In this document: positions 1 to 64,000 of the stretch, piece after piece
Numbering within the stretch: the first letter of the stretch is position 1
Layout: the number at the start of each line of letters is the position of its first letter
Assembly: GCA_014381725.1 (NCBI GenBank)
Contig: JACNLC010000055.1
Span: forward strand, 1 to 64,000
Reading direction: 5' to 3'
DNA length: 64,000 nt
From: Fidelibacterota bacterium
GTDB taxonomy: Bacteria > Fidelibacterota > Marinisomatia > SCGC-AAA003-L08 > JACNLC01
Program-made: the position numbers and the translations under genes
Notes under the pieces: model-generated
Database searches by the model: none
Seen by the model: only the letters and a program-made list of their open reading frames with translations
Told to the model about the DNA's origin: nothing

Positions 1-17
1 AAATTGGACTTGGAATA

Positions 18-1085
18 TTGGAAGTAACACTTGGGGCTTATTTACTTTGGCTTCTTATTAAATTGATAAAAAACAAATTAGTAGGTATAACTCTTATGAT
101 TGGTGGAATATTTTTCATTACTTCATGTGGCGAACCTGCACCTGAAATTCATCCATCAGAAGTTACAATGAATTTAAATGTAAAATCTGGTGATTGGGTA
201 CCTGTTCCAGTAGGAGAATTCCTGTCTGGTTTTAATGAACATCGTGTTGATATTGATTATGATTTTGAAATTATGAAAACAGAAGTTACAAATGCAGAAT
301 TTGCAAAATATCTTAACGATGCAACAGCCAAAGGATTGATTTATATAAAAGAAAATGAAGTTTGGGGAAATTATCACGGTGATATTCTAGGTGGTGGAAT
401 TGATGAACATGGTGTTGCTGGGAATATAGGTCGTCATGAAAAATTGGTCAAGAACCAAGATTATCAATATTATAATTTAGCAGGAAAAAGAGCACGAATT
501 ACATTTGTGAATAACCAATTTGTAGTTTCAAAAGGGTATGAGAATTTCCCGGTTGTATATGTTTCGTGGATGGGTGCTAATGCCTTTGCTGATTTTTATG
601 GTTGGAGACTTCCATTGAAATTAGAATGGGAAAAAGCTGCAAGATGGACAGATGGCCGTTCTTATCCATTTGGTAACTTTGAACTCGGACCAGATAATGG
701 ACCAAAATACGGTAACTATCATCACAGTGGTGATCCGTTTGATAGCTTTAATGGTTTAACTCCAATTGGATTTTATAATGGACAAACTCACGGTGATTTT
801 GAAACTAAAGATAGCAAAAGCAAGTATGGCTGTTATGATATGGCTGGAAATGCAGGTGAATGGACTGGAGATATTGTTAGAGGTAGTCACCAAAGATATA
901 TCATGGGCGGAACAATGATGGAATATGCTTTTGAAATGCGTTCTGCTACTGAAAATAGTGGTGTCCCAGGATTTGATGACGATGAAACAGGTTACAATAA
1001 ACCATATATGTCATTCCAAGTTGGGTTTAGATGTGCACGGGGCAATCTTGGGAATATACTTGAGAGAAATTTACACTCACATTAA
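18..1085 (+). CDS. SUMF1/formylglycine-generating-enzyme-family lipoprotein (5' boundary uncertain, frame is open to the window edge)
   Basis: Motifs YVSWMGANAFADFYGWRLPLKLEWEKAAR, GCYDMAGNAGEWTGD and FQVGFRCAR; lipobox-like ITSCG after a hydrophobic stretch. Confidence 0.75.
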   Translation: MEVTLGAYLLWLLIKLIKNKLVGITLMIGGIFFITSCGEPAPEIHPSEVTMNLNVKSGDWVPVPVGEFLSGFNEHRVDIDYDFEIMKTEVTNAEFAKYLNDATAKGLIYIKENEVWGNYHGDILGGGIDEHGVAGNIGRHEKLVKNQDYQYYNLAGKRARITFVNNQFVVSKGYENFPVVYVSWMGANAFADFYGWRLPLKLEWEKAARWTDGRSYPFGNFELGPDNGPKYGNYHHSGDPFDSFNGLTPIGFYNGQTHGDFETKDSKSKYGCYDMAGNAGEWTGDIVRGSHQRYIMGGTMMEYAFEMRSATENSGVPGFDDDETGYNKPYMSFQVGFRCARGNLGNILERNLHSH

Positions 1086-1097
1086 CAAATTAAAAGT

Positions 1098-1949
1098 ATG
1101 AGAATGCTCAAGTTTTACCTTCAATTAGTAAAAACTCCGCAAACTGGCTTGTTGATATTTACTGCGTTTGCTGGATATCAAAGTGCCGTTAATGCTGGTT
1201 CAATGGCATTATCACAAGCAGACTTAATTCTCGCATTTGTTGGTTTATTGCTTGTTGTATGCGGAACAACTTCTCTTAATATGGTGTTTGACCACGATAT
1301 AGATTCTCTAATGGAGCGGACTAAAAATCGTCCAATTCCAAAAGGTGTAATTTCAACTATGCAAGCATCGATTTTAAGTTGGTTAAGTATAATTATTGGT
1401 ACTGCAATAAATTATAAAATATCATTGATATATAGTTTTGTGGTTCTGCTAGGATTCCTATTTGATTTTATAGTTTATACAATTTGGCTTAAGAGACGCT
1501 CAGCTTGGTCAATTGTTTTTGGTGGATTATCTGGTGGTATGCCAGTATTAGCTGGTAGAGTATTAGCAACCGGTAGTGTTGATATGATTGGAATTTTGCT
1601 GGCCATTGCCATATTGTTATGGATTCCAACACATATTCTAACTTTGGCTATGAATCACGATAAAGATTATAAATTGGCTGGAGTACCAACTTTCCCTAAT
1701 AAACTAGGATTTAAAGCTACAAGATACATCATTGCTATTACAAATTTACTTACTGCAATCATTTTGGTCTTCGTTGGATACAATCTAAACATCAATGAAA
1801 TGGGAATACAAATTTTGAGAATTGGTAGTTTAGTTTTATTCATATTATCTTTTAGATTGGTTATTGATCCATCTAGAGAAAGAAATTTTACATTATTCAA
1901 ATACGCATCTCTCTTTATGGCAGGAGTTATGCTAATATTTATTTTATGA
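1098..1949 (+). CDS. ctaB: UbiA-family prenyltransferase, protoheme IX farnesyltransferase-like
   Basis: Motifs NMVFDHDIDSLMERTKNRPIPKG and HILTLAMNHDKDYKLAGVPTFPN; multiple TM segments. Confidence 0.85.
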   Translation: MRMLKFYLQLVKTPQTGLLIFTAFAGYQSAVNAGSMALSQADLILAFVGLLLVVCGTTSLNMVFDHDIDSLMERTKNRPIPKGVISTMQASILSWLSIIIGTAINYKISLIYSFVVLLGFLFDFIVYTIWLKRRSAWSIVFGGLSGGMPVLAGRVLATGSVDMIGILLAIAILLWIPTHILTLAMNHDKDYKLAGVPTFPNKLGFKATRYIIAITNLLTAIILVFVGYNLNINEMGIQILRIGSLVLFILSFRLVIDPSRERNFTLFKYASLFMAGVMLIFIL

Positions 1950-2032
1950 TAGAGGATTCAGATTCTAATCTGAATCGATGAAAAAATGTGATAATCACAT
2001 TAGTTGATAAATAAAAAAAGAAAGGGAATAAC

Positions 2033-2686
2033 ATGGAAATGGCACTTTGGCAACAAGGCGTTTTGTTATTAACAGGGTTGATTGCGATTTATATGATTAA
2101 ATTCTTCGTAGATCAACAGAAAAATGAGGGGACAGCAGGAACATTTAATATTTATTATATGATTTCATTTGCAGTCTTATTGGTATCTGGACTACTTCTC
2201 ATCTTCAATGGTTGGGATATTCTAGGATTATTTGGTGAGGATTCACAACCAAGTAAATTTGTCGCAATTGTAGCTGGTTTAATACCATTCTCACTTGCTA
2301 TTGGTTTAGTGATGCAGTACTATCCAGAACATGGCAAAAATACACTAATATTCTTTATTGTTGGATTGCTACTAATTGCAACAACGAAATATGCGTATAC
2401 AACACCACCAGGATGGGGAAAAATCGTTTATCCATTATTCCATGCAATTGCAGGTTTTACAATTTTCTTTTTACCTTTGTTTGCATCAAAAGCAGGTAAA
2501 GCTCCAGCTGGCTTTTATAATGTAACCATAGGTGGGACTATCATTGGCATTGGTGGAATAGCGTTGGCATTCATCATGAATGGTAAACAATTACTATTCT
2601 TCTCAGCTGACTTTGTATCACTTATTCTTGCTCCTGTATTATTTCTCACAGCGTTATTTTTTATGCTTGGATTTACAAAGAAATAA
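2033..2686 (+). CDS. hypothetical multi-pass membrane protein
   Basis: Intact ORF with several hydrophobic segments, upstream AAAGGGAAT Shine-Dalgarno-like sequence, terminator downstream. Confidence 0.6.
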   Translation: MEMALWQQGVLLLTGLIAIYMIKFFVDQQKNEGTAGTFNIYYMISFAVLLVSGLLLIFNGWDILGLFGEDSQPSKFVAIVAGLIPFSLAIGLVMQYYPEHGKNTLIFFIVGLLLIATTKYAYTTPPGWGKIVYPLFHAIAGFTIFFLPLFASKAGKAPAGFYNVTIGGTIIGIGGIALAFIMNGKQLLFFSADFVSLILAPVLFLTALFFMLGFTKK

Positions 2687-2704
2687 TTACTAATTAAATC
2701 TTGT

Positions 2705-2732
2705 AAAAGGGCGTTTTTAAACGCCCTTTTTT
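2705..2732 (+). terminator. Rho-independent terminator
   Basis: AAAAGGGCGTTTTTAAACGCCCTTTTTT: perfect GGGCGTTT/AAACGCCC stem followed by a T-run. Confidence 0.9.
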
Positions 2733-2738
2733 CTACTT

Positions 2739-3164
2739 ATGATTTCAAAATTTATAGTAAATCGAAAATATCTGCTGTTAAGTTCAGGTATTATGTGGTG
2801 TGGTGTTGGGATACTGCTCAATATTATAGCTTATCATTGGGTTAAAGAATTTTCAACTTTTGGAATTATATTATCAGTTAGTATCGGTACTATATTAGGT
2901 ATCGTCATCGCTAAATTTGGATTTAGCAAAATTGCCAATAAAAACATCTTCCGTATATTTAAATTACCTGAAAAGGTTACTTTGTTTGCATTCCAAGAAC
3001 CAAAAAGTTATATTCTCATTTTGTTTATGATGAGTTTAGGGGTTTTTATGCGAAAATCTGGATATGTCCCTGAGATACTACTAGCGCTAATCTACATCGG
3101 AATAGGGTCTGCTTTATTTTTAGCTGGATTAACATATTTTGTGTCATTTTACAAGCGAAGTTAA
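2739..3164 (+). CDS. hypothetical membrane protein
   Basis: Intact 141-aa ORF with about four hydrophobic segments. Confidence 0.55.
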   Translation: MISKFIVNRKYLLLSSGIMWCGVGILLNIIAYHWVKEFSTFGIILSVSIGTILGIVIAKFGFSKIANKNIFRIFKLPEKVTLFAFQEPKSYILILFMMSLGVFMRKSGYVPEILLALIYIGIGSALFLAGLTYFVSFYKRS

Positions 3165-3635
3165 GAACAAAGATTGAACCGGACTTGCATGTTATGAGTA
3201 CTGAGTTAGTGAAGATTAAGTAAGTAAATTCTGTACTTTTGATTAAACATTAAATATGATTTTGTTGGTGACACAGCAGAAAATAGCTAATAGTACAGTA
3301 TAATCTTTTCTTATAAAAATTCATAAAATGTAAATTATGAACTAGTTAACTTAAACCAACCACAAATTACCAACTAGAAAATTTCTTTAAAAACTGCATA
3401 TTGATTCTTGCATACATCAAAAAAAACCTTGTAAAATTGGATAAGAAAATCTTGATGTCTTTATACAATTGGTTGAAATTATTATCAAGATTCTAAATAA
3501 ATGATTTTGAAATTATAGAATTTACAGGGATTATTTGTACTGATATGAAAACTGAATATGGTAGCGGAAATTATATATATTTCAAGATCTTCTACCTCAA
3601 TAAAAATTCAATTAACATAAACTAAAGGATCTAAA

Positions 3636-3941
3636 ATGGCTTATTGGCGAGTACCGCTGGATATCAAAAAAGTGGAAGTTCCTCACGGAAATGTCCATAT
3701 TGATAAAGAACAATGTAAGGGGTGCAAATTCTGCGTAGAATATTGCCCTCGAGATGTATTGGAAATGTCAGCAGAATTCAACAGAAAAGGATATCATTAT
3801 CCTGTCGTATTAAAGCAAGGTGCGTGCGTAAATTGCAATCTGTGCGAGATGATCTGTCCCGATTTCTCAATTTTTGTCATGGAAGGTAAACCGCGAAATC
3901 CTGAAGCAGATGAAATTATAGATAGAAAGGATAATCAATGA
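3636..3941 (+). CDS. korD: 2-oxoacid:ferredoxin oxidoreductase delta-like 4Fe-4S ferredoxin subunit
   Basis: Two CxxCxxCxxxC motifs (CKGCKFCVEYCP, CVNCNLCEMICP); overlaps the downstream korA start. Confidence 0.85.
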   Translation: MAYWRVPLDIKKVEVPHGNVHIDKEQCKGCKFCVEYCPRDVLEMSAEFNRKGYHYPVVLKQGACVNCNLCEMICPDFSIFVMEGKPRNPEADEIIDRKDNQ

Positions 3942-5095
3942 AAGCAGATCCAATTGGTGTAGCAACAGGTAGTCACTATATTGATGGAGACCATGCGTGT
4001 GCAGAAGGTGCAATTGCTGCAGGTTGTAGGTTTTTAGCAGGATATCCAATCACACCATCAACAGAAGTTGCTGAAAGAGTTGCTGAAAGATTTCCTTTTG
4101 TAGGTGGGCAGTTTATTCAAATGGAAGATGAATTAGCTTCAATGGCAGCAGTTTCTGGAGCAGTTTGGGGTGGTGCTAAATCGATGACTGTTACTTCAGG
4201 TCCGGGATTTTCCTTAATGATGGAAAATTTGGGATTGGCCACAATGATGGAAGTCCCTTGCGTTTTAGTGAATGTGCAAAGAGGGGGACCATCAACAGGG
4301 CTACCAACACTTACTGGCCAAGCTGATATGATGCAAGCACGATGGGGTTCTCACGGAGATTATGAGCTCATTTCAATTTGTCCGAACTCACCACAAGAAT
4401 GTTTTGATTTGACAATTGAAGCTTTCAATTTATCTGAAAAATGGCGTGTTCCAGTAATGTTTATGATGGACGAATGTGTAGGTCATATGATTGAGAAAGT
4501 AGTAATCCCAGAAGCTGACAAAATAGAAATCACTCCACGAGAATTTTACAAAGGTGATAAAGAAAAATACAGACCTTTTCGTTTTGATGGTAAAGGCATT
4601 GCTCCAATGGTTAAAGCTGGTGATGGTTATTTTATACATATTACTGGATTAACTCACGATGAACGCGGATATCCAGTTATTAATGAACAAGCACAAGACA
4701 AAAATGTTAGACATCTTGTAGATAAAATTCTCAAAAATGAAGACAAAATAAGAATCATAGAAGAAGACCAAATTGATGGCGCTGATGTTGTAGTTGTTTC
4801 TTATGGAATTACATCGAGAGTTGCGCTAAAAGCTGTAGAATTGGCTCGTAAAAAAGGAATAAAAGTTGGAATAATGCGTTTAATTACTGTTTGGCCATTT
4901 CCAGAAAGTAGAATTAGAGAACTTGCTCCAAAAGTAAAAGCTTTTGTGGTGCCTGAAATCAATCTTGGACAAATTTGTTTAGAAGTTGAGAGATGTGCAC
5001 AAGGAAAGGCGAAAACTACATTAGTATCACATGCAGGTGGATGGGTTCACGATCCAGCTGACATTCTGAAAGCGATTGAAGAGGGGGTAAAATGA
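3938..5095 (+). CDS. korA: 2-oxoglutarate:ferredoxin oxidoreductase subunit alpha
   Basis: Motifs GCRFLAGYPITPSTEVAE, FIQMEDELASMAAVSGAVWGGAKSMTVTSGPGFSLMMEN. Confidence 0.92.
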   Translation: MKADPIGVATGSHYIDGDHACAEGAIAAGCRFLAGYPITPSTEVAERVAERFPFVGGQFIQMEDELASMAAVSGAVWGGAKSMTVTSGPGFSLMMENLGLATMMEVPCVLVNVQRGGPSTGLPTLTGQADMMQARWGSHGDYELISICPNSPQECFDLTIEAFNLSEKWRVPVMFMMDECVGHMIEKVVIPEADKIEITPREFYKGDKEKYRPFRFDGKGIAPMVKAGDGYFIHITGLTHDERGYPVINEQAQDKNVRHLVDKILKNEDKIRIIEEDQIDGADVVVVSYGITSRVALKAVELARKKGIKVGIMRLITVWPFPESRIRELAPKVKAFVVPEINLGQICLEVERCAQGKAKTTLVSHAGGWVHDPADILKAIEEGVK

Positions 5096-6003
5096 GTAAC
5101 TCTAAAGGACAAATATTGTCAAACAAACTAGAAATTCCTAAATCTGATGAGTTAAAGCACCCTATGGAAGGCTATTTGCGGGAAGAGAGATTTCCGCATA
5201 TTTGGTGCTCTACTTGTGGTATTGGAACAGTGCTTACAGGATTTATCACAGGTTTACAAAAATCAGGATTGGATAGAGAAAAAGTAGCTGTTGTTTCAGG
5301 TATTGGGTGTTCTGGGCGTGCAGCAGGTTATTTACGATTAGATTCATTTCATTCCACTCACGGACGGGCAATTCCATTTGCAACTGGTTTGGCACTTGGA
5401 AATCCGGAATTAAAAGTGGTGGTAATTAGTGGTGATGGAGATATCGCGGCGATTGGTGGAAACCACTTCATACACGCTGCTCGAAGAAATATGAATTTAA
5501 CAGTAATATGTATTAACAACTTCAATTACGCAATGACTGGTGGGCAAGCTGGCCCGACAACTCCTGAAGAAGCCAATGCTTCTACAGCTCCTTTCGGATG
5601 TTACGAATATCCGTTTAATTTACCATTTTTGGCAGAGTCTAGTGGTGCGATCTATGTAGCTAGATGGACCTCTCTTCATATTCGTAGAGTATCTAACTCA
5701 ATTTCAGAAGCATTATTGAAACCAGGATTTTCATTTATTGAAGTAATTGCTCCATGTCCTACTTTGTATGCTAGAAGGAATCGGTTGGGCTCTGGACTTG
5801 ATTTGATGAAATTCTACCACGACAGTGCAATAATTGACCATAATGCTGATACTCGGGATATAGATATTGGATATCAGGATAGAATTACAATAGGTAAATT
5901 TGTAGATAAAGATAAACCAACATTTTTGGAAAATAAAGATAACTTCCTAAAGAAAAAACTCGGTGATAAATTTATTCAATACACCGGACAAAATTGGGAA
6001 TAG
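5092..6003 (+). CDS. korB: 2-oxoglutarate:ferredoxin oxidoreductase subunit beta (TPP-binding)
   Basis: WCSTCGIG, GIGCSGRAAGYLRLDSFHSTHGRAIPFATG, GDGDIAAIGGNH, NNFNYAMTGGQAGPTTP. Confidence 0.93.
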   Translation: MSNSKGQILSNKLEIPKSDELKHPMEGYLREERFPHIWCSTCGIGTVLTGFITGLQKSGLDREKVAVVSGIGCSGRAAGYLRLDSFHSTHGRAIPFATGLALGNPELKVVVISGDGDIAAIGGNHFIHAARRNMNLTVICINNFNYAMTGGQAGPTTPEEANASTAPFGCYEYPFNLPFLAESSGAIYVARWTSLHIRRVSNSISEALLKPGFSFIEVIAPCPTLYARRNRLGSGLDLMKFYHDSAIIDHNADTRDIDIGYQDRITIGKFVDKDKPTFLENKDNFLKKKLGDKFIQYTGQNWE

Positions 6004-6090
6004 AAACAGAATGCAGGAGCAGTAGGCAGTAGTAGGCAGAGATAATAATTATGCAACTGCAGCTGCATACTAATTAATAAGGGGCAAAAA

Positions 6091-6663
6091 ATGGACATAA
6101 GATTTTCAGGTTTTGGGGGACAGGGAATTATAAAATCGGGGACGCTAATTGGGAAAGCGGCATCTCTTTACAGTAATAAATTTGGGACAATGACACAAAG
6201 TTTTGGTCCTGAAGCTCGTGGTGGTGCTTGCTCTGCTCAAGTAGTAATTGATGATAAACCAGTGTTGTATCCTTATATATTGAGTCCGGAAATTCTCGTT
6301 TCAATGTCACAAGAAGCTTACGAGAAATTCATAAAAGACCCAGAAAAAGGTAGCATTGTTCTAACTGACACCGATTTGGTGAAACCAAAAACAATCAGAA
6401 AAGATGTGAAAATGTATTCCATTCCATCTACTCGAATTGCTGAGGAAATGGGAAACAGAATTTTTGCAAATGTTGTGATGGTTGGATTTTTTACTGCTAT
6501 CACTAAAGTTGTAGGTTTAGAAGCGATGAAAAAAGCACTTCCAGGTTCTGTGCCTGATAGATTTATCGATATCAATATAGAAGCTCTGGAGAGAGGTTAC
6601 AACTTCGGAATTGAGTTGTTAGAAAAAGAGCAACCTAAAAAGAAAGCAAAAGCGAAAGCATAA
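6091..6663 (+). CDS. korC: 2-oxoacid:ferredoxin oxidoreductase subunit gamma
   Basis: N-terminal FSGFGGQGIIKSGTLIGKAA; QSFGPEARGGACSAQVVID. Confidence 0.92.
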   Translation: MDIRFSGFGGQGIIKSGTLIGKAASLYSNKFGTMTQSFGPEARGGACSAQVVIDDKPVLYPYILSPEILVSMSQEAYEKFIKDPEKGSIVLTDTDLVKPKTIRKDVKMYSIPSTRIAEEMGNRIFANVVMVGFFTAITKVVGLEAMKKALPGSVPDRFIDINIEALERGYNFGIELLEKEQPKKKAKAKA

Positions 6664-6665
6664 AA

Positions 6666-8969
6666 ATGTCAGTTAACAAATCAACCAACAAATTTCAAGA
6701 AATACTAAAAAATGATTCTGCTACTTTATCGTTTACTGACCATATAAAGGAAAAATATAAGGTTGGCTGGGTAAATCCTTCTCCCTGTATGGAAGCTTGC
6801 CCTGCAGGAGTAAATGTAAAATCGTATATTTCTTTGATTGCAGCTGGAAAATTCCACGATGCATTGAAAGTTGTCAGAGAAAGAAATCCGTTACCTGGTA
6901 TTTGTGGTCGAATTTGCACACATCCCTGCGAGACATCTTGTAATAGAAATGAAATAGATGAACCTGTTGCAATTTGTTGGTTAAAAAGATTTATAGCAGA
7001 TTATGAACTCAAACATCCAATGCCAAAGCCTGAAAAAATCGCAGGTAAAAGAAGAGAAAAGATTGCGGTTATTGGTTCTGGACCTGCAGGATTAACAACT
7101 GCCCACGACCTTGCTTTGCTTGGATATAAAGTAACTATATTTGAAGAATTATCTGAACCGGGGGGAATGTTAATTGCTGGAATTCCATCTTACAGAATGC
7201 CCCGTGATATTCTTAAAGTCGAAATTGATTATATCAAAGATTTGGGTGTAGAAATAAAAACTAATTCTCGAATTAAGGGCAAAAATGCAGTTGAAGGACT
7301 CATCCAAAAAGGTTTCAATGCAGTTTTTATTGCAATTGGTGCACATCAAGGGAAAAAGCTAAATGTTCCAGGCGAAGAGGATTTTGTAGGATTTCTTGAT
7401 GCGGTTACATTTTTGCGTGGTGTGAATTTTGATAAACCAAAAAAACCAGGTGATAAAGTTATTGTAATCGGTGGTGGAAATTCTGCAATCGATGCAGCGA
7501 GAACTGCGATTCGTTTGAATTGCGAGGATGTAAACATTGTTTACAGAAGAACTAGAAATGAAATGCCAGCAAATGATGCCGAAATTGAAGAAGCAGAAAA
7601 TGAGGGTGTTAACATTCACTATCTTGCTGCACCTGTAAAAATTATAGGTATTAATGGAAAAGTCACAGGAATGGAATGCGTCAAAATGGAGTTGGGTGTA
7701 CCTGATGAAAGTGGACGAAGAAGACCAATTCCAATCAAAGGTTCTGAATATGTTATTGATGCTGATGTAATAATTCCAGCTATCAGTCAAGAACCTGATT
7801 TAACATTTTTGCCAGCGAGCCATAAACTCAATATTTCAAAATGGAATACTTTTGTAGCAAATGAATCCACAATGGAAACGAATATCCCTGGGGTTTTTGC
7901 AGGTGGTGATGCGGTTACTGGACCAAATACCGTTATTGATGCAATCTCACAAGGTCATATAGCTGCAGAATCAATTGACCGATTTATCAACGGAATATCT
8001 CAACAAAGAGTTCAACATCCAACACGGAAATTTGAAACTGAAATAGCGTGCAATTTGAAAACACTACCAAAAACAAAACGAGCAGAAATGCCGATGGAGA
8101 AAGTAGAATCACGAACGACTTCTTTTGATGAAGTCGAATTCGGATTTGACGAAGCTCAAGCAATTGCAGAAGCCCAAAGATGTTTGCGTTGTGGTCCGTG
8201 CGATGAGTGTTATACTTGTGTTCCTGAATGCGATAAAGGTTTAGCCATCCTTGCAAATGATGAAGGTGATTGCTTACTACGATATCCTCCGAATTTTCCA
8301 ATTCACGAAAACCAAAATGAGATTTTGCAAGGTGAATTGAAATCTACAGGAAAAGGGACAATCAAGTTTCAAGTTAATCCTATAGTCCCGACTGTTAAAG
8401 AAAAACTTTGCCGAGGTTGTGGAGATTGTGTAAAAGTCTGCGAATATGGTGCTTGCGAATTGGTACAGATAGGCGATGAAGTATTTGTTTCAAGAATTAA
8501 TCCTGATATTTGTCGAGGTTGTGGAACTTGTGTTGCATTTTGTCCATCTAGTGCAATTCAACCGGGACATTTCACAAGTAATTGGTTAGAGTTTAAATTA
8601 CAAAATATCAAACCGAAAACGAAAAATGTAGTTGTTTTCTCTTGTAATTGGAATGGTTCAACATTTGATTTGAATACAGGGAAAACTAATGTCATTTACA
8701 TCAATGCAATGTGTACTGGCCGTATTGAAACTTCATTCATTCTAAAAGCTCTTGAGCTTGGTGCTGACGGAGTTCTAATTACAGGATGTAGTACAGAAGA
8801 ATGCCATTATGAATTTGGTGCTACTAAGTTTATTGAAACTTACGACAAAACTAAAAAATTGGCGGATATGCTCGGAATAGCAGACAAAAAAATTGGCTAT
8901 GAGCAAATTCCGAGTGCAGATACTTATAAATTCATCGAATCGGTAAAAGGATTTATCAAACAATTATGA
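6666..8969 (+). CDS. FAD/NAD(P)-binding oxidoreductase (GltD/NfnB-like) with 2[4Fe-4S] ferredoxin and C-terminal MvhD/FlpD-like domain
   Basis: Fer4_20-type N-terminus CMEACPAGVNV...CGRICTHPCETSC; AVIGSGPAGLTTAHDLA; VIVIGGGNSAIDAARTA; CRGCGDCVKVCEYG...CRGCGTCVAFCP; FSCNWNGSTFD...NAMCTGRIETSFILKALELGADGVLITGCSTEECHYEFG. Confidence 0.88.
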   Translation: MSVNKSTNKFQEILKNDSATLSFTDHIKEKYKVGWVNPSPCMEACPAGVNVKSYISLIAAGKFHDALKVVRERNPLPGICGRICTHPCETSCNRNEIDEPVAICWLKRFIADYELKHPMPKPEKIAGKRREKIAVIGSGPAGLTTAHDLALLGYKVTIFEELSEPGGMLIAGIPSYRMPRDILKVEIDYIKDLGVEIKTNSRIKGKNAVEGLIQKGFNAVFIAIGAHQGKKLNVPGEEDFVGFLDAVTFLRGVNFDKPKKPGDKVIVIGGGNSAIDAARTAIRLNCEDVNIVYRRTRNEMPANDAEIEEAENEGVNIHYLAAPVKIIGINGKVTGMECVKMELGVPDESGRRRPIPIKGSEYVIDADVIIPAISQEPDLTFLPASHKLNISKWNTFVANESTMETNIPGVFAGGDAVTGPNTVIDAISQGHIAAESIDRFINGISQQRVQHPTRKFETEIACNLKTLPKTKRAEMPMEKVESRTTSFDEVEFGFDEAQAIAEAQRCLRCGPCDECYTCVPECDKGLAILANDEGDCLLRYPPNFPIHENQNEILQGELKSTGKGTIKFQVNPIVPTVKEKLCRGCGDCVKVCEYGACELVQIGDEVFVSRINPDICRGCGTCVAFCPSSAIQPGHFTSNWLEFKLQNIKPKTKNVVVFSCNWNGSTFDLNTGKTNVIYINAMCTGRIETSFILKALELGADGVLITGCSTEECHYEFGATKFIETYDKTKKLADMLGIADKKIGYEQIPSADTYKFIESVKGFIKQL

Positions 8970-9035
8970 ATTACGAGTTAATAATTACGAATATCTTTGC
9001 GTCTTTGCGACTTAGTTGGACTGAAAGGAAAAAAT

Positions 9036-10166
9036 ATGTTAATTGATAAAATCAAAAAGACCAATGCTCTTGCTTGTTTGGAATGTGGAAAATGCACAGG
9101 TGTTTGTCCTGTTTCTAGATTTTCAAGACAATATTCTCCGAGAAGTATATTAACTAGAACAGTTCGTGAAGATTTTGATTCTCTTTATACCGAATATGAC
9201 CTATGGAGTTGCTTAACTTGTAAGCGATGTGACGAAGTATGTATTTCCAATATCAAATACAGCGATTTAACTCAAATTGTAAGAACATCTGCTAAAGATT
9301 CAGGATTTCACGGAAAATGTTCACACTCCGGTGCGATGGAACTTCTTCAAAAAACTATGACGACTGAGGATTTAAAGCAGAACCGTCTAGGTTGGGTTAC
9401 TGATGATTTAAAAATTTCTGATAAAGGTGATATTCTATATTTTGTTGGTTGTTCTCCTTATTTTGACATTTTCTTTACTGATTTGGATTTATCAATCTTG
9501 GATGCCGCTAAAAGCAGTATAAAGATTTTAAATAGAATGGGAGTTACTCCAGCAGTAATGTCGGATGAAAGATGTTGTGGCCACGATTTGTTATGGAACG
9601 GCGACGATGAAAATTTCAAAATGTTAGCAGAGAAAAATTTGGAAGCTGTTACAAATACAGGAGCTAAGACAATCCTGTTTTCTTGTGCGGAATGTATGAG
9701 TGCATTTAAAGATCTATATCCAAAATATGGAATGCCTGTAAAATTAGAACTCAAACATATGAGTCAATTTATTGCCGAAAAGATGAGTGATGGAGACATA
9801 GAATTAACAGATTCCAATGAGAAAATTACTTATCAAGACCCTTGTCGTCTTGGCAGACATCTTGGAATTTATGACGAACCACGACAAGTATTAAACGGAT
9901 CAGATAATTTTGTAGAGATGAAGCAGAATAGCAAAGGTTCGTTATGTTGCGGAGTAAGTGGGTGGATGAATTGTGATATTACATCAAAAGGAATTCAGAA
10001 AGAACGCCTGAAACAAGCTGAGGAAACAGGAGCAGAAACACTAGCGGTTGCGTGCCCTAAATGTCAAATTCACTTGACTTGCACAAAGAAAGATGATGTA
10101 GTAAAAGAAAAATTTGATGTTGAAATTAGAGATATTTCTTCAATCACTTTGGAGAGAATGAAGTAA
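9036..10166 (+). CDS. hdrCB: heterodisulfide reductase HdrC-HdrB fusion
   Basis: HdrC-like double cluster motif (CLECGKCTGVCP, CLTCKRCDEVC) followed by two CCG domains (CSPYF...RCCGHD...CAEC; DPCRLGRHLGIYDEPRQVL...LCCGVSGW...CPKCQIH). ATG at 9036 follows AAAGGAAAAAAT; the track start at 8997 is probably too long. Confidence 0.88.
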   Translation: MLIDKIKKTNALACLECGKCTGVCPVSRFSRQYSPRSILTRTVREDFDSLYTEYDLWSCLTCKRCDEVCISNIKYSDLTQIVRTSAKDSGFHGKCSHSGAMELLQKTMTTEDLKQNRLGWVTDDLKISDKGDILYFVGCSPYFDIFFTDLDLSILDAAKSSIKILNRMGVTPAVMSDERCCGHDLLWNGDDENFKMLAEKNLEAVTNTGAKTILFSCAECMSAFKDLYPKYGMPVKLELKHMSQFIAEKMSDGDIELTDSNEKITYQDPCRLGRHLGIYDEPRQVLNGSDNFVEMKQNSKGSLCCGVSGWMNCDITSKGIQKERLKQAEETGAETLAVACPKCQIHLTCTKKDDVVKEKFDVEIRDISSITLERMK

Positions 10167-10403
10167 AGGTGAATGGAGATAGGAAACCGATAATCCTCAA
10201 ATTCACCTCTTGAGAGGGGTGTACCGAGGGACGGTGTGAGATAAACTGTGTTAGCTAATGGTTAATAGTTATTGAAAAAAAACATTTGCAAAATTGGAAT
10301 AATTAGTGATTGAAAAAGTGAGAAAGAGTTAGAGATAGCCTTCGTGTTATTTGCTCTACGCTCACTGCTAAATGCTAAATTAAAATTATAATCGGAGCAC
10401 TTA

Positions 10404-12881
10404 ATGGAAAACGATAGTATAAGAATAGGTGTATTTGTATGCGAGTGCGGAATGAACATTGCCGGTTCACTGGATTGTGAGGCGGTCAGGGAAGAAGCAG
10501 AAAAACTTCCTAATGTTGTTTGTTCTGTCCGTAACAAATATACTTGTGCTGAACCAGGTCAGCAAGAAATAAAGAAATATATCAAAAGTCACAATCTGAA
10601 CAGAGTTGTAGTTGCTTCTTGCACACCAAGAATGCACGAACCAACTTTCAGAAATTGTGTAGCAGAAGCTGGATTAAATCCATATTTAATGGAAATGGCT
10701 AATATCCGGGAGCATTGCAGTTGGACACACATAGATGATTGGGATGGTGCAACAGAAAAAGCAAAAGATATTGTAAAAGTATCAGTTGCTCGTGCTGCTT
10801 TGCTTCAACCACAAACTGAAACAGAGCTTCCAGTAACAAAAGCAGTTTTAGTAGTTGGTGGTGGTGTTTCTGGGATTCAAGCTTCATTAGATTTGGCAGA
10901 TGCAGGATATCAAGTTCATCTCGTAGAAAAAGAGGCATCCATTGGAGGGCTAATGGCAGCGTTAGACAAGACCTACCCCACGATGGATTGCTCTATCTGA
11001 ATACTCGGACCTAAAATGATGGATGCCGGTCGGCATCCCCTAATAAACTTGATGACTTACAGCGAAATCGAAAATGTAGGTGGATATATTGGTAACTTTA
11101 ATGTAACAGTTCGTAAAAAAGCTCGTTATGTAGATGAAAACGAATGCAACGCTTGTGGTGAGTGCGAAAAAATATGTCCCGTAGTTGCACCTGATTCTTT
11201 CCAAGAAGGATTCTCTTCTCGAAAGGCAATTTATATGCCTTTCCCTCAAGCAGTTCCTTCAGTCTTTATTTTAGATGATCAAGATTGCTTGGGACATAAT
11301 CCAATTGCTTGCGGAAAATGTGCAGATGTATGTGAGAAAAACTGTATCGATTTCGATATGAAAGACGAAATTGTAAATCTTGAAGTTGGAGCAGTAATTG
11401 TCGCAACTGGTATGGATGTGTATGACCCAACTGAAATGGATGAATATGGTTATACGAAATATGAAAATGTTATCACAAGTATGGAGTTCGAAAGATTGAT
11501 TTCTGCAGGTGGTCCAACAGAAGGTCATTTTATAAGACCAACTGACCATAAAACTCCAAAACGAATTGGATTTATCCAATGTGTTGGTTCACGATCGCAA
11601 TCTCCAATTGGGAATCCGTATTGCAGTAACATTTGTTGTATGAATACAATTAAAGATAGTTTGTTGCTGAAAGATCACTACAAAGATGTGGATATTTCTG
11701 TCTTCTATATGGATATTCGTGCTTTTGGTAAAGGTTTTGAGGATTTGTATCAGCGAAGTAAACAAGCTGGAGTGAAATATCTGAGAGGTTTACCTGGTGA
11801 AATATTTGAAGATGATAAAACTAAAAATCTTACACTATTAGCAGAAGATACAACAACTGGTGAAATTATTGACCATGAATTTGATTTGGTTGTTCTTTCA
11901 GTTGGAGTTATTCCAAGAAAAGATAGTGGTTTGGTTCAGAAACTTTTAACTTTATCAAAAACAGAAGATGGATTCTTTATGGAATCGCATCCTAAACTTA
12001 AACCTGTAGATGCTCCAACCGGTGGAGTATTTTTTGCAGGATGTGCAGAATTTCCAAAGGATGTAAAAGATAGTGTAACTCAAGCAAGTGCGGCAGCAGC
12101 GAGAGCTCAAATTCTAATGAATGCTGGTCAGATTAGTGTAGAAGCTATTACTTCTGTGATAGACCAAAATATGTGCACTTCCTGTGGGATTTGTGTAAAG
12201 GCGTGTCCATTTAATGCAATTACAGGTGGTGATGCAAAAACCAAAACACCAGCTCAAGTAATTGAGGCGGCTTGTAAAGGATGTGGAACTTGTGCAGCAG
12301 AATGTAATTTTGATGCAATAACAATGAAGCATTTTGAAGACGAACAAATTATGGCTCAAGTTGAAGCAATATTGGATAAAGATGCAGAAGATAAAACTCT
12401 TGTGTTTGCTTGTAATTGGTGTTCTTATGCAGGTGCAGATTTGGCAGGACTATCTCGTTTGCAATATCCAACATCACAAAGAGTTATAAGAACTATGTGT
12501 AGTGGACGAGTTGATTCAAAATTCATTCTTCACGCATTTGAAGAGGGTGCACCGATAGTTCTTGTTTCGGGGTGTCACTTTGCTGACTGCCATTATATTG
12601 ATGCTAATAGATGGACGGTTAAAAGAGTAGAAAAACTTTGGGACAAACTAGAAAAACTAGGTATTCGTCCAGAAAGATTACAGTTAGAGTGGATTAGTGC
12701 AGCAGAAGGCCAAAAGTGGAAAAGAACAATGGAAGAAATGGAAGAGATGCGTAAAAGTGTAACGACTGAAGAAATCGAATTCACTCAAAAAGTGCTCAAA
12801 GAAGAACGCGAAAAAGCGGAAGCCAAGAAAGCAAAAAGAGCATTGAAGAAAAAAGAAACAGTGTCTGTGCCAATAAATTAG
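10404..12881 (+). CDS. hdrA: heterodisulfide reductase subunit HdrA fused to MvhD-like domain; predicted selenoprotein with in-frame TGA at 10998-11000
   Basis: ORFs 10404-11000 and 11016-12881 are in the same frame (612 nt apart). Read through, the junction is KTYPTMDCSI-U-ILGPKMMDAGRHPLINLMTYSEIENVGGYIGNF, matching the HdrA DCSxC region with Sec for Cys. Rossmann motif VLVVGGGVSGIQASLDLADAGY; ferredoxin motifs; C-terminal CNWCSYAGADLAG...MCSGRVDSKFILHAFEEGAPIVLVSGCHFADCHY. Confidence 0.9.
11021..11038 (+). promoter_or_regulatory. candidate bacterial SECIS hairpin in hdrA mRNA
   Basis: GGATGCC-GGTC-GGCATCC: perfect 7-bp stem with GGUC apical loop; the stem starts 20 nt after the UGA and the loop GG is 27 nt after it. 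Confidence 0.8.
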
Positions 12882-12920
12882 TAAGCAGGAGCAGTAGAGT
12901 TAAATAACTTAGGAGAAAAA

Positions 12921-13055
12921 ATGCAAGAAGTTGATTACAAATGTTTACGATGTGGTCATATATTTAAGAGCCAGTATGACCCAAAAGTTCCGATGGAACG
13001 AGCTTGTCCCGAATGTAGTAGTAATAGTGTTCGTCGGCAAAAAAAGAGTAAATAA
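12921..13055 (+). CDS. small zinc-ribbon/rubredoxin-like protein (44 aa)
   Basis: MQEVDYKCLRCGHIFKSQYDPKVPMERACPECSSNSVRRQKKSK, with AGGAG 8 nt upstream; below the ORF-track length cutoff. Confidence 0.8.
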   Translation: MQEVDYKCLRCGHIFKSQYDPKVPMERACPECSSNSVRRQKKSK

Positions 13056-13085
13056 GCGTTTTGTAACAAGGAAAGGAAGTTTATT

Positions 13086-13637
13086 ATGTTTGACCCATTA
13101 GAAGATGAACTAAAATTAATGGAAGAAATCGAGAAAAATATCTGTGAAAAAACAAGATGTGAAAAACTTCCAAAAGCATTGAAATTGACGGATCCGATAA
13201 AACGGATTCCGATGCGAGATTATTATGTGCTTCCGGAAACCTCTACTCTTCAGTCCGTTGTCGAATTAATGAGAGAAAAACACATTGTTAGTGTTACTTT
13301 AATTAAGGATGATGGAACTATCTCTGGTATATTTACAACTCGTGATGTATTAACTAGAACGGTTTGCAGAAAATTGGATTATGAAAATGAACTCGTGCGA
13401 GATTATATGACTGTTAATCCTCAAACTTTAAGGATGAATGATCCAATTGCATTTGCATTGAATCGTATGGTTGATGGAGGTTATAGAAACATCCCAATTA
13501 TTGATAAATCCAAAAAACCTGTAGGGATGATAAGTATGCGATGTGTTGTAACATATATTGCCGATTATTATTACAACGAAGTTATGAATATCCCACCAAA
13601 ACCCGTCCGAAGAGGAACAAGACGAGAAGGCGGATAG
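13086..13637 (+). CDS. CBS-domain pair protein
   Basis: Tandem CBS-like units: STLQSVVELMREKHIVSVTLIKDDGTISGIFTTRDVLTR and RMNDPIAFALNRMVDGGYRNIPIIDKSKKPVGMISMRCVV. Confidence 0.85.
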   Translation: MFDPLEDELKLMEEIEKNICEKTRCEKLPKALKLTDPIKRIPMRDYYVLPETSTLQSVVELMREKHIVSVTLIKDDGTISGIFTTRDVLTRTVCRKLDYENELVRDYMTVNPQTLRMNDPIAFALNRMVDGGYRNIPIIDKSKKPVGMISMRCVVTYIADYYYNEVMNIPPKPVRRGTRREGG

Positions 13638-13703
13638 AGAGGTTCGTCAAGTATTTTCAAAAAGCAATTCAGATAGTCAATTATTCGTTTGATTGTATTT
13701 ACA

Positions 13704-14567
13704 ATGAAGAATTATTCCCCACCTAAACGAATACAAGCCACTTTTGGAAAAGTGGAACACCATAAAAAAGTGGGGGAGATTATCAGCTCTCATTCCCTCA
13801 ATAAACAGGATATATATCAACTAGCATTGTTAGGATTAAAATACGAGAAACCAATTCGTGTGCTTGATATTGGTTGTGGATTTGGCAGATTCTCTCAATC
13901 ACTAAATAATCTAATACCGAAGAAATCCAAGTGCATTGGAGTTGACTGTTTAGAAGAAAACCGTAAACCTTTTTTGCAAACTGTAGAAAACCTTGGTTTT
14001 GAAAGTGAATTTATTGCAGGTCCTGCAGAAATTATAAATCAATTACCTGAAAATTATTTTGACTTAGTTCTATCTAGTTTTTCGTTATATTTTTTTCCTG
14101 AGATATTAACTGATATTCCACGCATTTTGAAAAGTGATGGAAACTTTGTTGCAATTACCCATTCGAAATATTCTTTACAAGAAATGTTAAACGATATACG
14201 AACAAGTGTTATGAGTGCAAATGTTGATATTGAAAATCGATTTTACTACGAGAAATTATTGGATAAATTTTCGTCAGAAAACGGGTTTGCATTACTTGCG
14301 GAACAATTTGAGAATGTGGAAGAAATACAATACAGTAATTTACTACATTTCCCGCCAGAAAAGCTGACTCCTTGCTATGATTACATAGATTTTAGATTAT
14401 CATTAATGAAAGATGATATGCATTTTGGGAATGTAATTAGTGATGAAAATTTCTATAACACCTTGCAAAAAACTATTGAGTTTAAAGCAAAGAAATTTGG
14501 AAAGTATATTTTGAATAAGAGTGATACTATTTTTGTTTCTAATAACAAAATTCGGAGCAACTTCTAA
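13704..14567 (+). CDS. class I SAM-dependent methyltransferase
   Basis: RVLDIGCGFGRFSQSL, FDLVLSSFSLYFFPEILTDIPRILKSDG; more probable ATG at 13704 than the track start 13689. Confidence 0.75.
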   Translation: MKNYSPPKRIQATFGKVEHHKKVGEIISSHSLNKQDIYQLALLGLKYEKPIRVLDIGCGFGRFSQSLNNLIPKKSKCIGVDCLEENRKPFLQTVENLGFESEFIAGPAEIINQLPENYFDLVLSSFSLYFFPEILTDIPRILKSDGNFVAITHSKYSLQEMLNDIRTSVMSANVDIENRFYYEKLLDKFSSENGFALLAEQFENVEEIQYSNLLHFPPEKLTPCYDYIDFRLSLMKDDMHFGNVISDENFYNTLQKTIEFKAKKFGKYILNKSDTIFVSNNKIRSNF

Positions 14568-15565
14568 TGAAGAAAAGAAAATATTGTTCAGTTTGTTCAA
14601 GGGAAATTGAAAACCGAAAAATAGATGATAGAATAAGAGACTATTGCTCAAAATGCGATATTGTTCACTATGATAATCCATTACCCGTAGCATCTTCTGT
14701 AATTGTTAATACAAAGCGTGAAATTCTGCTTGTATTACGCAAAAATGAACCCAAAAAGGGGATGTGGGGTTTGCCATCAGGATTTGCCGAAATAGACGAA
14801 ACTATTGAAGAAGCTTCTCTTCGTGAACTCAATGAAGAAGCTGGAATTACCGGAGAGGTTTTGCGTTTACTGGACACCCGTTCTCATTACAATGATTTCT
14901 ACGGTGATTTAATTTGGGTAACTTTTGAAGTCAATTGGATTTCTGGAGATATTCTGCCTGGTGATGATGCTATTGATGCTAAATTCTTTTCTCTATTCGA
15001 TTTGCCAGATTTGGCATTTAAAGCAAACCAGCTAGCAGTAGAAAAATATATCAATCGCTATAAAGATTTATGGAAAATGCAAGATTCATTCAAGCGATTG
15101 GAAGGTGGAAGACGACCGACAAAAGGAAATTTACCGTCAGATTCTTTGTTTGATATAATCAATAGAGATTCGCAAATTATCACTGATAATTGGGTAGCTG
15201 AAGTAATGTCTCATCCAACGACTGAACATTATTCCACTCAACCAAAGGAAGAAGTCTATGATAAAGCTCATATTGTCATTTCTCAATTTGGGAAATGGAT
15301 GATTCATCCTGACCAAAATATGGATGAAATTTGGGAGTATTTTAAAGAAATCGGAAATGAGCGTAGGGAAGATGGTTATAAATTATCTGAGGTCATCAGT
15401 GCATTGAGCTTGACTAGAAAACATATTTTCGCTCATGTATTTGCACAAGGAGGAGTTTGGGTTCGTCCGATTGAAATGTATCGTTCAATGGAATTTACTT
15501 CTCGTGTGAATCTGTTTTTTGATAAAGCAACTTATCATATTTCTAAAGGTTATGAGATGGAATAG
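14567..15565 (+). CDS. zinc-ribbon NUDIX hydrolase fused to a C-terminal RsbRD-N-like helical sensor domain
   Basis: Nudix box GFAEIDETIEEASLRELNEEAGI; N-terminal CSVCS...CSKC; C-terminal NERREDGYKLSEVISALSLTRKHIFAHV. Confidence 0.75.
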   Translation: MKKRKYCSVCSREIENRKIDDRIRDYCSKCDIVHYDNPLPVASSVIVNTKREILLVLRKNEPKKGMWGLPSGFAEIDETIEEASLRELNEEAGITGEVLRLLDTRSHYNDFYGDLIWVTFEVNWISGDILPGDDAIDAKFFSLFDLPDLAFKANQLAVEKYINRYKDLWKMQDSFKRLEGGRRPTKGNLPSDSLFDIINRDSQIITDNWVAEVMSHPTTEHYSTQPKEEVYDKAHIVISQFGKWMIHPDQNMDEIWEYFKEIGNERREDGYKLSEVISALSLTRKHIFAHVFAQGGVWVRPIEMYRSMEFTSRVNLFFDKATYHISKGYEME

Positions 15566-15581
15566 GAAATGCTGTAATAAT

Positions 15582-15616
15582 AAAAAGGGGTTGAAATGAA
15601 ATTCAACCCCTTTTTT
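15582..15616. terminator. bidirectional Rho-independent terminator between convergent NUDIX and maeB genes
   Basis: AAAAAGGGGTTGAATGAAATTCAACCCCTTTTT-type hairpin (GGGGTTGAA/TTCAACCCC) with A- and T-runs. Confidence 0.9.
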
Positions 15617-15629
15617 GTAAGTACTATTG

Positions 15630-17885
15630 TTACTTAGATTGCAACTGAGCATCCACCGTTGCAATTGCGGTCATATTCACAACATCTTCTACTCTACTGT
15701 CCGCAAATTGTAATAAGTGCACTGGTTTAGAGAGTCCCATTAAAATAGGTCCAATAGCAGTAGCATTTGCCAATTGTTTTAGCAGTTTGTATGCAATGTT
15801 TCCAGCAGTAAGATCTGGGAAAATTAGCACATTTGCTTCTTCCTGAAGTACTGAGAAAGGAAAATGCTCTTGAAGTAATTTAGTAGATACAGCAACATCA
15901 GCGTGCATTTCACCATCAACAACCAAATCTGGATGATTTTGGTGTATTAGTTCTACAGCTTTTTTTACTTTTTCACCAAGTGCATGTCTAACACTTCCAA
16001 AGTTACTTGGACTGACAAGTGCTATTCTTGGTTCGATGCCGAACCTTTTTACTCTTTCAGCAGCTAAAATTGCAATTTCTGCAAGCATTTCAGATGTAGG
16101 ATTGATATTTACTGTTACATCAGCAAAGAATTTAATCTTGTCTTTGAAAGCAAGTACATACATTCCAGCGACATGTTCTACTCCGTCTTGCAAATCAAGT
16201 ACTTGAAGAGCAGGACGAAGGGTATCAGCATAATTTTGAGTAATTCCGGAAACCATGCCGTCAGCGTCTCCCATTTGCACCATCATTGGTCCAAAGAAAT
16301 TCGGACGATTTATCAAATTGCATGCTTGTCTTCTTGTTATACCTTTTCTTTGACGCATCTCATATATCTTTGCACAATATTCGGAATGTTGTTCACTTTC
16401 ATTCGGATTTAGAATTTCAACACCATCGAGTTTTACTTTTAATCGTTCTGCATTTTCTTTGATCTTATCTTCATTTCCTAGCAAAATTGGAGTAGCAATT
16501 CCTTCACCTACAATCTGCCCACTTGCTCGAATAATTCTGTCACTTTCACCTTCAGGAAACACAATTCGTTTTGGGTTTTTCCGAGCTTTATTTATGATAG
16601 TTCTCATTAATTCACGACTTTTTCCTAAACGAGCTTCCAACTCATCACGATATTTATCAATATCAATTTTATTTTTTGCTACGCCAGAATCAATGGCAGC
16701 TTTAGCTACTGCAGTTGCTTCCCACGTCAAAACTCGTGGGTCAAATGGTTTTGGAATAATGTAGTCAGGGCCAAATTCCAAATGGTCAACTCCGTATGCG
16801 TCAACAACTTCGTCAGGAACATCTTCTTTTGCTAAATCCGCGAGGGCTTGTGAGGCAGCAATTTTCATTTCGTCGTTAATTGCCGTAGCATCAACATCCA
16901 ATGCACCACGGAAAATGAATGGGAATCCAAGAACATTATTTACTTGGTTTGGATAGTCAGAACGACCTGTAGCCATAATAATATCATCCCTAGCAGCTTT
17001 TGCATCTGGATAAGTAATTTCTGGATCTGGATTTGCCATAGCAAAAACAATAGGATTATCTCCCATAGATTTAACCATTTCTTGTGTAACTAGACCAGCT
17101 TTGGAAAGACCTACAAAAACATCAGCTCCAACCATTGCTTCTTCAAGTGTTCTTAGGTTGGTGTCGTTAGCAAATCTATCTTTGTACTTATTCATTCCTT
17201 CAGTTCGACCTTTATAAACCACTCCTTTACTGTCGCATAGAATTACATTTTCTCTTTTTACACCAAATCGTAAATAATGAGTTGCGCAAGCTATTGCAGA
17301 AGCTCCTGCTCCGCTAACAACTACAGTTAAATCTTTCATTTTCTTGTTTGCTATCTCACATGCATTTATAAGAGCAGCTGCAGAAATTATTGCAGTTCCG
17401 TGTTGATCATCGTGGAAAACAGGAATGCCCATTTCTTTAATCAATCGTTCTTCAATTTCAAAACATTCTGGTGCTTTGATATCCTCTAAATTGATTCCAC
17501 CAAATGTTGGTTCCATAAGTTTAACTGCTTTGATGATTTCTTCTACATCATGAGTGTCAAGTTCAATATCGAAAACATCAATATCTGCAAATCTTTTAAA
17601 CAGAACACCTTTGCCTTCCATAACTGGCTTTCCAGCTAATGCGCCAATATCTCCCAATCCAAGGACTGCCGTTCCATTGGATATAACAGCAACCAGGTTT
17701 GATCTAGCCGTATAGATTCCTGCTTTTGCTGGATCCTTTTCAATTTCCAAGCATGGATCTGCAACTCCAGGAGTATAAGCTAGAGATAAATCTGTTTGAG
17801 TTAAACATGGTTTAGTTGGTACAACTTCAATTTTCCCTTTGCGACCTCTTGAATGATATTCAAGAGCTTGTTTTTTTGTGATCAT
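15630..17885 (-). CDS. maeB: malic enzyme with C-terminal phosphotransacetylase-like domain
   Basis: [49 protein letters not shown]-like C-terminus [16 protein letters not shown]...[32 protein letters not shown]. Confidence 0.93.
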
Positions 17886-18008
17886 TGAATAATCCTCTCA
17901 TTTTGATAACGAAATAATAATATGTTGATTAAATTTAACCGTGAATCTAATACCAAAATTTAATGGTGTATCAATATAATTACATTAAGAAATATTAAAT
18001 ATAAATAT

Positions 18009-18041
18009 AAAAAAAGGAGTCCCAAACTTGAGACTCCTTTT
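18009..18041 (-). terminator. Rho-independent terminator downstream of mdh
   Basis: On the minus strand GGAGTC...GACTCC stem followed by a T-run. Confidence 0.85.
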
Positions 18042-18067
18042 GCATTGTCTTATTTCTCTGTAAGAAG

Positions 18068-19003
18068 TTACAATTTTGATTCTTCGACTGTACTTTTTAC
18101 TGCTGTTAGAGTATTATTTAACAACTCCTTCTCATCATCTGTTAAATCGATTTCAAGGATTCGTTCAATTCCATCAGAACCGATTACGCAAGGAACTCCA
18201 ATGAAATATCCGTCAATTCCATATTCACCTTCACAAAGAGCAGCTGAAGGGATAACTCGTTTTTTATCCTTTAGATATGATTCTACCATTTCCATAATAG
18301 ATGCTGCAGGGCTGAAATAAGCACTTCCATTTCCGAGTAGTTTCACAATTTCAGTACCTGCTTCACGAGTTCTTTTAACAACTGCATCAATTTCCTCTTT
18401 GGATAAGAGTTTATCAATTGGTACTCCTCCAACAGTTGCAAGTCTTGGCAATGGAACCATAGTTGGACCATGACCACCTAAAACCATACAAGTAACATCT
18501 TGAGCAGATAATCCTGTTTCCATTGCAATAAATGCTCTAAATCTTGCTGAATCTAAAGCACCAGCCATTCCAATAACTCTGTTCTTTGGAAAACCACTAA
18601 CTTTATAGAATGCATAAACGATAGCATCCAAAGGATTTGAAACAACAATCACAAACGCATTAGGTGCGTATTTTTTCACATTATTCGCTACATTTGTGAT
18701 GATTTTCAGATTTACTGATAATAAATCATCTCGAGTCATTCCAGGTTTTCTTGGAACTCCTGCTGTTATTACAACTACATCAGAACCTTCTATATCAGCA
18801 TAGTTACTAGTTCCGGTAATATTCGCATCATAACCATCATGTGGTCTAAGTTCCATAATATCAAGAGCTTTACCTTTAACCATACCTTCAACTTCAGGAA
18901 TATCTAGAATAACCAAATCCCCAAGTTCTTTTTGAGCACCAATCAGAGCAAGAATACCACCAATTTGTCCACCTCCGATAAGAGCTATTTTTTTTCTTCC
19001 CAT
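18068..19003 (-). CDS. mdh: malate dehydrogenase (LDH-like type)
   Basis: KIALIGGGQIGGILALIGAQKELGDLVILDI, GVPRKPGMTRDDLLSVN, VVSNPLDAI, VLGGHGPTMVPLPR. Confidence 0.93.
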   Translation of the reverse strand: MGRKKIALIGGGQIGGILALIGAQKELGDLVILDIPEVEGMVKGKALDIMELRPHDGYDANITGTSNYADIEGSDVVVITAGVPRKPGMTRDDLLSVNLKIITNVANNVKKYAPNAFVIVVSNPLDAIVYAFYKVSGFPKNRVIGMAGALDSARFRAFIAMETGLSAQDVTCMVLGGHGPTMVPLPRLATVGGVPIDKLLSKEEIDAVVKRTREAGTEIVKLLGNGSAYFSPAASIMEMVESYLKDKKRVIPSAALCEGEYGIDGYFIGVPCVIGSDGIERILEIDLTDDEKELLNNTLTAVKSTVEESKL

Positions 19004-20352
19004 ATTAACCTCTTTTCAATTTGTTTTTTTGAAATAGTTTCTTTAACCCATTTTGTACTAACAGATTTTGGACGAGTTAGCGGAGTTCCGAGTGCTCTGT
19101 TCAAAATCAATTGTGCTAACATTCCCATTGTTCGTGATACTGAGAAGAATACAGTGTAGTATTCAAATTCAGTCATTCCGTAATGATATAACACTGCACC
19201 TGAACCTGCATCAACATTTGGCCAGAAATTAGCTATAGGGTTCTTGCCTGCTTTAACTCGTTCTGCTGAGAAAGCTTCCAAAACTTTTGGTACAACATTG
19301 AAAACTCTATCTACTGTTTGGAATACTGGATCTTCAGGGAAATGTTTATTCCCAAATGCATTCAACGCTGTGAATCTAGGGTCAGTTACTCTAAGAACCG
19401 CGTGCCCATAGCCCGGTACCACTTTACCTGAACGGAGCGTGTTGTATGCCATATCCTCAATTTCTTGTAAGGAAGGAGTTCCGTTGTATTTGTCCATGAG
19501 TTCAAGAGTCCATTTTAAGCATTCTTGATTAGCTAAACCATGTAGAGGTCCAGCTAAACCATTTAATCCTGCAGAAACTGCGTAAAAAGCATCTGATAAA
19601 GCAGAGCCAACAGTATGACAAACATTTGCACTAACATTTCCACCTTCATGATCACAATGTAGAGTTAGATATAACTGAACTAATTTAGCAAAACCACCAG
19701 TTGGATCATCAATTGGTAGTTTGTTTGCAAAATTAGCTCCCCAATCTAAGTTTCTATCCCAAGGAGTCAAATCATCCAGCCTCATTGTATCTCGTTTCAA
19801 CCCTTTTTTGTACTTAATTTTATAGATCATTGCAGCGATACAGGGGAGAGCTCCCATCAAAATCAGAGCATCTTCTAGCATTGGTTGCCAATAGTCCTCT
19901 TTTTTCATTCCTGAAGTGTATTGTTTACGGAATTGAGATTCCCTTTCCATAATCAAAATTGCTGTACTTAGCATATTCATTGGATGTGTATCTTCAGGTA
20001 ATGCTCTAAGTGCATCCCAAACATAATCTTTAACTTCACTTCTATCAGCTAAATCATTTTGAAGAGATTTTGTTGCATCCGGAGTTGGTTTCTCTCCAGT
20101 TAAAAGGAGATAGAAAATCTCCTCTGGAAGCATATCTGTGATTTCTAACAATGGATATTCACGAATGATTAAACCTTTATCTGGTTCTACAACGGAAGTA
20201 TCACATATCATTCCCTTTATTCCACGCATACCACCAAACGCTTGCGCAACTGTAGCTTCAGCTATTTTTTTGCTACCTAATGATGACAGTACTTCTTTTT
20301 TCTCTTCTCTCCATACTGGAATCATTTCTGTTAGCTTATCTTGTAATCTCAT
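18985..20352 (-). CDS. gltA: citrate synthase, mitochondrial/eukaryotic-like type
   Basis: NGLAGPLHGLANQE, VPGYGHAVLRVTDPR, FWPNVDAGSGAVLYHYGMTEFEYYTVFFSVSRTMGMLAQLILNRALGTPLTRPKS; 19-bp overlap with the mdh start. Confidence 0.93.
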   Translation of the reverse strand: MRLQDKLTEMIPVWREEKKEVLSSLGSKKIAEATVAQAFGGMRGIKGMICDTSVVEPDKGLIIREYPLLEITDMLPEEIFYLLLTGEKPTPDATKSLQNDLADRSEVKDYVWDALRALPEDTHPMNMLSTAILIMERESQFRKQYTSGMKKEDYWQPMLEDALILMGALPCIAAMIYKIKYKKGLKRDTMRLDDLTPWDRNLDWGANFANKLPIDDPTGGFAKLVQLYLTLHCDHEGGNVSANVCHTVGSALSDAFYAVSAGLNGLAGPLHGLANQECLKWTLELMDKYNGTPSLQEIEDMAYNTLRSGKVVPGYGHAVLRVTDPRFTALNAFGNKHFPEDPVFQTVDRVFNVVPKVLEAFSAERVKAGKNPIANFWPNVDAGSGAVLYHYGMTEFEYYTVFFSVSRTMGMLAQLILNRALGTPLTRPKSVSTKWVKETISKKQIEKRLIWEEKK

Positions 20353-20688
20353 ATTATATCTCCTATTAATTTAAAATAACATATATACATAAAAACCTAT
20401 GTAACATAAATAATAGTATAGGTTTTATTGAATAAATATGTAGTCAATTTACAATGTGAATTTATGACAATTCCATGTAAATATCTAAAGGTTTAATTTA
20501 AGATGTTATTATCCTATTTTAGAAACATCAAAGGAGATTAAATACATATCAGTGATAATATTTAGAAAATTAAATCTCTGAAGTCTTATTAAAAAATTAT
20601 CTGATAAATTTGAAATATTCTATGTTGAATTATCATAAATTTAGTTAATAAATTTTGAACAAATATAATATTTTGAAAGGAATAGAAT

Positions 20689-22293
20689 ATGGAATACAAA
20701 TATAGAAAACCATTTCCAATAGCAAAAGATGATACTGAATATAGTTTGCTAACTTCAGATTTTGTTACAACAACAAATTTCGAGGGAAAAGAATTTGTTA
20801 AAGTTGCCGATGAAGGGTTATCATTTTTGGCTAATCGTGCAATGTTAGATGTAAATTTCTTACTTAGACCTTCTCATCAAGAACTTGTTGCAAAAATCTT
20901 AAATGATCCTGATGCATCGGACAATGATCAATTTGTTGCAAGAGTAATGTTACTAAATGCAAAAGTATCAAAAGACTTTAAACTTCCTTTTTGTCAAGAC
21001 ACAGGAACTGCTACAATTTACGCAAAGAAAGGTCAACAGATACTAACTGAAGGCAATGATGAAGAAGCTTTGTCAAATGGAGTTTATAAAACCTACAAAG
21101 AAAGTAATTTGCGGTATTCACAAGTTATGCCATTAACAATGTATGAAGAAAAAAATTCCGGCAATAATATGCCTGCACAAATTGATCTTGTTGCAACATC
21201 AGGGAGTGAGTACAAATTTTTATTTGTTGCAAAGGGTGGGGGATCAGGTAATAAATCTGCTTTATATCAAATGACAAAGTCAGTATTAAATCCTACAAAC
21301 TTGAAGAAATTTCTACTAGAGAAAATGAAAACTCTTGGAACAGCTGCTTGTCCACCATATCATTTAGCGTTTGTTGTTGGAGGAACATCAGCTGAATCTG
21401 TTATGAAAACTGTAAAACTTGCTACAACAGGATATTATGATAATTTACCAACAGAAGGAAATATCCAAGGTCAAGCATTCAGAGATTTGGAAACTGAAGA
21501 ATATTTACTCAACGCATCAAAAGAAATTGGTTTTGGTGCTCAATTCGGTGGGAAATATTTCTGCCATAGCGTAAGAGTTATTAGACTTCCTAGACATGGT
21601 GCTTCTTGTCCAATTGGGATGGGAGTTTCATGTTCGGCTCATAGAAATATTAAAGCTAAGATAAATAGTGGTGGAATTTGGTTAGAGAATTTAGAACTAG
21701 ATCCTGGTAGATTTCTCAAATTCGATAAGAGTGTTCAAAGTGCAGAACCTGTCAAGATTGATTTAAATAGACCTATGAATGAAGTGTTAGCTGAGTTATC
21801 ACAGCATCCAATAAAAACTCCATTAATGCTGACAGGTAAACTTGTAGTTGCACGAGATATGGCTCATGCTAAACTAAAAGAAATGTTAGATAGTGGTGAA
21901 GAATTACCACAGTATTTTAAAGATAATCCTGTTTATTATGCAGGACCTGCTAAAAAACCAGAAGGTTTACCATCTGGTTCATTTGGCCCAACCACTGCAT
22001 CGCGGATGGATCCTTATGTTGACGAATTCCAGAAAAATGGTGGCTCAATGATTATGATTGCTAAAGGAAATCGTTCTCAAATTGTTACTGATGCTTGTAA
22101 AGCAAATGGTGGATTCTATTTGGGATCAATTGGTGGACCTGCAGCACTATTAGCGAAAGAAAATATCAAAAATGTAAAAGTTATTGATTTTGAAGATTTC
22201 GGCATGGAAGCAGTTTGGGAGATAGAAGTTGAGAATTTCCCTGCATTTATACTAACTGACGATAAAGGAAATGATTTTTTCCAGACATTATAG
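20689..22293 (+). CDS. fumA: fumarate hydratase class I (Fe-S type)
   Basis: [81 protein letters not shown]. Confidence 0.92.
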
Positions 22294-22323
22294 AATTGTG
22301 TTACTAAACCTAAACAAATATGC

Positions 22324-22353
22324 AAAAAGCTCCAAATTACTGGAGCTTTTTTA
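22324..22353. terminator. bidirectional terminator between fumA and the tRNA-Ser pair
   Basis: AAAAAGCTCC-AAATTACT-GGAGCTTTTTT hairpin. Confidence 0.88.
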
Positions 22354-22356
22354 AAG

Positions 22357-22442
22357 CGGAGAGCACCAGATTCGAACTGGCACAGGACAGGTATGTCCCG
22401 GCGGATTAGCAATCCGCTGCAATACCATTATGCGAACTCTCC
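22357..22442 (-). tRNA. tRNA-Ser(GCT)
   Basis: Minus strand GGAGAGT...anticodon arm CGGATTGCTAATCCG, long variable arm, T-arm GCCAGTTCGAATCTGGT, acceptor CTCTCC. Confidence 0.88.
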
Positions 22443-22446
22443 ACTG

Positions 22447-22530
22447 CGGAGGATGAGGGACTCGAACCCCCAAGGGCGTAAACCCGGCGGTTTTCAAGAC
22501 CGCTGTCTTACCAATTAGAACTAATCCTCC
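22447..22530 (-). tRNA. tRNA-Ser(TGA)
   Basis: Minus strand GGAGGAT...anticodon arm GCGGTCTTGAAAACCGC, variable arm, T-arm GGGGGTTCGAGTCCCTC, acceptor ATCCTCC. Confidence 0.88.
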
Positions 22531-22600
22531 GTCAATTTGGGACGAAAATTTATAATCTTTTTGTTAGAATATCCAAAGTATGAATTTCAAATATGAAAAC

Positions 22601-25600
22601 TTATTTTTCAATATCCAATTCTGCTAACTTCTTATAATGTTCATATTGCATCTTAGCATTTTTATCGGCTTCCTGGAGTAATTTCTCAGCTCGATCTGGC
22701 ATTAATTTTGTCAGCATCTTAAACCGATTTTCATTGTACAAGAAATCCTTGATATGAATCTTTGGCGGTTTTGAATCCAATGAAAGTGGATTTTTACCTT
22801 CAGTTGCTAAAGCAGGATTGTAACGGTACAAGATTAAATGACCACTATCAACTGCTGATTTTTGTTGCTGTAATCCTTTTGCCATATCAATTCCGTGAGC
22901 AATGCAATGACTGTAGGCAATGATGAGTGAAGGTCCATCGTGTGCTTCGGCTTCCATAAAAGCTTTAACAGTTTGAGCATCGTTTGATCCCATAGCGACA
23001 TTAGCTACATAAACATCACCATAACTCATTGCAATCATTCCTAAATCTTTTTTGCTAGTTCCTTTACCAGATGCTGCAAATTTAGCAATTGCTCCAATCG
23101 GAGTTGCTTTTGAAGCTTGCCCACCTGTATTTGAGTATACTTCAGTATCCAAAACTAGTATATTTACATTTTTTCCTGATGCAAAAACATGATCAAGCCC
23201 ACCGAAACCTATATCAAATGCCCATCCATCTCCGCCCATAATCCAAACGCTTTTCTTAACAAGGTTGTCAGAAATAGATAATAAAAGTTTGGCTCTATTA
23301 GATTTAAGCCCACTCAAAATTTCATTTAATTTTTCAACTCGAATTCTTTGTTCAAATATTCCTGGTTCGTTTGTTTGATCTGCATTGAGTATTTGATCAA
23401 CTAAATCAGATCCAATTTCGGATTTCAATTCAACAAGCATTTCTTTTGCGTGAACTAAGTGCTTATCTATTGTTAATCTAAATCCTAAACCAAATTCTGC
23501 ATTATCTTCAAATAGTGAATTTGACCAAGCAGGTCCGCGTTTGTCGTTATTTATTGCCCATGGTGTAGTTGGTAGATTTCCACCATAAATTGATGAACAT
23601 CCAGTTGCATTAGCTATAATCATTCTATCACCGAATAATTGAGATGCTAACTTGACATACGGAGTTTCTCCACATCCAGAACAAGCTCCGGAAAATTCAA
23701 ACAAAGGTTGAAGCAATTGAGAACCTTTAACGGTTTTCTGTTTAACGGATTCTCTTTTTATCTCTGGTAGTGTGAGGAAGAAATCCCAATTATCTCTTTC
23801 GGATTCTCGTAATGGAATTTGAGATTCCATATTGATCGCTCTCTTAGTATTATCAGATTTATCTTTAACAGGGCAAACATCCACGCAAATTTCACAACCA
23901 GTGCAATCCTCAGCAGCAACCTGTAAAGTGTAAACATCATTTTCAGAATATTCTTTTCCTTTAGCTTTAACAGATTTAAATGTTATTGGTGCTTCCGATA
24001 ATAGTGTATTGTCATATATCTTTGGTCTAATTACTGCATGCGGACAAACAAAAGCACATTTATTACATTGGATACAAATATCTGGATTCCAAACTGGAAT
24101 TTCAGATGCTATATTTCGTTTTTCAAATTGAGTTGTAGCAGTAGGCCAAGTCCCATCATCTGGGAATGCACTTACAGGAAGATCGTCTCCTTCGCCAGCA
24201 ATGATTTTTGCAGTTACATTTCTTACAAAATCAGGAGCGTGGGCTGGAACAATTTCTGAAGAATATTCTTTACCAGTAGAAGTTTCTGGGATTATAACTT
24301 CATCTAAATTTGCTAAAGATTCATCAACAGCATTAAAATTCTTTTGTACAATATTTTCACCTTTGGTTCCATAGGTTTTTTTGATGTATTGTTTAATTTT
24401 CGCAATAGCTTCGTCTCTTGGTAGAATACCAGATATTGCAAAGAAACAAGTTTGCATAATCGTATTTATCCTAACACCCATACCTGTTTCACCAGCAACT
24501 TTTAGAGCATTTATCGAATATACTTTTAAATTTTTGTTTAGAATTTGTTTCTGTACATTTCTTGGGAAGTGATTCCAAACTTCGTTAGAAGGGTAGGGGC
24601 TGTTAACTAAAAAAGTAGCTCCATCAACTGCGTTTTTTAGCACATCCAAACTTTTCAAAAATTCAAAATTATGACAAGCTACAAAATTTGCTTTTCCAAT
24701 AAGATAAGTAGATTTAATTTCTTCAGAGCCAAATCTTAGGTGAGAAATTGTAATACTTCCGGATTTTTTGGAATCGTAAACAAAATATCCTTGAGCAAAG
24801 TTATCTGTTTCTTCACCAATAATCTTGATGGAATTTTTGTTGGCACCTACTGTTCCGTCAGCTCCTAATCCATAGAACATTCCTCTAAACATTTTCTCCC
24901 TACTTGGCGTGTAATTAGGTTCGTATTCAATACTAGTGTGGGAAACATCGTCATTAATTCCAACAGTAAAGTGATTTTTCGGAGTTTCCTTTTTCAACTC
25001 GTCAAACACTGCTTTTACCATCGCAGGGGTAAATTCCTTTGAAGATAGTCCATATCTCCCACCAATAACTTTGGGCATTGAATCAAGATTTAAATTACCT
25101 TGGTTGTCTTCTTCAATTAATGCAGTAAGAACATCTTGATAAAGAGGTTCGCCAATACTACCTGGCTCTTTTGTTCTATCAAGAACTGCAATGTTTTTTA
25201 CATTATTAGGTAGTGCATTTATTAAATGTTTAGTAGAAAATGGTCTAAATAATCGAACTTTTAAAACTCCTACATTTTCATCAGTTTCGTTCATAAAATC
25301 TACTGTTTCGTGGACTGTCTCTGCACCGGAAGCCATAATTACAATTACTCGATCGGCAGTTGGAGAACCAACATAATCGAATAAATGATACTGTCTTCCG
25401 ACAAGTTTTGCAAATTTGTTCATTACATTTTGAACAATTTCTGGTGTATCTGCATAATAAGAATTTGCAGCTTCCCTAACTTGGAAGAAAACATCTGGAT
25501 TTTGAGCTGTTCCTCTTAGAACTGGATTGTTTGGGTTTAAAGCTCTTCCACGATGTGCTTTTACAAGATTATCATCAATCATCGTCTTAATATCATCATC

Positions 25601-26161
25601 TGATAATTGTTCAATTTTCATCACTTCATGAGAAGTCCTGAATCCATCGAAAAAATGTAGAAATGGAACACGCGATTCTAATGTTGCAGCTTGAGAAATA
25701 AGAGCCATATCCATAACTTCTTGTACACTATTTGAAGCTAAAAGTGCAAATCCAGTTTGGCGAGTTGACATTACATCTGAATGATCGCCAAAAATTGATA
25801 ATGCGTGAGTTGCAATTGTTCTAGCTGAAACATGGAATACTGTAGAGGTAAGTTCACCTGCTATTTTGTACATATTTGGAATCATCAAAAGAAGCCCTTG
25901 TGATGCCGTAAATGTAGTTGTTAATGCACCAGTTTGAAGTGCACCATGTACAGCACCAGCAGCTCCACCTTCACTTTGCATTTCCATAACATCTGGAACA
26001 GTTCCCCAAATATTTTTTACATTATTAGATGACCAAGTATCTGCCCATTCGCCCATTGCAGACGATGGCGTAATTGGGTAAATAGCACAGACTTCATTTG
26101 TTTTGTGTGCGATGTATGCAGCAGCTTCATTTCCATCAATTGTTACAGTTTTTCTGTTCAT
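22601..26161 (-). CDS. nifJ: pyruvate:ferredoxin (flavodoxin) oxidoreductase, single-chain
   Basis: 1186 aa; AIYPITPSSAMGEWAD; CIQCNKCAFVCPH...CTGCEICVDVCPV; GACSGCGETPYVKLASQLFGDRMIIANATGCSSIYG; DTEVYSNTGGQASKATP. Confidence 0.96.
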   Translation of the reverse strand: MNRKTVTIDGNEAAAYIAHKTNEVCAIYPITPSSAMGEWADTWSSNNVKNIWGTVPDVMEMQSEGGAAGAVHGALQTGALTTTFTASQGLLLMIPNMYKIAGELTSTVFHVSARTIATHALSIFGDHSDVMSTRQTGFALLASNSVQEVMDMALISQAATLESRVPFLHFFDGFRTSHEVMKIEQLSDDDIKTMIDDNLVKAHRGRALNPNNPVLRGTAQNPDVFFQVREAANSYYADTPEIVQNVMNKFAKLVGRQYHLFDYVGSPTADRVIVIMASGAETVHETVDFMNETDENVGVLKVRLFRPFSTKHLINALPNNVKNIAVLDRTKEPGSIGEPLYQDVLTALIEEDNQGNLNLDSMPKVIGGRYGLSSKEFTPAMVKAVFDELKKETPKNHFTVGINDDVSHTSIEYEPNYTPSREKMFRGMFYGLGADGTVGANKNSIKIIGEETDNFAQGYFVYDSKKSGSITISHLRFGSEEIKSTYLIGKANFVACHNFEFLKSLDVLKNAVDGATFLVNSPYPSNEVWNHFPRNVQKQILNKNLKVYSINALKVAGETGMGVRINTIMQTCFFAISGILPRDEAIAKIKQYIKKTYGTKGENIVQKNFNAVDESLANLDEVIIPETSTGKEYSSEIVPAHAPDFVRNVTAKIIAGEGDDLPVSAFPDDGTWPTATTQFEKRNIASEIPVWNPDICIQCNKCAFVCPHAVIRPKIYDNTLLSEAPITFKSVKAKGKEYSENDVYTLQVAAEDCTGCEICVDVCPVKDKSDNTKRAINMESQIPLRESERDNWDFFLTLPEIKRESVKQKTVKGSQLLQPLFEFSGACSGCGETPYVKLASQLFGDRMIIANATGCSSIYGGNLPTTPWAINNDKRGPAWSNSLFEDNAEFGLGFRLTIDKHLVHAKEMLVELKSEIGSDLVDQILNADQTNEPGIFEQRIRVEKLNEILSGLKSNRAKLLLSISDNLVKKSVWIMGGDGWAFDIGFGGLDHVFASGKNVNILVLDTEVYSNTGGQASKATPIGAIAKFAASGKGTSKKDLGMIAMSYGDVYVANVAMGSNDAQTVKAFMEAEAHDGPSLIIAYSHCIAHGIDMAKGLQQQKSAVDSGHLILYRYNPALATEGKNPLSLDSKPPKIHIKDFLYNENRFKMLTKLMPDRAEKLLQEADKNAKMQYEHYKKLAELDIEK

Positions 26162-26356
26162 TTTCTATGTTCCTTTGTTTGACAAATAATTATATATTCC
26201 AATTTGGTAAAAACCGTTATAAAACTAGCCGAGTAATATACTATGTATTTCTCTGCATAAAATAATATTGTTTAGAGATATTAATCTTCTTCTAATTGTA
26301 AAGTAATTTCAGCAAATAGAATTCCTTGAAGCCGTTGATAATTGCAGAATATGTAT

Positions 26357-27313
26357 TTAGTTCAAAATACTATTTATCAGTTTTCTCCAACCTAAATCAG
26401 AAAGTCTGTTTTTCATGATCCGATAACTTTTACCATAGTCAGGAGATGGATCTTGCATCATATTTTCAAGTTGAATTTTAGAGAACTGAGTATCATAATA
26501 TTCATAAATAATCATTGACCCAAGATTGCATACGCCTTCAACTAAAGATGAGTGCATTTGTATAGCATTATCTTGTATCCAAATATGTAAATACTCATGG
26601 GATAACACTGCTTCAAATTCAATTTTCGGGAGTCCAAACAAAATATAAATTGTGTAGTTTATATTAACGACTATATCGTTCAAATATTCAATTTCAATGT
26701 GAGTAAATCCTTTTAATTCAGTATGATGTAATTCTCCAGATTTTTTAGATAATTGATGTTGATCAACTAAAAGTATTTTAATATCTTTAGGTAAATCCAA
26801 AAACCCTTTATCTGATAATTGCTGAATTACAAAATTCCTTGAACTACTGATTGAGCTTTCAGTTTCAGTCATTGTCGCTGCACATGGAGTGCAAATGTAT
26901 CTTCCATCGTTAAACTGAAAACCTCCTTTTGTGATATTAGCTGAAATTAACCTTCCACAAGAATTACAGAAATTCCCTTCAGATTCGTGTTTTGAATGAT
27001 ATTTGTTTCCCCAAGCATCCTCAAAATATTTGTGTTCAATAGGAAGTAAACATACATCACATTTTGACAAAATATTATTCTTGTAGCAAGATTCGTGGTA
27101 ATTCTTATCTTCATAGAAAGTATATTTTGAAGTTATTGGATTGTTACAAAAGCCACAAATAAAACACAGAGGATGAGCTTTGTTATTTTCAATTTGCACA
27201 TATTCATCAGTAATCTTGGTTTTACAAATATAGCAATTCAGTTCTTTCCCATAACAATAAGTTGAACTTATAAAATTTACTATAAGTAAGAATAGTATAG
27301 TTTTTTGTTTCAT
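26357..27313 (-). CDS. secreted LIM-domain protein with DA1-like HExxH metallopeptidase domain
   Basis: Signal peptide MKQKTILFLLIVNFISSTYC; LIM-like CYICKTKI...HPLCFICGFC...HESC, second finger CDVCLLPI...CNSCGRLI...CTPC; FEAVLSHEYLHIWIQ (HExxH) followed by SSLVEGVCNLGSMIIYEY. Confidence 0.78.
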   Translation of the reverse strand: MKQKTILFLLIVNFISSTYCYGKELNCYICKTKITDEYVQIENNKAHPLCFICGFCNNPITSKYTFYEDKNYHESCYKNNILSKCDVCLLPIEHKYFEDAWGNKYHSKHESEGNFCNSCGRLISANITKGGFQFNDGRYICTPCAATMTETESSISSSRNFVIQQLSDKGFLDLPKDIKILLVDQHQLSKKSGELHHTELKGFTHIEIEYLNDIVVNINYTIYILFGLPKIEFEAVLSHEYLHIWIQDNAIQMHSSLVEGVCNLGSMIIYEYYDTQFSKIQLENMMQDPSPDYGKSYRIMKNRLSDLGWRKLINSILN

Positions 27314-27402
27314 AAATTGTAAATTTCATTTATAAAAGTTTCCTAAATTTACAATAAGTGAAGCAATATGATTTCAATCAAATCAATGAGGTTTAAAATA
27401 TT

Positions 27403-28599
27403 ATGAAAATAGGAATTCTAACTGCTGGAGGAATTGCTCCTTGTCTATCAGCTTCAGTTGGTAGATTAATTAAACAATATACAGAATTGTTTCCCAAAGT
27501 AGAAATTATTGGTTATTTGCACGGATATAAAGGGCTATTGCAAGGAAATTCAATAGAAATAACTAATTCTGTAAGAGACAATGCAGAATTACTTTATGAG
27601 TTTGGAGGAAGTCCGTTTGGAAATAGTCGTGTAAAATTAACAAATATCGAGAATTGTGTAAAAATGGGATATATTTCCAAAGGGCAAAATCCTCTTCAAG
27701 TTGCATCTGAACAATTGAAGAATGATGGGATTACGATATTACACACTATTGGTGGAGATGATACAAATACTTCAGCTGGAGATTTATCAACACATCTATC
27801 TCAACATGATTATTCGCTCACAGTAGTAGGTATACCTAAAACTGTTGATAATGATGTATATCCTATTCAGCAAACTCTTGGTGCTTGGACTGCATCTGAA
27901 CAAGGCGCCATTTTCTTTGAAAATGTAGTTAATGAAAATACTACTAGTTCAAGACAATTGATAATCCACGAAGTAATGGGTCGCAATTGTGGCTGGTTAA
28001 CTGCAGAAACTGCTCGTGAATATAGAAACAGGTTATCTAAAAAATCATTTCTTCCTGATATTTTAGTAGAAAAATCTCGATGGGATATTGATGCAGTATA
28101 TATTCCTGAAATGGAAATTAATCTAAAAGAAGAAGCTAAAAGATTAAAACAACTAATGAACGAGAAAGACTGCGTTAATATATTTTTAAGCGAAGGAGCT
28201 GGTCTTGAGAGTATAGTAACCGAAATGGAAGCTAATGGCGATGAAGTAAAAAGAGATGCATTTGGGCATGTGCGTTTGGACGAGATAAATCCTGGACAAT
28301 GGTTTGCAAAACAATTTGCAGGAATGCTCAATGCTGACAAAGTCCTCGTGCAGAAAAGTGGCTATTTTGCTAGGTCATCTGCTCCAAACAGTAAAGACCT
28401 AAATCTTATAAAGGAAACAGCAGATATGGCTGTGGTATGCGCCACAAACGGAGAAAATGGAGTCATTGGTCTTGACGAAAATAACAGTGGGAAATTGAGT
28501 TGTATTGATTTTTCACGAATTAAAGGTGGAAAACCATTTGATTTCAATCAACAATGGTTTACGAATTTGTTAAAAGAAATTGGACAAATAGATAAGTGA
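27403..28599 (+). CDS. pfp: 6-phosphofructokinase, pyrophosphate-dependent type predicted
   Basis: GILTAGGIAPCLSASVGRL; GGDDTNTSAG; PKTVDNDVYPIQQTLGAWTA; GRNCGWLTAETA. Confidence 0.85.
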   Translation: MKIGILTAGGIAPCLSASVGRLIKQYTELFPKVEIIGYLHGYKGLLQGNSIEITNSVRDNAELLYEFGGSPFGNSRVKLTNIENCVKMGYISKGQNPLQVASEQLKNDGITILHTIGGDDTNTSAGDLSTHLSQHDYSLTVVGIPKTVDNDVYPIQQTLGAWTASEQGAIFFENVVNENTTSSRQLIIHEVMGRNCGWLTAETAREYRNRLSKKSFLPDILVEKSRWDIDAVYIPEMEINLKEEAKRLKQLMNEKDCVNIFLSEGAGLESIVTEMEANGDEVKRDAFGHVRLDEINPGQWFAKQFAGMLNADKVLVQKSGYFARSSAPNSKDLNLIKETADMAVVCATNGENGVIGLDENNSGKLSCIDFSRIKGGKPFDFNQQWFTNLLKEIGQIDK

Positions 28600-28635
28600 A
28601 AAGTAATTGCAAATGATCAACGGAAAGGATAAATA

Positions 28636-29631
28636 ATGTCAGTACATTACAAAGAATTAGGGCTAGTTAATACAAAAGAAATGTTTGAAAGAGCTATGGC
28701 GAACGGATTCGCTGTGCCTGGGTATAACTTCAATAATATGGAGCAGTTACAGGCAATAATTCAAGCTTGTGTTGAAACAGGTTCTCCAGTAATCTTGCAA
28801 GTTTCAGCCGGTGCAAGAAAATATGCAAATCAGACTCTTCTTCGCTATATGGCTCAGGGTGCTGTGGAATATGCAAAAGAACTAGGTAAAGCAATTCCAA
28901 TTGCACTGCATTTGGATCACGGGAATTCTTTTGAGTTGTGCAAAAGTTGTATTGATATGGGATTCTCATCAGTAATGATTGATGCATCTCAGCATCCATT
29001 TGACAAGAACATCGAAATTACAAAAGAAGTTGTTGAGTATGCTCATAAACTTGATGTAAGCGTGGAAGCAGAGCTTGGTATTCTTGCCGGTATTGAAGAC
29101 GATGTAGTTGCAGAAAAGTCCACTTACACCAAGCCAGAAGAAGTAATTGAATTTGCAGAACGAACCGGTTGCGATTCTCTTGCCATCTCAATTGGTACTT
29201 CTCACGGTGCGTTCAAATTTACTCCTGAACAATGCACACTTAATGAAAATGGAGAACTAATTCCACCTCCACTAAAATTTGATGTTCTAGATGCTGTTGA
29301 AGAAAAATTACCGGGTTTCCCAATAGTGTTGCATGGATCATCGTCTGTCCCGCAGGATTTGATTACGACAATTAACAATCACGGTGGAGCTTTACAGGAT
29401 GCTATTGGAATTCCAGAAGATCAGCTTAGGCAAGCATCAAAATCTGCAGTTTGTAAAATTAATATAGATTCAGATGGAAGATTAGCAATGACATCTGCAA
29501 TCCGTGAGACCCTCGATGAACAACAAGAAGTCTTTGACCCACGAAAATTTTTCGGACCTGCTCGTGATGCTCTAAAAATATTGTATATGCGAAAAAATAG
29601 AGAAGTGCTAGGAAGTGCTGATAGATATTAG
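28636..29631 (+). CDS. fba: class II fructose-bisphosphate aldolase
   Basis: FAVPGYNFNNMEQLQAII, IALHLDHGNSFELCKSCIDMGFSSVMIDAS, AEAELGILAG-like VEAELGILAGIED, SIGTSHGAFKF, VLHGSSSVP. Confidence 0.92.
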   Translation: MSVHYKELGLVNTKEMFERAMANGFAVPGYNFNNMEQLQAIIQACVETGSPVILQVSAGARKYANQTLLRYMAQGAVEYAKELGKAIPIALHLDHGNSFELCKSCIDMGFSSVMIDASQHPFDKNIEITKEVVEYAHKLDVSVEAELGILAGIEDDVVAEKSTYTKPEEVIEFAERTGCDSLAISIGTSHGAFKFTPEQCTLNENGELIPPPLKFDVLDAVEEKLPGFPIVLHGSSSVPQDLITTINNHGGALQDAIGIPEDQLRQASKSAVCKINIDSDGRLAMTSAIRETLDEQQEVFDPRKFFGPARDALKILYMRKNREVLGSADRY

Positions 29632-29789
29632 TGATTGAGAAATGAGAACAAGGCACTTGCTTGGTCTTTGCAATCTGTGGTTAACAGGAAGGCAATCTTT
29701 GAACTTGGATCTTTGATGTTTGTTGTTAGAGATTGTTTGTTGGATTTTGGTTTAGTAAATTCGGTGTGTTCGTTGTGAAAGATTTTAAA

Positions 29790-31019
29790 CTATAATTCAT
29801 CCTTTAAATATAGTTGGACTTGTTCGATTCGTCTAGCTGATGCTTTCTTAATGATGACTTGTCCAATATTCAAAAATAAATGTTCACCTTTATTCGGAAT
29901 TCGACCTAGTTCGTTAATCAAATATCCTGCTAGTGTTTCATAATCTCCATCTGGGATTATGTTACCGTGTAAATCATTGAATGCGTCACATTCAATTTTT
30001 GCGTTAGCGATAATTGATCCATCATCTAGAACTTCAGTTTTGTAATCGTCAGATTCATCCGAATCAAACTCATCTTCAAATTCACCGAAGAGTTCTTCAA
30101 ATAAATCTTCAGCAGTAACAAGTCCTGCAGTACCGCCGTGTTCATCCAAAACTATTGCTAAAGCGTGGTGAGCAGTTTGAAATTTCATCAAAGTATCTTT
30201 AGCAGATTTTGTATAGGGGATGTAGGGTACTGGGTGAATAATATCCTTTATATTTTTGGGGGATTTAAATAAATCATATAGATAGATTATTCCTGTAATA
30301 TTGTCAATATCACCATTGTAAACTGGAATTTTGGAATGGCCAGAATCTATTATTTTGTGAAGGATATCTTTCAAAGAATCATTATTAGAAACTGCAGATA
30401 TTTCAGTCCTCGGAGTCATAGCATCTGAAACTGTACTTTCGCTAAATTCGAATACATTTGAAATCAATTCTCGTTGGTCTTCTTCCATAGCTTCAGGTAG
30501 AACATCAGCTTGTTCATACAAATTTTGTAAATCATCTCGTTCTTGTTCTTGCGAAACTGTAGTTTTAGTTGGTGTTTCCGCTATTTTCATCCAGCCAGCT
30601 TTTTTTAGTAAAAAGTTTATTGGATAAAATATTATACCAAAAAAATACAAACCTGGTGATAGAATTAAGAGAGATATATTGGAAAATTCTCTTACAATAC
30701 TCTTTGGAAGTATTTCACCAACCAACAGAATAATAAGAGAAATAATGGATATAATCACTATTGGATGAAGATTCCATTCAAGTAAGAAAACTGTACCAAA
30801 AGATGTAGCAATAATATTAGATATATTTGTGCCAATAAGAATAGTAATAAGATACTCTTCTTTGTTTAGCAATGTTGAAAACGCTAATCGAGCACTTCGT
30901 TTTTTTTGCTTTATCCATACTTTCATCTGTAACTTATTAGCGGATATTAAAGCAATTTCCGCTGCAGTAAAGAGAATAGATAGGATAAGCCCTAAAAGAG
31001 CTAAATTTAAAGGTAGCAT
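29790..31019 (-). CDS. CNNM/CorC (HlyC) family membrane protein with CBS pair
   Basis: N-terminal TM domain AAEIALISANKLQ; CBS region DAMTPRTEISAVSNNDSLKDILHKIIDSGHSKIPVYNGDIDNITGIIYLYDLF; VLDEHGGTAGLVTAEDLFEELFGEFEDEFD. ATG at 31019 preferred. Confidence 0.88.
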   Translation of the reverse strand: MLPLNLALLGLILSILFTAAEIALISANKLQMKVWIKQKKRSARLAFSTLLNKEEYLITILIGTNISNIIATSFGTVFLLEWNLHPIVIISIISLIILLVGEILPKSIVREFSNISLLILSPGLYFFGIIFYPINFLLKKAGWMKIAETPTKTTVSQEQERDDLQNLYEQADVLPEAMEEDQRELISNVFEFSESTVSDAMTPRTEISAVSNNDSLKDILHKIIDSGHSKIPVYNGDIDNITGIIYLYDLFKSPKNIKDIIHPVPYIPYTKSAKDTLMKFQTAHHALAIVLDEHGGTAGLVTAEDLFEELFGEFEDEFDSDESDDYKTEVLDDGSIIANAKIECDAFNDLHGNIIPDGDYETLAGYLINELGRIPNKGEHLFLNIGQVIIKKASARRIEQVQLYLKDEL

Positions 31020-31066
31020 AATATGAAAATTGCACTCATTTGTATAGGTAAAATTAGAAAGATTTA

Positions 31067-31969
31067 ATGAACATTTCAAAGATTAAGATTACAAATAAAA
31101 TTACAGAACAACAAAATCCAAATAGCATCAATCTTGATAATCTCTCGATTAATGAAGTTATAAAATTGATAAATGAAGAAGATAAAAGTGTAGCTTTTTC
31201 TGTGGAAAAAGTTCTACCTCAAGTAACTGAACTTATAGAAAAAGTGATTATTTGTTTACAAAATAATGGACGACTATTTTATATTGGCTCAGGAACGAGT
31301 GGGAGATTGGGAGTTTTAGACGCATCTGAATGCCCGCCGACATTTTCTACAAACCCTGAGATGGTTCAGGGAATTATTGCCGGTGGATATGGTGCTTTAG
31401 TTAAATCTATTGAAGGTGCAGAGGATAATCCTAAAGACGGAGCTAGAACGATTGTAAACAACAAAATTACTGAAAACGATGTAGTTATTGGAATTACAGC
31501 TAGTAGTAACACTCCATTTGTTATCGGCGCCCTAGAACAAGCAAAACAGTTTAATGCTGTTACAGGACTAATTATTTGCAATAAACCACCTAAACTTGAT
31601 TTTGTGGATGTAGTAATTCCAGTAATTGCTGGTCCAGAAGTAGTAACTGGCTCAACTCGCATGAAAGCTGGAACTGCAACTAAAATGATTCTAAATATGA
31701 TAACCACAACTACAATGGTAAAATTGAATAAAACTTATGGCAATTTAATGGTAGATTTGAAAGCATCTAATAATAAGTTATGGGAGAGAGGGACAAGAAT
31801 TATTTCTTATCTAACCGGTTTACCTCCAGATGAAGCTCTAAAATTTCTCAAAGAAGCCAATGGAGAAGTCAAAACAGCGATTGTTATGAGTAAACTACAA
31901 ACTAACTACAATAAAGCAAAGCAATTACTTGATAACGCTCAGGGAAGTTTGAGAAAAGTTATTGACTAA
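31067..31969 (+). CDS. murQ: N-acetylmuramic acid 6-phosphate etherase
   Basis: GRLFYIGSGTSGRLGVLDASECPPTF, IAGGYGALVKSIEGAEDN, VTGSTRMKAGTATKMILNMITT. Confidence 0.93.
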   Translation: MNISKIKITNKITEQQNPNSINLDNLSINEVIKLINEEDKSVAFSVEKVLPQVTELIEKVIICLQNNGRLFYIGSGTSGRLGVLDASECPPTFSTNPEMVQGIIAGGYGALVKSIEGAEDNPKDGARTIVNNKITENDVVIGITASSNTPFVIGALEQAKQFNAVTGLIICNKPPKLDFVDVVIPVIAGPEVVTGSTRMKAGTATKMILNMITTTTMVKLNKTYGNLMVDLKASNNKLWERGTRIISYLTGLPPDEALKFLKEANGEVKTAIVMSKLQTNYNKAKQLLDNAQGSLRKVID

Positions 31970-32174
31970 AAAAATATTAGATAGGATTTGATCTTCCTAC
32001 AAAAAAACGAAATTTGATTTTCGAAGTAGAAAACAAAATTACTAATCCCAACTTTCAAATCGGGGATTTTACTTGAAAGAAAAATGTAATTATTCCAATT
32101 AACAAACATTATTGTTGTTAAGCTGTTCTTTTTCCGTTAGATAGTGTTCATCAAACAGCATTAAATTCGCTCCC

Positions 32175-33980
32175 ATGAAAAATGACCACATTCGCAATTT
32201 TTGTATTGTAGCGCATATTGACCACGGTAAATCCACTTTAGCGGATAGATTACTGGAAATGACGCACACTCTTTCTAAATCCGAAATGCAAAACCAAGTG
32301 CTAGATGATATGGATTTAGAAAGAGAAAGAGGAATTACTATCAAATCTCACCCGATACAGATGAAATATCAACATTCAGATGGAAAAGAATATGTGCTTA
32401 ATCTTATTGATACTCCCGGTCATGTTGATTTTACTTATGAAGTATCTCGCAGTCTTGCAGCATGCGAAGGTGCACTATTATTGGTTGACGCTGCACAAGG
32501 TGTGGAAGCTCAAACAGTAAGTAATGCGTATTTGGCGATTGATGCAGGACTTGAAGTTATTCCTGTAATCAATAAGATTGATATGCTAAATGCTGATGTA
32601 CATTCTGCTGTTGAACAAATATGCGAACTGCTTGGATGTGACGAAGAACAAGTAATAAAAATTAGTGCAAGAGATGGAACAGGTGTTCAGGGGATTCTCG
32701 ATTCGGTTATCGAAAATATACCAGCTCCTAGAGAATCTGAAACTAAGGAAACTCGTGCTTTGATATTCGATTCTATATTTGACCAGTTTCGTGGAGTGGT
32801 TCCATATATTCGAGTTTTTGATGGTTCCATTGAAAAAGGAATGACAGCTCGTTATTGTGCAAATAATGAAATATCTCACGAAATTTCTGAAGTAGGAATT
32901 TTGAAACTCAATAGAAAACCTGTAAAACGACTAAACGCTGGTGAAGTTGGATATATCATAACCAATATCAAAGATGTGCAAAAAGTGAATGTGGGAGACA
33001 CTCTCACTACAAAAGAAAACAAAGCATCTAATCCGCTTGAAGGATATCGCCCAATAAAACCAATGGTGTTTGCTGGAATGTATCCAGTTGACACAAATGA
33101 CTATGAAGATTTACGAACTAGTCTTGAAAAATTAAGATTAAATGATTCAGCATTATCCTATGAACCAAATACATCAACTGCACTTGGTTTTGGATTTAGA
33201 GTTGGATTCCTAGGACCTCTGCATATGGAAATTGTTCACGAACGGCTGGAGCGAGAGTTTGGAATGAACTTGATAACAACATCACCGAATGTTAGATATA
33301 AGGTCGATATGAAAAACGGTGAGACCATCAGAGTCAGTAATCCTACTGATATGCCTGGAGTTGGTGAAATTGAGGATACATTAGAACCTTATATTCACGC
33401 AGAAATTATCACACCATCTGAGTATATAGGTTCAATTATGAAACTTTGCATTGATAAACGAGGTGAGTATAAATCTACAAATTATCTTACACAGACAAAA
33501 GTCCAAATGATTTTCGAAATGCCATTGGGTGAAGTTATTTACGAATTCTTCGAAAAGCTAAAATCAATCTCTCGTGGTTATGCATCTTTCGATTACGAAA
33601 TTATTGAAGACCGACAAGGAGATTTACAAAAACTTGATGTTCTGATTAACGGTGAAGTTGTTGATGCTTTGAGCTTGATTGTTCATCAAGACAATGCTTA
33701 TAAACAGGGATCAGCTTTATGCAAAAAATTGAAAGAAGTAATACATCGCCAACAATTTGAAATCCCAATTCAGGCAGCTGTTGGACATAAAGTCATTGCT
33801 CGCCAAACGGTTAAAGCTCTTCGGAAAAATGTAACTGCGAAATGTTATGGAGGAGATATTACTAGAAAACGAAAACTTCTAGAAAAACAAAAGAAGGGTA
33901 AGAAACGGATGAAACAAATCGGAACCGTTGAACTTCCTCAAGAAGCATTTTTAGCAGTCCTGAAAATTGATACAGATTAG
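32175..33980 (+). CDS. lepA: elongation factor 4
   Basis: IRNFCIVAHIDHGKSTLADRLLE, ERERGITIKSHPIQMKY, LIDTPGHVDFTYEVSRSLAACEGALLLVDAAQG; C-terminus KKGKKRMKQIGTVELPQEAFLAVLK. Confidence 0.96.
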   Translation: MKNDHIRNFCIVAHIDHGKSTLADRLLEMTHTLSKSEMQNQVLDDMDLERERGITIKSHPIQMKYQHSDGKEYVLNLIDTPGHVDFTYEVSRSLAACEGALLLVDAAQGVEAQTVSNAYLAIDAGLEVIPVINKIDMLNADVHSAVEQICELLGCDEEQVIKISARDGTGVQGILDSVIENIPAPRESETKETRALIFDSIFDQFRGVVPYIRVFDGSIEKGMTARYCANNEISHEISEVGILKLNRKPVKRLNAGEVGYIITNIKDVQKVNVGDTLTTKENKASNPLEGYRPIKPMVFAGMYPVDTNDYEDLRTSLEKLRLNDSALSYEPNTSTALGFGFRVGFLGPLHMEIVHERLEREFGMNLITTSPNVRYKVDMKNGETIRVSNPTDMPGVGEIEDTLEPYIHAEIITPSEYIGSIMKLCIDKRGEYKSTNYLTQTKVQMIFEMPLGEVIYEFFEKLKSISRGYASFDYEIIEDRQGDLQKLDVLINGEVVDALSLIVHQDNAYKQGSALCKKLKEVIHRQQFEIPIQAAVGHKVIARQTVKALRKNVTAKCYGGDITRKRKLLEKQKKGKKRMKQIGTVELPQEAFLAVLKIDTD

Positions 33981-34101
33981 ATGGAGTAGTGGAGAAGAGG
34001 ATCTGGTAGGAGATTTTTTGAGATTTATGTGTTTTCTGAATAATAAAATCCAAATATTTATTTTCTAGTTTCTAATACAAATATGCTATTAAACAAATAA
34101 A

Positions 34102-34827
34102 ATGAATCTAAACTATTCACGCTCATCTAGTTCAATTTTGTATGGAATAACTCTCGTATTTCCGCTTATGATTGTGTATGAACTTCTAGGTATCTACATC
34201 AATTGGAATGCACCTTATGAGTTACGAAACGGAGCAGATGCACTAATCCGTGAGTTTTTTCTAGTTTTTGGCCAATATTCGCAAATTGCGTATGGAATAG
34301 CATTGTTCGTGTTGTTGTCCATTATTGCTATAAAATATCGTCACTTACTCACAAACGGGCAAATGAAAATCCACTATTTGATGTTGATGATTGCAGAAAG
34401 TATTTTATGGGGATTTTTCTTGTTTGTATTACTTTCCCGAACAGGACAGTGGATGATGGCAATTCCGTTTGGCGGAAGAATTGTTGAAGAGTTATATCTC
34501 TCAATTGGAGCTGGAATTTATGAAGAATTATTATTCCGATTAACATTGATATTTGTCCTGACATTAATTTTTCACAAAATTTTGAGATTGCCAACGCATT
34601 TATCAGGTTTTATAGCTGTTTTATTTTCTGCAATTTTATTTGCGATGTTTCATTATATTGGAACTTTTGGTGATGTGTTTAGATGGAATACATTCATAGT
34701 TCGCATAGTTGCGGGTTTGTTTTTGGGACTTTTATTTATATTTAGAGGATTTGGAATAACAGCATATACGCATATAATTTATGATGTAATAGTTGTATGT
34801 TATCCGCTGTATTTTGCAAGAAATTAA
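34102..34827 (+). CDS. CPBP-family intramembrane metalloprotease
   Basis: GAGIYEELLFRLTLIFVL and AILFAMFHYIG motifs; multi-pass TM. Confidence 0.82.
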   Translation: MNLNYSRSSSSILYGITLVFPLMIVYELLGIYINWNAPYELRNGADALIREFFLVFGQYSQIAYGIALFVLLSIIAIKYRHLLTNGQMKIHYLMLMIAESILWGFFLFVLLSRTGQWMMAIPFGGRIVEELYLSIGAGIYEELLFRLTLIFVLTLIFHKILRLPTHLSGFIAVLFSAILFAMFHYIGTFGDVFRWNTFIVRIVAGLFLGLLFIFRGFGITAYTHIIYDVIVVCYPLYFARN

Positions 34828-34845
34828 CGAAACTTAGGGGAGCTT

Positions 34846-35658
34846 ATGTATCCGGAAATTATTAGAATTGGAAATTTTGTTATATCATCTTTTGGAGTTA
34901 TGATGGTTGTTGCATTTTTAACAAATAATTATCTCCTTCGCAAGGATATGAAACATTTTGGTCAAAATCCAGATGTAGCAGATGAAATTACTTTTCGTGC
35001 AGCGATTGGTGGCGTGTTAGGTGCTAAAATTTATTATTTGATTGAGAATATCCCATCAGGACACGCAATGGGTAATCTTAACGGATTATGGAATATTATT
35101 GCTGGAATATTTTCACTCGATGGCGGTAGGATTTCTTCTGGTTTGCATAATTTTGGGGCTGGAATGGTGTTTTACGGTGGACTCATAGGCGGATTGTTGT
35201 TGGTTACACTATACATCCGTAAGCAGAAATTAGAATGGTTACCTGTCGCAGATTGGGTTGCTCCGTATTTGGTTCTTGGTCACGGTATTGGCAGAATCGG
35301 TTGTTTATTAGTTGGTGATGATTATGGAGTTCCTAGTAGTGTTCCTTGGGCGATGGCATTCCCTCAAGGTGCTCCACCAACTACTATTCCTGTTCACCCA
35401 ACACAGGTTTATGAAATGATAGGTTATTTTCTGATATTTGCTTATCTGTATCGTAGGCGTTTAAAAAAATCATTTAATGGTGAAATACTATTTAAATATT
35501 TTGTATTAGCAGGAATTGTTCGGTTTTTTGTGGAATTTCTCCGAACCAACAACAGGTATATTTTAAATCTATCAGGAGCACAGTACATTTCGATTATTTT
35601 GATTATCATTGGCGGTTATCATCTTTGGAAACATTTTCGGGTGAAACAAACTGTCTGA
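34846..35658 (+). CDS. lgt: prolipoprotein diacylglyceryl transferase
   Basis: GMVFYGGLIGG, HGIGRIGCLLVGDDYG, PVHPTQVYEMIGYF, RFFVEFLRTNNRY. Confidence 0.93.
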   Translation: MYPEIIRIGNFVISSFGVMMVVAFLTNNYLLRKDMKHFGQNPDVADEITFRAAIGGVLGAKIYYLIENIPSGHAMGNLNGLWNIIAGIFSLDGGRISSGLHNFGAGMVFYGGLIGGLLLVTLYIRKQKLEWLPVADWVAPYLVLGHGIGRIGCLLVGDDYGVPSSVPWAMAFPQGAPPTTIPVHPTQVYEMIGYFLIFAYLYRRRLKKSFNGEILFKYFVLAGIVRFFVEFLRTNNRYILNLSGAQYISIILIIIGGYHLWKHFRVKQTV

Positions 35659-35665
35659 AATATAA

Positions 35666-36541
35666 ATGGAAACCATTTCCTGTATAATTTGCGGTAGCAA
35701 TAAAAGTGAACCTTACATTAAGGTTACTGACCGTTTGAATTCTGATAGTACACAATTTCAAATTGTGAAATGCGAATGTGGATTTGTATATTTAAATCCT
35801 CGTCCTGAAGAATCAGAAATATCCAAATACTATTCAAATGATAACTATACTCCGCATCAGCAAAACACAGTTAACATCTTTGATAGAATATACAAGTTTG
35901 TTCAACTGTTTACTCTTCGGTGGAAGTATAGAAAAATATCAGTTTTTAAAAAAAGTGGGAAATTGTTAGATATTGGTGGTGGGCAGGGAGAATTTTGCAA
36001 TTATATGAAAAATTCAGGTTGGGATGTTTTGTTGCAAGACAACTCGGAACTTGCACGAGATATTGCAAAAAATAATGGATTAGATACAATTATTTCATTA
36101 AGTAGTATAGATGAAAACGAGAAATTTGATGTAATCACAATGTGGCATTCTTTGGAGCATATTCACGAAATTTATAAAACTATGGATTTAGTTAAAAAAC
36201 TCTTAGATGAAAGTGGGATTTTGTTAATTGCAGTTCCTAATATAGATGCACACGAACAAAAGTATTATAAAGAAAATTGGGTACCTTTTGATGCTCCACG
36301 ACATTTATATCATTTTTCACCCAAATCACTTAAGCAGTTCTTTTACAAATTCGGATTTACTGTAAAATCAGAAATTCCTATGTTCCAAGATACTCCATAT
36401 AATATTTTGCTGAGTATGAAATCCAAAGGGATATTCAGTCTTGCAAAAGCGGGAGTAATCTGGCTAATTTCCTGTATGAAAACTTTGACTAAAGGCGTAA
36501 ATCATTCATCTTCATTTTTAGTAATATGCAAAAAAAACTAA
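35666..36541 (+). CDS. class I SAM-dependent methyltransferase
   Basis: CIICG zinc-binding start, KLLDIGGGQGEFCNYM, FDVITMWHSLEHIHE. Confidence 0.82.
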   Translation: METISCIICGSNKSEPYIKVTDRLNSDSTQFQIVKCECGFVYLNPRPEESEISKYYSNDNYTPHQQNTVNIFDRIYKFVQLFTLRWKYRKISVFKKSGKLLDIGGGQGEFCNYMKNSGWDVLLQDNSELARDIAKNNGLDTIISLSSIDENEKFDVITMWHSLEHIHEIYKTMDLVKKLLDESGILLIAVPNIDAHEQKYYKENWVPFDAPRHLYHFSPKSLKQFFYKFGFTVKSEIPMFQDTPYNILLSMKSKGIFSLAKAGVIWLISCMKTLTKGVNHSSSFLVICKKN

Positions 36542-37497
36542 TTCTATTTCTTGTATTGCTATTGTTTGGATGCAAGTTTCTTCCAAAATCTGAAGGCAAA
36601 ATGAATCAAGTAATGGTTTTTGTTTCACCTGAAGATAAAATTTTAGTAGAACCGATAATTGATGAACTGTTTTCAGATGTGATTCATACACCTCAATCAG
36701 AAAAAATATTTACTTACCGTTGGGTTAATCCTTGGGAACTTGATGAATATAAACTCAGAACAAATTTATTGGTTATATCGCTTCAACATCCCATTGATTC
36801 GACAGGAGATAGGCTTTTTCATCGATTTACCAAAGCTTCATCGGCTGACCATCACACAATTGCTAAAACTGATATTTTTGCGAATGGTCAACTGTTTTTA
36901 GGATTATCAGGTTATGATGCGATTGATTTTGAAATTCAGACAAAAGCGAACAAGGAGTGGATAATCAATCAACTAAAAACCAATTATGATGCAAATTTAT
37001 CGGAATATGTATTTTCGAAAAAGAAGAATCCGAAATTGAGTCAACTTATTGACGAGAGATTTGGATTTACTATTGAACTACAAAGAGATTTCAAATTGAT
37101 AAAGGATGACAATTTACATCAATTTTTATGGATTGGCCGTGGAGTTCCTTATCGTTGGTTAATTTTTCATAAATTGTCTGATGATTTCTCTACATCTGAA
37201 AAATCGTGGAATGCTGTGGAAAAAATATTTGCGAAAACTCTACCAGATATTGAGATTAGTCAGGAATTTCGGTCACACGAAGACATAGAGATTGCAGATG
37301 AAGTTGTAAAAATGATTCGCGGACTTTATACACACGATGAAAGTCAAACAGGTGGACCATTTTTCACAATGATAATTCCAGAAGAAAATAGTAATAACAC
37401 AATTTTATTAAGTGGATTTGTAAATAATCCGGGACAACCAAAAATGCAATTAATTAAACAGCTTGAAGTTATTGCTAAAACCTTTAGTTTTAATTAA
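36526..37497 (+). CDS. DUF4837-like lipoprotein
   Basis: Signal with lipobox LLLFGC; family-like internal sequence WIGRGVPYRWLIFHK. Confidence 0.65.
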   Translation: MQKKLILFLVLLLFGCKFLPKSEGKMNQVMVFVSPEDKILVEPIIDELFSDVIHTPQSEKIFTYRWVNPWELDEYKLRTNLLVISLQHPIDSTGDRLFHRFTKASSADHHTIAKTDIFANGQLFLGLSGYDAIDFEIQTKANKEWIINQLKTNYDANLSEYVFSKKKNPKLSQLIDERFGFTIELQRDFKLIKDDNLHQFLWIGRGVPYRWLIFHKLSDDFSTSEKSWNAVEKIFAKTLPDIEISQEFRSHEDIEIADEVVKMIRGLYTHDESQTGGPFFTMIIPEENSNNTILLSGFVNNPGQPKMQLIKQLEVIAKTFSFN

Positions 37498-37542
37498 ATC
37501 GTTTTCCTTTTGTAAATTATAGTTTATTATTTTGAGGATAGT

Positions 37543-38001
37543 ATGAATAAAATAGCAGTTTTAATAGGTAGTGAGTCGGATAGAAAGACAATTGAAGCGT
37601 CCACTCCGTATTTTGAATATTTCGGTTTAGATTGGGAATTGAAAGTGCTTTCAGCTCATCGAAATCCTAAGGAAGTAGAAGAGTTTGCAATCAACGCAAG
37701 AGATAATGGATATGCAATTTTAGTTGGTGCCGCTGGTATGGCTGCTCATCTTGCAGGAGCGCTAAAAGCAAGTTCTACATTACCGATTATAGGAATACCA
37801 TTACCAGGCGGAATGATGGACGGTTTGGATTCATTGCTATCAACGGTTCAGATGCCAAAAGGAGTGCCGGTAGCAACGATGTCTGTTGGTAAAGCCGGTG
37901 CAATCAATGCAGCAATATTTTGTGCAGAGATACTATCAATTACAGATGAAGAAATTGCAGAGAAATTACTCCAGTTTAAGGGAAACGGCTGTAAACTATA
38001 A
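37543..38001 (+). CDS. purE: N5-carboxyaminoimidazole ribonucleotide mutase
   Basis: IGSESDRKTIEASTPYFEYFGLDWELKVLSAHRNPKEV, GAAGMAAHLAGALKASSTLPIIGIPLP. Confidence 0.95.
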   Translation: MNKIAVLIGSESDRKTIEASTPYFEYFGLDWELKVLSAHRNPKEVEEFAINARDNGYAILVGAAGMAAHLAGALKASSTLPIIGIPLPGGMMDGLDSLLSTVQMPKGVPVATMSVGKAGAINAAIFCAEILSITDEEIAEKLLQFKGNGCKL

Positions 38002-38894
38002 TGCTGAGAAAAATCCTTATAACAGGATCTTCTGGTCAACTTGGCAAATCCTTAATCTCTGAATTAGGTTCAGATTTTGAGCTACTTCCAACTGACTCTC
38101 ATCCGTTGCCAATTACCGTATCAGGGCTTCCTATAATAGAGATGGACATAACCAATTTCGATCAAGTAAAACAAATAGTAACAACATTTGCACCGGATAT
38201 CATCATCAATTCTGCGGCATATACAAATGTAGATGGAAGTGAAATAGATAAAAATGCTGCAAGAAATGTGAATGTTGAAGGATTAGAAAATCTCATAAAA
38301 ACGAGTTCAACAAACGCATATTTTGTTCAAATATCTACAGACTATGTTTTTGATGGTGAAAATGGTCCTTACGACGAGAATGCTCCAACATTTCCAATTT
38401 CTTACTATGGGAAAACAAAATTAGAAGCAGAAAATGTAATGAGAGGTTCCAGACGAAGAAATTTGATTTTGCGTCCTAATGTTTTATACAGTTCATCAAT
38501 AGATGATACCGCAAGTTTTTTCTCGTGGGTTTTTACACAATTGTCCGATAAGCAGGAAATCAATGTGGTTACCGACCAAACGAGCAATCCGACTTGGATA
38601 CCAAAGTTTGCTGAAACTATTCATCATTGCGTCGCGAACGATGTGGAGGGCATTTATCATTATGGAAGTGAGAACTATCTCAGTCGCTTTGATTTTGCAA
38701 TACAGATAGCAGAAGTTTTTGGGTTGGACATATCATTAATCAAACCAATAACTACGAACGAGTTGAATCAGACTGCCCATCGTCCAAAACATAGTGGGAT
38801 GAACCCCGGAAAAATCCAAAAAGAATTGTGTATTTCGATTTATTCTACAGAATTTTGTTTAACTGAAATTAAAAAGATTATGGAACAAAAATGA
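38001..38894 (+). CDS. rfbD: dTDP-4-dehydrorhamnose reductase
   Basis: ILITGSSGQLGKSL, INSAAYTNVDGSE, QISTDYVFDGENGPYDENAPTFPISYYGKTKLEAE. Confidence 0.9.
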   Translation: MLRKILITGSSGQLGKSLISELGSDFELLPTDSHPLPITVSGLPIIEMDITNFDQVKQIVTTFAPDIIINSAAYTNVDGSEIDKNAARNVNVEGLENLIKTSSTNAYFVQISTDYVFDGENGPYDENAPTFPISYYGKTKLEAENVMRGSRRRNLILRPNVLYSSSIDDTASFFSWVFTQLSDKQEINVVTDQTSNPTWIPKFAETIHHCVANDVEGIYHYGSENYLSRFDFAIQIAEVFGLDISLIKPITTNELNQTAHRPKHSGMNPGKIQKELCISIYSTEFCLTEIKKIMEQK

Positions 38895-39604
38895 AATCAA
38901 TAATAATATCTCCGACATATAACGAGAGAAAAAACATAGACGAACTTCTTCGTCAGATTTATGCAAGTAATCCGGATATTCATATTTTATTTGTTGATGA
39001 TAATTCTCCAGATGGAACAGGGGAATACATCCGTGAGTTAACAGAAAAAGATGATAAAATCCACTTGATTCAACGAAGTGGAAAATTGGGATTAGGGACG
39101 GCTTATTGCAAAGGATTTCAATGGGCATTAGATAATGGCTACGACAAAATGATCCAAATGGATGCCGATTTATCTCATAACCCAGCTGATGTTCCCATAC
39201 TTATAAAGACATCTATGGAAAATGATTTGGTGATTGGAAGTCGTTATATAAGTGGGATCAATGTTGTTAACTGGCCAATGCGCAGGCTGATTCTGAGTTA
39301 TTTGGCGAATATGTACGCTAGATTTATTATCGGATTACCGATTAAGGATGGAACAGGTGGATTTAAGTGTTTTAACAGAAGTGTGCTTGAAAATATTGAT
39401 TTAACAAAAATCAAATCTGAAGGCTATTCTTTCCAGATTGAAATGAACTTTTTAGCTTGGATGAAAAAGTTTACAATCAAAGAAATTCCGATTATATTTA
39501 ATGATAGAACTGTCGGTGAATCAAAGATGTCCAAACGGATCGTTCGAGAGGCAATTTGGATGGTTCCAAAGCTGAAACTAAAAAAGATATTCCGGAGAAT
39601 ATGA
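38891..39604 (+). CDS. polyprenol monophosphomannose synthase-like GT2
   Basis: IISPTYNERKNIDELL, ILFVDDNSPDGTGE, MIQMDADLSHNPADVP, DGTGGFKCFNRSVLE. Confidence 0.88.
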   Translation: MKSIIISPTYNERKNIDELLRQIYASNPDIHILFVDDNSPDGTGEYIRELTEKDDKIHLIQRSGKLGLGTAYCKGFQWALDNGYDKMIQMDADLSHNPADVPILIKTSMENDLVIGSRYISGINVVNWPMRRLILSYLANMYARFIIGLPIKDGTGGFKCFNRSVLENIDLTKIKSEGYSFQIEMNFLAWMKKFTIKEIPIIFNDRTVGESKMSKRIVREAIWMVPKLKLKKIFRRI

Positions 39605-41661
39605 CACTTTCAGTCGTAATAATAAGTTATAATGTAAAATCATTTCTTCGACAATGTTTGAAATCGATACTTGCTAGCAAGAATATTGATTCACTTGAAA
39701 TAGTTGTGGTTGATAACTATTCTTTTGATGGCTCAAATGAGATGCTAAAAGTTGAATTCCCTCAAGTCAAGCTCATCCAAAATGATAAGAATCTGGGATT
39801 TTCCAAAGCAGTAAATAAAGGAATTGAGAAATCCACTGGCGATTACATTTGCTTGATAAACCCCGATTCACTCATTAAAGACGATACTTTAAGTAAACTC
39901 CATAAATATATGGTAAACAATACAGATACAGGAATTGCAGGATGTAAAGTATTGGATGCAGATGGATCGTTGCAATTGGCATCCCGTAGAAAATTTCCTA
40001 CTCCTTTAGTTGCGTTACCAAGGTTGTTAGGTTTAAGCAAATTATTTCCTAAGAGTAAATTGTTTGGTCAATATAATCAGACATTTATGGATGACTCTGT
40101 TATTCAAGAAGTGGATGCAGTTAGTGGTTCGTGTATGATGTTTCCCAAAAAACTGGTGGATGAAATTGGAGATTTTGACGAACGCTTTTTTATGTACTTC
40201 GAGGATACAGACTTTTGTTTCCGTGCTAAAAAAGCTGGATATAAAGTGATTTACAATCCTGAAACACAAATTATTCACTATAAAGGTGAAAGTTTAAAAC
40301 ACGCCCCATTTGATGTTATTGACACATTTCACAATGCAATGATACAATTTTTCAAAAAACATTCATCAGAATTTCCATTATGGAGGTTTCTAAAAATTCT
40401 GATATATTCTGCTATTGGTTTAAGAAAAATTACTGAAGAATTCAGAAAATACGCATCCACAATAATATCAACAATATTCGATATATTCTCTGTGTCAATA
40501 GCATTCATTTCCGCAATTGCAGTTTGGTATCCTTATAATTACAACGAACCTGTTACAATCAAATTAATAATTGGTCACTGGCCATTGTATTTAACTTTTG
40601 TATTATTTTGGATTTTGGTCTCAGTCGGAGTAAATCTATATCGGAAGAACTATTTGTCTTATGGAGGTGCAATTGTAGTATCTATTTTGACATTTTTACT
40701 TGCATCTTCTATTACTTATCTAGTTTCAATATTTGCTTACTCAAGAGCTGTAATAACTTTTGCATCTGTGTTTACAGCATTGTTAACAGCATTTTGGAGA
40801 ATTTCAGTTCATATGATGTTCCGTTACAAATGGCTTAAAATATTTCATTTGACACCATTTTTCACACGAAGAGCATTGATTATTGGTTCGGATAACGAGT
40901 CTTTGAGAATAGGTAATTTGATAACTCAAACACCAGAAGCAGATTTTGATTTAATCGGATTTGTGGACGATTCTATTAATGCTGAGATTTCTGATAATAG
41001 ATTTCTAGGTAGGACGGAAGATTTGGGTGGAATAGTGGAATCTCAGAAAATTAACGAAATTATTCTCCCAGAAAAATCGTTCTCTACAAACAAAGTAATC
41101 GATTTAATCCAGCGGTTAGCTGGTAGTAATGTTATATTCAAATTTGTTCCTGATGGAGAACATCATTTAATTGGAAAAGGGATTATTGAAAATTTAGGAG
41201 GAGTTCCATTGCTTGATATAGAATTTCCATTATTCAATAAGGTGCATTTAGTTTCCAAGCGAATGTTTGATATTATATTCTCGTTCGTTAGCATTTTAAT
41301 CACTCTTCCAATACACTTGTTTTTCCTTGTTCTTTTTAAGGTGGAAAAAAGAACAATATGGAGTGCTAATAATCAATCGTGCAGAATTTTACAATATAAA
41401 ACTTCAAATCAATTTGTTAGTGAGTTGCCAATACTGTTTTCTATTTTACGAGGGAAGATTAGTTTTGTTGGAGGGCAGGTTGTGGATTTTGAACAAGCAG
41501 ACCCAAATCTGCTTATTAAGCCTGGAATTACAGGATTATCTCAGTTAAAACCGAATAAAATTGACGAAAATATGTATCATTCATTTGATCAATATTACAT
41601 TCAGAATCATTCATTTATTTTTGATTTGGAAATTCTCTTAAAATCACTGTTGAGGATATAA
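39601..41661 (+). CDS. GT2 glycosyltransferase fused to a degenerate polyprenyl glycosylphosphotransferase-like domain
   Basis: N-terminal LSVVIISYNVKSFLRQCLKSI...DFDERFFMYFEDTDFCFRAKKAGYKV; TM segments, GFVDD nucleotide-binding-like region; C-terminal SKRMFDIIFSF...SELPILFSILRGKISFVGG...LLIKPGITGLSQLKP. Start at 39601 (ATGA overlap). Confidence 0.85.
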   Translation: MTLSVVIISYNVKSFLRQCLKSILASKNIDSLEIVVVDNYSFDGSNEMLKVEFPQVKLIQNDKNLGFSKAVNKGIEKSTGDYICLINPDSLIKDDTLSKLHKYMVNNTDTGIAGCKVLDADGSLQLASRRKFPTPLVALPRLLGLSKLFPKSKLFGQYNQTFMDDSVIQEVDAVSGSCMMFPKKLVDEIGDFDERFFMYFEDTDFCFRAKKAGYKVIYNPETQIIHYKGESLKHAPFDVIDTFHNAMIQFFKKHSSEFPLWRFLKILIYSAIGLRKITEEFRKYASTIISTIFDIFSVSIAFISAIAVWYPYNYNEPVTIKLIIGHWPLYLTFVLFWILVSVGVNLYRKNYLSYGGAIVVSILTFLLASSITYLVSIFAYSRAVITFASVFTALLTAFWRISVHMMFRYKWLKIFHLTPFFTRRALIIGSDNESLRIGNLITQTPEADFDLIGFVDDSINAEISDNRFLGRTEDLGGIVESQKINEIILPEKSFSTNKVIDLIQRLAGSNVIFKFVPDGEHHLIGKGIIENLGGVPLLDIEFPLFNKVHLVSKRMFDIIFSFVSILITLPIHLFFLVLFKVEKRTIWSANNQSCRILQYKTSNQFVSELPILFSILRGKISFVGGQVVDFEQADPNLLIKPGITGLSQLKPNKIDENMYHSFDQYYIQNHSFIFDLEILLKSLLRI

Positions 41662-42620
41662 TGTCGAAATACACTTTAGAATTCGAAGAATCTCTTAGAG
41701 AAATTGAAGAAAAAATTGAAACTGTAAAATCAACAGGTATAAAAACCGGTGTTGATGTAACTTCTACAGTTCAACAATTGGAGCGAAAATTAGAGGATAA
41801 ACGAAAATCTATTTATAAAAATTTATCGCGTTGGGATAGAGTTCAATTAGCAAGGCATCCTCGTCGTCCGCACTCATTGGATTATATTGAGATGATGTGT
41901 GATGAGTGGATGGAACTACACGGAGACCGTTATTTTGGTGACGACAAGGCAATTGTGTCCGGGTTGGCTGTGATTGCTGGGAAATCCATTATGATTATTG
42001 GTCAGCAGAAAGGTCGTGGAACCAAAGATAATATGCTCCGTAATTTTGGTATGCCTCGTCCAGAGGGCTATAGAAAAGCACTAAGACTTATGAAACTTGC
42101 AGAGAAATTTAATATCCCGATTGTTACATTAATTGACACTCCAGGAGCATACCCTGGTTTGGGAGCTGAAGAACGAGGTCAAGCTGAAGCGATTGCCAAA
42201 AACTTAAAAGAAATGGCTATAATTGGAGTACCAATAATAAATATCGTAATTGGCGAGGGTGCTTCTGGTGGTGCATTGGGAATTGGTGTAGGTGATAGAC
42301 TTTTATGTATGGAAAATACTTGGTATTCAGTCATATCTCCAGAAGGTTGTGCATCAATTTTGTTTAGAGATGCAACTCGAGCAAAAGATGCTGCTGATGC
42401 AATGAAAGTAACGTCAATAGATTTATTGGAAATGGGAATTGCAGACAGAATAATCCCTGAACCTGAAGGAAGCGCTCATATGCATCCAAAAAAAGCATCT
42501 GAAATGCTAAAGGATGTTATTCTAGAAGAATTAGCTCAATTAGTCACTCTAAATACAGATGACCTGATTGAAAACCGAATTTCCAAGTTTGAAAAAATGG
42601 GAAAGTGGGAAGAGATATAA
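41661..42620 (+). CDS. accA: acetyl-CoA carboxylase carboxyltransferase subunit alpha
   Basis: DRVQLARHPRRPHSLDYI, LHGDRYFGDDKAIVSGLA, TLIDTPGAYPGLGAEERGQAEAIA, NTWYSVISPEGCASILFRD. Confidence 0.96.
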   Translation: MSKYTLEFEESLREIEEKIETVKSTGIKTGVDVTSTVQQLERKLEDKRKSIYKNLSRWDRVQLARHPRRPHSLDYIEMMCDEWMELHGDRYFGDDKAIVSGLAVIAGKSIMIIGQQKGRGTKDNMLRNFGMPRPEGYRKALRLMKLAEKFNIPIVTLIDTPGAYPGLGAEERGQAEAIAKNLKEMAIIGVPIINIVIGEGASGGALGIGVGDRLLCMENTWYSVISPEGCASILFRDATRAKDAADAMKVTSIDLLEMGIADRIIPEPEGSAHMHPKKASEMLKDVILEELAQLVTLNTDDLIENRISKFEKMGKWEEI

Positions 42621-42765
42621 ACGGGGTTCTTGGCTCTAGTTTCTTGGATGTTTGGTGTTGAGAAGGAGACAGGAATCCGCCTAACTAAACTGGAACTGTA
42701 ACGAAACAGTGAAGGTGCAACCAGTTGGAAAACTAGAAGTGGTGTTATTAAGTTGAGCGAAATTT

Positions 42766-43332
42766 CTAAACATTGCTTAATACAGCATACTCTTGCCAAA
42801 ACTTTACAGACTCTGCCCACTCATCAGAAGAATATTTAGCTTTGGTGCCACCTTCAAGTTGTAGTTGGTTTCGCATCATTGTTGTTGGACCCATTGGCAT
42901 CTTTTCAAGTCCTTCAGGTATTGCGTGAAACGATATCACCTCCCATTCTGAATTTGAGGATTGTTCATTGGTTTCAGCTAAAACATCGTGACGATAGAGA
43001 ATAAGTTCTGCTGAACCAGTTTTTAGTGGGGTCCCATTGATTGCTCTGATTTGAATATATGGTTCTTCGTTTGGTCGTCTTTTAGTAACTACCGCTTTTA
43101 GCTTAGTATTTTCCGTAATTTTTATGAATGGACACACAAAATGATGGATTAGTGTAGTGTCAACTTTAACCAAAATAACTCCATCTCTATATCCATTTCT
43201 AAAATGTCCTTTTCTCAATTGAATTTCTGCATGTTTGGCAATACTTTCAAAAGATAGCCCTACAGCAAAAGTTTTACCAGAACCGACAATTTGTCTTTTT
43301 ACAAAATCACTAACAGCAACTTGCTTTATCAT
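42766..43332 (-). CDS. DUF3228-like conserved protein
   Basis: Conserved-looking ORF, MIKQVAVSDFVKRQIVGSGKTF...GPTTMMRNQLQLEGGTKAKYSSDEWAESVKFWQEYA; ATG at 43332 with GGAAATAAAAT upstream. Confidence 0.6.
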   Translation of the reverse strand: MIKQVAVSDFVKRQIVGSGKTFAVGLSFESIAKHAEIQLRKGHFRNGYRDGVILVKVDTTLIHHFVCPFIKITENTKLKAVVTKRRPNEEPYIQIRAINGTPLKTGSAELILYRHDVLAETNEQSSNSEWEVISFHAIPEGLEKMPMGPTTMMRNQLQLEGGTKAKYSSDEWAESVKFWQEYAVLSNV

Positions 43333-43505
43333 TTTATTTCCTTTTTGTAAAATTGAAATAGTTTTCTCTACTGTTAACTTAAAACGAAGCAATAAAATAA
43401 TGTTAAATAAATATAGTGATTATTTCATGAAATTCTTCCCATCAAACATTTATTTAGTTCAGATTGTTTCGGACATAGAATTACCATTAAATTTATAACT
43501 TGTTC

Positions 43506-44513
43506 ATGAGTAATAATTGTCATATATCATGGTCGAAATTAGACCAATTAATACTGAAAGCAGATACAATTCTACTTTCTACACATATACATTCTGATGG
43601 AGATGGTATAGGTTCTGAGTTGGCATTTTATCAATATTTGGTAGATTTGGGTAAAGAATGCAGAATCATAAATCCATCGGAAATACCTAACAAATTAAAA
43701 TTTCTTGATTCTTGTAACAAAGTAGAAACTTTTAATTCTGTTCATGTAAATTGGCTAAATAATGTGGATTTATCCATTATTTTTGACATTGGAGATTATA
43801 AACGGCTTAAGGAAATCAGTAATTATCTTCATAACTCAAAAACGGTTAGTATTGATCATCATCCATCTAAAAGTTGCAATTTCTTCGATTATAAAATTAT
43901 AGATTCAAATTCACCTGCAACTGGGTTTATGTTGTGGGAATATTTTTATTATCATCTTAATATGAAGGAGTTATCAAAGAATATTTCTGATGCACTATAT
44001 ACGGCTTTGGCAACAGATACTGGTTTTTTTCGATATAGTAACACTACTGCAAAATCGCATACTGTTGCTGCTCATTTAATTGGATGTGGAACAAATCCTT
44101 ACGAAATTTATAGTCAAGTCCACGAACAGAGGAACCATTCTCAGGTCAAATTGTTAGCAAAAGTAATACAAAATCTTGAATTTTCCGACGATGGAAAATT
44201 TAGTTGGTTTACAATCACACAAAATATGTTAAATGAATGCGATGCTATTTTAGAAGATGTTGATGGATTTACTAATTTTTCTAGGTCTATTAATGGAGTC
44301 GAAATTGCAGTAATGTTTGTTGAAGTCGATAAACATACTACTAGAATCAATTTCCGATCAAAAGGACAATATTCAATAAACGATATTGCTATAAGACTTG
44401 GTGGTGGTGGGCATCAGTTTGCAGCTGGAGCATTAGTTAAAGAAAGAGATTTGCAAGAAGTGAAACTTAATACGATTAGTTTAGTAAAACAAAAATTGTC
44501 GGAAAAGAAATGA
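43506..44513 (+). CDS. nrnA: DHH/DHHA1 phosphoesterase (NrnA-like)
   Basis: LLSTHIHSDGDGIGSELAF, VSIDHHPS, ALATDTGFFRYSNTT, GGGGHQFAAGA. Confidence 0.9.
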   Translation: MSNNCHISWSKLDQLILKADTILLSTHIHSDGDGIGSELAFYQYLVDLGKECRIINPSEIPNKLKFLDSCNKVETFNSVHVNWLNNVDLSIIFDIGDYKRLKEISNYLHNSKTVSIDHHPSKSCNFFDYKIIDSNSPATGFMLWEYFYYHLNMKELSKNISDALYTALATDTGFFRYSNTTAKSHTVAAHLIGCGTNPYEIYSQVHEQRNHSQVKLLAKVIQNLEFSDDGKFSWFTITQNMLNECDAILEDVDGFTNFSRSINGVEIAVMFVEVDKHTTRINFRSKGQYSINDIAIRLGGGGHQFAAGALVKERDLQEVKLNTISLVKQKLSEKK

Positions 44514-45355
44514 AAATTCATATTGCAAAAGATGCAGGTTATTGTACAGGAGTTAGAGATGCCGTAAGTTTGGCTTATGAAGCTGCTGATCAATATGGCA
44601 CAGTATATATGTTGGGTGATATTGTACATAACGAAAAAGTGGTTGCAGACCTTTCGAATTCAGGGGTGCAAGTAGTAAAAGATATCAATGATATTCCTGA
44701 GGGAAGTCATGTACTTTTACGAGCACATGGCACCGTTCCTGAAATATGGGAGAGAGCAAGGAAAAAAAATCTCAACATTATTGATGCCACTTGTCCATTA
44801 GTGTTGGAAATCCATCAGGAAGTCAAAAAACTTGCAAAAGAAGAACGAACAATCATTGTAATTGGTGATCATCGGCATGATGAAGTTTACGGCATAGCAA
44901 GTCAGGTGAAAAATCCAGTTATTGTCAATTCTCCAAAGGAAGCAATGGAGTTAGGCAAAATTAAAAAAGCCGGGATAGTGAGTCAATCGACACAAATGAT
45001 GGAGAATGTTCAGAATATCATTAGCATTCTTTTGACTAAAGTACATGATTTGCGATTTGTGAATACGATTTGTTATCCGACAAAAAGAAACCAAGAGCAA
45101 ATAAAAGCACTTGCTGATAAATGCGATGTTGTGATTGTTATTGGATCTTTTACGAGTGCTAATTCAAAGAGGTTGACTCAGTTATCAAAAGAAAAAAATA
45201 AAAATTCTTATCAAGTTACAGGAGTAGAAGATATCAACAAAGAGTGGTTTGATAGCGTAGAAGATATTGGTATTTCTGCAGGTGCATCAACACCAGATTA
45301 TGTGATAGAGGAAGTAAAATTGAAAATTCAACAAATTACAAAGAGGAAAAAATGA
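44510..45355 (+). CDS. ispH: 4-hydroxy-3-methylbut-2-enyl diphosphate reductase
   Basis: [63 protein letters not shown]. Confidence 0.95.
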
Positions 45356-46233
45356 AAAAAGGAATTTATGAAGTAAAAGTGGGATTAGCCGAGATGCTTA
45401 AAGGTGGGGTTATTATGGATGTTACAACTCCAGATCAAGCTAAAATTGCGGAAGATGCCGGTGCAGTTGCAGTAATGGCTTTAGAACGAATACCTGCGGA
45501 TATTCGTCGTGATGGTGGTATTTCTCGAATGTCTGACCCATCAATGATTAAAGAAATCCAAGACACAGTATCAATTCCTGTAATGGCTAAATGTAGAATT
45601 GGCCACTTTGCTGAAGCACAAATTTTGGAAACTCTCGAAGTTGATTTCATTGATGAGAGCGAAGTATTAACACCAGCTGATGAAAACAATCACATTTACA
45701 AACACAATTTTAAAGTACCGTTTGTATGTGGATGCAGAAATTTAGGTGAAGCACTTCGTAGAATCGGAGAAGGTGCATCAATGATACGCACAAAAGGTGA
45801 ACCTGGCACAGGTAACATTGTTGAAGCTGTTCGGCATATGCGTTCGATTGTAAATGGTATAAACAGAATAAAAACTATGAATAATGATCAACTTATGGCG
45901 GAAGCTCGAGATATATCTGCTCCATTTTCTTTAGTAAAAGAAGTAGCTGAAACAGGCAAACTTCCTGTACCAAATTTTAGTGCAGGTGGGATTGCAACTC
46001 CGGCAGATGTTTCATTAGTGATGCAACTCGGTGCAGAATCCGTATTTGTTGGTTCCGGTATTTTTAAATCTGAAAATCCTCAAAAAATGGCAATGTCAAT
46101 TGTACAGGCAGCAACTTACTACGATAATCCTGAAAAATTAGCAGAAATATCAAAAGGTTTAGGAAGTGCGATGAAAGGTCTAGATATGTCGGAAATTCCA
46201 GAAGACCAAATGATGCAAGATAGGGGTTGGTAG
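45352..46233 (+). CDS. pdxS: pyridoxal 5'-phosphate synthase synthase subunit
   Basis: [64 protein letters not shown]. Confidence 0.97.
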
Positions 46234-46799
46234 TGAAAATAGGGGTTTTAGCTCTACAAGGAGATTTTGCAAAACACGAAAGTATACTTCGAGAATTGAA
46301 TGTTGAAGCAATGCAAATCAAATATCCTGAAGAGCTAAAAATTTGTAGTGGGTTGATTATTCCTGGTGGAGAATCAACAACTATCTCGATGCAGATGGAT
46401 TATATAGGTATCCGTAAGAAAATTATTGATTTTGCAAAGGAACATCCTGTATTTGGCACTTGTGCAGGTTTGGTAATGCTTTCAACTCAACTTGAGGATT
46501 CTCGCATTCAAACCTTAGATTTAATGGATATTACAGTTAGCAGAAACGCTTGGGGACGGCAAGTTCATTCTTTTGTTGATGATGTTTCGTTAAGCTTTAG
46601 CAATTCTAAACCATTTGGAGCAGTATTTATTCGAGCGCCAAAAATTGATAAAGTTGGAAATGATATAACAGTCCTAAGTGAATATCAATCTGAACCTGTT
46701 ATTGTTACAAATGGTAAACATTTAGCGGCATCATTTCATCCTGAATTAGGAAATGACACTAGAATTCATAAATATTTTTTGGAGTTAATAAATGATTGA
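46233..46799 (+). CDS. pdxT: pyridoxal 5'-phosphate synthase glutaminase subunit
   Basis: IGVLALQGDFAKHESIL, LIIPGGESTTIS, FGTCAGLVML, FHPELGND; GTG start overlapping the pdxS stop. Confidence 0.95.
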   Translation: MKIGVLALQGDFAKHESILRELNVEAMQIKYPEELKICSGLIIPGGESTTISMQMDYIGIRKKIIDFAKEHPVFGTCAGLVMLSTQLEDSRIQTLDLMDITVSRNAWGRQVHSFVDDVSLSFSNSKPFGAVFIRAPKIDKVGNDITVLSEYQSEPVIVTNGKHLAASFHPELGNDTRIHKYFLELIND

Positions 46800-48663
46800 T
46801 TATACATACCTTTCTAAAATTGATAGTCCTGATGATTTAAAATCATTAGATGCTAAAACTCTTAAGGTTCTTTCTACAGAACTAACTCATTTCATTCGTT
46901 CTACCGTGGAGGAAGTTGGTGGACATTTTGCATCGCCATTGGGAGTTGTGGATTTAGCTATTGCACTTCATTCTGTTTACAATTCCCCTCACGATAAACT
47001 CATTTGGGATGTTGGACATCAAGCTTATGCACATAAAATTCTTACAGGAAGACGCGATGTTTTCTCTACATTACGCCAAAAGGATGGAATTAGTGGATAT
47101 TTGAATCGTTCTGAAAGTCCACACGATATCGTTGGAGCAGGCCACGCAAGCACAGCGATTTCTTCTGCTCTAGGGTTGGCTCATGCTCGAGATAGAAAAA
47201 AATCCAATGAGAATATCATTGCGATTGTTGGTGACGGAGCAATGTCAGGTGGATTGTCTTACGAAGGAATAAATAATCTGGGATTTCATCGCACTCAAAT
47301 GACAATTGTGCTGAATGATAATACAATGTCAATTTCCAAAAGTGTTGGAGCACTTTCTAAATATTTAACAAAAGTCGTTACCAGTCCAGTTTACAATAGG
47401 ATGAGAAACGATATTTGGAATATAACTGGAAAAGCTCCTACAACTATTTCTCGAATTGTTAGAAAATTGTTAAGAAAAACGGAAGAAGGTGTAAAGGGAT
47501 TTTTTACTCCAGGCGCTCTGTTTGAGGAACTCGGATTACGATATATAGGGCCTGTTAATGGTCATGATCTAGATGAATTGTTGCGAACTTTTAAAGCTGT
47601 TAAAAAGATGCCAAATCCTGTATTAGTTCATGTTTACACTAAAAAAGGAAAGGGATCTGAACTTGCTGAGATTGATTCTACAAAATACTACAGTATGGCA
47701 GGTAATCGAAAAAAGACAGAGAAACCCGCACCTGATTATTCTCAAGTATTTGGCTCATCTGTTGTTAAACTTGCTGAGAAAAACGACAAAATTATTTGTG
47801 TAACTGCTGCAATGGAGGTGGGTACAGGGATGTCAACTTATGTTAACAAATTCCCTAAGCGATATGTGGATGTTGGTATTGCCGAAGGTCACGCTGTAAC
47901 CTATGCTTCCGGACTTGCTATAGAAAAATACAGACCAATTGTTGCAATTTATTCTACATTTTTTCAGCGAGCGATTGACAACATATTCCATGATGTTCTT
48001 CTTCAGGATTTACCAGTTATTTTTTGTATGGATCGAGCTGGAGTCGTTGGTCAAGATGGCCCAACTCATCACGGAATATTTGATATTTCTCTACTCAGAA
48101 TGTTTCCGAATATCGTAATTACTGCACCAAAAGATGGTGATGAAATGAATGATCTATTAGCTACAGCTTTATCTCAACAAAAACCATTTTCAATTCGATA
48201 TCCAAAGGACACTTCTTACAGATTTGATGAAAATCGTGAATCTAAAGTAATAAATGTAGGCGAGTGGGAAGTTTTAAATGAAGGAAGTAATGTTGCAATT
48301 TTGGCTGTAGGAAGCATGGTTGAAATTGCACAAAATAGTTTAAAGAAGATCAAAGAAATTCTTGGTTTCACTCCTACTGTGGTTAATGCGAGGTTTATCA
48401 AACCGATGGACGAGAATTTACTAAAAGAAGTGTTATCAAAGTATGAATCTATTTTAACTATTGAGGAAGGGTCGTTGATTGGTGGATTTGGTTCTGGAGT
48501 TGTTGATTTTGCAAAAGGGATAAAATCAAACAGCAACATTCTTACTATGGGAATTCCTGATAATTATGTTGAACATGCAACTCGATCTGAATTGTTAGAT
48601 ATACTTCAATTGAATACAGCTGGAATAATCAATAAACTTAAAGAGTTTAACTCTGCAAAATAA
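46792..48663 (+). CDS. dxs: 1-deoxy-D-xylulose-5-phosphate synthase
   Basis: [75 protein letters not shown]. Confidence 0.96.
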
Positions 48664-50312
48664 TGAAGAAAAATTTCGAAATATCTAAGGATAAGTGGCA
48701 AGATCAGATTGATAATTCTAAAACAAGAGATTATAATTTTGATACCGTTTCAGGTGAACACATTGATGAATGTTATTTTCCTAATTCTGCTGATAATGAA
48801 TATATGGAGAAGATTGGTTTTCCTGGAGAATATCCATATACTCGTGGGATTCATCCAAATTTATACCGTGGCAGGTTGTGGACTATGCGTCAGTTTGCTG
48901 GGTTTGGAACACCAAAAGAAACAAACGAAAGGTTCAAATTCCTTCTAGAACACGGTCAAACTGGTTTATCCGTTGCCTACGATATGCCAACATTAATGGG
49001 ATATGATGCTGATCATGAGTTCGCTCTTGGAGAAGTTGGTAAATGTGGTGTAGCAGTTAGTTCTTTAGCAGATATGGAAACTCTCTTTGATGGAATAAAT
49101 CTTGGAGAAGTCAGTGTATCTCAAACCATAAATGGTCCTGCAGTAATTTTATTGGCATTTTATATTGCAGTTGCAGAAAAACAAGGTGTTGATATTTCCA
49201 TACTTCGAGGAACACTACAAAACGATATTTTGAAAGAGTACATTGCTCAAAAGGAGTGGATTTATCCTCCGGAAGAATCTATGCGAATAATTACGGATAT
49301 GATTGAATATTGCACAGAATATCTTCCTAAATATAATACGATTTCTGTTAGCGGTTATCATATTCGTGAAGCTGGATCTACTGCAGCACAAGAATTAGCA
49401 TTTACATTAGCAGATGGTTTTGCGTATATAGAACATGGAATTGCACGAGGAATGGATGTGGATGATTTTGCTCCTAGAATATCTCACTTTTTCAACTCTC
49501 ATTTAGACTTTTTCGAAGAAATTGCAAAATTCAGAGCCGCAAGAAGGATTTGGTCGCGTCGTATGAAAGAAAAATATGGTGCAAAAAATCCAAAATCCTG
49601 GTTACTAAGATTTCATACCCAAACTGCTGGTTGTTCTCTGACTGCTCAACAACCCGAGATAAATATCGCTAGAACTGCTTTTCAAGGATTAGCTGCAGTT
49701 TTGGGAGGTACTCAATCTCTTCACACAAATTCTATGGATGAAACCTTAGCACTTCCGACTGAGAAATCTGTAGAAATTGCTCTAAGAACACAACAATTAA
49801 TTGCCTACGAAACAGGAGTTGCAAATATCGTTGATCCTCTTGGTGGTTCTTGGTTTATTGAAAAATTAACCGACCAAATGGAAGAAAAAGCAGAAGATTA
49901 TTTCAATAAAATTGAAGAATTGGGTGGAGTTATTCCGGCAATTGAACAGGGATTTATGCAAAGAGAAATTGCTGATGCTGCATCATCCTACCAAAAATTG
50001 GTTGATGAGAAAAAACGAGTTGTTGTCGGTGTAAATCGTTTTGTTAGAAAAAATGAGAAAATTGAAATACCACTTCTGAAAATTGGACCAGAAGTTGAAG
50101 AAAATCAGATAAGCAATTTGAAACATATTAAAGAAATTCGAGATTCTAAAAAAGTAACGGAAAAATTAAAAGAAATAGAAAACGCTTGCAGAAATAATGA
50201 AAATATAATGTTCTCATTGATTGAAGCAGCGAAAGAATATGCTACTCTTGGAGAAATAGTTGACTCTATGAAATCCGTTTTTGGTGAATGGCAAGAAAAA
50301 ACAGTGATTTAA
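48663..50312 (+). CDS. icmA: B12-dependent acyl-CoA mutase large subunit; residues fit isobutyryl-CoA mutase (IcmA) better than methylmalonyl-CoA mutase
   Basis: [81 protein letters not shown]; no C-terminal B12-binding domain. Confidence 0.8.
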
Positions 50313-51130
50313 TGAAAATTGTAGCTGACTTACATATTCATTCTACTATGTCCGATGGAAAATTAACTCCATTAGAAATTGTTACTGAGTGTATTGAAAG
50401 AGGTTTATCACATTTTTCAGTTACAGATCACGATACTATAAAACAGACTCCAATAATTAAAGATATATTGAGTCAAAAACAATATGATGTTAAGTTTGTA
50501 CCAGGCGTTGAAATCTCCAGCTTCTTTCAAAATTCATCAATACACCTTTTGGTTTACAATATTGATGAGAATTCTGAACCAATAGTAAAACTACTAAATA
50601 ATCTTCAAAACGAAAGAATAAAAGTTATTGAAGATATGGGAATAAAATTAAATAAACTAGGATATTCAATTGACTATAGTAAAATTATTGACACAATTCC
50701 TAATCCCGGTCGTCCACATTTAGCAGATTTACTAATTAGAAACGGTTATTTTTCAACAACTAAAGAAGTTTTTGATAAATTGCTAGGTTATGATAAACCA
50801 GCGTATGTTTCTAAAAACAAACCGCATTTAACAGAAGTTGTTAGTAAAGTTAGAGAGTCAGGTGGATTTTCATCATTGGCTCATATAGGGTTGTATTGGG
50901 ATATTGACAAAATAAAAGATTTTGATGAAATTCCATTAAACGGAATTGAAGTGTACCATCCCGAACATGATTTTGGGGCGACACAGAAATTGTTAGAGTA
51001 TGCTAAATATCGCAATCTTGTTGTTACAGGAGGATCTGATTTCCACAGTTATAATGTAGATAAATATGGTGAAATTGCTGAGTTTGGTTTGAATTCTCTT
51101 GAAATCGATGCATTTGTAAGGCATTTATAA
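50312..51130 (+). CDS. PHP-domain phosphoesterase (YciV/RNase AM-like)
   Basis: ADLHIHSTMSDGKLTPLEIV, SVTDHDTIKQTP, GGSDFHSYN. Confidence 0.88.
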   Translation: MKIVADLHIHSTMSDGKLTPLEIVTECIERGLSHFSVTDHDTIKQTPIIKDILSQKQYDVKFVPGVEISSFFQNSSIHLLVYNIDENSEPIVKLLNNLQNERIKVIEDMGIKLNKLGYSIDYSKIIDTIPNPGRPHLADLLIRNGYFSTTKEVFDKLLGYDKPAYVSKNKPHLTEVVSKVRESGGFSSLAHIGLYWDIDKIKDFDEIPLNGIEVYHPEHDFGATQKLLEYAKYRNLVVTGGSDFHSYNVDKYGEIAEFGLNSLEIDAFVRHL

Positions 51131-51132
51131 AA

Positions 51133-51891
51133 GTGATAGATTTTCATAATCATATAATCCCTGGTGTTGATGATGGAGCAAACGATTTGCTTGAAACAAA
51201 AGAAATGCTATTGCACGCTATTTCTCAAGGCATTACGGATGTAATTGCAACTCCTCATTTACAAAACCCAAGATTTGATGACAAACAAATTACTGATAAT
51301 GATATTTTGACTTCATATCATGAGTTGGTTGATTATATTGATAGTCAAAAAATAGCGATTAAGATTCATCTCAGTGCGGAAGTATTTTTCCTTCCGAACT
51401 TGATAAAATTGACAAATCATCCATTTGCAACATTAGGAAATGGTAGATATTTGCTAATAGAATTCCATCACGCTATAATTCCGTTGAGTTTCAAAACGGA
51501 GGTAATCAAACTACTTGATGCCGGTGTGATTCCAATAATTGCACATCCTGAAAGGTATATTCAAATTCAAGATGATTTTAATAACGCAATAAGATTGCAT
51601 AAGTTAGGGAGTATTTTTCAGATTGATACCGGAAGTATTTTAGGACATTATGGAACTAAAGTTCAAAAAACAGCAATTAAGTTTCTATCAGCAGGATTAG
51701 TTAATTTTGTTGGTTCGGATGCGCATAATTCACGAAATCGTAATTTTTGTTTGGAGCCAGCTATGAAAAAATGCGAACAATATTTTGGTCACGATGCAGA
51801 AATATTAGTTAATGATAATCCATTACGACTGCTTGCTGGAAAAGATATTATTTCATTAAAAAAGAAAAAATCGTGGTTTAGTATAAAATAA
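51133..51891 (+). CDS. CpsB/CapC (YwqE)-family PHP tyrosine phosphatase
   Basis: IDFHNHIIPGVDDGANDLLETKEML, ATPHL, PIIAHPERY, FVGSDAHN; GTG start. Confidence 0.87.
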   Translation: MIDFHNHIIPGVDDGANDLLETKEMLLHAISQGITDVIATPHLQNPRFDDKQITDNDILTSYHELVDYIDSQKIAIKIHLSAEVFFLPNLIKLTNHPFATLGNGRYLLIEFHHAIIPLSFKTEVIKLLDAGVIPIIAHPERYIQIQDDFNNAIRLHKLGSIFQIDTGSILGHYGTKVQKTAIKFLSAGLVNFVGSDAHNSRNRNFCLEPAMKKCEQYFGHDAEILVNDNPLRLLAGKDIISLKKKKSWFSIK

Positions 51892-51906
51892 AAGTAGAGG
51901 TTTAAC

Positions 51907-52533
51907 ATAGAGATTCAAATTAAAAAAATTGTTAATGGTTCTTTCCAAGAGAATGCTTTTATTGTAAAGGAAATCGAGACTTCCTCGGCTGTTCTTATAG
52001 ATCCCGGTTCTGAACCGGAAAGGTTGTTAGATGAGCTTTCCGAACTAAAATGTAATTTAAAAGCGATACTATGCACACACGGTCACATTGATCATATTGG
52101 TGCTGTTTCAGAAATTAAACAAGCAACTTCAGCACCGTTTTACATCCATCAAGGTGATGAATACTTAGTCAAAAGTTCAGCAGAATACAGTCAGTATTTT
52201 GGAATAGCACCATCAAAAGTTCCTGAAGTAGATAATTTTTTATCTTCTGATGATATTTTAACATTTGGAAAGATACAAATTGAAGTTATCGAAACTCCTG
52301 GACATACGCCTGGTGGTGTTTGTTTTATGATTGGTAATCATCTTTTTACTGGAGACACATTATTTCATGAATCTATTGGTAGAACGGATCTTCCTGGTGG
52401 AAATTATGAACAAATTATCAAATCTATCAAAAATAAATTAATGAATTTAGATAACGATTTGATTGTGTATCCAGGACATGGTCAGGATTCAACGATTGTT
52501 AACGAAAGAAAATTCAATCCATTTCTCACATGA
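51907..52533 (+). CDS. MBL-fold hydrolase (glyoxalase II-like), predicted non-canonical AUA start
   Basis: CTHGHIDHIGAVSEI, ETPGHTPGGVCFMIG, FTGDTLFHESIGRTDLPGG, YPGHGQ. The family-like N-terminus IEIQIKKIVNGSFQENAFIVKEIETSSAVLIDPGSEPERLLDEL lies in frame upstream of the track start 52024; no ATG/GTG/TTG precedes it before an in-frame stop. Confidence 0.75.
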   Translation: MEIQIKKIVNGSFQENAFIVKEIETSSAVLIDPGSEPERLLDELSELKCNLKAILCTHGHIDHIGAVSEIKQATSAPFYIHQGDEYLVKSSAEYSQYFGIAPSKVPEVDNFLSSDDILTFGKIQIEVIETPGHTPGGVCFMIGNHLFTGDTLFHESIGRTDLPGGNYEQIIKSIKNKLMNLDNDLIVYPGHGQDSTIVNERKFNPFLT

Positions 52534-53909
52534 TGCAACGACATAAACTAGAGGAGTTAATTTACGGTAAAATTGTATCTTTTGCATCTAAGGATAATTT
52601 AGAGCGAACATCAATACGCATTTTGCTAGCGTTATCTGGTGGTATGGACAGTATGGTTCTATTTGATGTAATTCTCAATTTATCTAAAAAATATCAATTT
52701 GAAATTGGGATTGCACATGTTAATCACGGAATTCATAAAAATGCAAATAAATCTGAGGAATTCTGCAGAACTTTTGCAGAAAAGAACAATTGTAACTATT
52801 ATTCAACTAAACTCAATCCACCTGGAAAAAATCAATCTATCGAAGAATGGGCAAGAAATAAACGGTATTTGTTTCTAAAAAAGATTGCAAAGGATAATCA
52901 GTATCATTGGATATTTACAGCTCACCATGAAGATGACCAAATCGAGACTATATTTATGAGGAAAATCCAAAAGCACAAACATTGGATTTCTTTAATTGGC
53001 ATCCGAGAGGAAATGGAGAACATCAGAAGACCAATGTTAAATGTGTCTAAACAGGATATTTTGCAATATGCACACTATAACAGTATTCGTTGGATTGAAG
53101 ATCCTACGAACATTGATCAAGTTTATTTTCGAAATAAAATTCGGCATAATCTTCTGCCAAAAGAAATACAAAATAATCCCGATTTGCGAACACAATTGTT
53201 GAGATTAAGTAAAACAGCATCAATTAAATTTGAAGAGCTTAAAAAAGTTACACTTGAAGCTGAAAAATCTGCTCTCTTTGAAATTGGCAAAAACAGAGAT
53301 TATTATTCAATTGATAAAGATGACTTTTGTAAATATAAAAGTGATGTAAAAAAATTGTTAATTCAATCGTTATCAAAAAGGACATTTTCCAAATTGCAGT
53401 TAGAACTGTCAAATGATAATTGGAACACATTTTTTCAATTTATTGAAAAATCTACAACGGGGAAAATATTTAAATTAACAAATGACATCTCTTGTCTTCT
53501 TGACAGATCATTAATGGTTATTTTTGTAAACAACAGCAAAAAATTATCGAAATTAAATTTAATGAGTGAAGAGACACATAATTGGGGAAATAATAGATTT
53601 TCAGTCAAATCTATTCACAATTTTGTTAAATCTGATGATAAATATTTAATGATAGCTCCATCACAGATGAAATTGTATGTTCGTATTTGGGAAGATGGAG
53701 ATTTTATTATATCTTACAATAGTCGTAAAAAAGTAAAACTAAGTGATTTGTTTATAAATAACAAATTATCACGATTAGAAAAACAAAAATATCCAGTAAT
53801 TGTAGATGATAGTGATACTGTTTGTTGGGTTCCAGGTATATTACACGGTGTGGTTGACGGAATATCAAAATCAAAGCAACTGAAGGAAATTAGATGGGAA
53901 GAACATTGA
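52530..53909 (+). CDS. tilS: tRNA(Ile)-lysidine synthase
   Basis: LLALSGGMDSMVLFDVIL, IAHVNHGIH, FTAHHEDDQIETIFMR, RWIEDPTNID. Confidence 0.92.
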   Translation: MMQRHKLEELIYGKIVSFASKDNLERTSIRILLALSGGMDSMVLFDVILNLSKKYQFEIGIAHVNHGIHKNANKSEEFCRTFAEKNNCNYYSTKLNPPGKNQSIEEWARNKRYLFLKKIAKDNQYHWIFTAHHEDDQIETIFMRKIQKHKHWISLIGIREEMENIRRPMLNVSKQDILQYAHYNSIRWIEDPTNIDQVYFRNKIRHNLLPKEIQNNPDLRTQLLRLSKTASIKFEELKKVTLEAEKSALFEIGKNRDYYSIDKDDFCKYKSDVKKLLIQSLSKRTFSKLQLELSNDNWNTFFQFIEKSTTGKIFKLTNDISCLLDRSLMVIFVNNSKKLSKLNLMSEETHNWGNNRFSVKSIHNFVKSDDKYLMIAPSQMKLYVRIWEDGDFIISYNSRKKVKLSDLFINNKLSRLEKQKYPVIVDDSDTVCWVPGILHGVVDGISKSKQLKEIRWEEH

Positions 53910-54472
53910 GAAAAACATTAACTGTTCCAAAAGGATATATTAACGAAGGAAAAGAAATACGAGAAATAATCACGGAAAAAGAGATATACAACAAAGTTAA
54001 AGAACTTGCTGCAGAAATATCAAAATGTTATGCCGGAAAAATTCCAATTATCATTGGGGTTCTTAATGGATCTTTTATGTTTATGGCTGATCTTGTTCGT
54101 AATCTTTCAATTGATTTTGAAGTAGATTTCATAAAAATATCTTCCTATGGTAGTTCAACAAAATCATCAGGAACAGTTAGATTACTCAAAGATATAAGTG
54201 CTGACATTACAGGAAGAGATATAATTGTTGTTGAAGATATAATTGACAGTGGCTTAACTATTGAATTTATCAAGCACCGCTTAGAGGAAGCCGGGACAAA
54301 GTCTGTTAAGTTCGCAACATGCTTATATAAATCTAATGTAGCTAAACAAAGTTTTGATATTGATTTTATTGGATTTAACATACCTGATAAGTTTGTTGTT
54401 GGATATGGACTTGATTTTGACCAAAAATTTAGAGGATTATCATCAATTTACGCATTTGAAGAGGAAGTATAA
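53894..54472 (+). CDS. hpt: hypoxanthine phosphoribosyltransferase
   Basis: IIIGVLNGSFMFMADLVR, IIVVEDIIDSGLTIEFI, FVVGYGLDFDQKFRGL. Confidence 0.93.
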   Translation: MGRTLRKTLTVPKGYINEGKEIREIITEKEIYNKVKELAAEISKCYAGKIPIIIGVLNGSFMFMADLVRNLSIDFEVDFIKISSYGSSTKSSGTVRLLKDISADITGRDIIVVEDIIDSGLTIEFIKHRLEEAGTKSVKFATCLYKSNVAKQSFDIDFIGFNIPDKFVVGYGLDFDQKFRGLSSIYAFEEEV

Positions 54473-56491
54473 ATGACACAAAATAAGAAAAAAACGAACA
54501 AGATACAAAGACCAGAACAAAGAAATAAGAAAAATGTAAAAGGAACCAATAAGAAACAAACTTTATGGAAATCAGCAGGACGAAATTTCTTCATTTGGGT
54601 AATCATCATTATTGCAGCTTTTAGTATTGCACGATTTTTATCGTCAGAAACAGAACCTAAGAGTGTATCATTTACAGAATATCAGGAATTCGTAGATAAT
54701 GGATTAGTAACTTCAGCTGAGGTTATTGGAAGCACTTTTGTTGGTACATTTAAAGAACCTGTCGAAGAAAATTTCGGTAAAATTACCAGAAAATATGACA
54801 AGTTTGTAACAGTACTTCCTTTTGTTGATAGTGAAGTAACAAAAAAGTGGGATGAGCAAGGAATTTCATATCGCTTTAAAGATCAAACAATGGGACTACT
54901 CGATTATTTAATTCAATTTTCTCCATGGATTTTGTTAATATTCTTTTGGTTCTATTTGATGAGAAGAATGCAAGGTGGCGGTGGACAGAATGGTATATTT
55001 AATTTTGGAAAAAGTAGAGCTAGAATTATTTCACCGGATAGCTCAAAAGTTACATTTGATGATGTAGCTGGTTGTGATGAAGCAAAAGTAGAATTACAAG
55101 AAATTGTAGAATTTCTCAAGAGTCCTAAAAAATTCCTAAAACTAGGGGCAAAAATACCTAAGGGTGCTTTATTGCTTGGTCCTCCGGGTACAGGAAAAAC
55201 ACTTCTTGCCAGAGCAATAGCTGGGGAGGCAGATGTTCCATATTTCAGCATAAGTGGTGCTGAATTTGTAGAAATGTTTGTTGGAGTTGGTGCAAGTCGT
55301 GTTAGAGATTTATTCGACCAAGCAAAGAAGAATGCTCCCAGTATAATTTTCATTGATGAGATGGACGCAGTTGGCAGACATCGTGGGGCTGGCCTCGGAG
55401 GAGGCCATGACGAACGAGAGCAAACTCTAAATCAGATTTTAGTTGAGATGGATGGTTTTGAGACAGATGATAATGTGATTCTTTTAGCTGCTACAAATCG
55501 CCCTGATGTTTTAGATAAAGCTCTTCTTCGCCCAGGGAGATTTGATAGGCAAATTGTTGTTGACGCACCAGGAATCGATGGAAGGGAAGCAATATTCAAA
55601 ATTCATACCAGAAGAATCCCTTTATCAGATGATGTGGATCTGAAAACATTGGCAAAGGGTACTCCTGGATTAGTAGGAGCTGACTTGGAGAATTTAGCTA
55701 ATGAGGCTGCTTTATTAGCAGCAAGGAGAGATAAGAAATCTGTAACAATGTCTGATTTTGAAGATGCTAAGGATAAAGTAATGATGGGTGTTGAACGCAA
55801 AAGTATGATTTTAACACCAGAAGAACGCAAAGTAACAGCTTATCATGAAGCTGGACATTCTTTAGTAGCATACTTTACAGAGTATTCAGATCCTGTCCAT
55901 AAGATTTCTATTATTCCAAGGGGACGAGCATTAGGGATAACTTCACAACTTCCAGACAATGAAAAACACAATTATTCACGAAACTATTTATTAGCTCGTT
56001 TAGATGTTCTTATGGGCGGTCGTACTGCTGAAAAAATAGTAATTAAGGATTTGTCTACTGGTGCAGGAAATGACATTTCTGTGGCTACAGATATTGCTCG
56101 TAGGATGGTTTGCGAATGGGGACTAAGTGATAGAATTGGCCCTCTAACTTTCGGTAAGAAACAAGAGGAGGTGTTCCTTGGTAGAGAAATCTCACATTCT
56201 AGGGATTATAGTGATGATATATCTACCGTTATCGATGAGGAAATTTCACTATTTGTAAAAGATGCTGAAAATAGGGCTGAGAAAATTCTTAGAGATAATA
56301 TTGAGATTTTACATAATTTAGCTAATGCACTCTTAGAATATGAAACTATCTCGGGTGATAATATGGAAAAAATAATAAATGGGAAACCTATTCAAGTTCA
56401 ACCTGTTGAGGAACCCAAAAAACGCAAAAGAAAGAAAATCGCAAAAAAGACAACAAATAAGAATTCAAAAACAAAAAATACTGTAGGTTAA
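54473..56491 (+). CDS. ftsH: ATP-dependent zinc metalloprotease FtsH
   Basis: [71 protein letters not shown]. Confidence 0.97.
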
Positions 56492-56502
56492 CGCTTTGAT
56501 GA

Positions 56503-57330
56503 ATGAATTTAACTAGACACATATTAGAAAAATCTAGAACTAAAGTAATGGGTATTTTGAATCTTACACCTGATTCTTTCTACGATGGCGGGAAATACAG
56601 TATTGATAATGTAAATCAACATATAAAGGATATGATTCAATGTGGTGCTGATATTATTGATGTAGGTGCCGAATCATCTAGACCAGGAGCAAACCCTATA
56701 AGTTTCGATGAGGAAATTAGTAGATTAGATCCAGTTTTTGAGTTACTATCGTCGTATAATATTTTATTTTCCATAGATACCAATAAACCAGAAGTTGCCC
56801 GTATAGCAATCCAGAAAGGTTTTGATATAATTAATGATATAACTGGAGGTGGCGAATCTGGTGGAATGTTTAAGGTTGCAGCAGAGTTCAATGTACCGAT
56901 TATCATTATGCACATGCTTGGTAATCCTTTGACAATGCAAAATAAGCCTATCTACGACGATGTAATTGATGATATAAAGAAATATTTCTGTCATCAAATT
57001 AAATTAGCTCAATTATTTGGAGTAAAAGACAAGAATATTATTTTGGATCCTGGAATTGGTTTTGGTAAAGATATGTCAGATAATATTGAAATAGTTAATC
57101 GATTACAGGAAATAAAATCTCTTGGATATTCCGTATTAATTGGAACTTCTAGGAAATCATTTCTTCAATTAGATGATGATAAACCAATCGACAGACTTCC
57201 CGCAAGTATTAGTTCAATGACTTTAGCAATTACAAATGGTGCAGATATTGTTAGAGTTCACGATGTAAAAGAAAGTTGCAAGTCTACAAGAATCACTGAT
57301 AGATTTACCAGTAAAATAGAGGTAAATTAA
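56503..57330 (+). CDS. folP: dihydropteroate synthase
   Basis: VMGILNLTPDSFYDGGKY, GADIIDVGAESSRPGA, SIDTNKPEVA, ILDPGIGFGKD. Confidence 0.95.
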   Translation: MNLTRHILEKSRTKVMGILNLTPDSFYDGGKYSIDNVNQHIKDMIQCGADIIDVGAESSRPGANPISFDEEISRLDPVFELLSSYNILFSIDTNKPEVARIAIQKGFDIINDITGGGESGGMFKVAAEFNVPIIIMHMLGNPLTMQNKPIYDDVIDDIKKYFCHQIKLAQLFGVKDKNIILDPGIGFGKDMSDNIEIVNRLQEIKSLGYSVLIGTSRKSFLQLDDDKPIDRLPASISSMTLAITNGADIVRVHDVKESCKSTRITDRFTSKIEVN

Positions 57331-57352
57331 ATAGTCAAATGGAGAACTTAAA

Positions 57353-57862
57353 ATGAATTCTTTAAAACGCTTGTTTTTGTTATTTGTACTTACATCGATT
57401 TCTATCGGGACTATTTGCTTTAGTCAAGATATTACTTCTTTTCCAGATAAACCCCAAAGTAGTAGCTACATCATTCCTGAGGATCCAAGTCTACATTTAC
57501 CAGTTAATATTTGGGGACATGTAAAAAAACCAGGACAGTTTTTAATTCCATATACTTCTAATGTTGATTTGGTCTCATTATTATCATTAGCTGGAGGTCC
57601 ACTTCCAGGAGCAAAATTAAATAAAATTCTATTAGTAAGAGAAAGATATCAAGATGATAATTCTCAAATTGTTTATGAAATCGATCTAAGAGAATTTTTA
57701 GAAACAGGTGATAGAACTACTGTTCCACTTATTGAGCCAAATGATACAATTCTAATCGAACAATCATTTTGGAGTTCTATGAAGCAAAATTCAAGTTTTA
57801 TACAGACGCTTCTTTATATTTCTACAACTGCATTACAAATACATCAGATGACGAAGAATTAA
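57353..57862 (+). CDS. secreted SLBB-domain (polysaccharide-export-like) protein
   Basis: Signal peptide; NIWGHVKKPGQFLIPYTSNVDLVSLLSLAGGPLPGAKLNKILLVR; PNDTILIEQ. Confidence 0.75.
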   Translation: MNSLKRLFLLFVLTSISIGTICFSQDITSFPDKPQSSSYIIPEDPSLHLPVNIWGHVKKPGQFLIPYTSNVDLVSLLSLAGGPLPGAKLNKILLVRERYQDDNSQIVYEIDLREFLETGDRTTVPLIEPNDTILIEQSFWSSMKQNSSFIQTLLYISTTALQIHQMTKN

Positions 57863-57864
57863 CA

Positions 57865-58984
57865 ATGGACATTGATCATCTTAAAGAACAATTTGAAACA
57901 TCAAAAGTAAAGTATATCGAACTTAGGGGGTATCTTTGACAGAGATTTACTTAATTCAGAGATAGCAGAACTCCAAAAAAGAACACTCGAAACAGGTTTT
58001 TGGGACGACAACAGAAAAGCGCAATTTATTACTAAGAAAATCAGCAGTTTAGAAAATGAGCTCAAGATGTGGCAAGAGCTTGAGAATAAGTATTCAGAAG
58101 TTGAAATTCACTTTGAGTTGTTAGAATCTGAAGGTAAACCTGACTCTGAAATAGGAATTGCATTAAATTCTTTCTTAAAGTTCCTAGAGTATGTTGAATT
58201 ACGGAAAATGCTAAATAATCATGATGATCATCGAGGAGCAATTTTAACAATACATCCTGGTGCTGGAGGAACTGAATCTCAAGATTGGGCAAATATGTTG
58301 TATCGACTATATATGCGTTGGTGTGAGCGATCTAATTTTAAAACAACAGTTATGGACTATCAACCTGGAGATGAAGCAGGATTGAAAGATGTTTCTGTCG
58401 AAATTTCTGGAGAGTACGCTTATGGCTATCTGAAAGCAGAGGCTGGAGTTCACCGATTAGTAAGAATTTCTCCGTTTGATAGTAATTCAAGAAGGCATAC
58501 ATCATTTGCTTCAGTGTTTATTTATCCGCTTATTGATGATGATGTAGAAATTGAGATACTAGATAAAGAAATCCGTATAGATACATATCGTGCAAGTGGA
58601 GCTGGTGGTCAACATGTAAATAAAACTGATTCTGCAGTGCGAATTACTCATATTCCAACAAATATTGTTGTTCAGTGTCAAAATGAAAGGAGCCAACTTA
58701 AAAATAAGAATACAGCAATGAAAATGCTAAAAGCTAAGCTTTATAAAAAAATACTTGAAGATAAAGCATCAGAGCAACAAAAACTTGAAGAACAGAAATT
58801 GGATATTGGATGGGGAAGTCAAATTAGGTCATATATTTTTCATCCGTATAATTTGGTCAAAGATCATAGGACTAAAGAAGAAACAGGGAACATTCAATCA
58901 GTTATGGATGGTGAAATAAACTCATTCATCAGGGCTTATCTATTAATGAATATGGAGAAAACAACAAGTGTCAACCGAACATAA
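57865..58984 (+). CDS. prfB: peptide chain release factor 2 with programmed +1 frameshift
   Basis: ATG at 57865; zero frame reads MDIDHLKEQFETSKVKYIELRGYL then TGA (57937-57939); site CTTAGGGGGTATCTTTGAC; +1 frame continues DRDLLNSEIAELQKRTLETGFWDD...RASGAGGQHVNKTDSAVRITH. Confidence 0.95.
57922..57940 (+). promoter_or_regulatory. RF2 +1 programmed frameshift signal
   Basis: CTTAGGGGGTATCTTTGAC: internal SD-like AGGGGG, CUU slippery codon, UGA-C context. Confidence 0.95.
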
Positions 58985-60461
58985 AAGTTTAAAACAAATT
59001 ATTAATTTTCGATTAGAAAAATTAGCAGATATTAGGGAATCTGGATTTAATCCTTATCCTCATAATTATAACAAAACTCACACAGCTGAAGAAATTCTAA
59101 TATCGTATGAGACTTTTGAGGGGAAATCGATTTCTATTGCCGGTAGGATTGTAGCAATGAGAAAAATGGGGAAGGCAAGTTTTTTCCATATTCAAGATGA
59201 AACCGGAAAAATTCAGATGTATATTAAACGAGACAATGTTGGAACAGAACTTTACAACAATCTCTTTAAGAAATTGGATTTGGGAGATATCGTAGGGATT
59301 GAAGGTATAGTATTCAAGACTAAAACAGAAGAGACATCTATAAATGTTGAACAGTTAACATTATTATCCAAAAATATTAGACCTTTACCAAATCTTAAAG
59401 AAAAAGATGGAGAAGCTTTCAACGCATTTGATGATAAAGAACACAGATATCGTAATCGTCACTTGGATTTGATTGCTAATCCAGATGTAAAATTAGTATT
59501 TCAAACAAGAGCAAGGATAATAACATTATTAAGAAATTATCTTGATAATAAAGGATTCGTTGAAGTGGAAACTCCGGTTTTACAATCAATTTATGGAGGA
59601 GCTTCTGCACGGCCATTTACAACTTATCATAATACACTTGACCAAAACTTATTTTTACGAATTGCAGATGAGTTATATTTGAAAAGATTGATTATAGGTG
59701 GATTTGATAAAGTCTATGAAATTGCTAAAAATTTCAGAAATGAAGGTATGGATAAAAATCATAATCCTGAATACACTTCACTTGAGTATTATCAAGCTTA
59801 TGCTGATGTTCACGATGTGCTGAAGCTTACAGAAAGAATGATAAGAGAAACAGCAAAAGCAATTGGTAAATTGCATGTAAAATTCGGTAAATATGAGATT
59901 GATTTATCTAAACCGTTTGAACAAAAATCAATGGCAGAATTATTGAAAGATAAGACAAAAAAAGATGTATTCTCTATGAATCGAGAAGAATTACAGAAAT
60001 TGGTTAAATCGTATAATATTGATGTTGAAGACAAAATGAACTATGGTCAACTATTTGATAAATTGTTTGGAGAAATTGTTGAACCAGATTTAATTCAACC
60101 AACATTTGTTATGGATTATCCCAAAGAAATTTCTCCATTAGCAAAAGAAAAACGCGGTGAAGATAGCAAAATTGTTGAGCGATTCGAATTATTCATTGGA
60201 GGTATGGAATTTGCAAATGCCTTTACAGAACTGAATGATCCTATAGAACAACGAAAACGATTGGAAGAACAAGCAAAACTTAGAGAATTGGGCGATGATG
60301 AAGCTCAAGTTGTAGATGAAAACTTTCTTCAAGCTGTAGAATATGGCATGCCTCCAACTGGAGGTGTCGGTATTGGTGTAGATAGACTCGTTATGTTGTT
60401 AACTGAACAAACTTCTATAAAAGATGTTCTACTATTTCCTGCTATGAGACCTGAGGTTTAG
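58968..60461 (+). CDS. lysS: lysyl-tRNA synthetase class II
   Basis: KIQMYIKRDNVG, FVEVETPVLQSIYGGASARPFTTYHN, FRNEGMDKNHNPEYTSLEYYQAYAD, GVGIGVDRLVML. Confidence 0.96.
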   Translation: MSTEHKSLKQIINFRLEKLADIRESGFNPYPHNYNKTHTAEEILISYETFEGKSISIAGRIVAMRKMGKASFFHIQDETGKIQMYIKRDNVGTELYNNLFKKLDLGDIVGIEGIVFKTKTEETSINVEQLTLLSKNIRPLPNLKEKDGEAFNAFDDKEHRYRNRHLDLIANPDVKLVFQTRARIITLLRNYLDNKGFVEVETPVLQSIYGGASARPFTTYHNTLDQNLFLRIADELYLKRLIIGGFDKVYEIAKNFRNEGMDKNHNPEYTSLEYYQAYADVHDVLKLTERMIRETAKAIGKLHVKFGKYEIDLSKPFEQKSMAELLKDKTKKDVFSMNREELQKLVKSYNIDVEDKMNYGQLFDKLFGEIVEPDLIQPTFVMDYPKEISPLAKEKRGEDSKIVERFELFIGGMEFANAFTELNDPIEQRKRLEEQAKLRELGDDEAQVVDENFLQAVEYGMPPTGGVGIGVDRLVMLLTEQTSIKDVLLFPAMRPEV

Positions 60462-61678
60462 TGACAGTTTATAGGAAAATAGCATTTCGCCAACTTAGAG
60501 CCAAACATTCCTTTGGTTTTATTTCATTCACATCAATTTTAAGTATTATCGGATTGTTGCTGGGAGTAGCATTTCTAATAATGATATCTGCATTTTCTAA
60601 TGGATTTTCATCTGCTATCGAGGATAAGTTATCTAGTCTTGATGGACATCTGCGTATTCAAAAATATAATGGATACGAATTAGTAGATGAAAATGATTTA
60701 TCATATTTAGATTCTCTTCTTCATTCCAATTTGGAATTTGCATCAATGACCCCATATATAGAAAAACGAGTAATGGTTCGCAAAGGAAATGCAACAGAAG
60801 GACTTATGATTTATGGTATTGAGCAAAATTCTTTGCAAACGATATTTGGATTAGAAAAATTTATAATTGAAGGCAAAACTACATTTACAAATCCAAATAG
60901 CATAATTATTGGTAATGAACTTGCAAAACAACTTGAGGTAAACATCGATGATAAACTTGTTTTATTTGATATTGAAAAACTCATTTCTGAAAATTTAGTC
61001 ATAGCTAATAATTATATTGTCTCAGGTATTATAAAAACTGGATTTCCAGAATATGATAAACTATTAGCATTTGTTTCATTTGAAGGTATTGATTTGCTCT
61101 TTGGAAATACTAAAAAGTATGATGGCGTCATTAGTAATTTCACTAAACCAGAACAAATTGCTAAAGTAGATGAGGTTATAGCAAACAATTTAGATTTTCC
61201 GTTTTCTACAACAACTTGGAAAGAACGACATGCAAACCTATTTGAATGGCTAAATATCTATGATATACCTATTTTGCTGTTGATGGTTTTTATAATTATA
61301 GTTGCTGTGTTTAATATTTCGGCAACTTTGTGGATGATTGTAGTAGAAAAAAGCAAGAATATTGGGATTCTATTAACAATGGGATTTAACCAAATGGAGA
61401 TTAGAAAAATATTCTTGTTAGAGGGTTTGATAATTGGAGGAATTGGTTCTTTGTTCGGATTGTTTTTTGCAATATTGGTTCTTTTCTTCCAAGCTAAATA
61501 CCATTTTATAAGTTTATCTTCAGATATATATTTTATGGATTATCTCCCTGTTAAAATGTCTCTTAAATCTCTAATTATGTACCCAGTATTTGCTATATTA
61601 TTAACACTAATAGCGTCCAGCATTCCTTCTTTTCGAGCTTCTAAAGTAGAACCAGCAGAAGCTGTGAGGTATGAATGA
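60461..61678 (+). CDS. lipoprotein-releasing ABC transporter permease (LolC/LolE-like)
   Basis: N-terminal TM plus MacB-like periplasmic domain; C-terminal TM bundle; IASSIPSFRASKVEPAEAVRYE. Confidence 0.88.
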   Translation: MTVYRKIAFRQLRAKHSFGFISFTSILSIIGLLLGVAFLIMISAFSNGFSSAIEDKLSSLDGHLRIQKYNGYELVDENDLSYLDSLLHSNLEFASMTPYIEKRVMVRKGNATEGLMIYGIEQNSLQTIFGLEKFIIEGKTTFTNPNSIIIGNELAKQLEVNIDDKLVLFDIEKLISENLVIANNYIVSGIIKTGFPEYDKLLAFVSFEGIDLLFGNTKKYDGVISNFTKPEQIAKVDEVIANNLDFPFSTTTWKERHANLFEWLNIYDIPILLLMVFIIIVAVFNISATLWMIVVEKSKNIGILLTMGFNQMEIRKIFLLEGLIIGGIGSLFGLFFAILVLFFQAKYHFISLSSDIYFMDYLPVKMSLKSLIMYPVFAILLTLIASSIPSFRASKVEPAEAVRYE

Positions 61679-62856
61679 ACTTTTATAGCTTTGTTTATAA
61701 ATTTATTTCTCGAAAAGGAAATTCGTCTCGTTTCAATTGGACTATGATGTTTCCTTTGATTGGAGTTGTGATTGGGTGTATCCTTGTTACACTGACTTTT
61801 GCAATTATGGATGGTATGGAAAAGAAGATTTTTACAACACTTAGAGAATTTTCATCTCCTGCAAAAATTATTATTAATAAGTCTAACAAAAATCAATTAA
61901 CAAATATTGAAGAATTTCTCGAACAAAACCAGATTGAATATTATAAATCAATTGAAAGAAATGGAATATTGTCGAATGGTCAGGAATACAGATTTGCAAA
62001 AATTCGTGCAGTTGATAAATTAGAGAAATATCTTAAATCAATCAACTTGAAAAATGATAATACTATTTCTGAATACAAAGAAAGTTATGCAATTTTAGGC
62101 AATGCGTTGGCAATGCGGTTGAATTTAGAAATTTATGATGAAATTAAACTAATTTCTCCATTGGACATTAACTTAATTACGGGAATTCCACCATACAAAA
62201 CAGTTTATCTTTATGATACTTTTGGACTGAATATTTTGGATTACGATATCAATTATGCATTTGTTTCGTACAAAACAGGTACTGAAATGTTTAAATATTC
62301 AATAAACGAAACATTGCTTTTGAATGAAGAATTTGAAATTAGCGTATTGAATAATTTCAAAAGAGAATTTCCCAATATTGAGTATCAAACTTGGAAAGAT
62401 AAACAGCAAAAATTAATATCTGCAATGAAATTGGAAAAACTAGCATATTCTACATTTGGTTTTTTAATTGTATTTATTGCGGGTTTTAATTTACTATCTA
62501 TGATGAGTTTGTCCGTTATGCAAAAAATTTCACAAATTGGAATACTGAAAACAATTGGTTATTCCAATAAAAGAATTTCAAAGATATTTATCATCCAAAG
62601 TTTTGTTACTGGAATTTTAGGTGGGTTACTTGGAGTTGGAGCAGGGGTAGTGCTAATTAAATTGGAAACTAAGTACCGTTTTCTGAAAGTTATTTTTGAT
62701 ACTTTTCCTCTAAAAGAATTTCCCTTAATTTTATCGTATGAAAAAATAGTAATGGTATTTCTTGTTTCAGTTATGCTAATTCTGATTTCCGGAATTTATC
62801 CAGCTTATAAGTCAGCAAAATTAAATCCAATTAAATCAATAGATTATATAAAATGA
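61675..62856 (+). CDS. second lipoprotein-releasing ABC transporter permease (LolC/LolE-like)
   Basis: Same architecture; ISQIGILKTIGYSNKRISKIFIIQ; ISGIYPAYKSAKLNPIKSIDYI. Confidence 0.88.
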   Translation: MNFYSFVYKFISRKGNSSRFNWTMMFPLIGVVIGCILVTLTFAIMDGMEKKIFTTLREFSSPAKIIINKSNKNQLTNIEEFLEQNQIEYYKSIERNGILSNGQEYRFAKIRAVDKLEKYLKSINLKNDNTISEYKESYAILGNALAMRLNLEIYDEIKLISPLDINLITGIPPYKTVYLYDTFGLNILDYDINYAFVSYKTGTEMFKYSINETLLLNEEFEISVLNNFKREFPNIEYQTWKDKQQKLISAMKLEKLAYSTFGFLIVFIAGFNLLSMMSLSVMQKISQIGILKTIGYSNKRISKIFIIQSFVTGILGGLLGVGAGVVLIKLETKYRFLKVIFDTFPLKEFPLILSYEKIVMVFLVSVMLILISGIYPAYKSAKLNPIKSIDYIK

Positions 62857-63530
62857 AACTAATAGCAAAAAATATTACAAAATCTTACATAACTCAAGCA
62901 GGTAAAGTTGATGTTCTTACTGGGATTGATTTAAATGTAAAAGAAGGAGAAATTGTAGCAGTTATGGGACCTTCTGGAGCAGGAAAATCCACTCTGCTTC
63001 ATGTTATAGGAACTTTAGATAGTTTTGATAATGGACATTTAGAAATTGATGGGCAGATTATTAGCAATAATCAAAACGAATTGTCAAAAATAAGAGCAAC
63101 TAAGCTAGGTTTTGTGTTTCAATTTCATCACTTATTACCAGAATTTACAGTTCTAGAGAACTTGATTATTCCTCAAATGCTGTTGCATTCCGACCACAAA
63201 AAAGCTGAAATGCGAGCAATGGAATTGTTAAACTTAGTAAATTTGTCAAATAGGTCTATGCATTATCCATCCCAAATATCAGGTGGTGAAAAACAAAGAG
63301 TTTCAGTTTTGCGAGCATTAGTAAATAGACCCAAAATTATAATTGCAGATGAACCTACAGGGAATCTAGATGTAGAAAATAGTAACCTACTTTTGCATCT
63401 AATTAGTGAATTAAGTAGAAAGTTCAAACAGTCATTTGTAATTGCAACTCATGATAAATCTGTTGCTGAAATTGCAAATAGAACATTAGTTCTAGATAAT
63501 GGAAAACTCAATCACAAGAAAATTGGTTAA
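62853..63530 (+). CDS. lolD: lipoprotein-releasing ABC transporter ATPase
   Basis: GPSGAGKSTLLHVIGTLD, FQFHHLLPEFTVLENLIIP, SGGEKQRVSVLRAL, IIADEPTGNLD. Confidence 0.93.
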   Translation: MKLIAKNITKSYITQAGKVDVLTGIDLNVKEGEIVAVMGPSGAGKSTLLHVIGTLDSFDNGHLEIDGQIISNNQNELSKIRATKLGFVFQFHHLLPEFTVLENLIIPQMLLHSDHKKAEMRAMELLNLVNLSNRSMHYPSQISGGEKQRVSVLRALVNRPKIIIADEPTGNLDVENSNLLLHLISELSRKFKQSFVIATHDKSVAEIANRTLVLDNGKLNHKKIG

Positions 63531-63536
63531 AACACT

Positions 63537-64000
63537 ATGAAAGAAAATTTTACACACAAAGTTCAACTTATCATAAAGTATGCTAAGGATGAAGCAATTA
63601 GACTAGGTCATAATTATATTGGTTCTGAACATTTACTTTTGGGATTAATAAAAGAAAGTCAGTGCAAAGCTATAACATTGTTGATGACATTGGGATGTGA
63701 TTTAACAGAAATGCGTGATATTATTGAAAAATTGACAAATACTCAAAGTGATACTTCCTCATCAGGTAAGACTCCTTTTACAAGAAGGAGTGAACGCATT
63801 TTAAGAGAAACCATTAGTGAAGCAAAGAAACTTGGGCAAAATGTTGCTAACGATATACACCTACTTCTTGCGATTGCTCTAGAAAAAGAAGGATTAGCTT
63901 ACGATATATTAACACAGTACTCTATAGATTACGATTTACTGCTTACTTATATTGGGTCTTCTAAGCAACACAAGATAGCTAGCAAAGAAAAAACTTCACC
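63537..64000 (+). CDS. clpC: Clp ATPase N-terminal region (ClpC-like), truncated by window end
   Basis: MKENFTHKVQLIIKYAKDEAIRLGHNYIGSEHLLLGLIKE... with second Clp_N repeat RRSERILRETISEAKKLGQNVANDIHLLLAIALE; frame open to the window end. Confidence 0.82.
   Translation, partial: MKENFTHKVQLIIKYAKDEAIRLGHNYIGSEHLLLGLIKESQCKAITLLMTLGCDLTEMRDIIEKLTNTQSDTSSSGKTPFTRRSERILRETISEAKKLGQNVANDIHLLLAIALEKEGLAYDILTQYSIDYDLLLTYIGSSKQHKIASKEKTS

Follow-up and report, generated by a model that had tools for sequence, protein, structure and literature searches.

The gene at positions 26357..27313 on the minus strand (start ATG at 27313, stop at 26357, from the list of open reading frames) of the analyzed 64,000-nucleotide stretch of DNA, hereafter the window, belongs to an uncultured marine bacterium of Candidatus Neomarinimicrobiota and encodes a protein of 318 amino acids that probably represents an exported bacterial LIM-peptidase of the DA1-like type (PF12315), a predicted zinc protease working outside the cytoplasm. 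This protein, the single DA1-like copy in its genome, is a further member of a bacterial family that is already described and thinly studied, not a new kind of system. The LIM and DA1-like similarity claimed in an earlier note, which was made from the DNA alone, is borne out by both profiles, which score above the curated Pfam cut-offs (LIM, PF00412, 7e-9, 36.3 bits against a cut-off of 22.9; PF12315, 4.9e-8, 33.1 bits against 25); matches to NCBIfam families are far under cut-off and were discarded as spurious.

Zinc fingers and peptidase domain

Residues 27-79 (27077..27235, minus strand) form a canonical LIM domain with the pattern C27-x2-C30-x16-H47-x2-C50-x2-C53-x2-C56-x16-H73-x2-C76, an eight-ligand double zinc finger that is recognized both by the Pfam LIM profile and, in Foldseek, by LIM domains in the PDB. 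The second finger, residues 85-144 (26882..27061, minus strand), is a divergent LIM-like module, C85-x2-C88-x17-H106-x2-H109-x6-C116-x2-C119-x21-C141-x2-C144, in which the linker between the two halves is x6 instead of x2, and which falls within the tandem-LIM fold match. In the alignment of 25 homologs, seven of its eight ligands are invariant (C85, C88, H109, C116, C119, C141 and C144) and H106 is conserved in more than 90% of the members; the proposed pair of LIM-like zinc fingers resolves into one canonical and one divergent finger. N-terminal to the conserved LIM-like finger, individual members carry anywhere from no zinc-finger module to several, which indicates that the core unit consists of the LIM-like finger and the peptidase.

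The zincin-type peptidase domain (residues 152-318; 26357..26860, minus strand) contains the HEYLH active-site motif (residues 239-243; 26585..26599, minus strand), followed exactly 15 residues after H243 by E259, the predicted third zinc ligand, in an HExxH-x15-E arrangement; E259 opens the EGVCN block (residues 259-263; 26525..26539, minus strand). Both elements had been picked out in the earlier note as a catalytic site with a conserved-looking block, and H239, E240, H243, E259 and G260 indeed are invariant in all 25 homologs. The match to PF12315 is restricted to the catalytic core (model positions 81-125 of 213, about 45 positions), which we counted against the DA1-like explanation; in some homologs, the match covers longer or further stretches of the model. 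The PF12315 profile hits every one of the 25 homologs (best, 3.9e-17), and the Pfam LIM profile hits 16 of them. The alignment spans four phyla (Neomarinimicrobiota, Bacteroidota, Fusobacteriota and Acidobacteriota), and includes 14 invariant columns, namely M1, the seven ligands of the second finger, G202, H239, E240, H243, E259 and G260, a degree of conservation which implies that the LIM/DA1-like pattern is more than chance.

The AlphaFold2 model of the full protein, built with the 25-member alignment, has a pLDDT of 92.8 and a pTM of 0.82. Comparison of the whole model with the PDB using Foldseek retrieved tandem LIM structures over approximately 125 columns (PINCH1 LIM4-5, E 8e-6), and a profile search against the PDB led to the same LIM families; a viral structure library yielded no meaningful whole-length match. 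The model of the peptidase domain alone (residues 148-318; pLDDT 94.3, pTM 0.91) produced no significant Foldseek match in the PDB, the best being the zincin MATCAP (E 0.11), with the zincins IrrE/PprI and YbeY also among the non-significant matches, and we counted this result against the exported-peptidase explanation. Thus, there is no close solved structure of this DA1-type peptidase domain among those searched. A small stand-alone bacterial homolog with a high-confidence model appears tractable both for structure determination and for analysis of the effect of the LIM-like finger on the active site.

Plant DA1 and other related peptidases

Plant DA1 (MEROPS M102) is a growth regulator that controls organ and seed size. 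The window protein shares with the plant DA1/DAR proteins (M102, PF12315) the succession of LIM domain, LIM-like finger and HExxH-x15-E peptidase, in the same order, as well as the E-G-x-C block and a LIM-like finger with four CxxC/H pairs, in agreement with the DA1-like architecture suggested previously. The x15 spacing is that of the DA1 active-site motif, HEMMHx15EE, and the peptidase activity of DA1 is lost when its LIM-like finger carries the C274Y change (Dong et al., 2017, PMC5322733). Unlike the plant proteins, the window protein has a predicted export signal and lacks ubiquitin-interacting motifs, given that the stretch before the first finger is only about 26 residues long and consists of the hydrophobic export-type signal, whereas DA1 is activated within plant cells by ubiquitylation.

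High similarity has been reported between a region of the DA1 family and proteins predicted in the bacterium Roseiflexus (Dong et al., 2017, PMC5322733), and the same paper cites the report of bacterial DA1 relatives by Burroughs, Iyer and Aravind (2011), which confirms that the bacterial LIM-peptidase family mentioned in the earlier note had been reported. As described in the citing paper, these bacterial proteins (from Roseiflexus and others) similarly join LIM-like fingers to a DA1-similar peptidase, whereas the lineage analyzed here is Neomarinimicrobiota and carries a predicted export signal. Among the homologs identified in this work, two Chitinophagaceae members and one Fusobacteria member (L057, L060 and L061) retain the fingers and the active site, with 29-33% identity to the window protein, but lack a signal and start at the first finger. 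The BSP peptidases (PF04450) and the IrrE/SprT-type zincins share the HExxH core and give weak profile or fold matches but have no LIM fingers, and PF04450 itself remains under its cut-off (15.8 bits against 23.8).

N-terminal region and predicted mode of action

The first 20 residues (MKQKTILFLLIVNFISSTYC; 27254..27313, minus strand) make up a predicted export signal, which begins with positive charge and continues as a hydrophobic run; no lipobox was seen within them. Secretion was called with a Kyte-Doolittle heuristic, the highest mean hydropathy of any 10-residue segment close to the N-terminus, rather than with SignalP; by this measure, the window protein peaks at 3.12, none of 14 cytosolic reference proteins surpasses 2.01, and all 22 aligned proteins from Neomarinimicrobiota and Acidobacteria (of the 25 homologs) exceed 2.4. 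The signal peptide proposed previously is therefore matched by an export-type N-terminus in every aligned member of these two groups, as judged by hydropathy, and the 318-residue protein is probably exported. The two Chitinophagaceae proteins and the one from Fusobacteria have values below 1 and are presumably cytoplasmic, so the LIM-peptidase family apparently includes both export-type and cytoplasmic versions. LIM fingers usually reside inside cells, and, being rich in Cys, they could become oxidised once out of the cytoplasm, two considerations that we counted against the exported-peptidase explanation; exported LIM fingers are also unusual, given that LIM domains are known chiefly from the interior of eukaryotic cells.

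Under the preferred scenario, the N-terminal signal would direct the protein through the inner membrane, and it would act outside the cytoplasm, in the periplasm or at the surface, as an endopeptidase of the gluzincin type (HExxH+E), with the catalytic zinc held by H239, H243 and E259 and with E240 as the general base. The LIM and LIM-like fingers, arranged in tandem ahead of the catalytic domain, most likely bind or present a protein substrate or else hold the peptidase latent, by analogy with DA1, whose LIM-like finger is needed for activity. The putative peptidase as a whole most likely serves in the limited processing of some envelope protein.

Two variants of this scenario have to be considered. 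The N-terminal segment could be an uncleaved anchor that keeps the enzyme attached to the outer side of the inner membrane, where it would trim membrane or envelope proteins; this is possible although doubtful. In the model, the N-terminus is a single hydrophobic helix (residues 2-18), the region SSTYC-YG offers no clean signal-peptidase site, and the abstract of Burroughs, Iyer and Aravind from 2011 reportedly describes LIM domains of prokaryotes as partnering with membrane-associated peptidases, which would favor an anchor; however, several homologs contain plausible small-x-Ala cleavage sites, such as SAA-QPT (L032) and VNA-QSL (L034). Alternatively, the fold might have been kept for binding only, in a pseudo-enzyme. 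This possibility is consistent with the fact that no bacterial member with shown activity was found in the literature, but it appears very unlikely given that none of the residues H239, E240, H243 and E259 varies among the 25 members from different phyla, and that zinc binding alone would not require the base, E240.

Chromosomal slot, distribution and ancestry

In the window, the DA1-like gene is located between the genes for pyruvate:ferredoxin oxidoreductase (PFOR, TIGR02176) and PPi-phosphofructokinase (PFK, PRK06555), which are followed by class II aldolase, a CNNM/GldE-like gene and murQ. A PFK of the same kind adjoins the DA1-like gene in 11 Neomarinimicrobiota loci (L046-L053, L055, L056 and L059); class I aldolase replaces class II there, and in 8 of the loci, a pyruvate dehydrogenase (PDH) operon occupies the PFOR side. 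Sister genomes contain an empty slot, with the paired genes directly adjacent and separated by approximately 100-350 bases, as either PFK/PFOR (G002 and G003) or PFK/PDH (G009, G017 and G019). These clean empty slots show that the DA1-like gene is dispensable, and the most parsimonious scenario is that an ancestral gene occupied the PFK slot and was lost several times. Homologs were detected in 14 of 60 relatives (own genome included), and PF12315 is present in 41 of the 245 genomes of the phylum; this wide yet patchy spread in a marine phylum, together with the predicted export signal, is the less usual side of the Neomarinimicrobiota family. Homologs with names come from Candidatus Neomarinimicrobiota, Chitinophagaceae, Fusobacteria, Acidobacteria and a bin titled Deltaproteobacteria, which is placed in Myxococcota in the tree.

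The gene tree was built from bacterial sequences; in this tree, families f13, f25, f30 and f31 are each confined to one side of a branch, Acidobacteria sequences group with f25 and f31, and the branching within the taxonomic order of the window is not resolved, with sequences of Chitinophagaceae, Fusobacteria and Myxococcota falling there as well. The admixture of sequences from other phyla makes some transfer between phyla likely. Viral contigs, phage records and plasmid records contained no recognisable relative of the protein and thus lend no support to an origin from phages or plasmids.

The neighborhood and the domain content each invite an explanation different from that of an exported bacterial LIM-peptidase. 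The glycolytic neighbors could suggest a role in central carbon metabolism; these neighbors are the PFK next to the gene in the window and the 11 related loci, the different PPi-PFK subfamily in five loci of another Neomarinimicrobiota family, and pyruvate kinase directly upstream in four of the five Acidobacteriota loci checked. Nevertheless, such a role is unlikely because the protein looks exported, the neighbors differ in f13, f25, f31 and other phyla, the PFK/PDH or PFK/PFOR pair persists without the DA1-like gene in sister genomes, and the glycolytic pattern was recognized post hoc. Because the gene pairs remain in place where the peptidase gene is missing, we rejected any strong functional interpretation of the PFK neighborhood. 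Nor did any conserved neighbor emerge as a candidate substrate, the adjacent genes being metabolic in the order of the window and different elsewhere. The mainly eukaryotic occurrence of LIM domains might further suggest that a bacterium recently gained a DA1 gene horizontally from a plant or alga. Given the family-level clades that follow bacterial taxonomy (in the tree of bacterial sequences), the conserved chromosomal slot, the presence of PF12315 in 41 of the 245 genomes of the phylum, the predicted export signals and the lack of room for ubiquitin-interacting motifs, this gain is extremely unlikely. A more far-reaching version of the exported-peptidase explanation, in which Neomarinimicrobiota and Acidobacteriota form an extracytoplasmic branch, the zinc-loaded LIM tandems serve a processing protease outside the cytoplasm by docking its substrate or keeping it latent, and the plant DA1 lineage arose from bacterial enzymes of this family, is a speculation with a rather small chance of being correct.

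Several features of the loci were recorded in addition. In the region at 20689-31969 of the window, non-homologous enzymes are exchanged around the conserved slot (PDH E1-E2-E3 and class I aldolase in the relatives versus PFOR and class II aldolase in the window), with PFK, the CNNM/GldE-like gene and murQ kept across the exchange. The PPi-PFK found near the DA1-like gene in the other Neomarinimicrobiota family (L067, L068, L071, L073 and L102) belongs to subfamily PRK14072 and is approximately 24% identical to that of the window; in these loci, the gene also lies beside genes for PAP2, CDP-alcohol phosphotransferase and myo-inositol-phosphate synthase. An ABC-2 transporter pair adjoins the DA1-like gene in a locus assigned to Myxococcota (L058) and in three loci of a distant Neomarinimicrobiota family (L069, L070 and L075). 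Among the four Acidobacteriota loci with the gene directly downstream of pyruvate kinase (L062, L063, L091 and L092), the pyruvate kinase stop overlaps the DA1-like start codon in the first two, which suggests translational coupling to the glycolytic gene.
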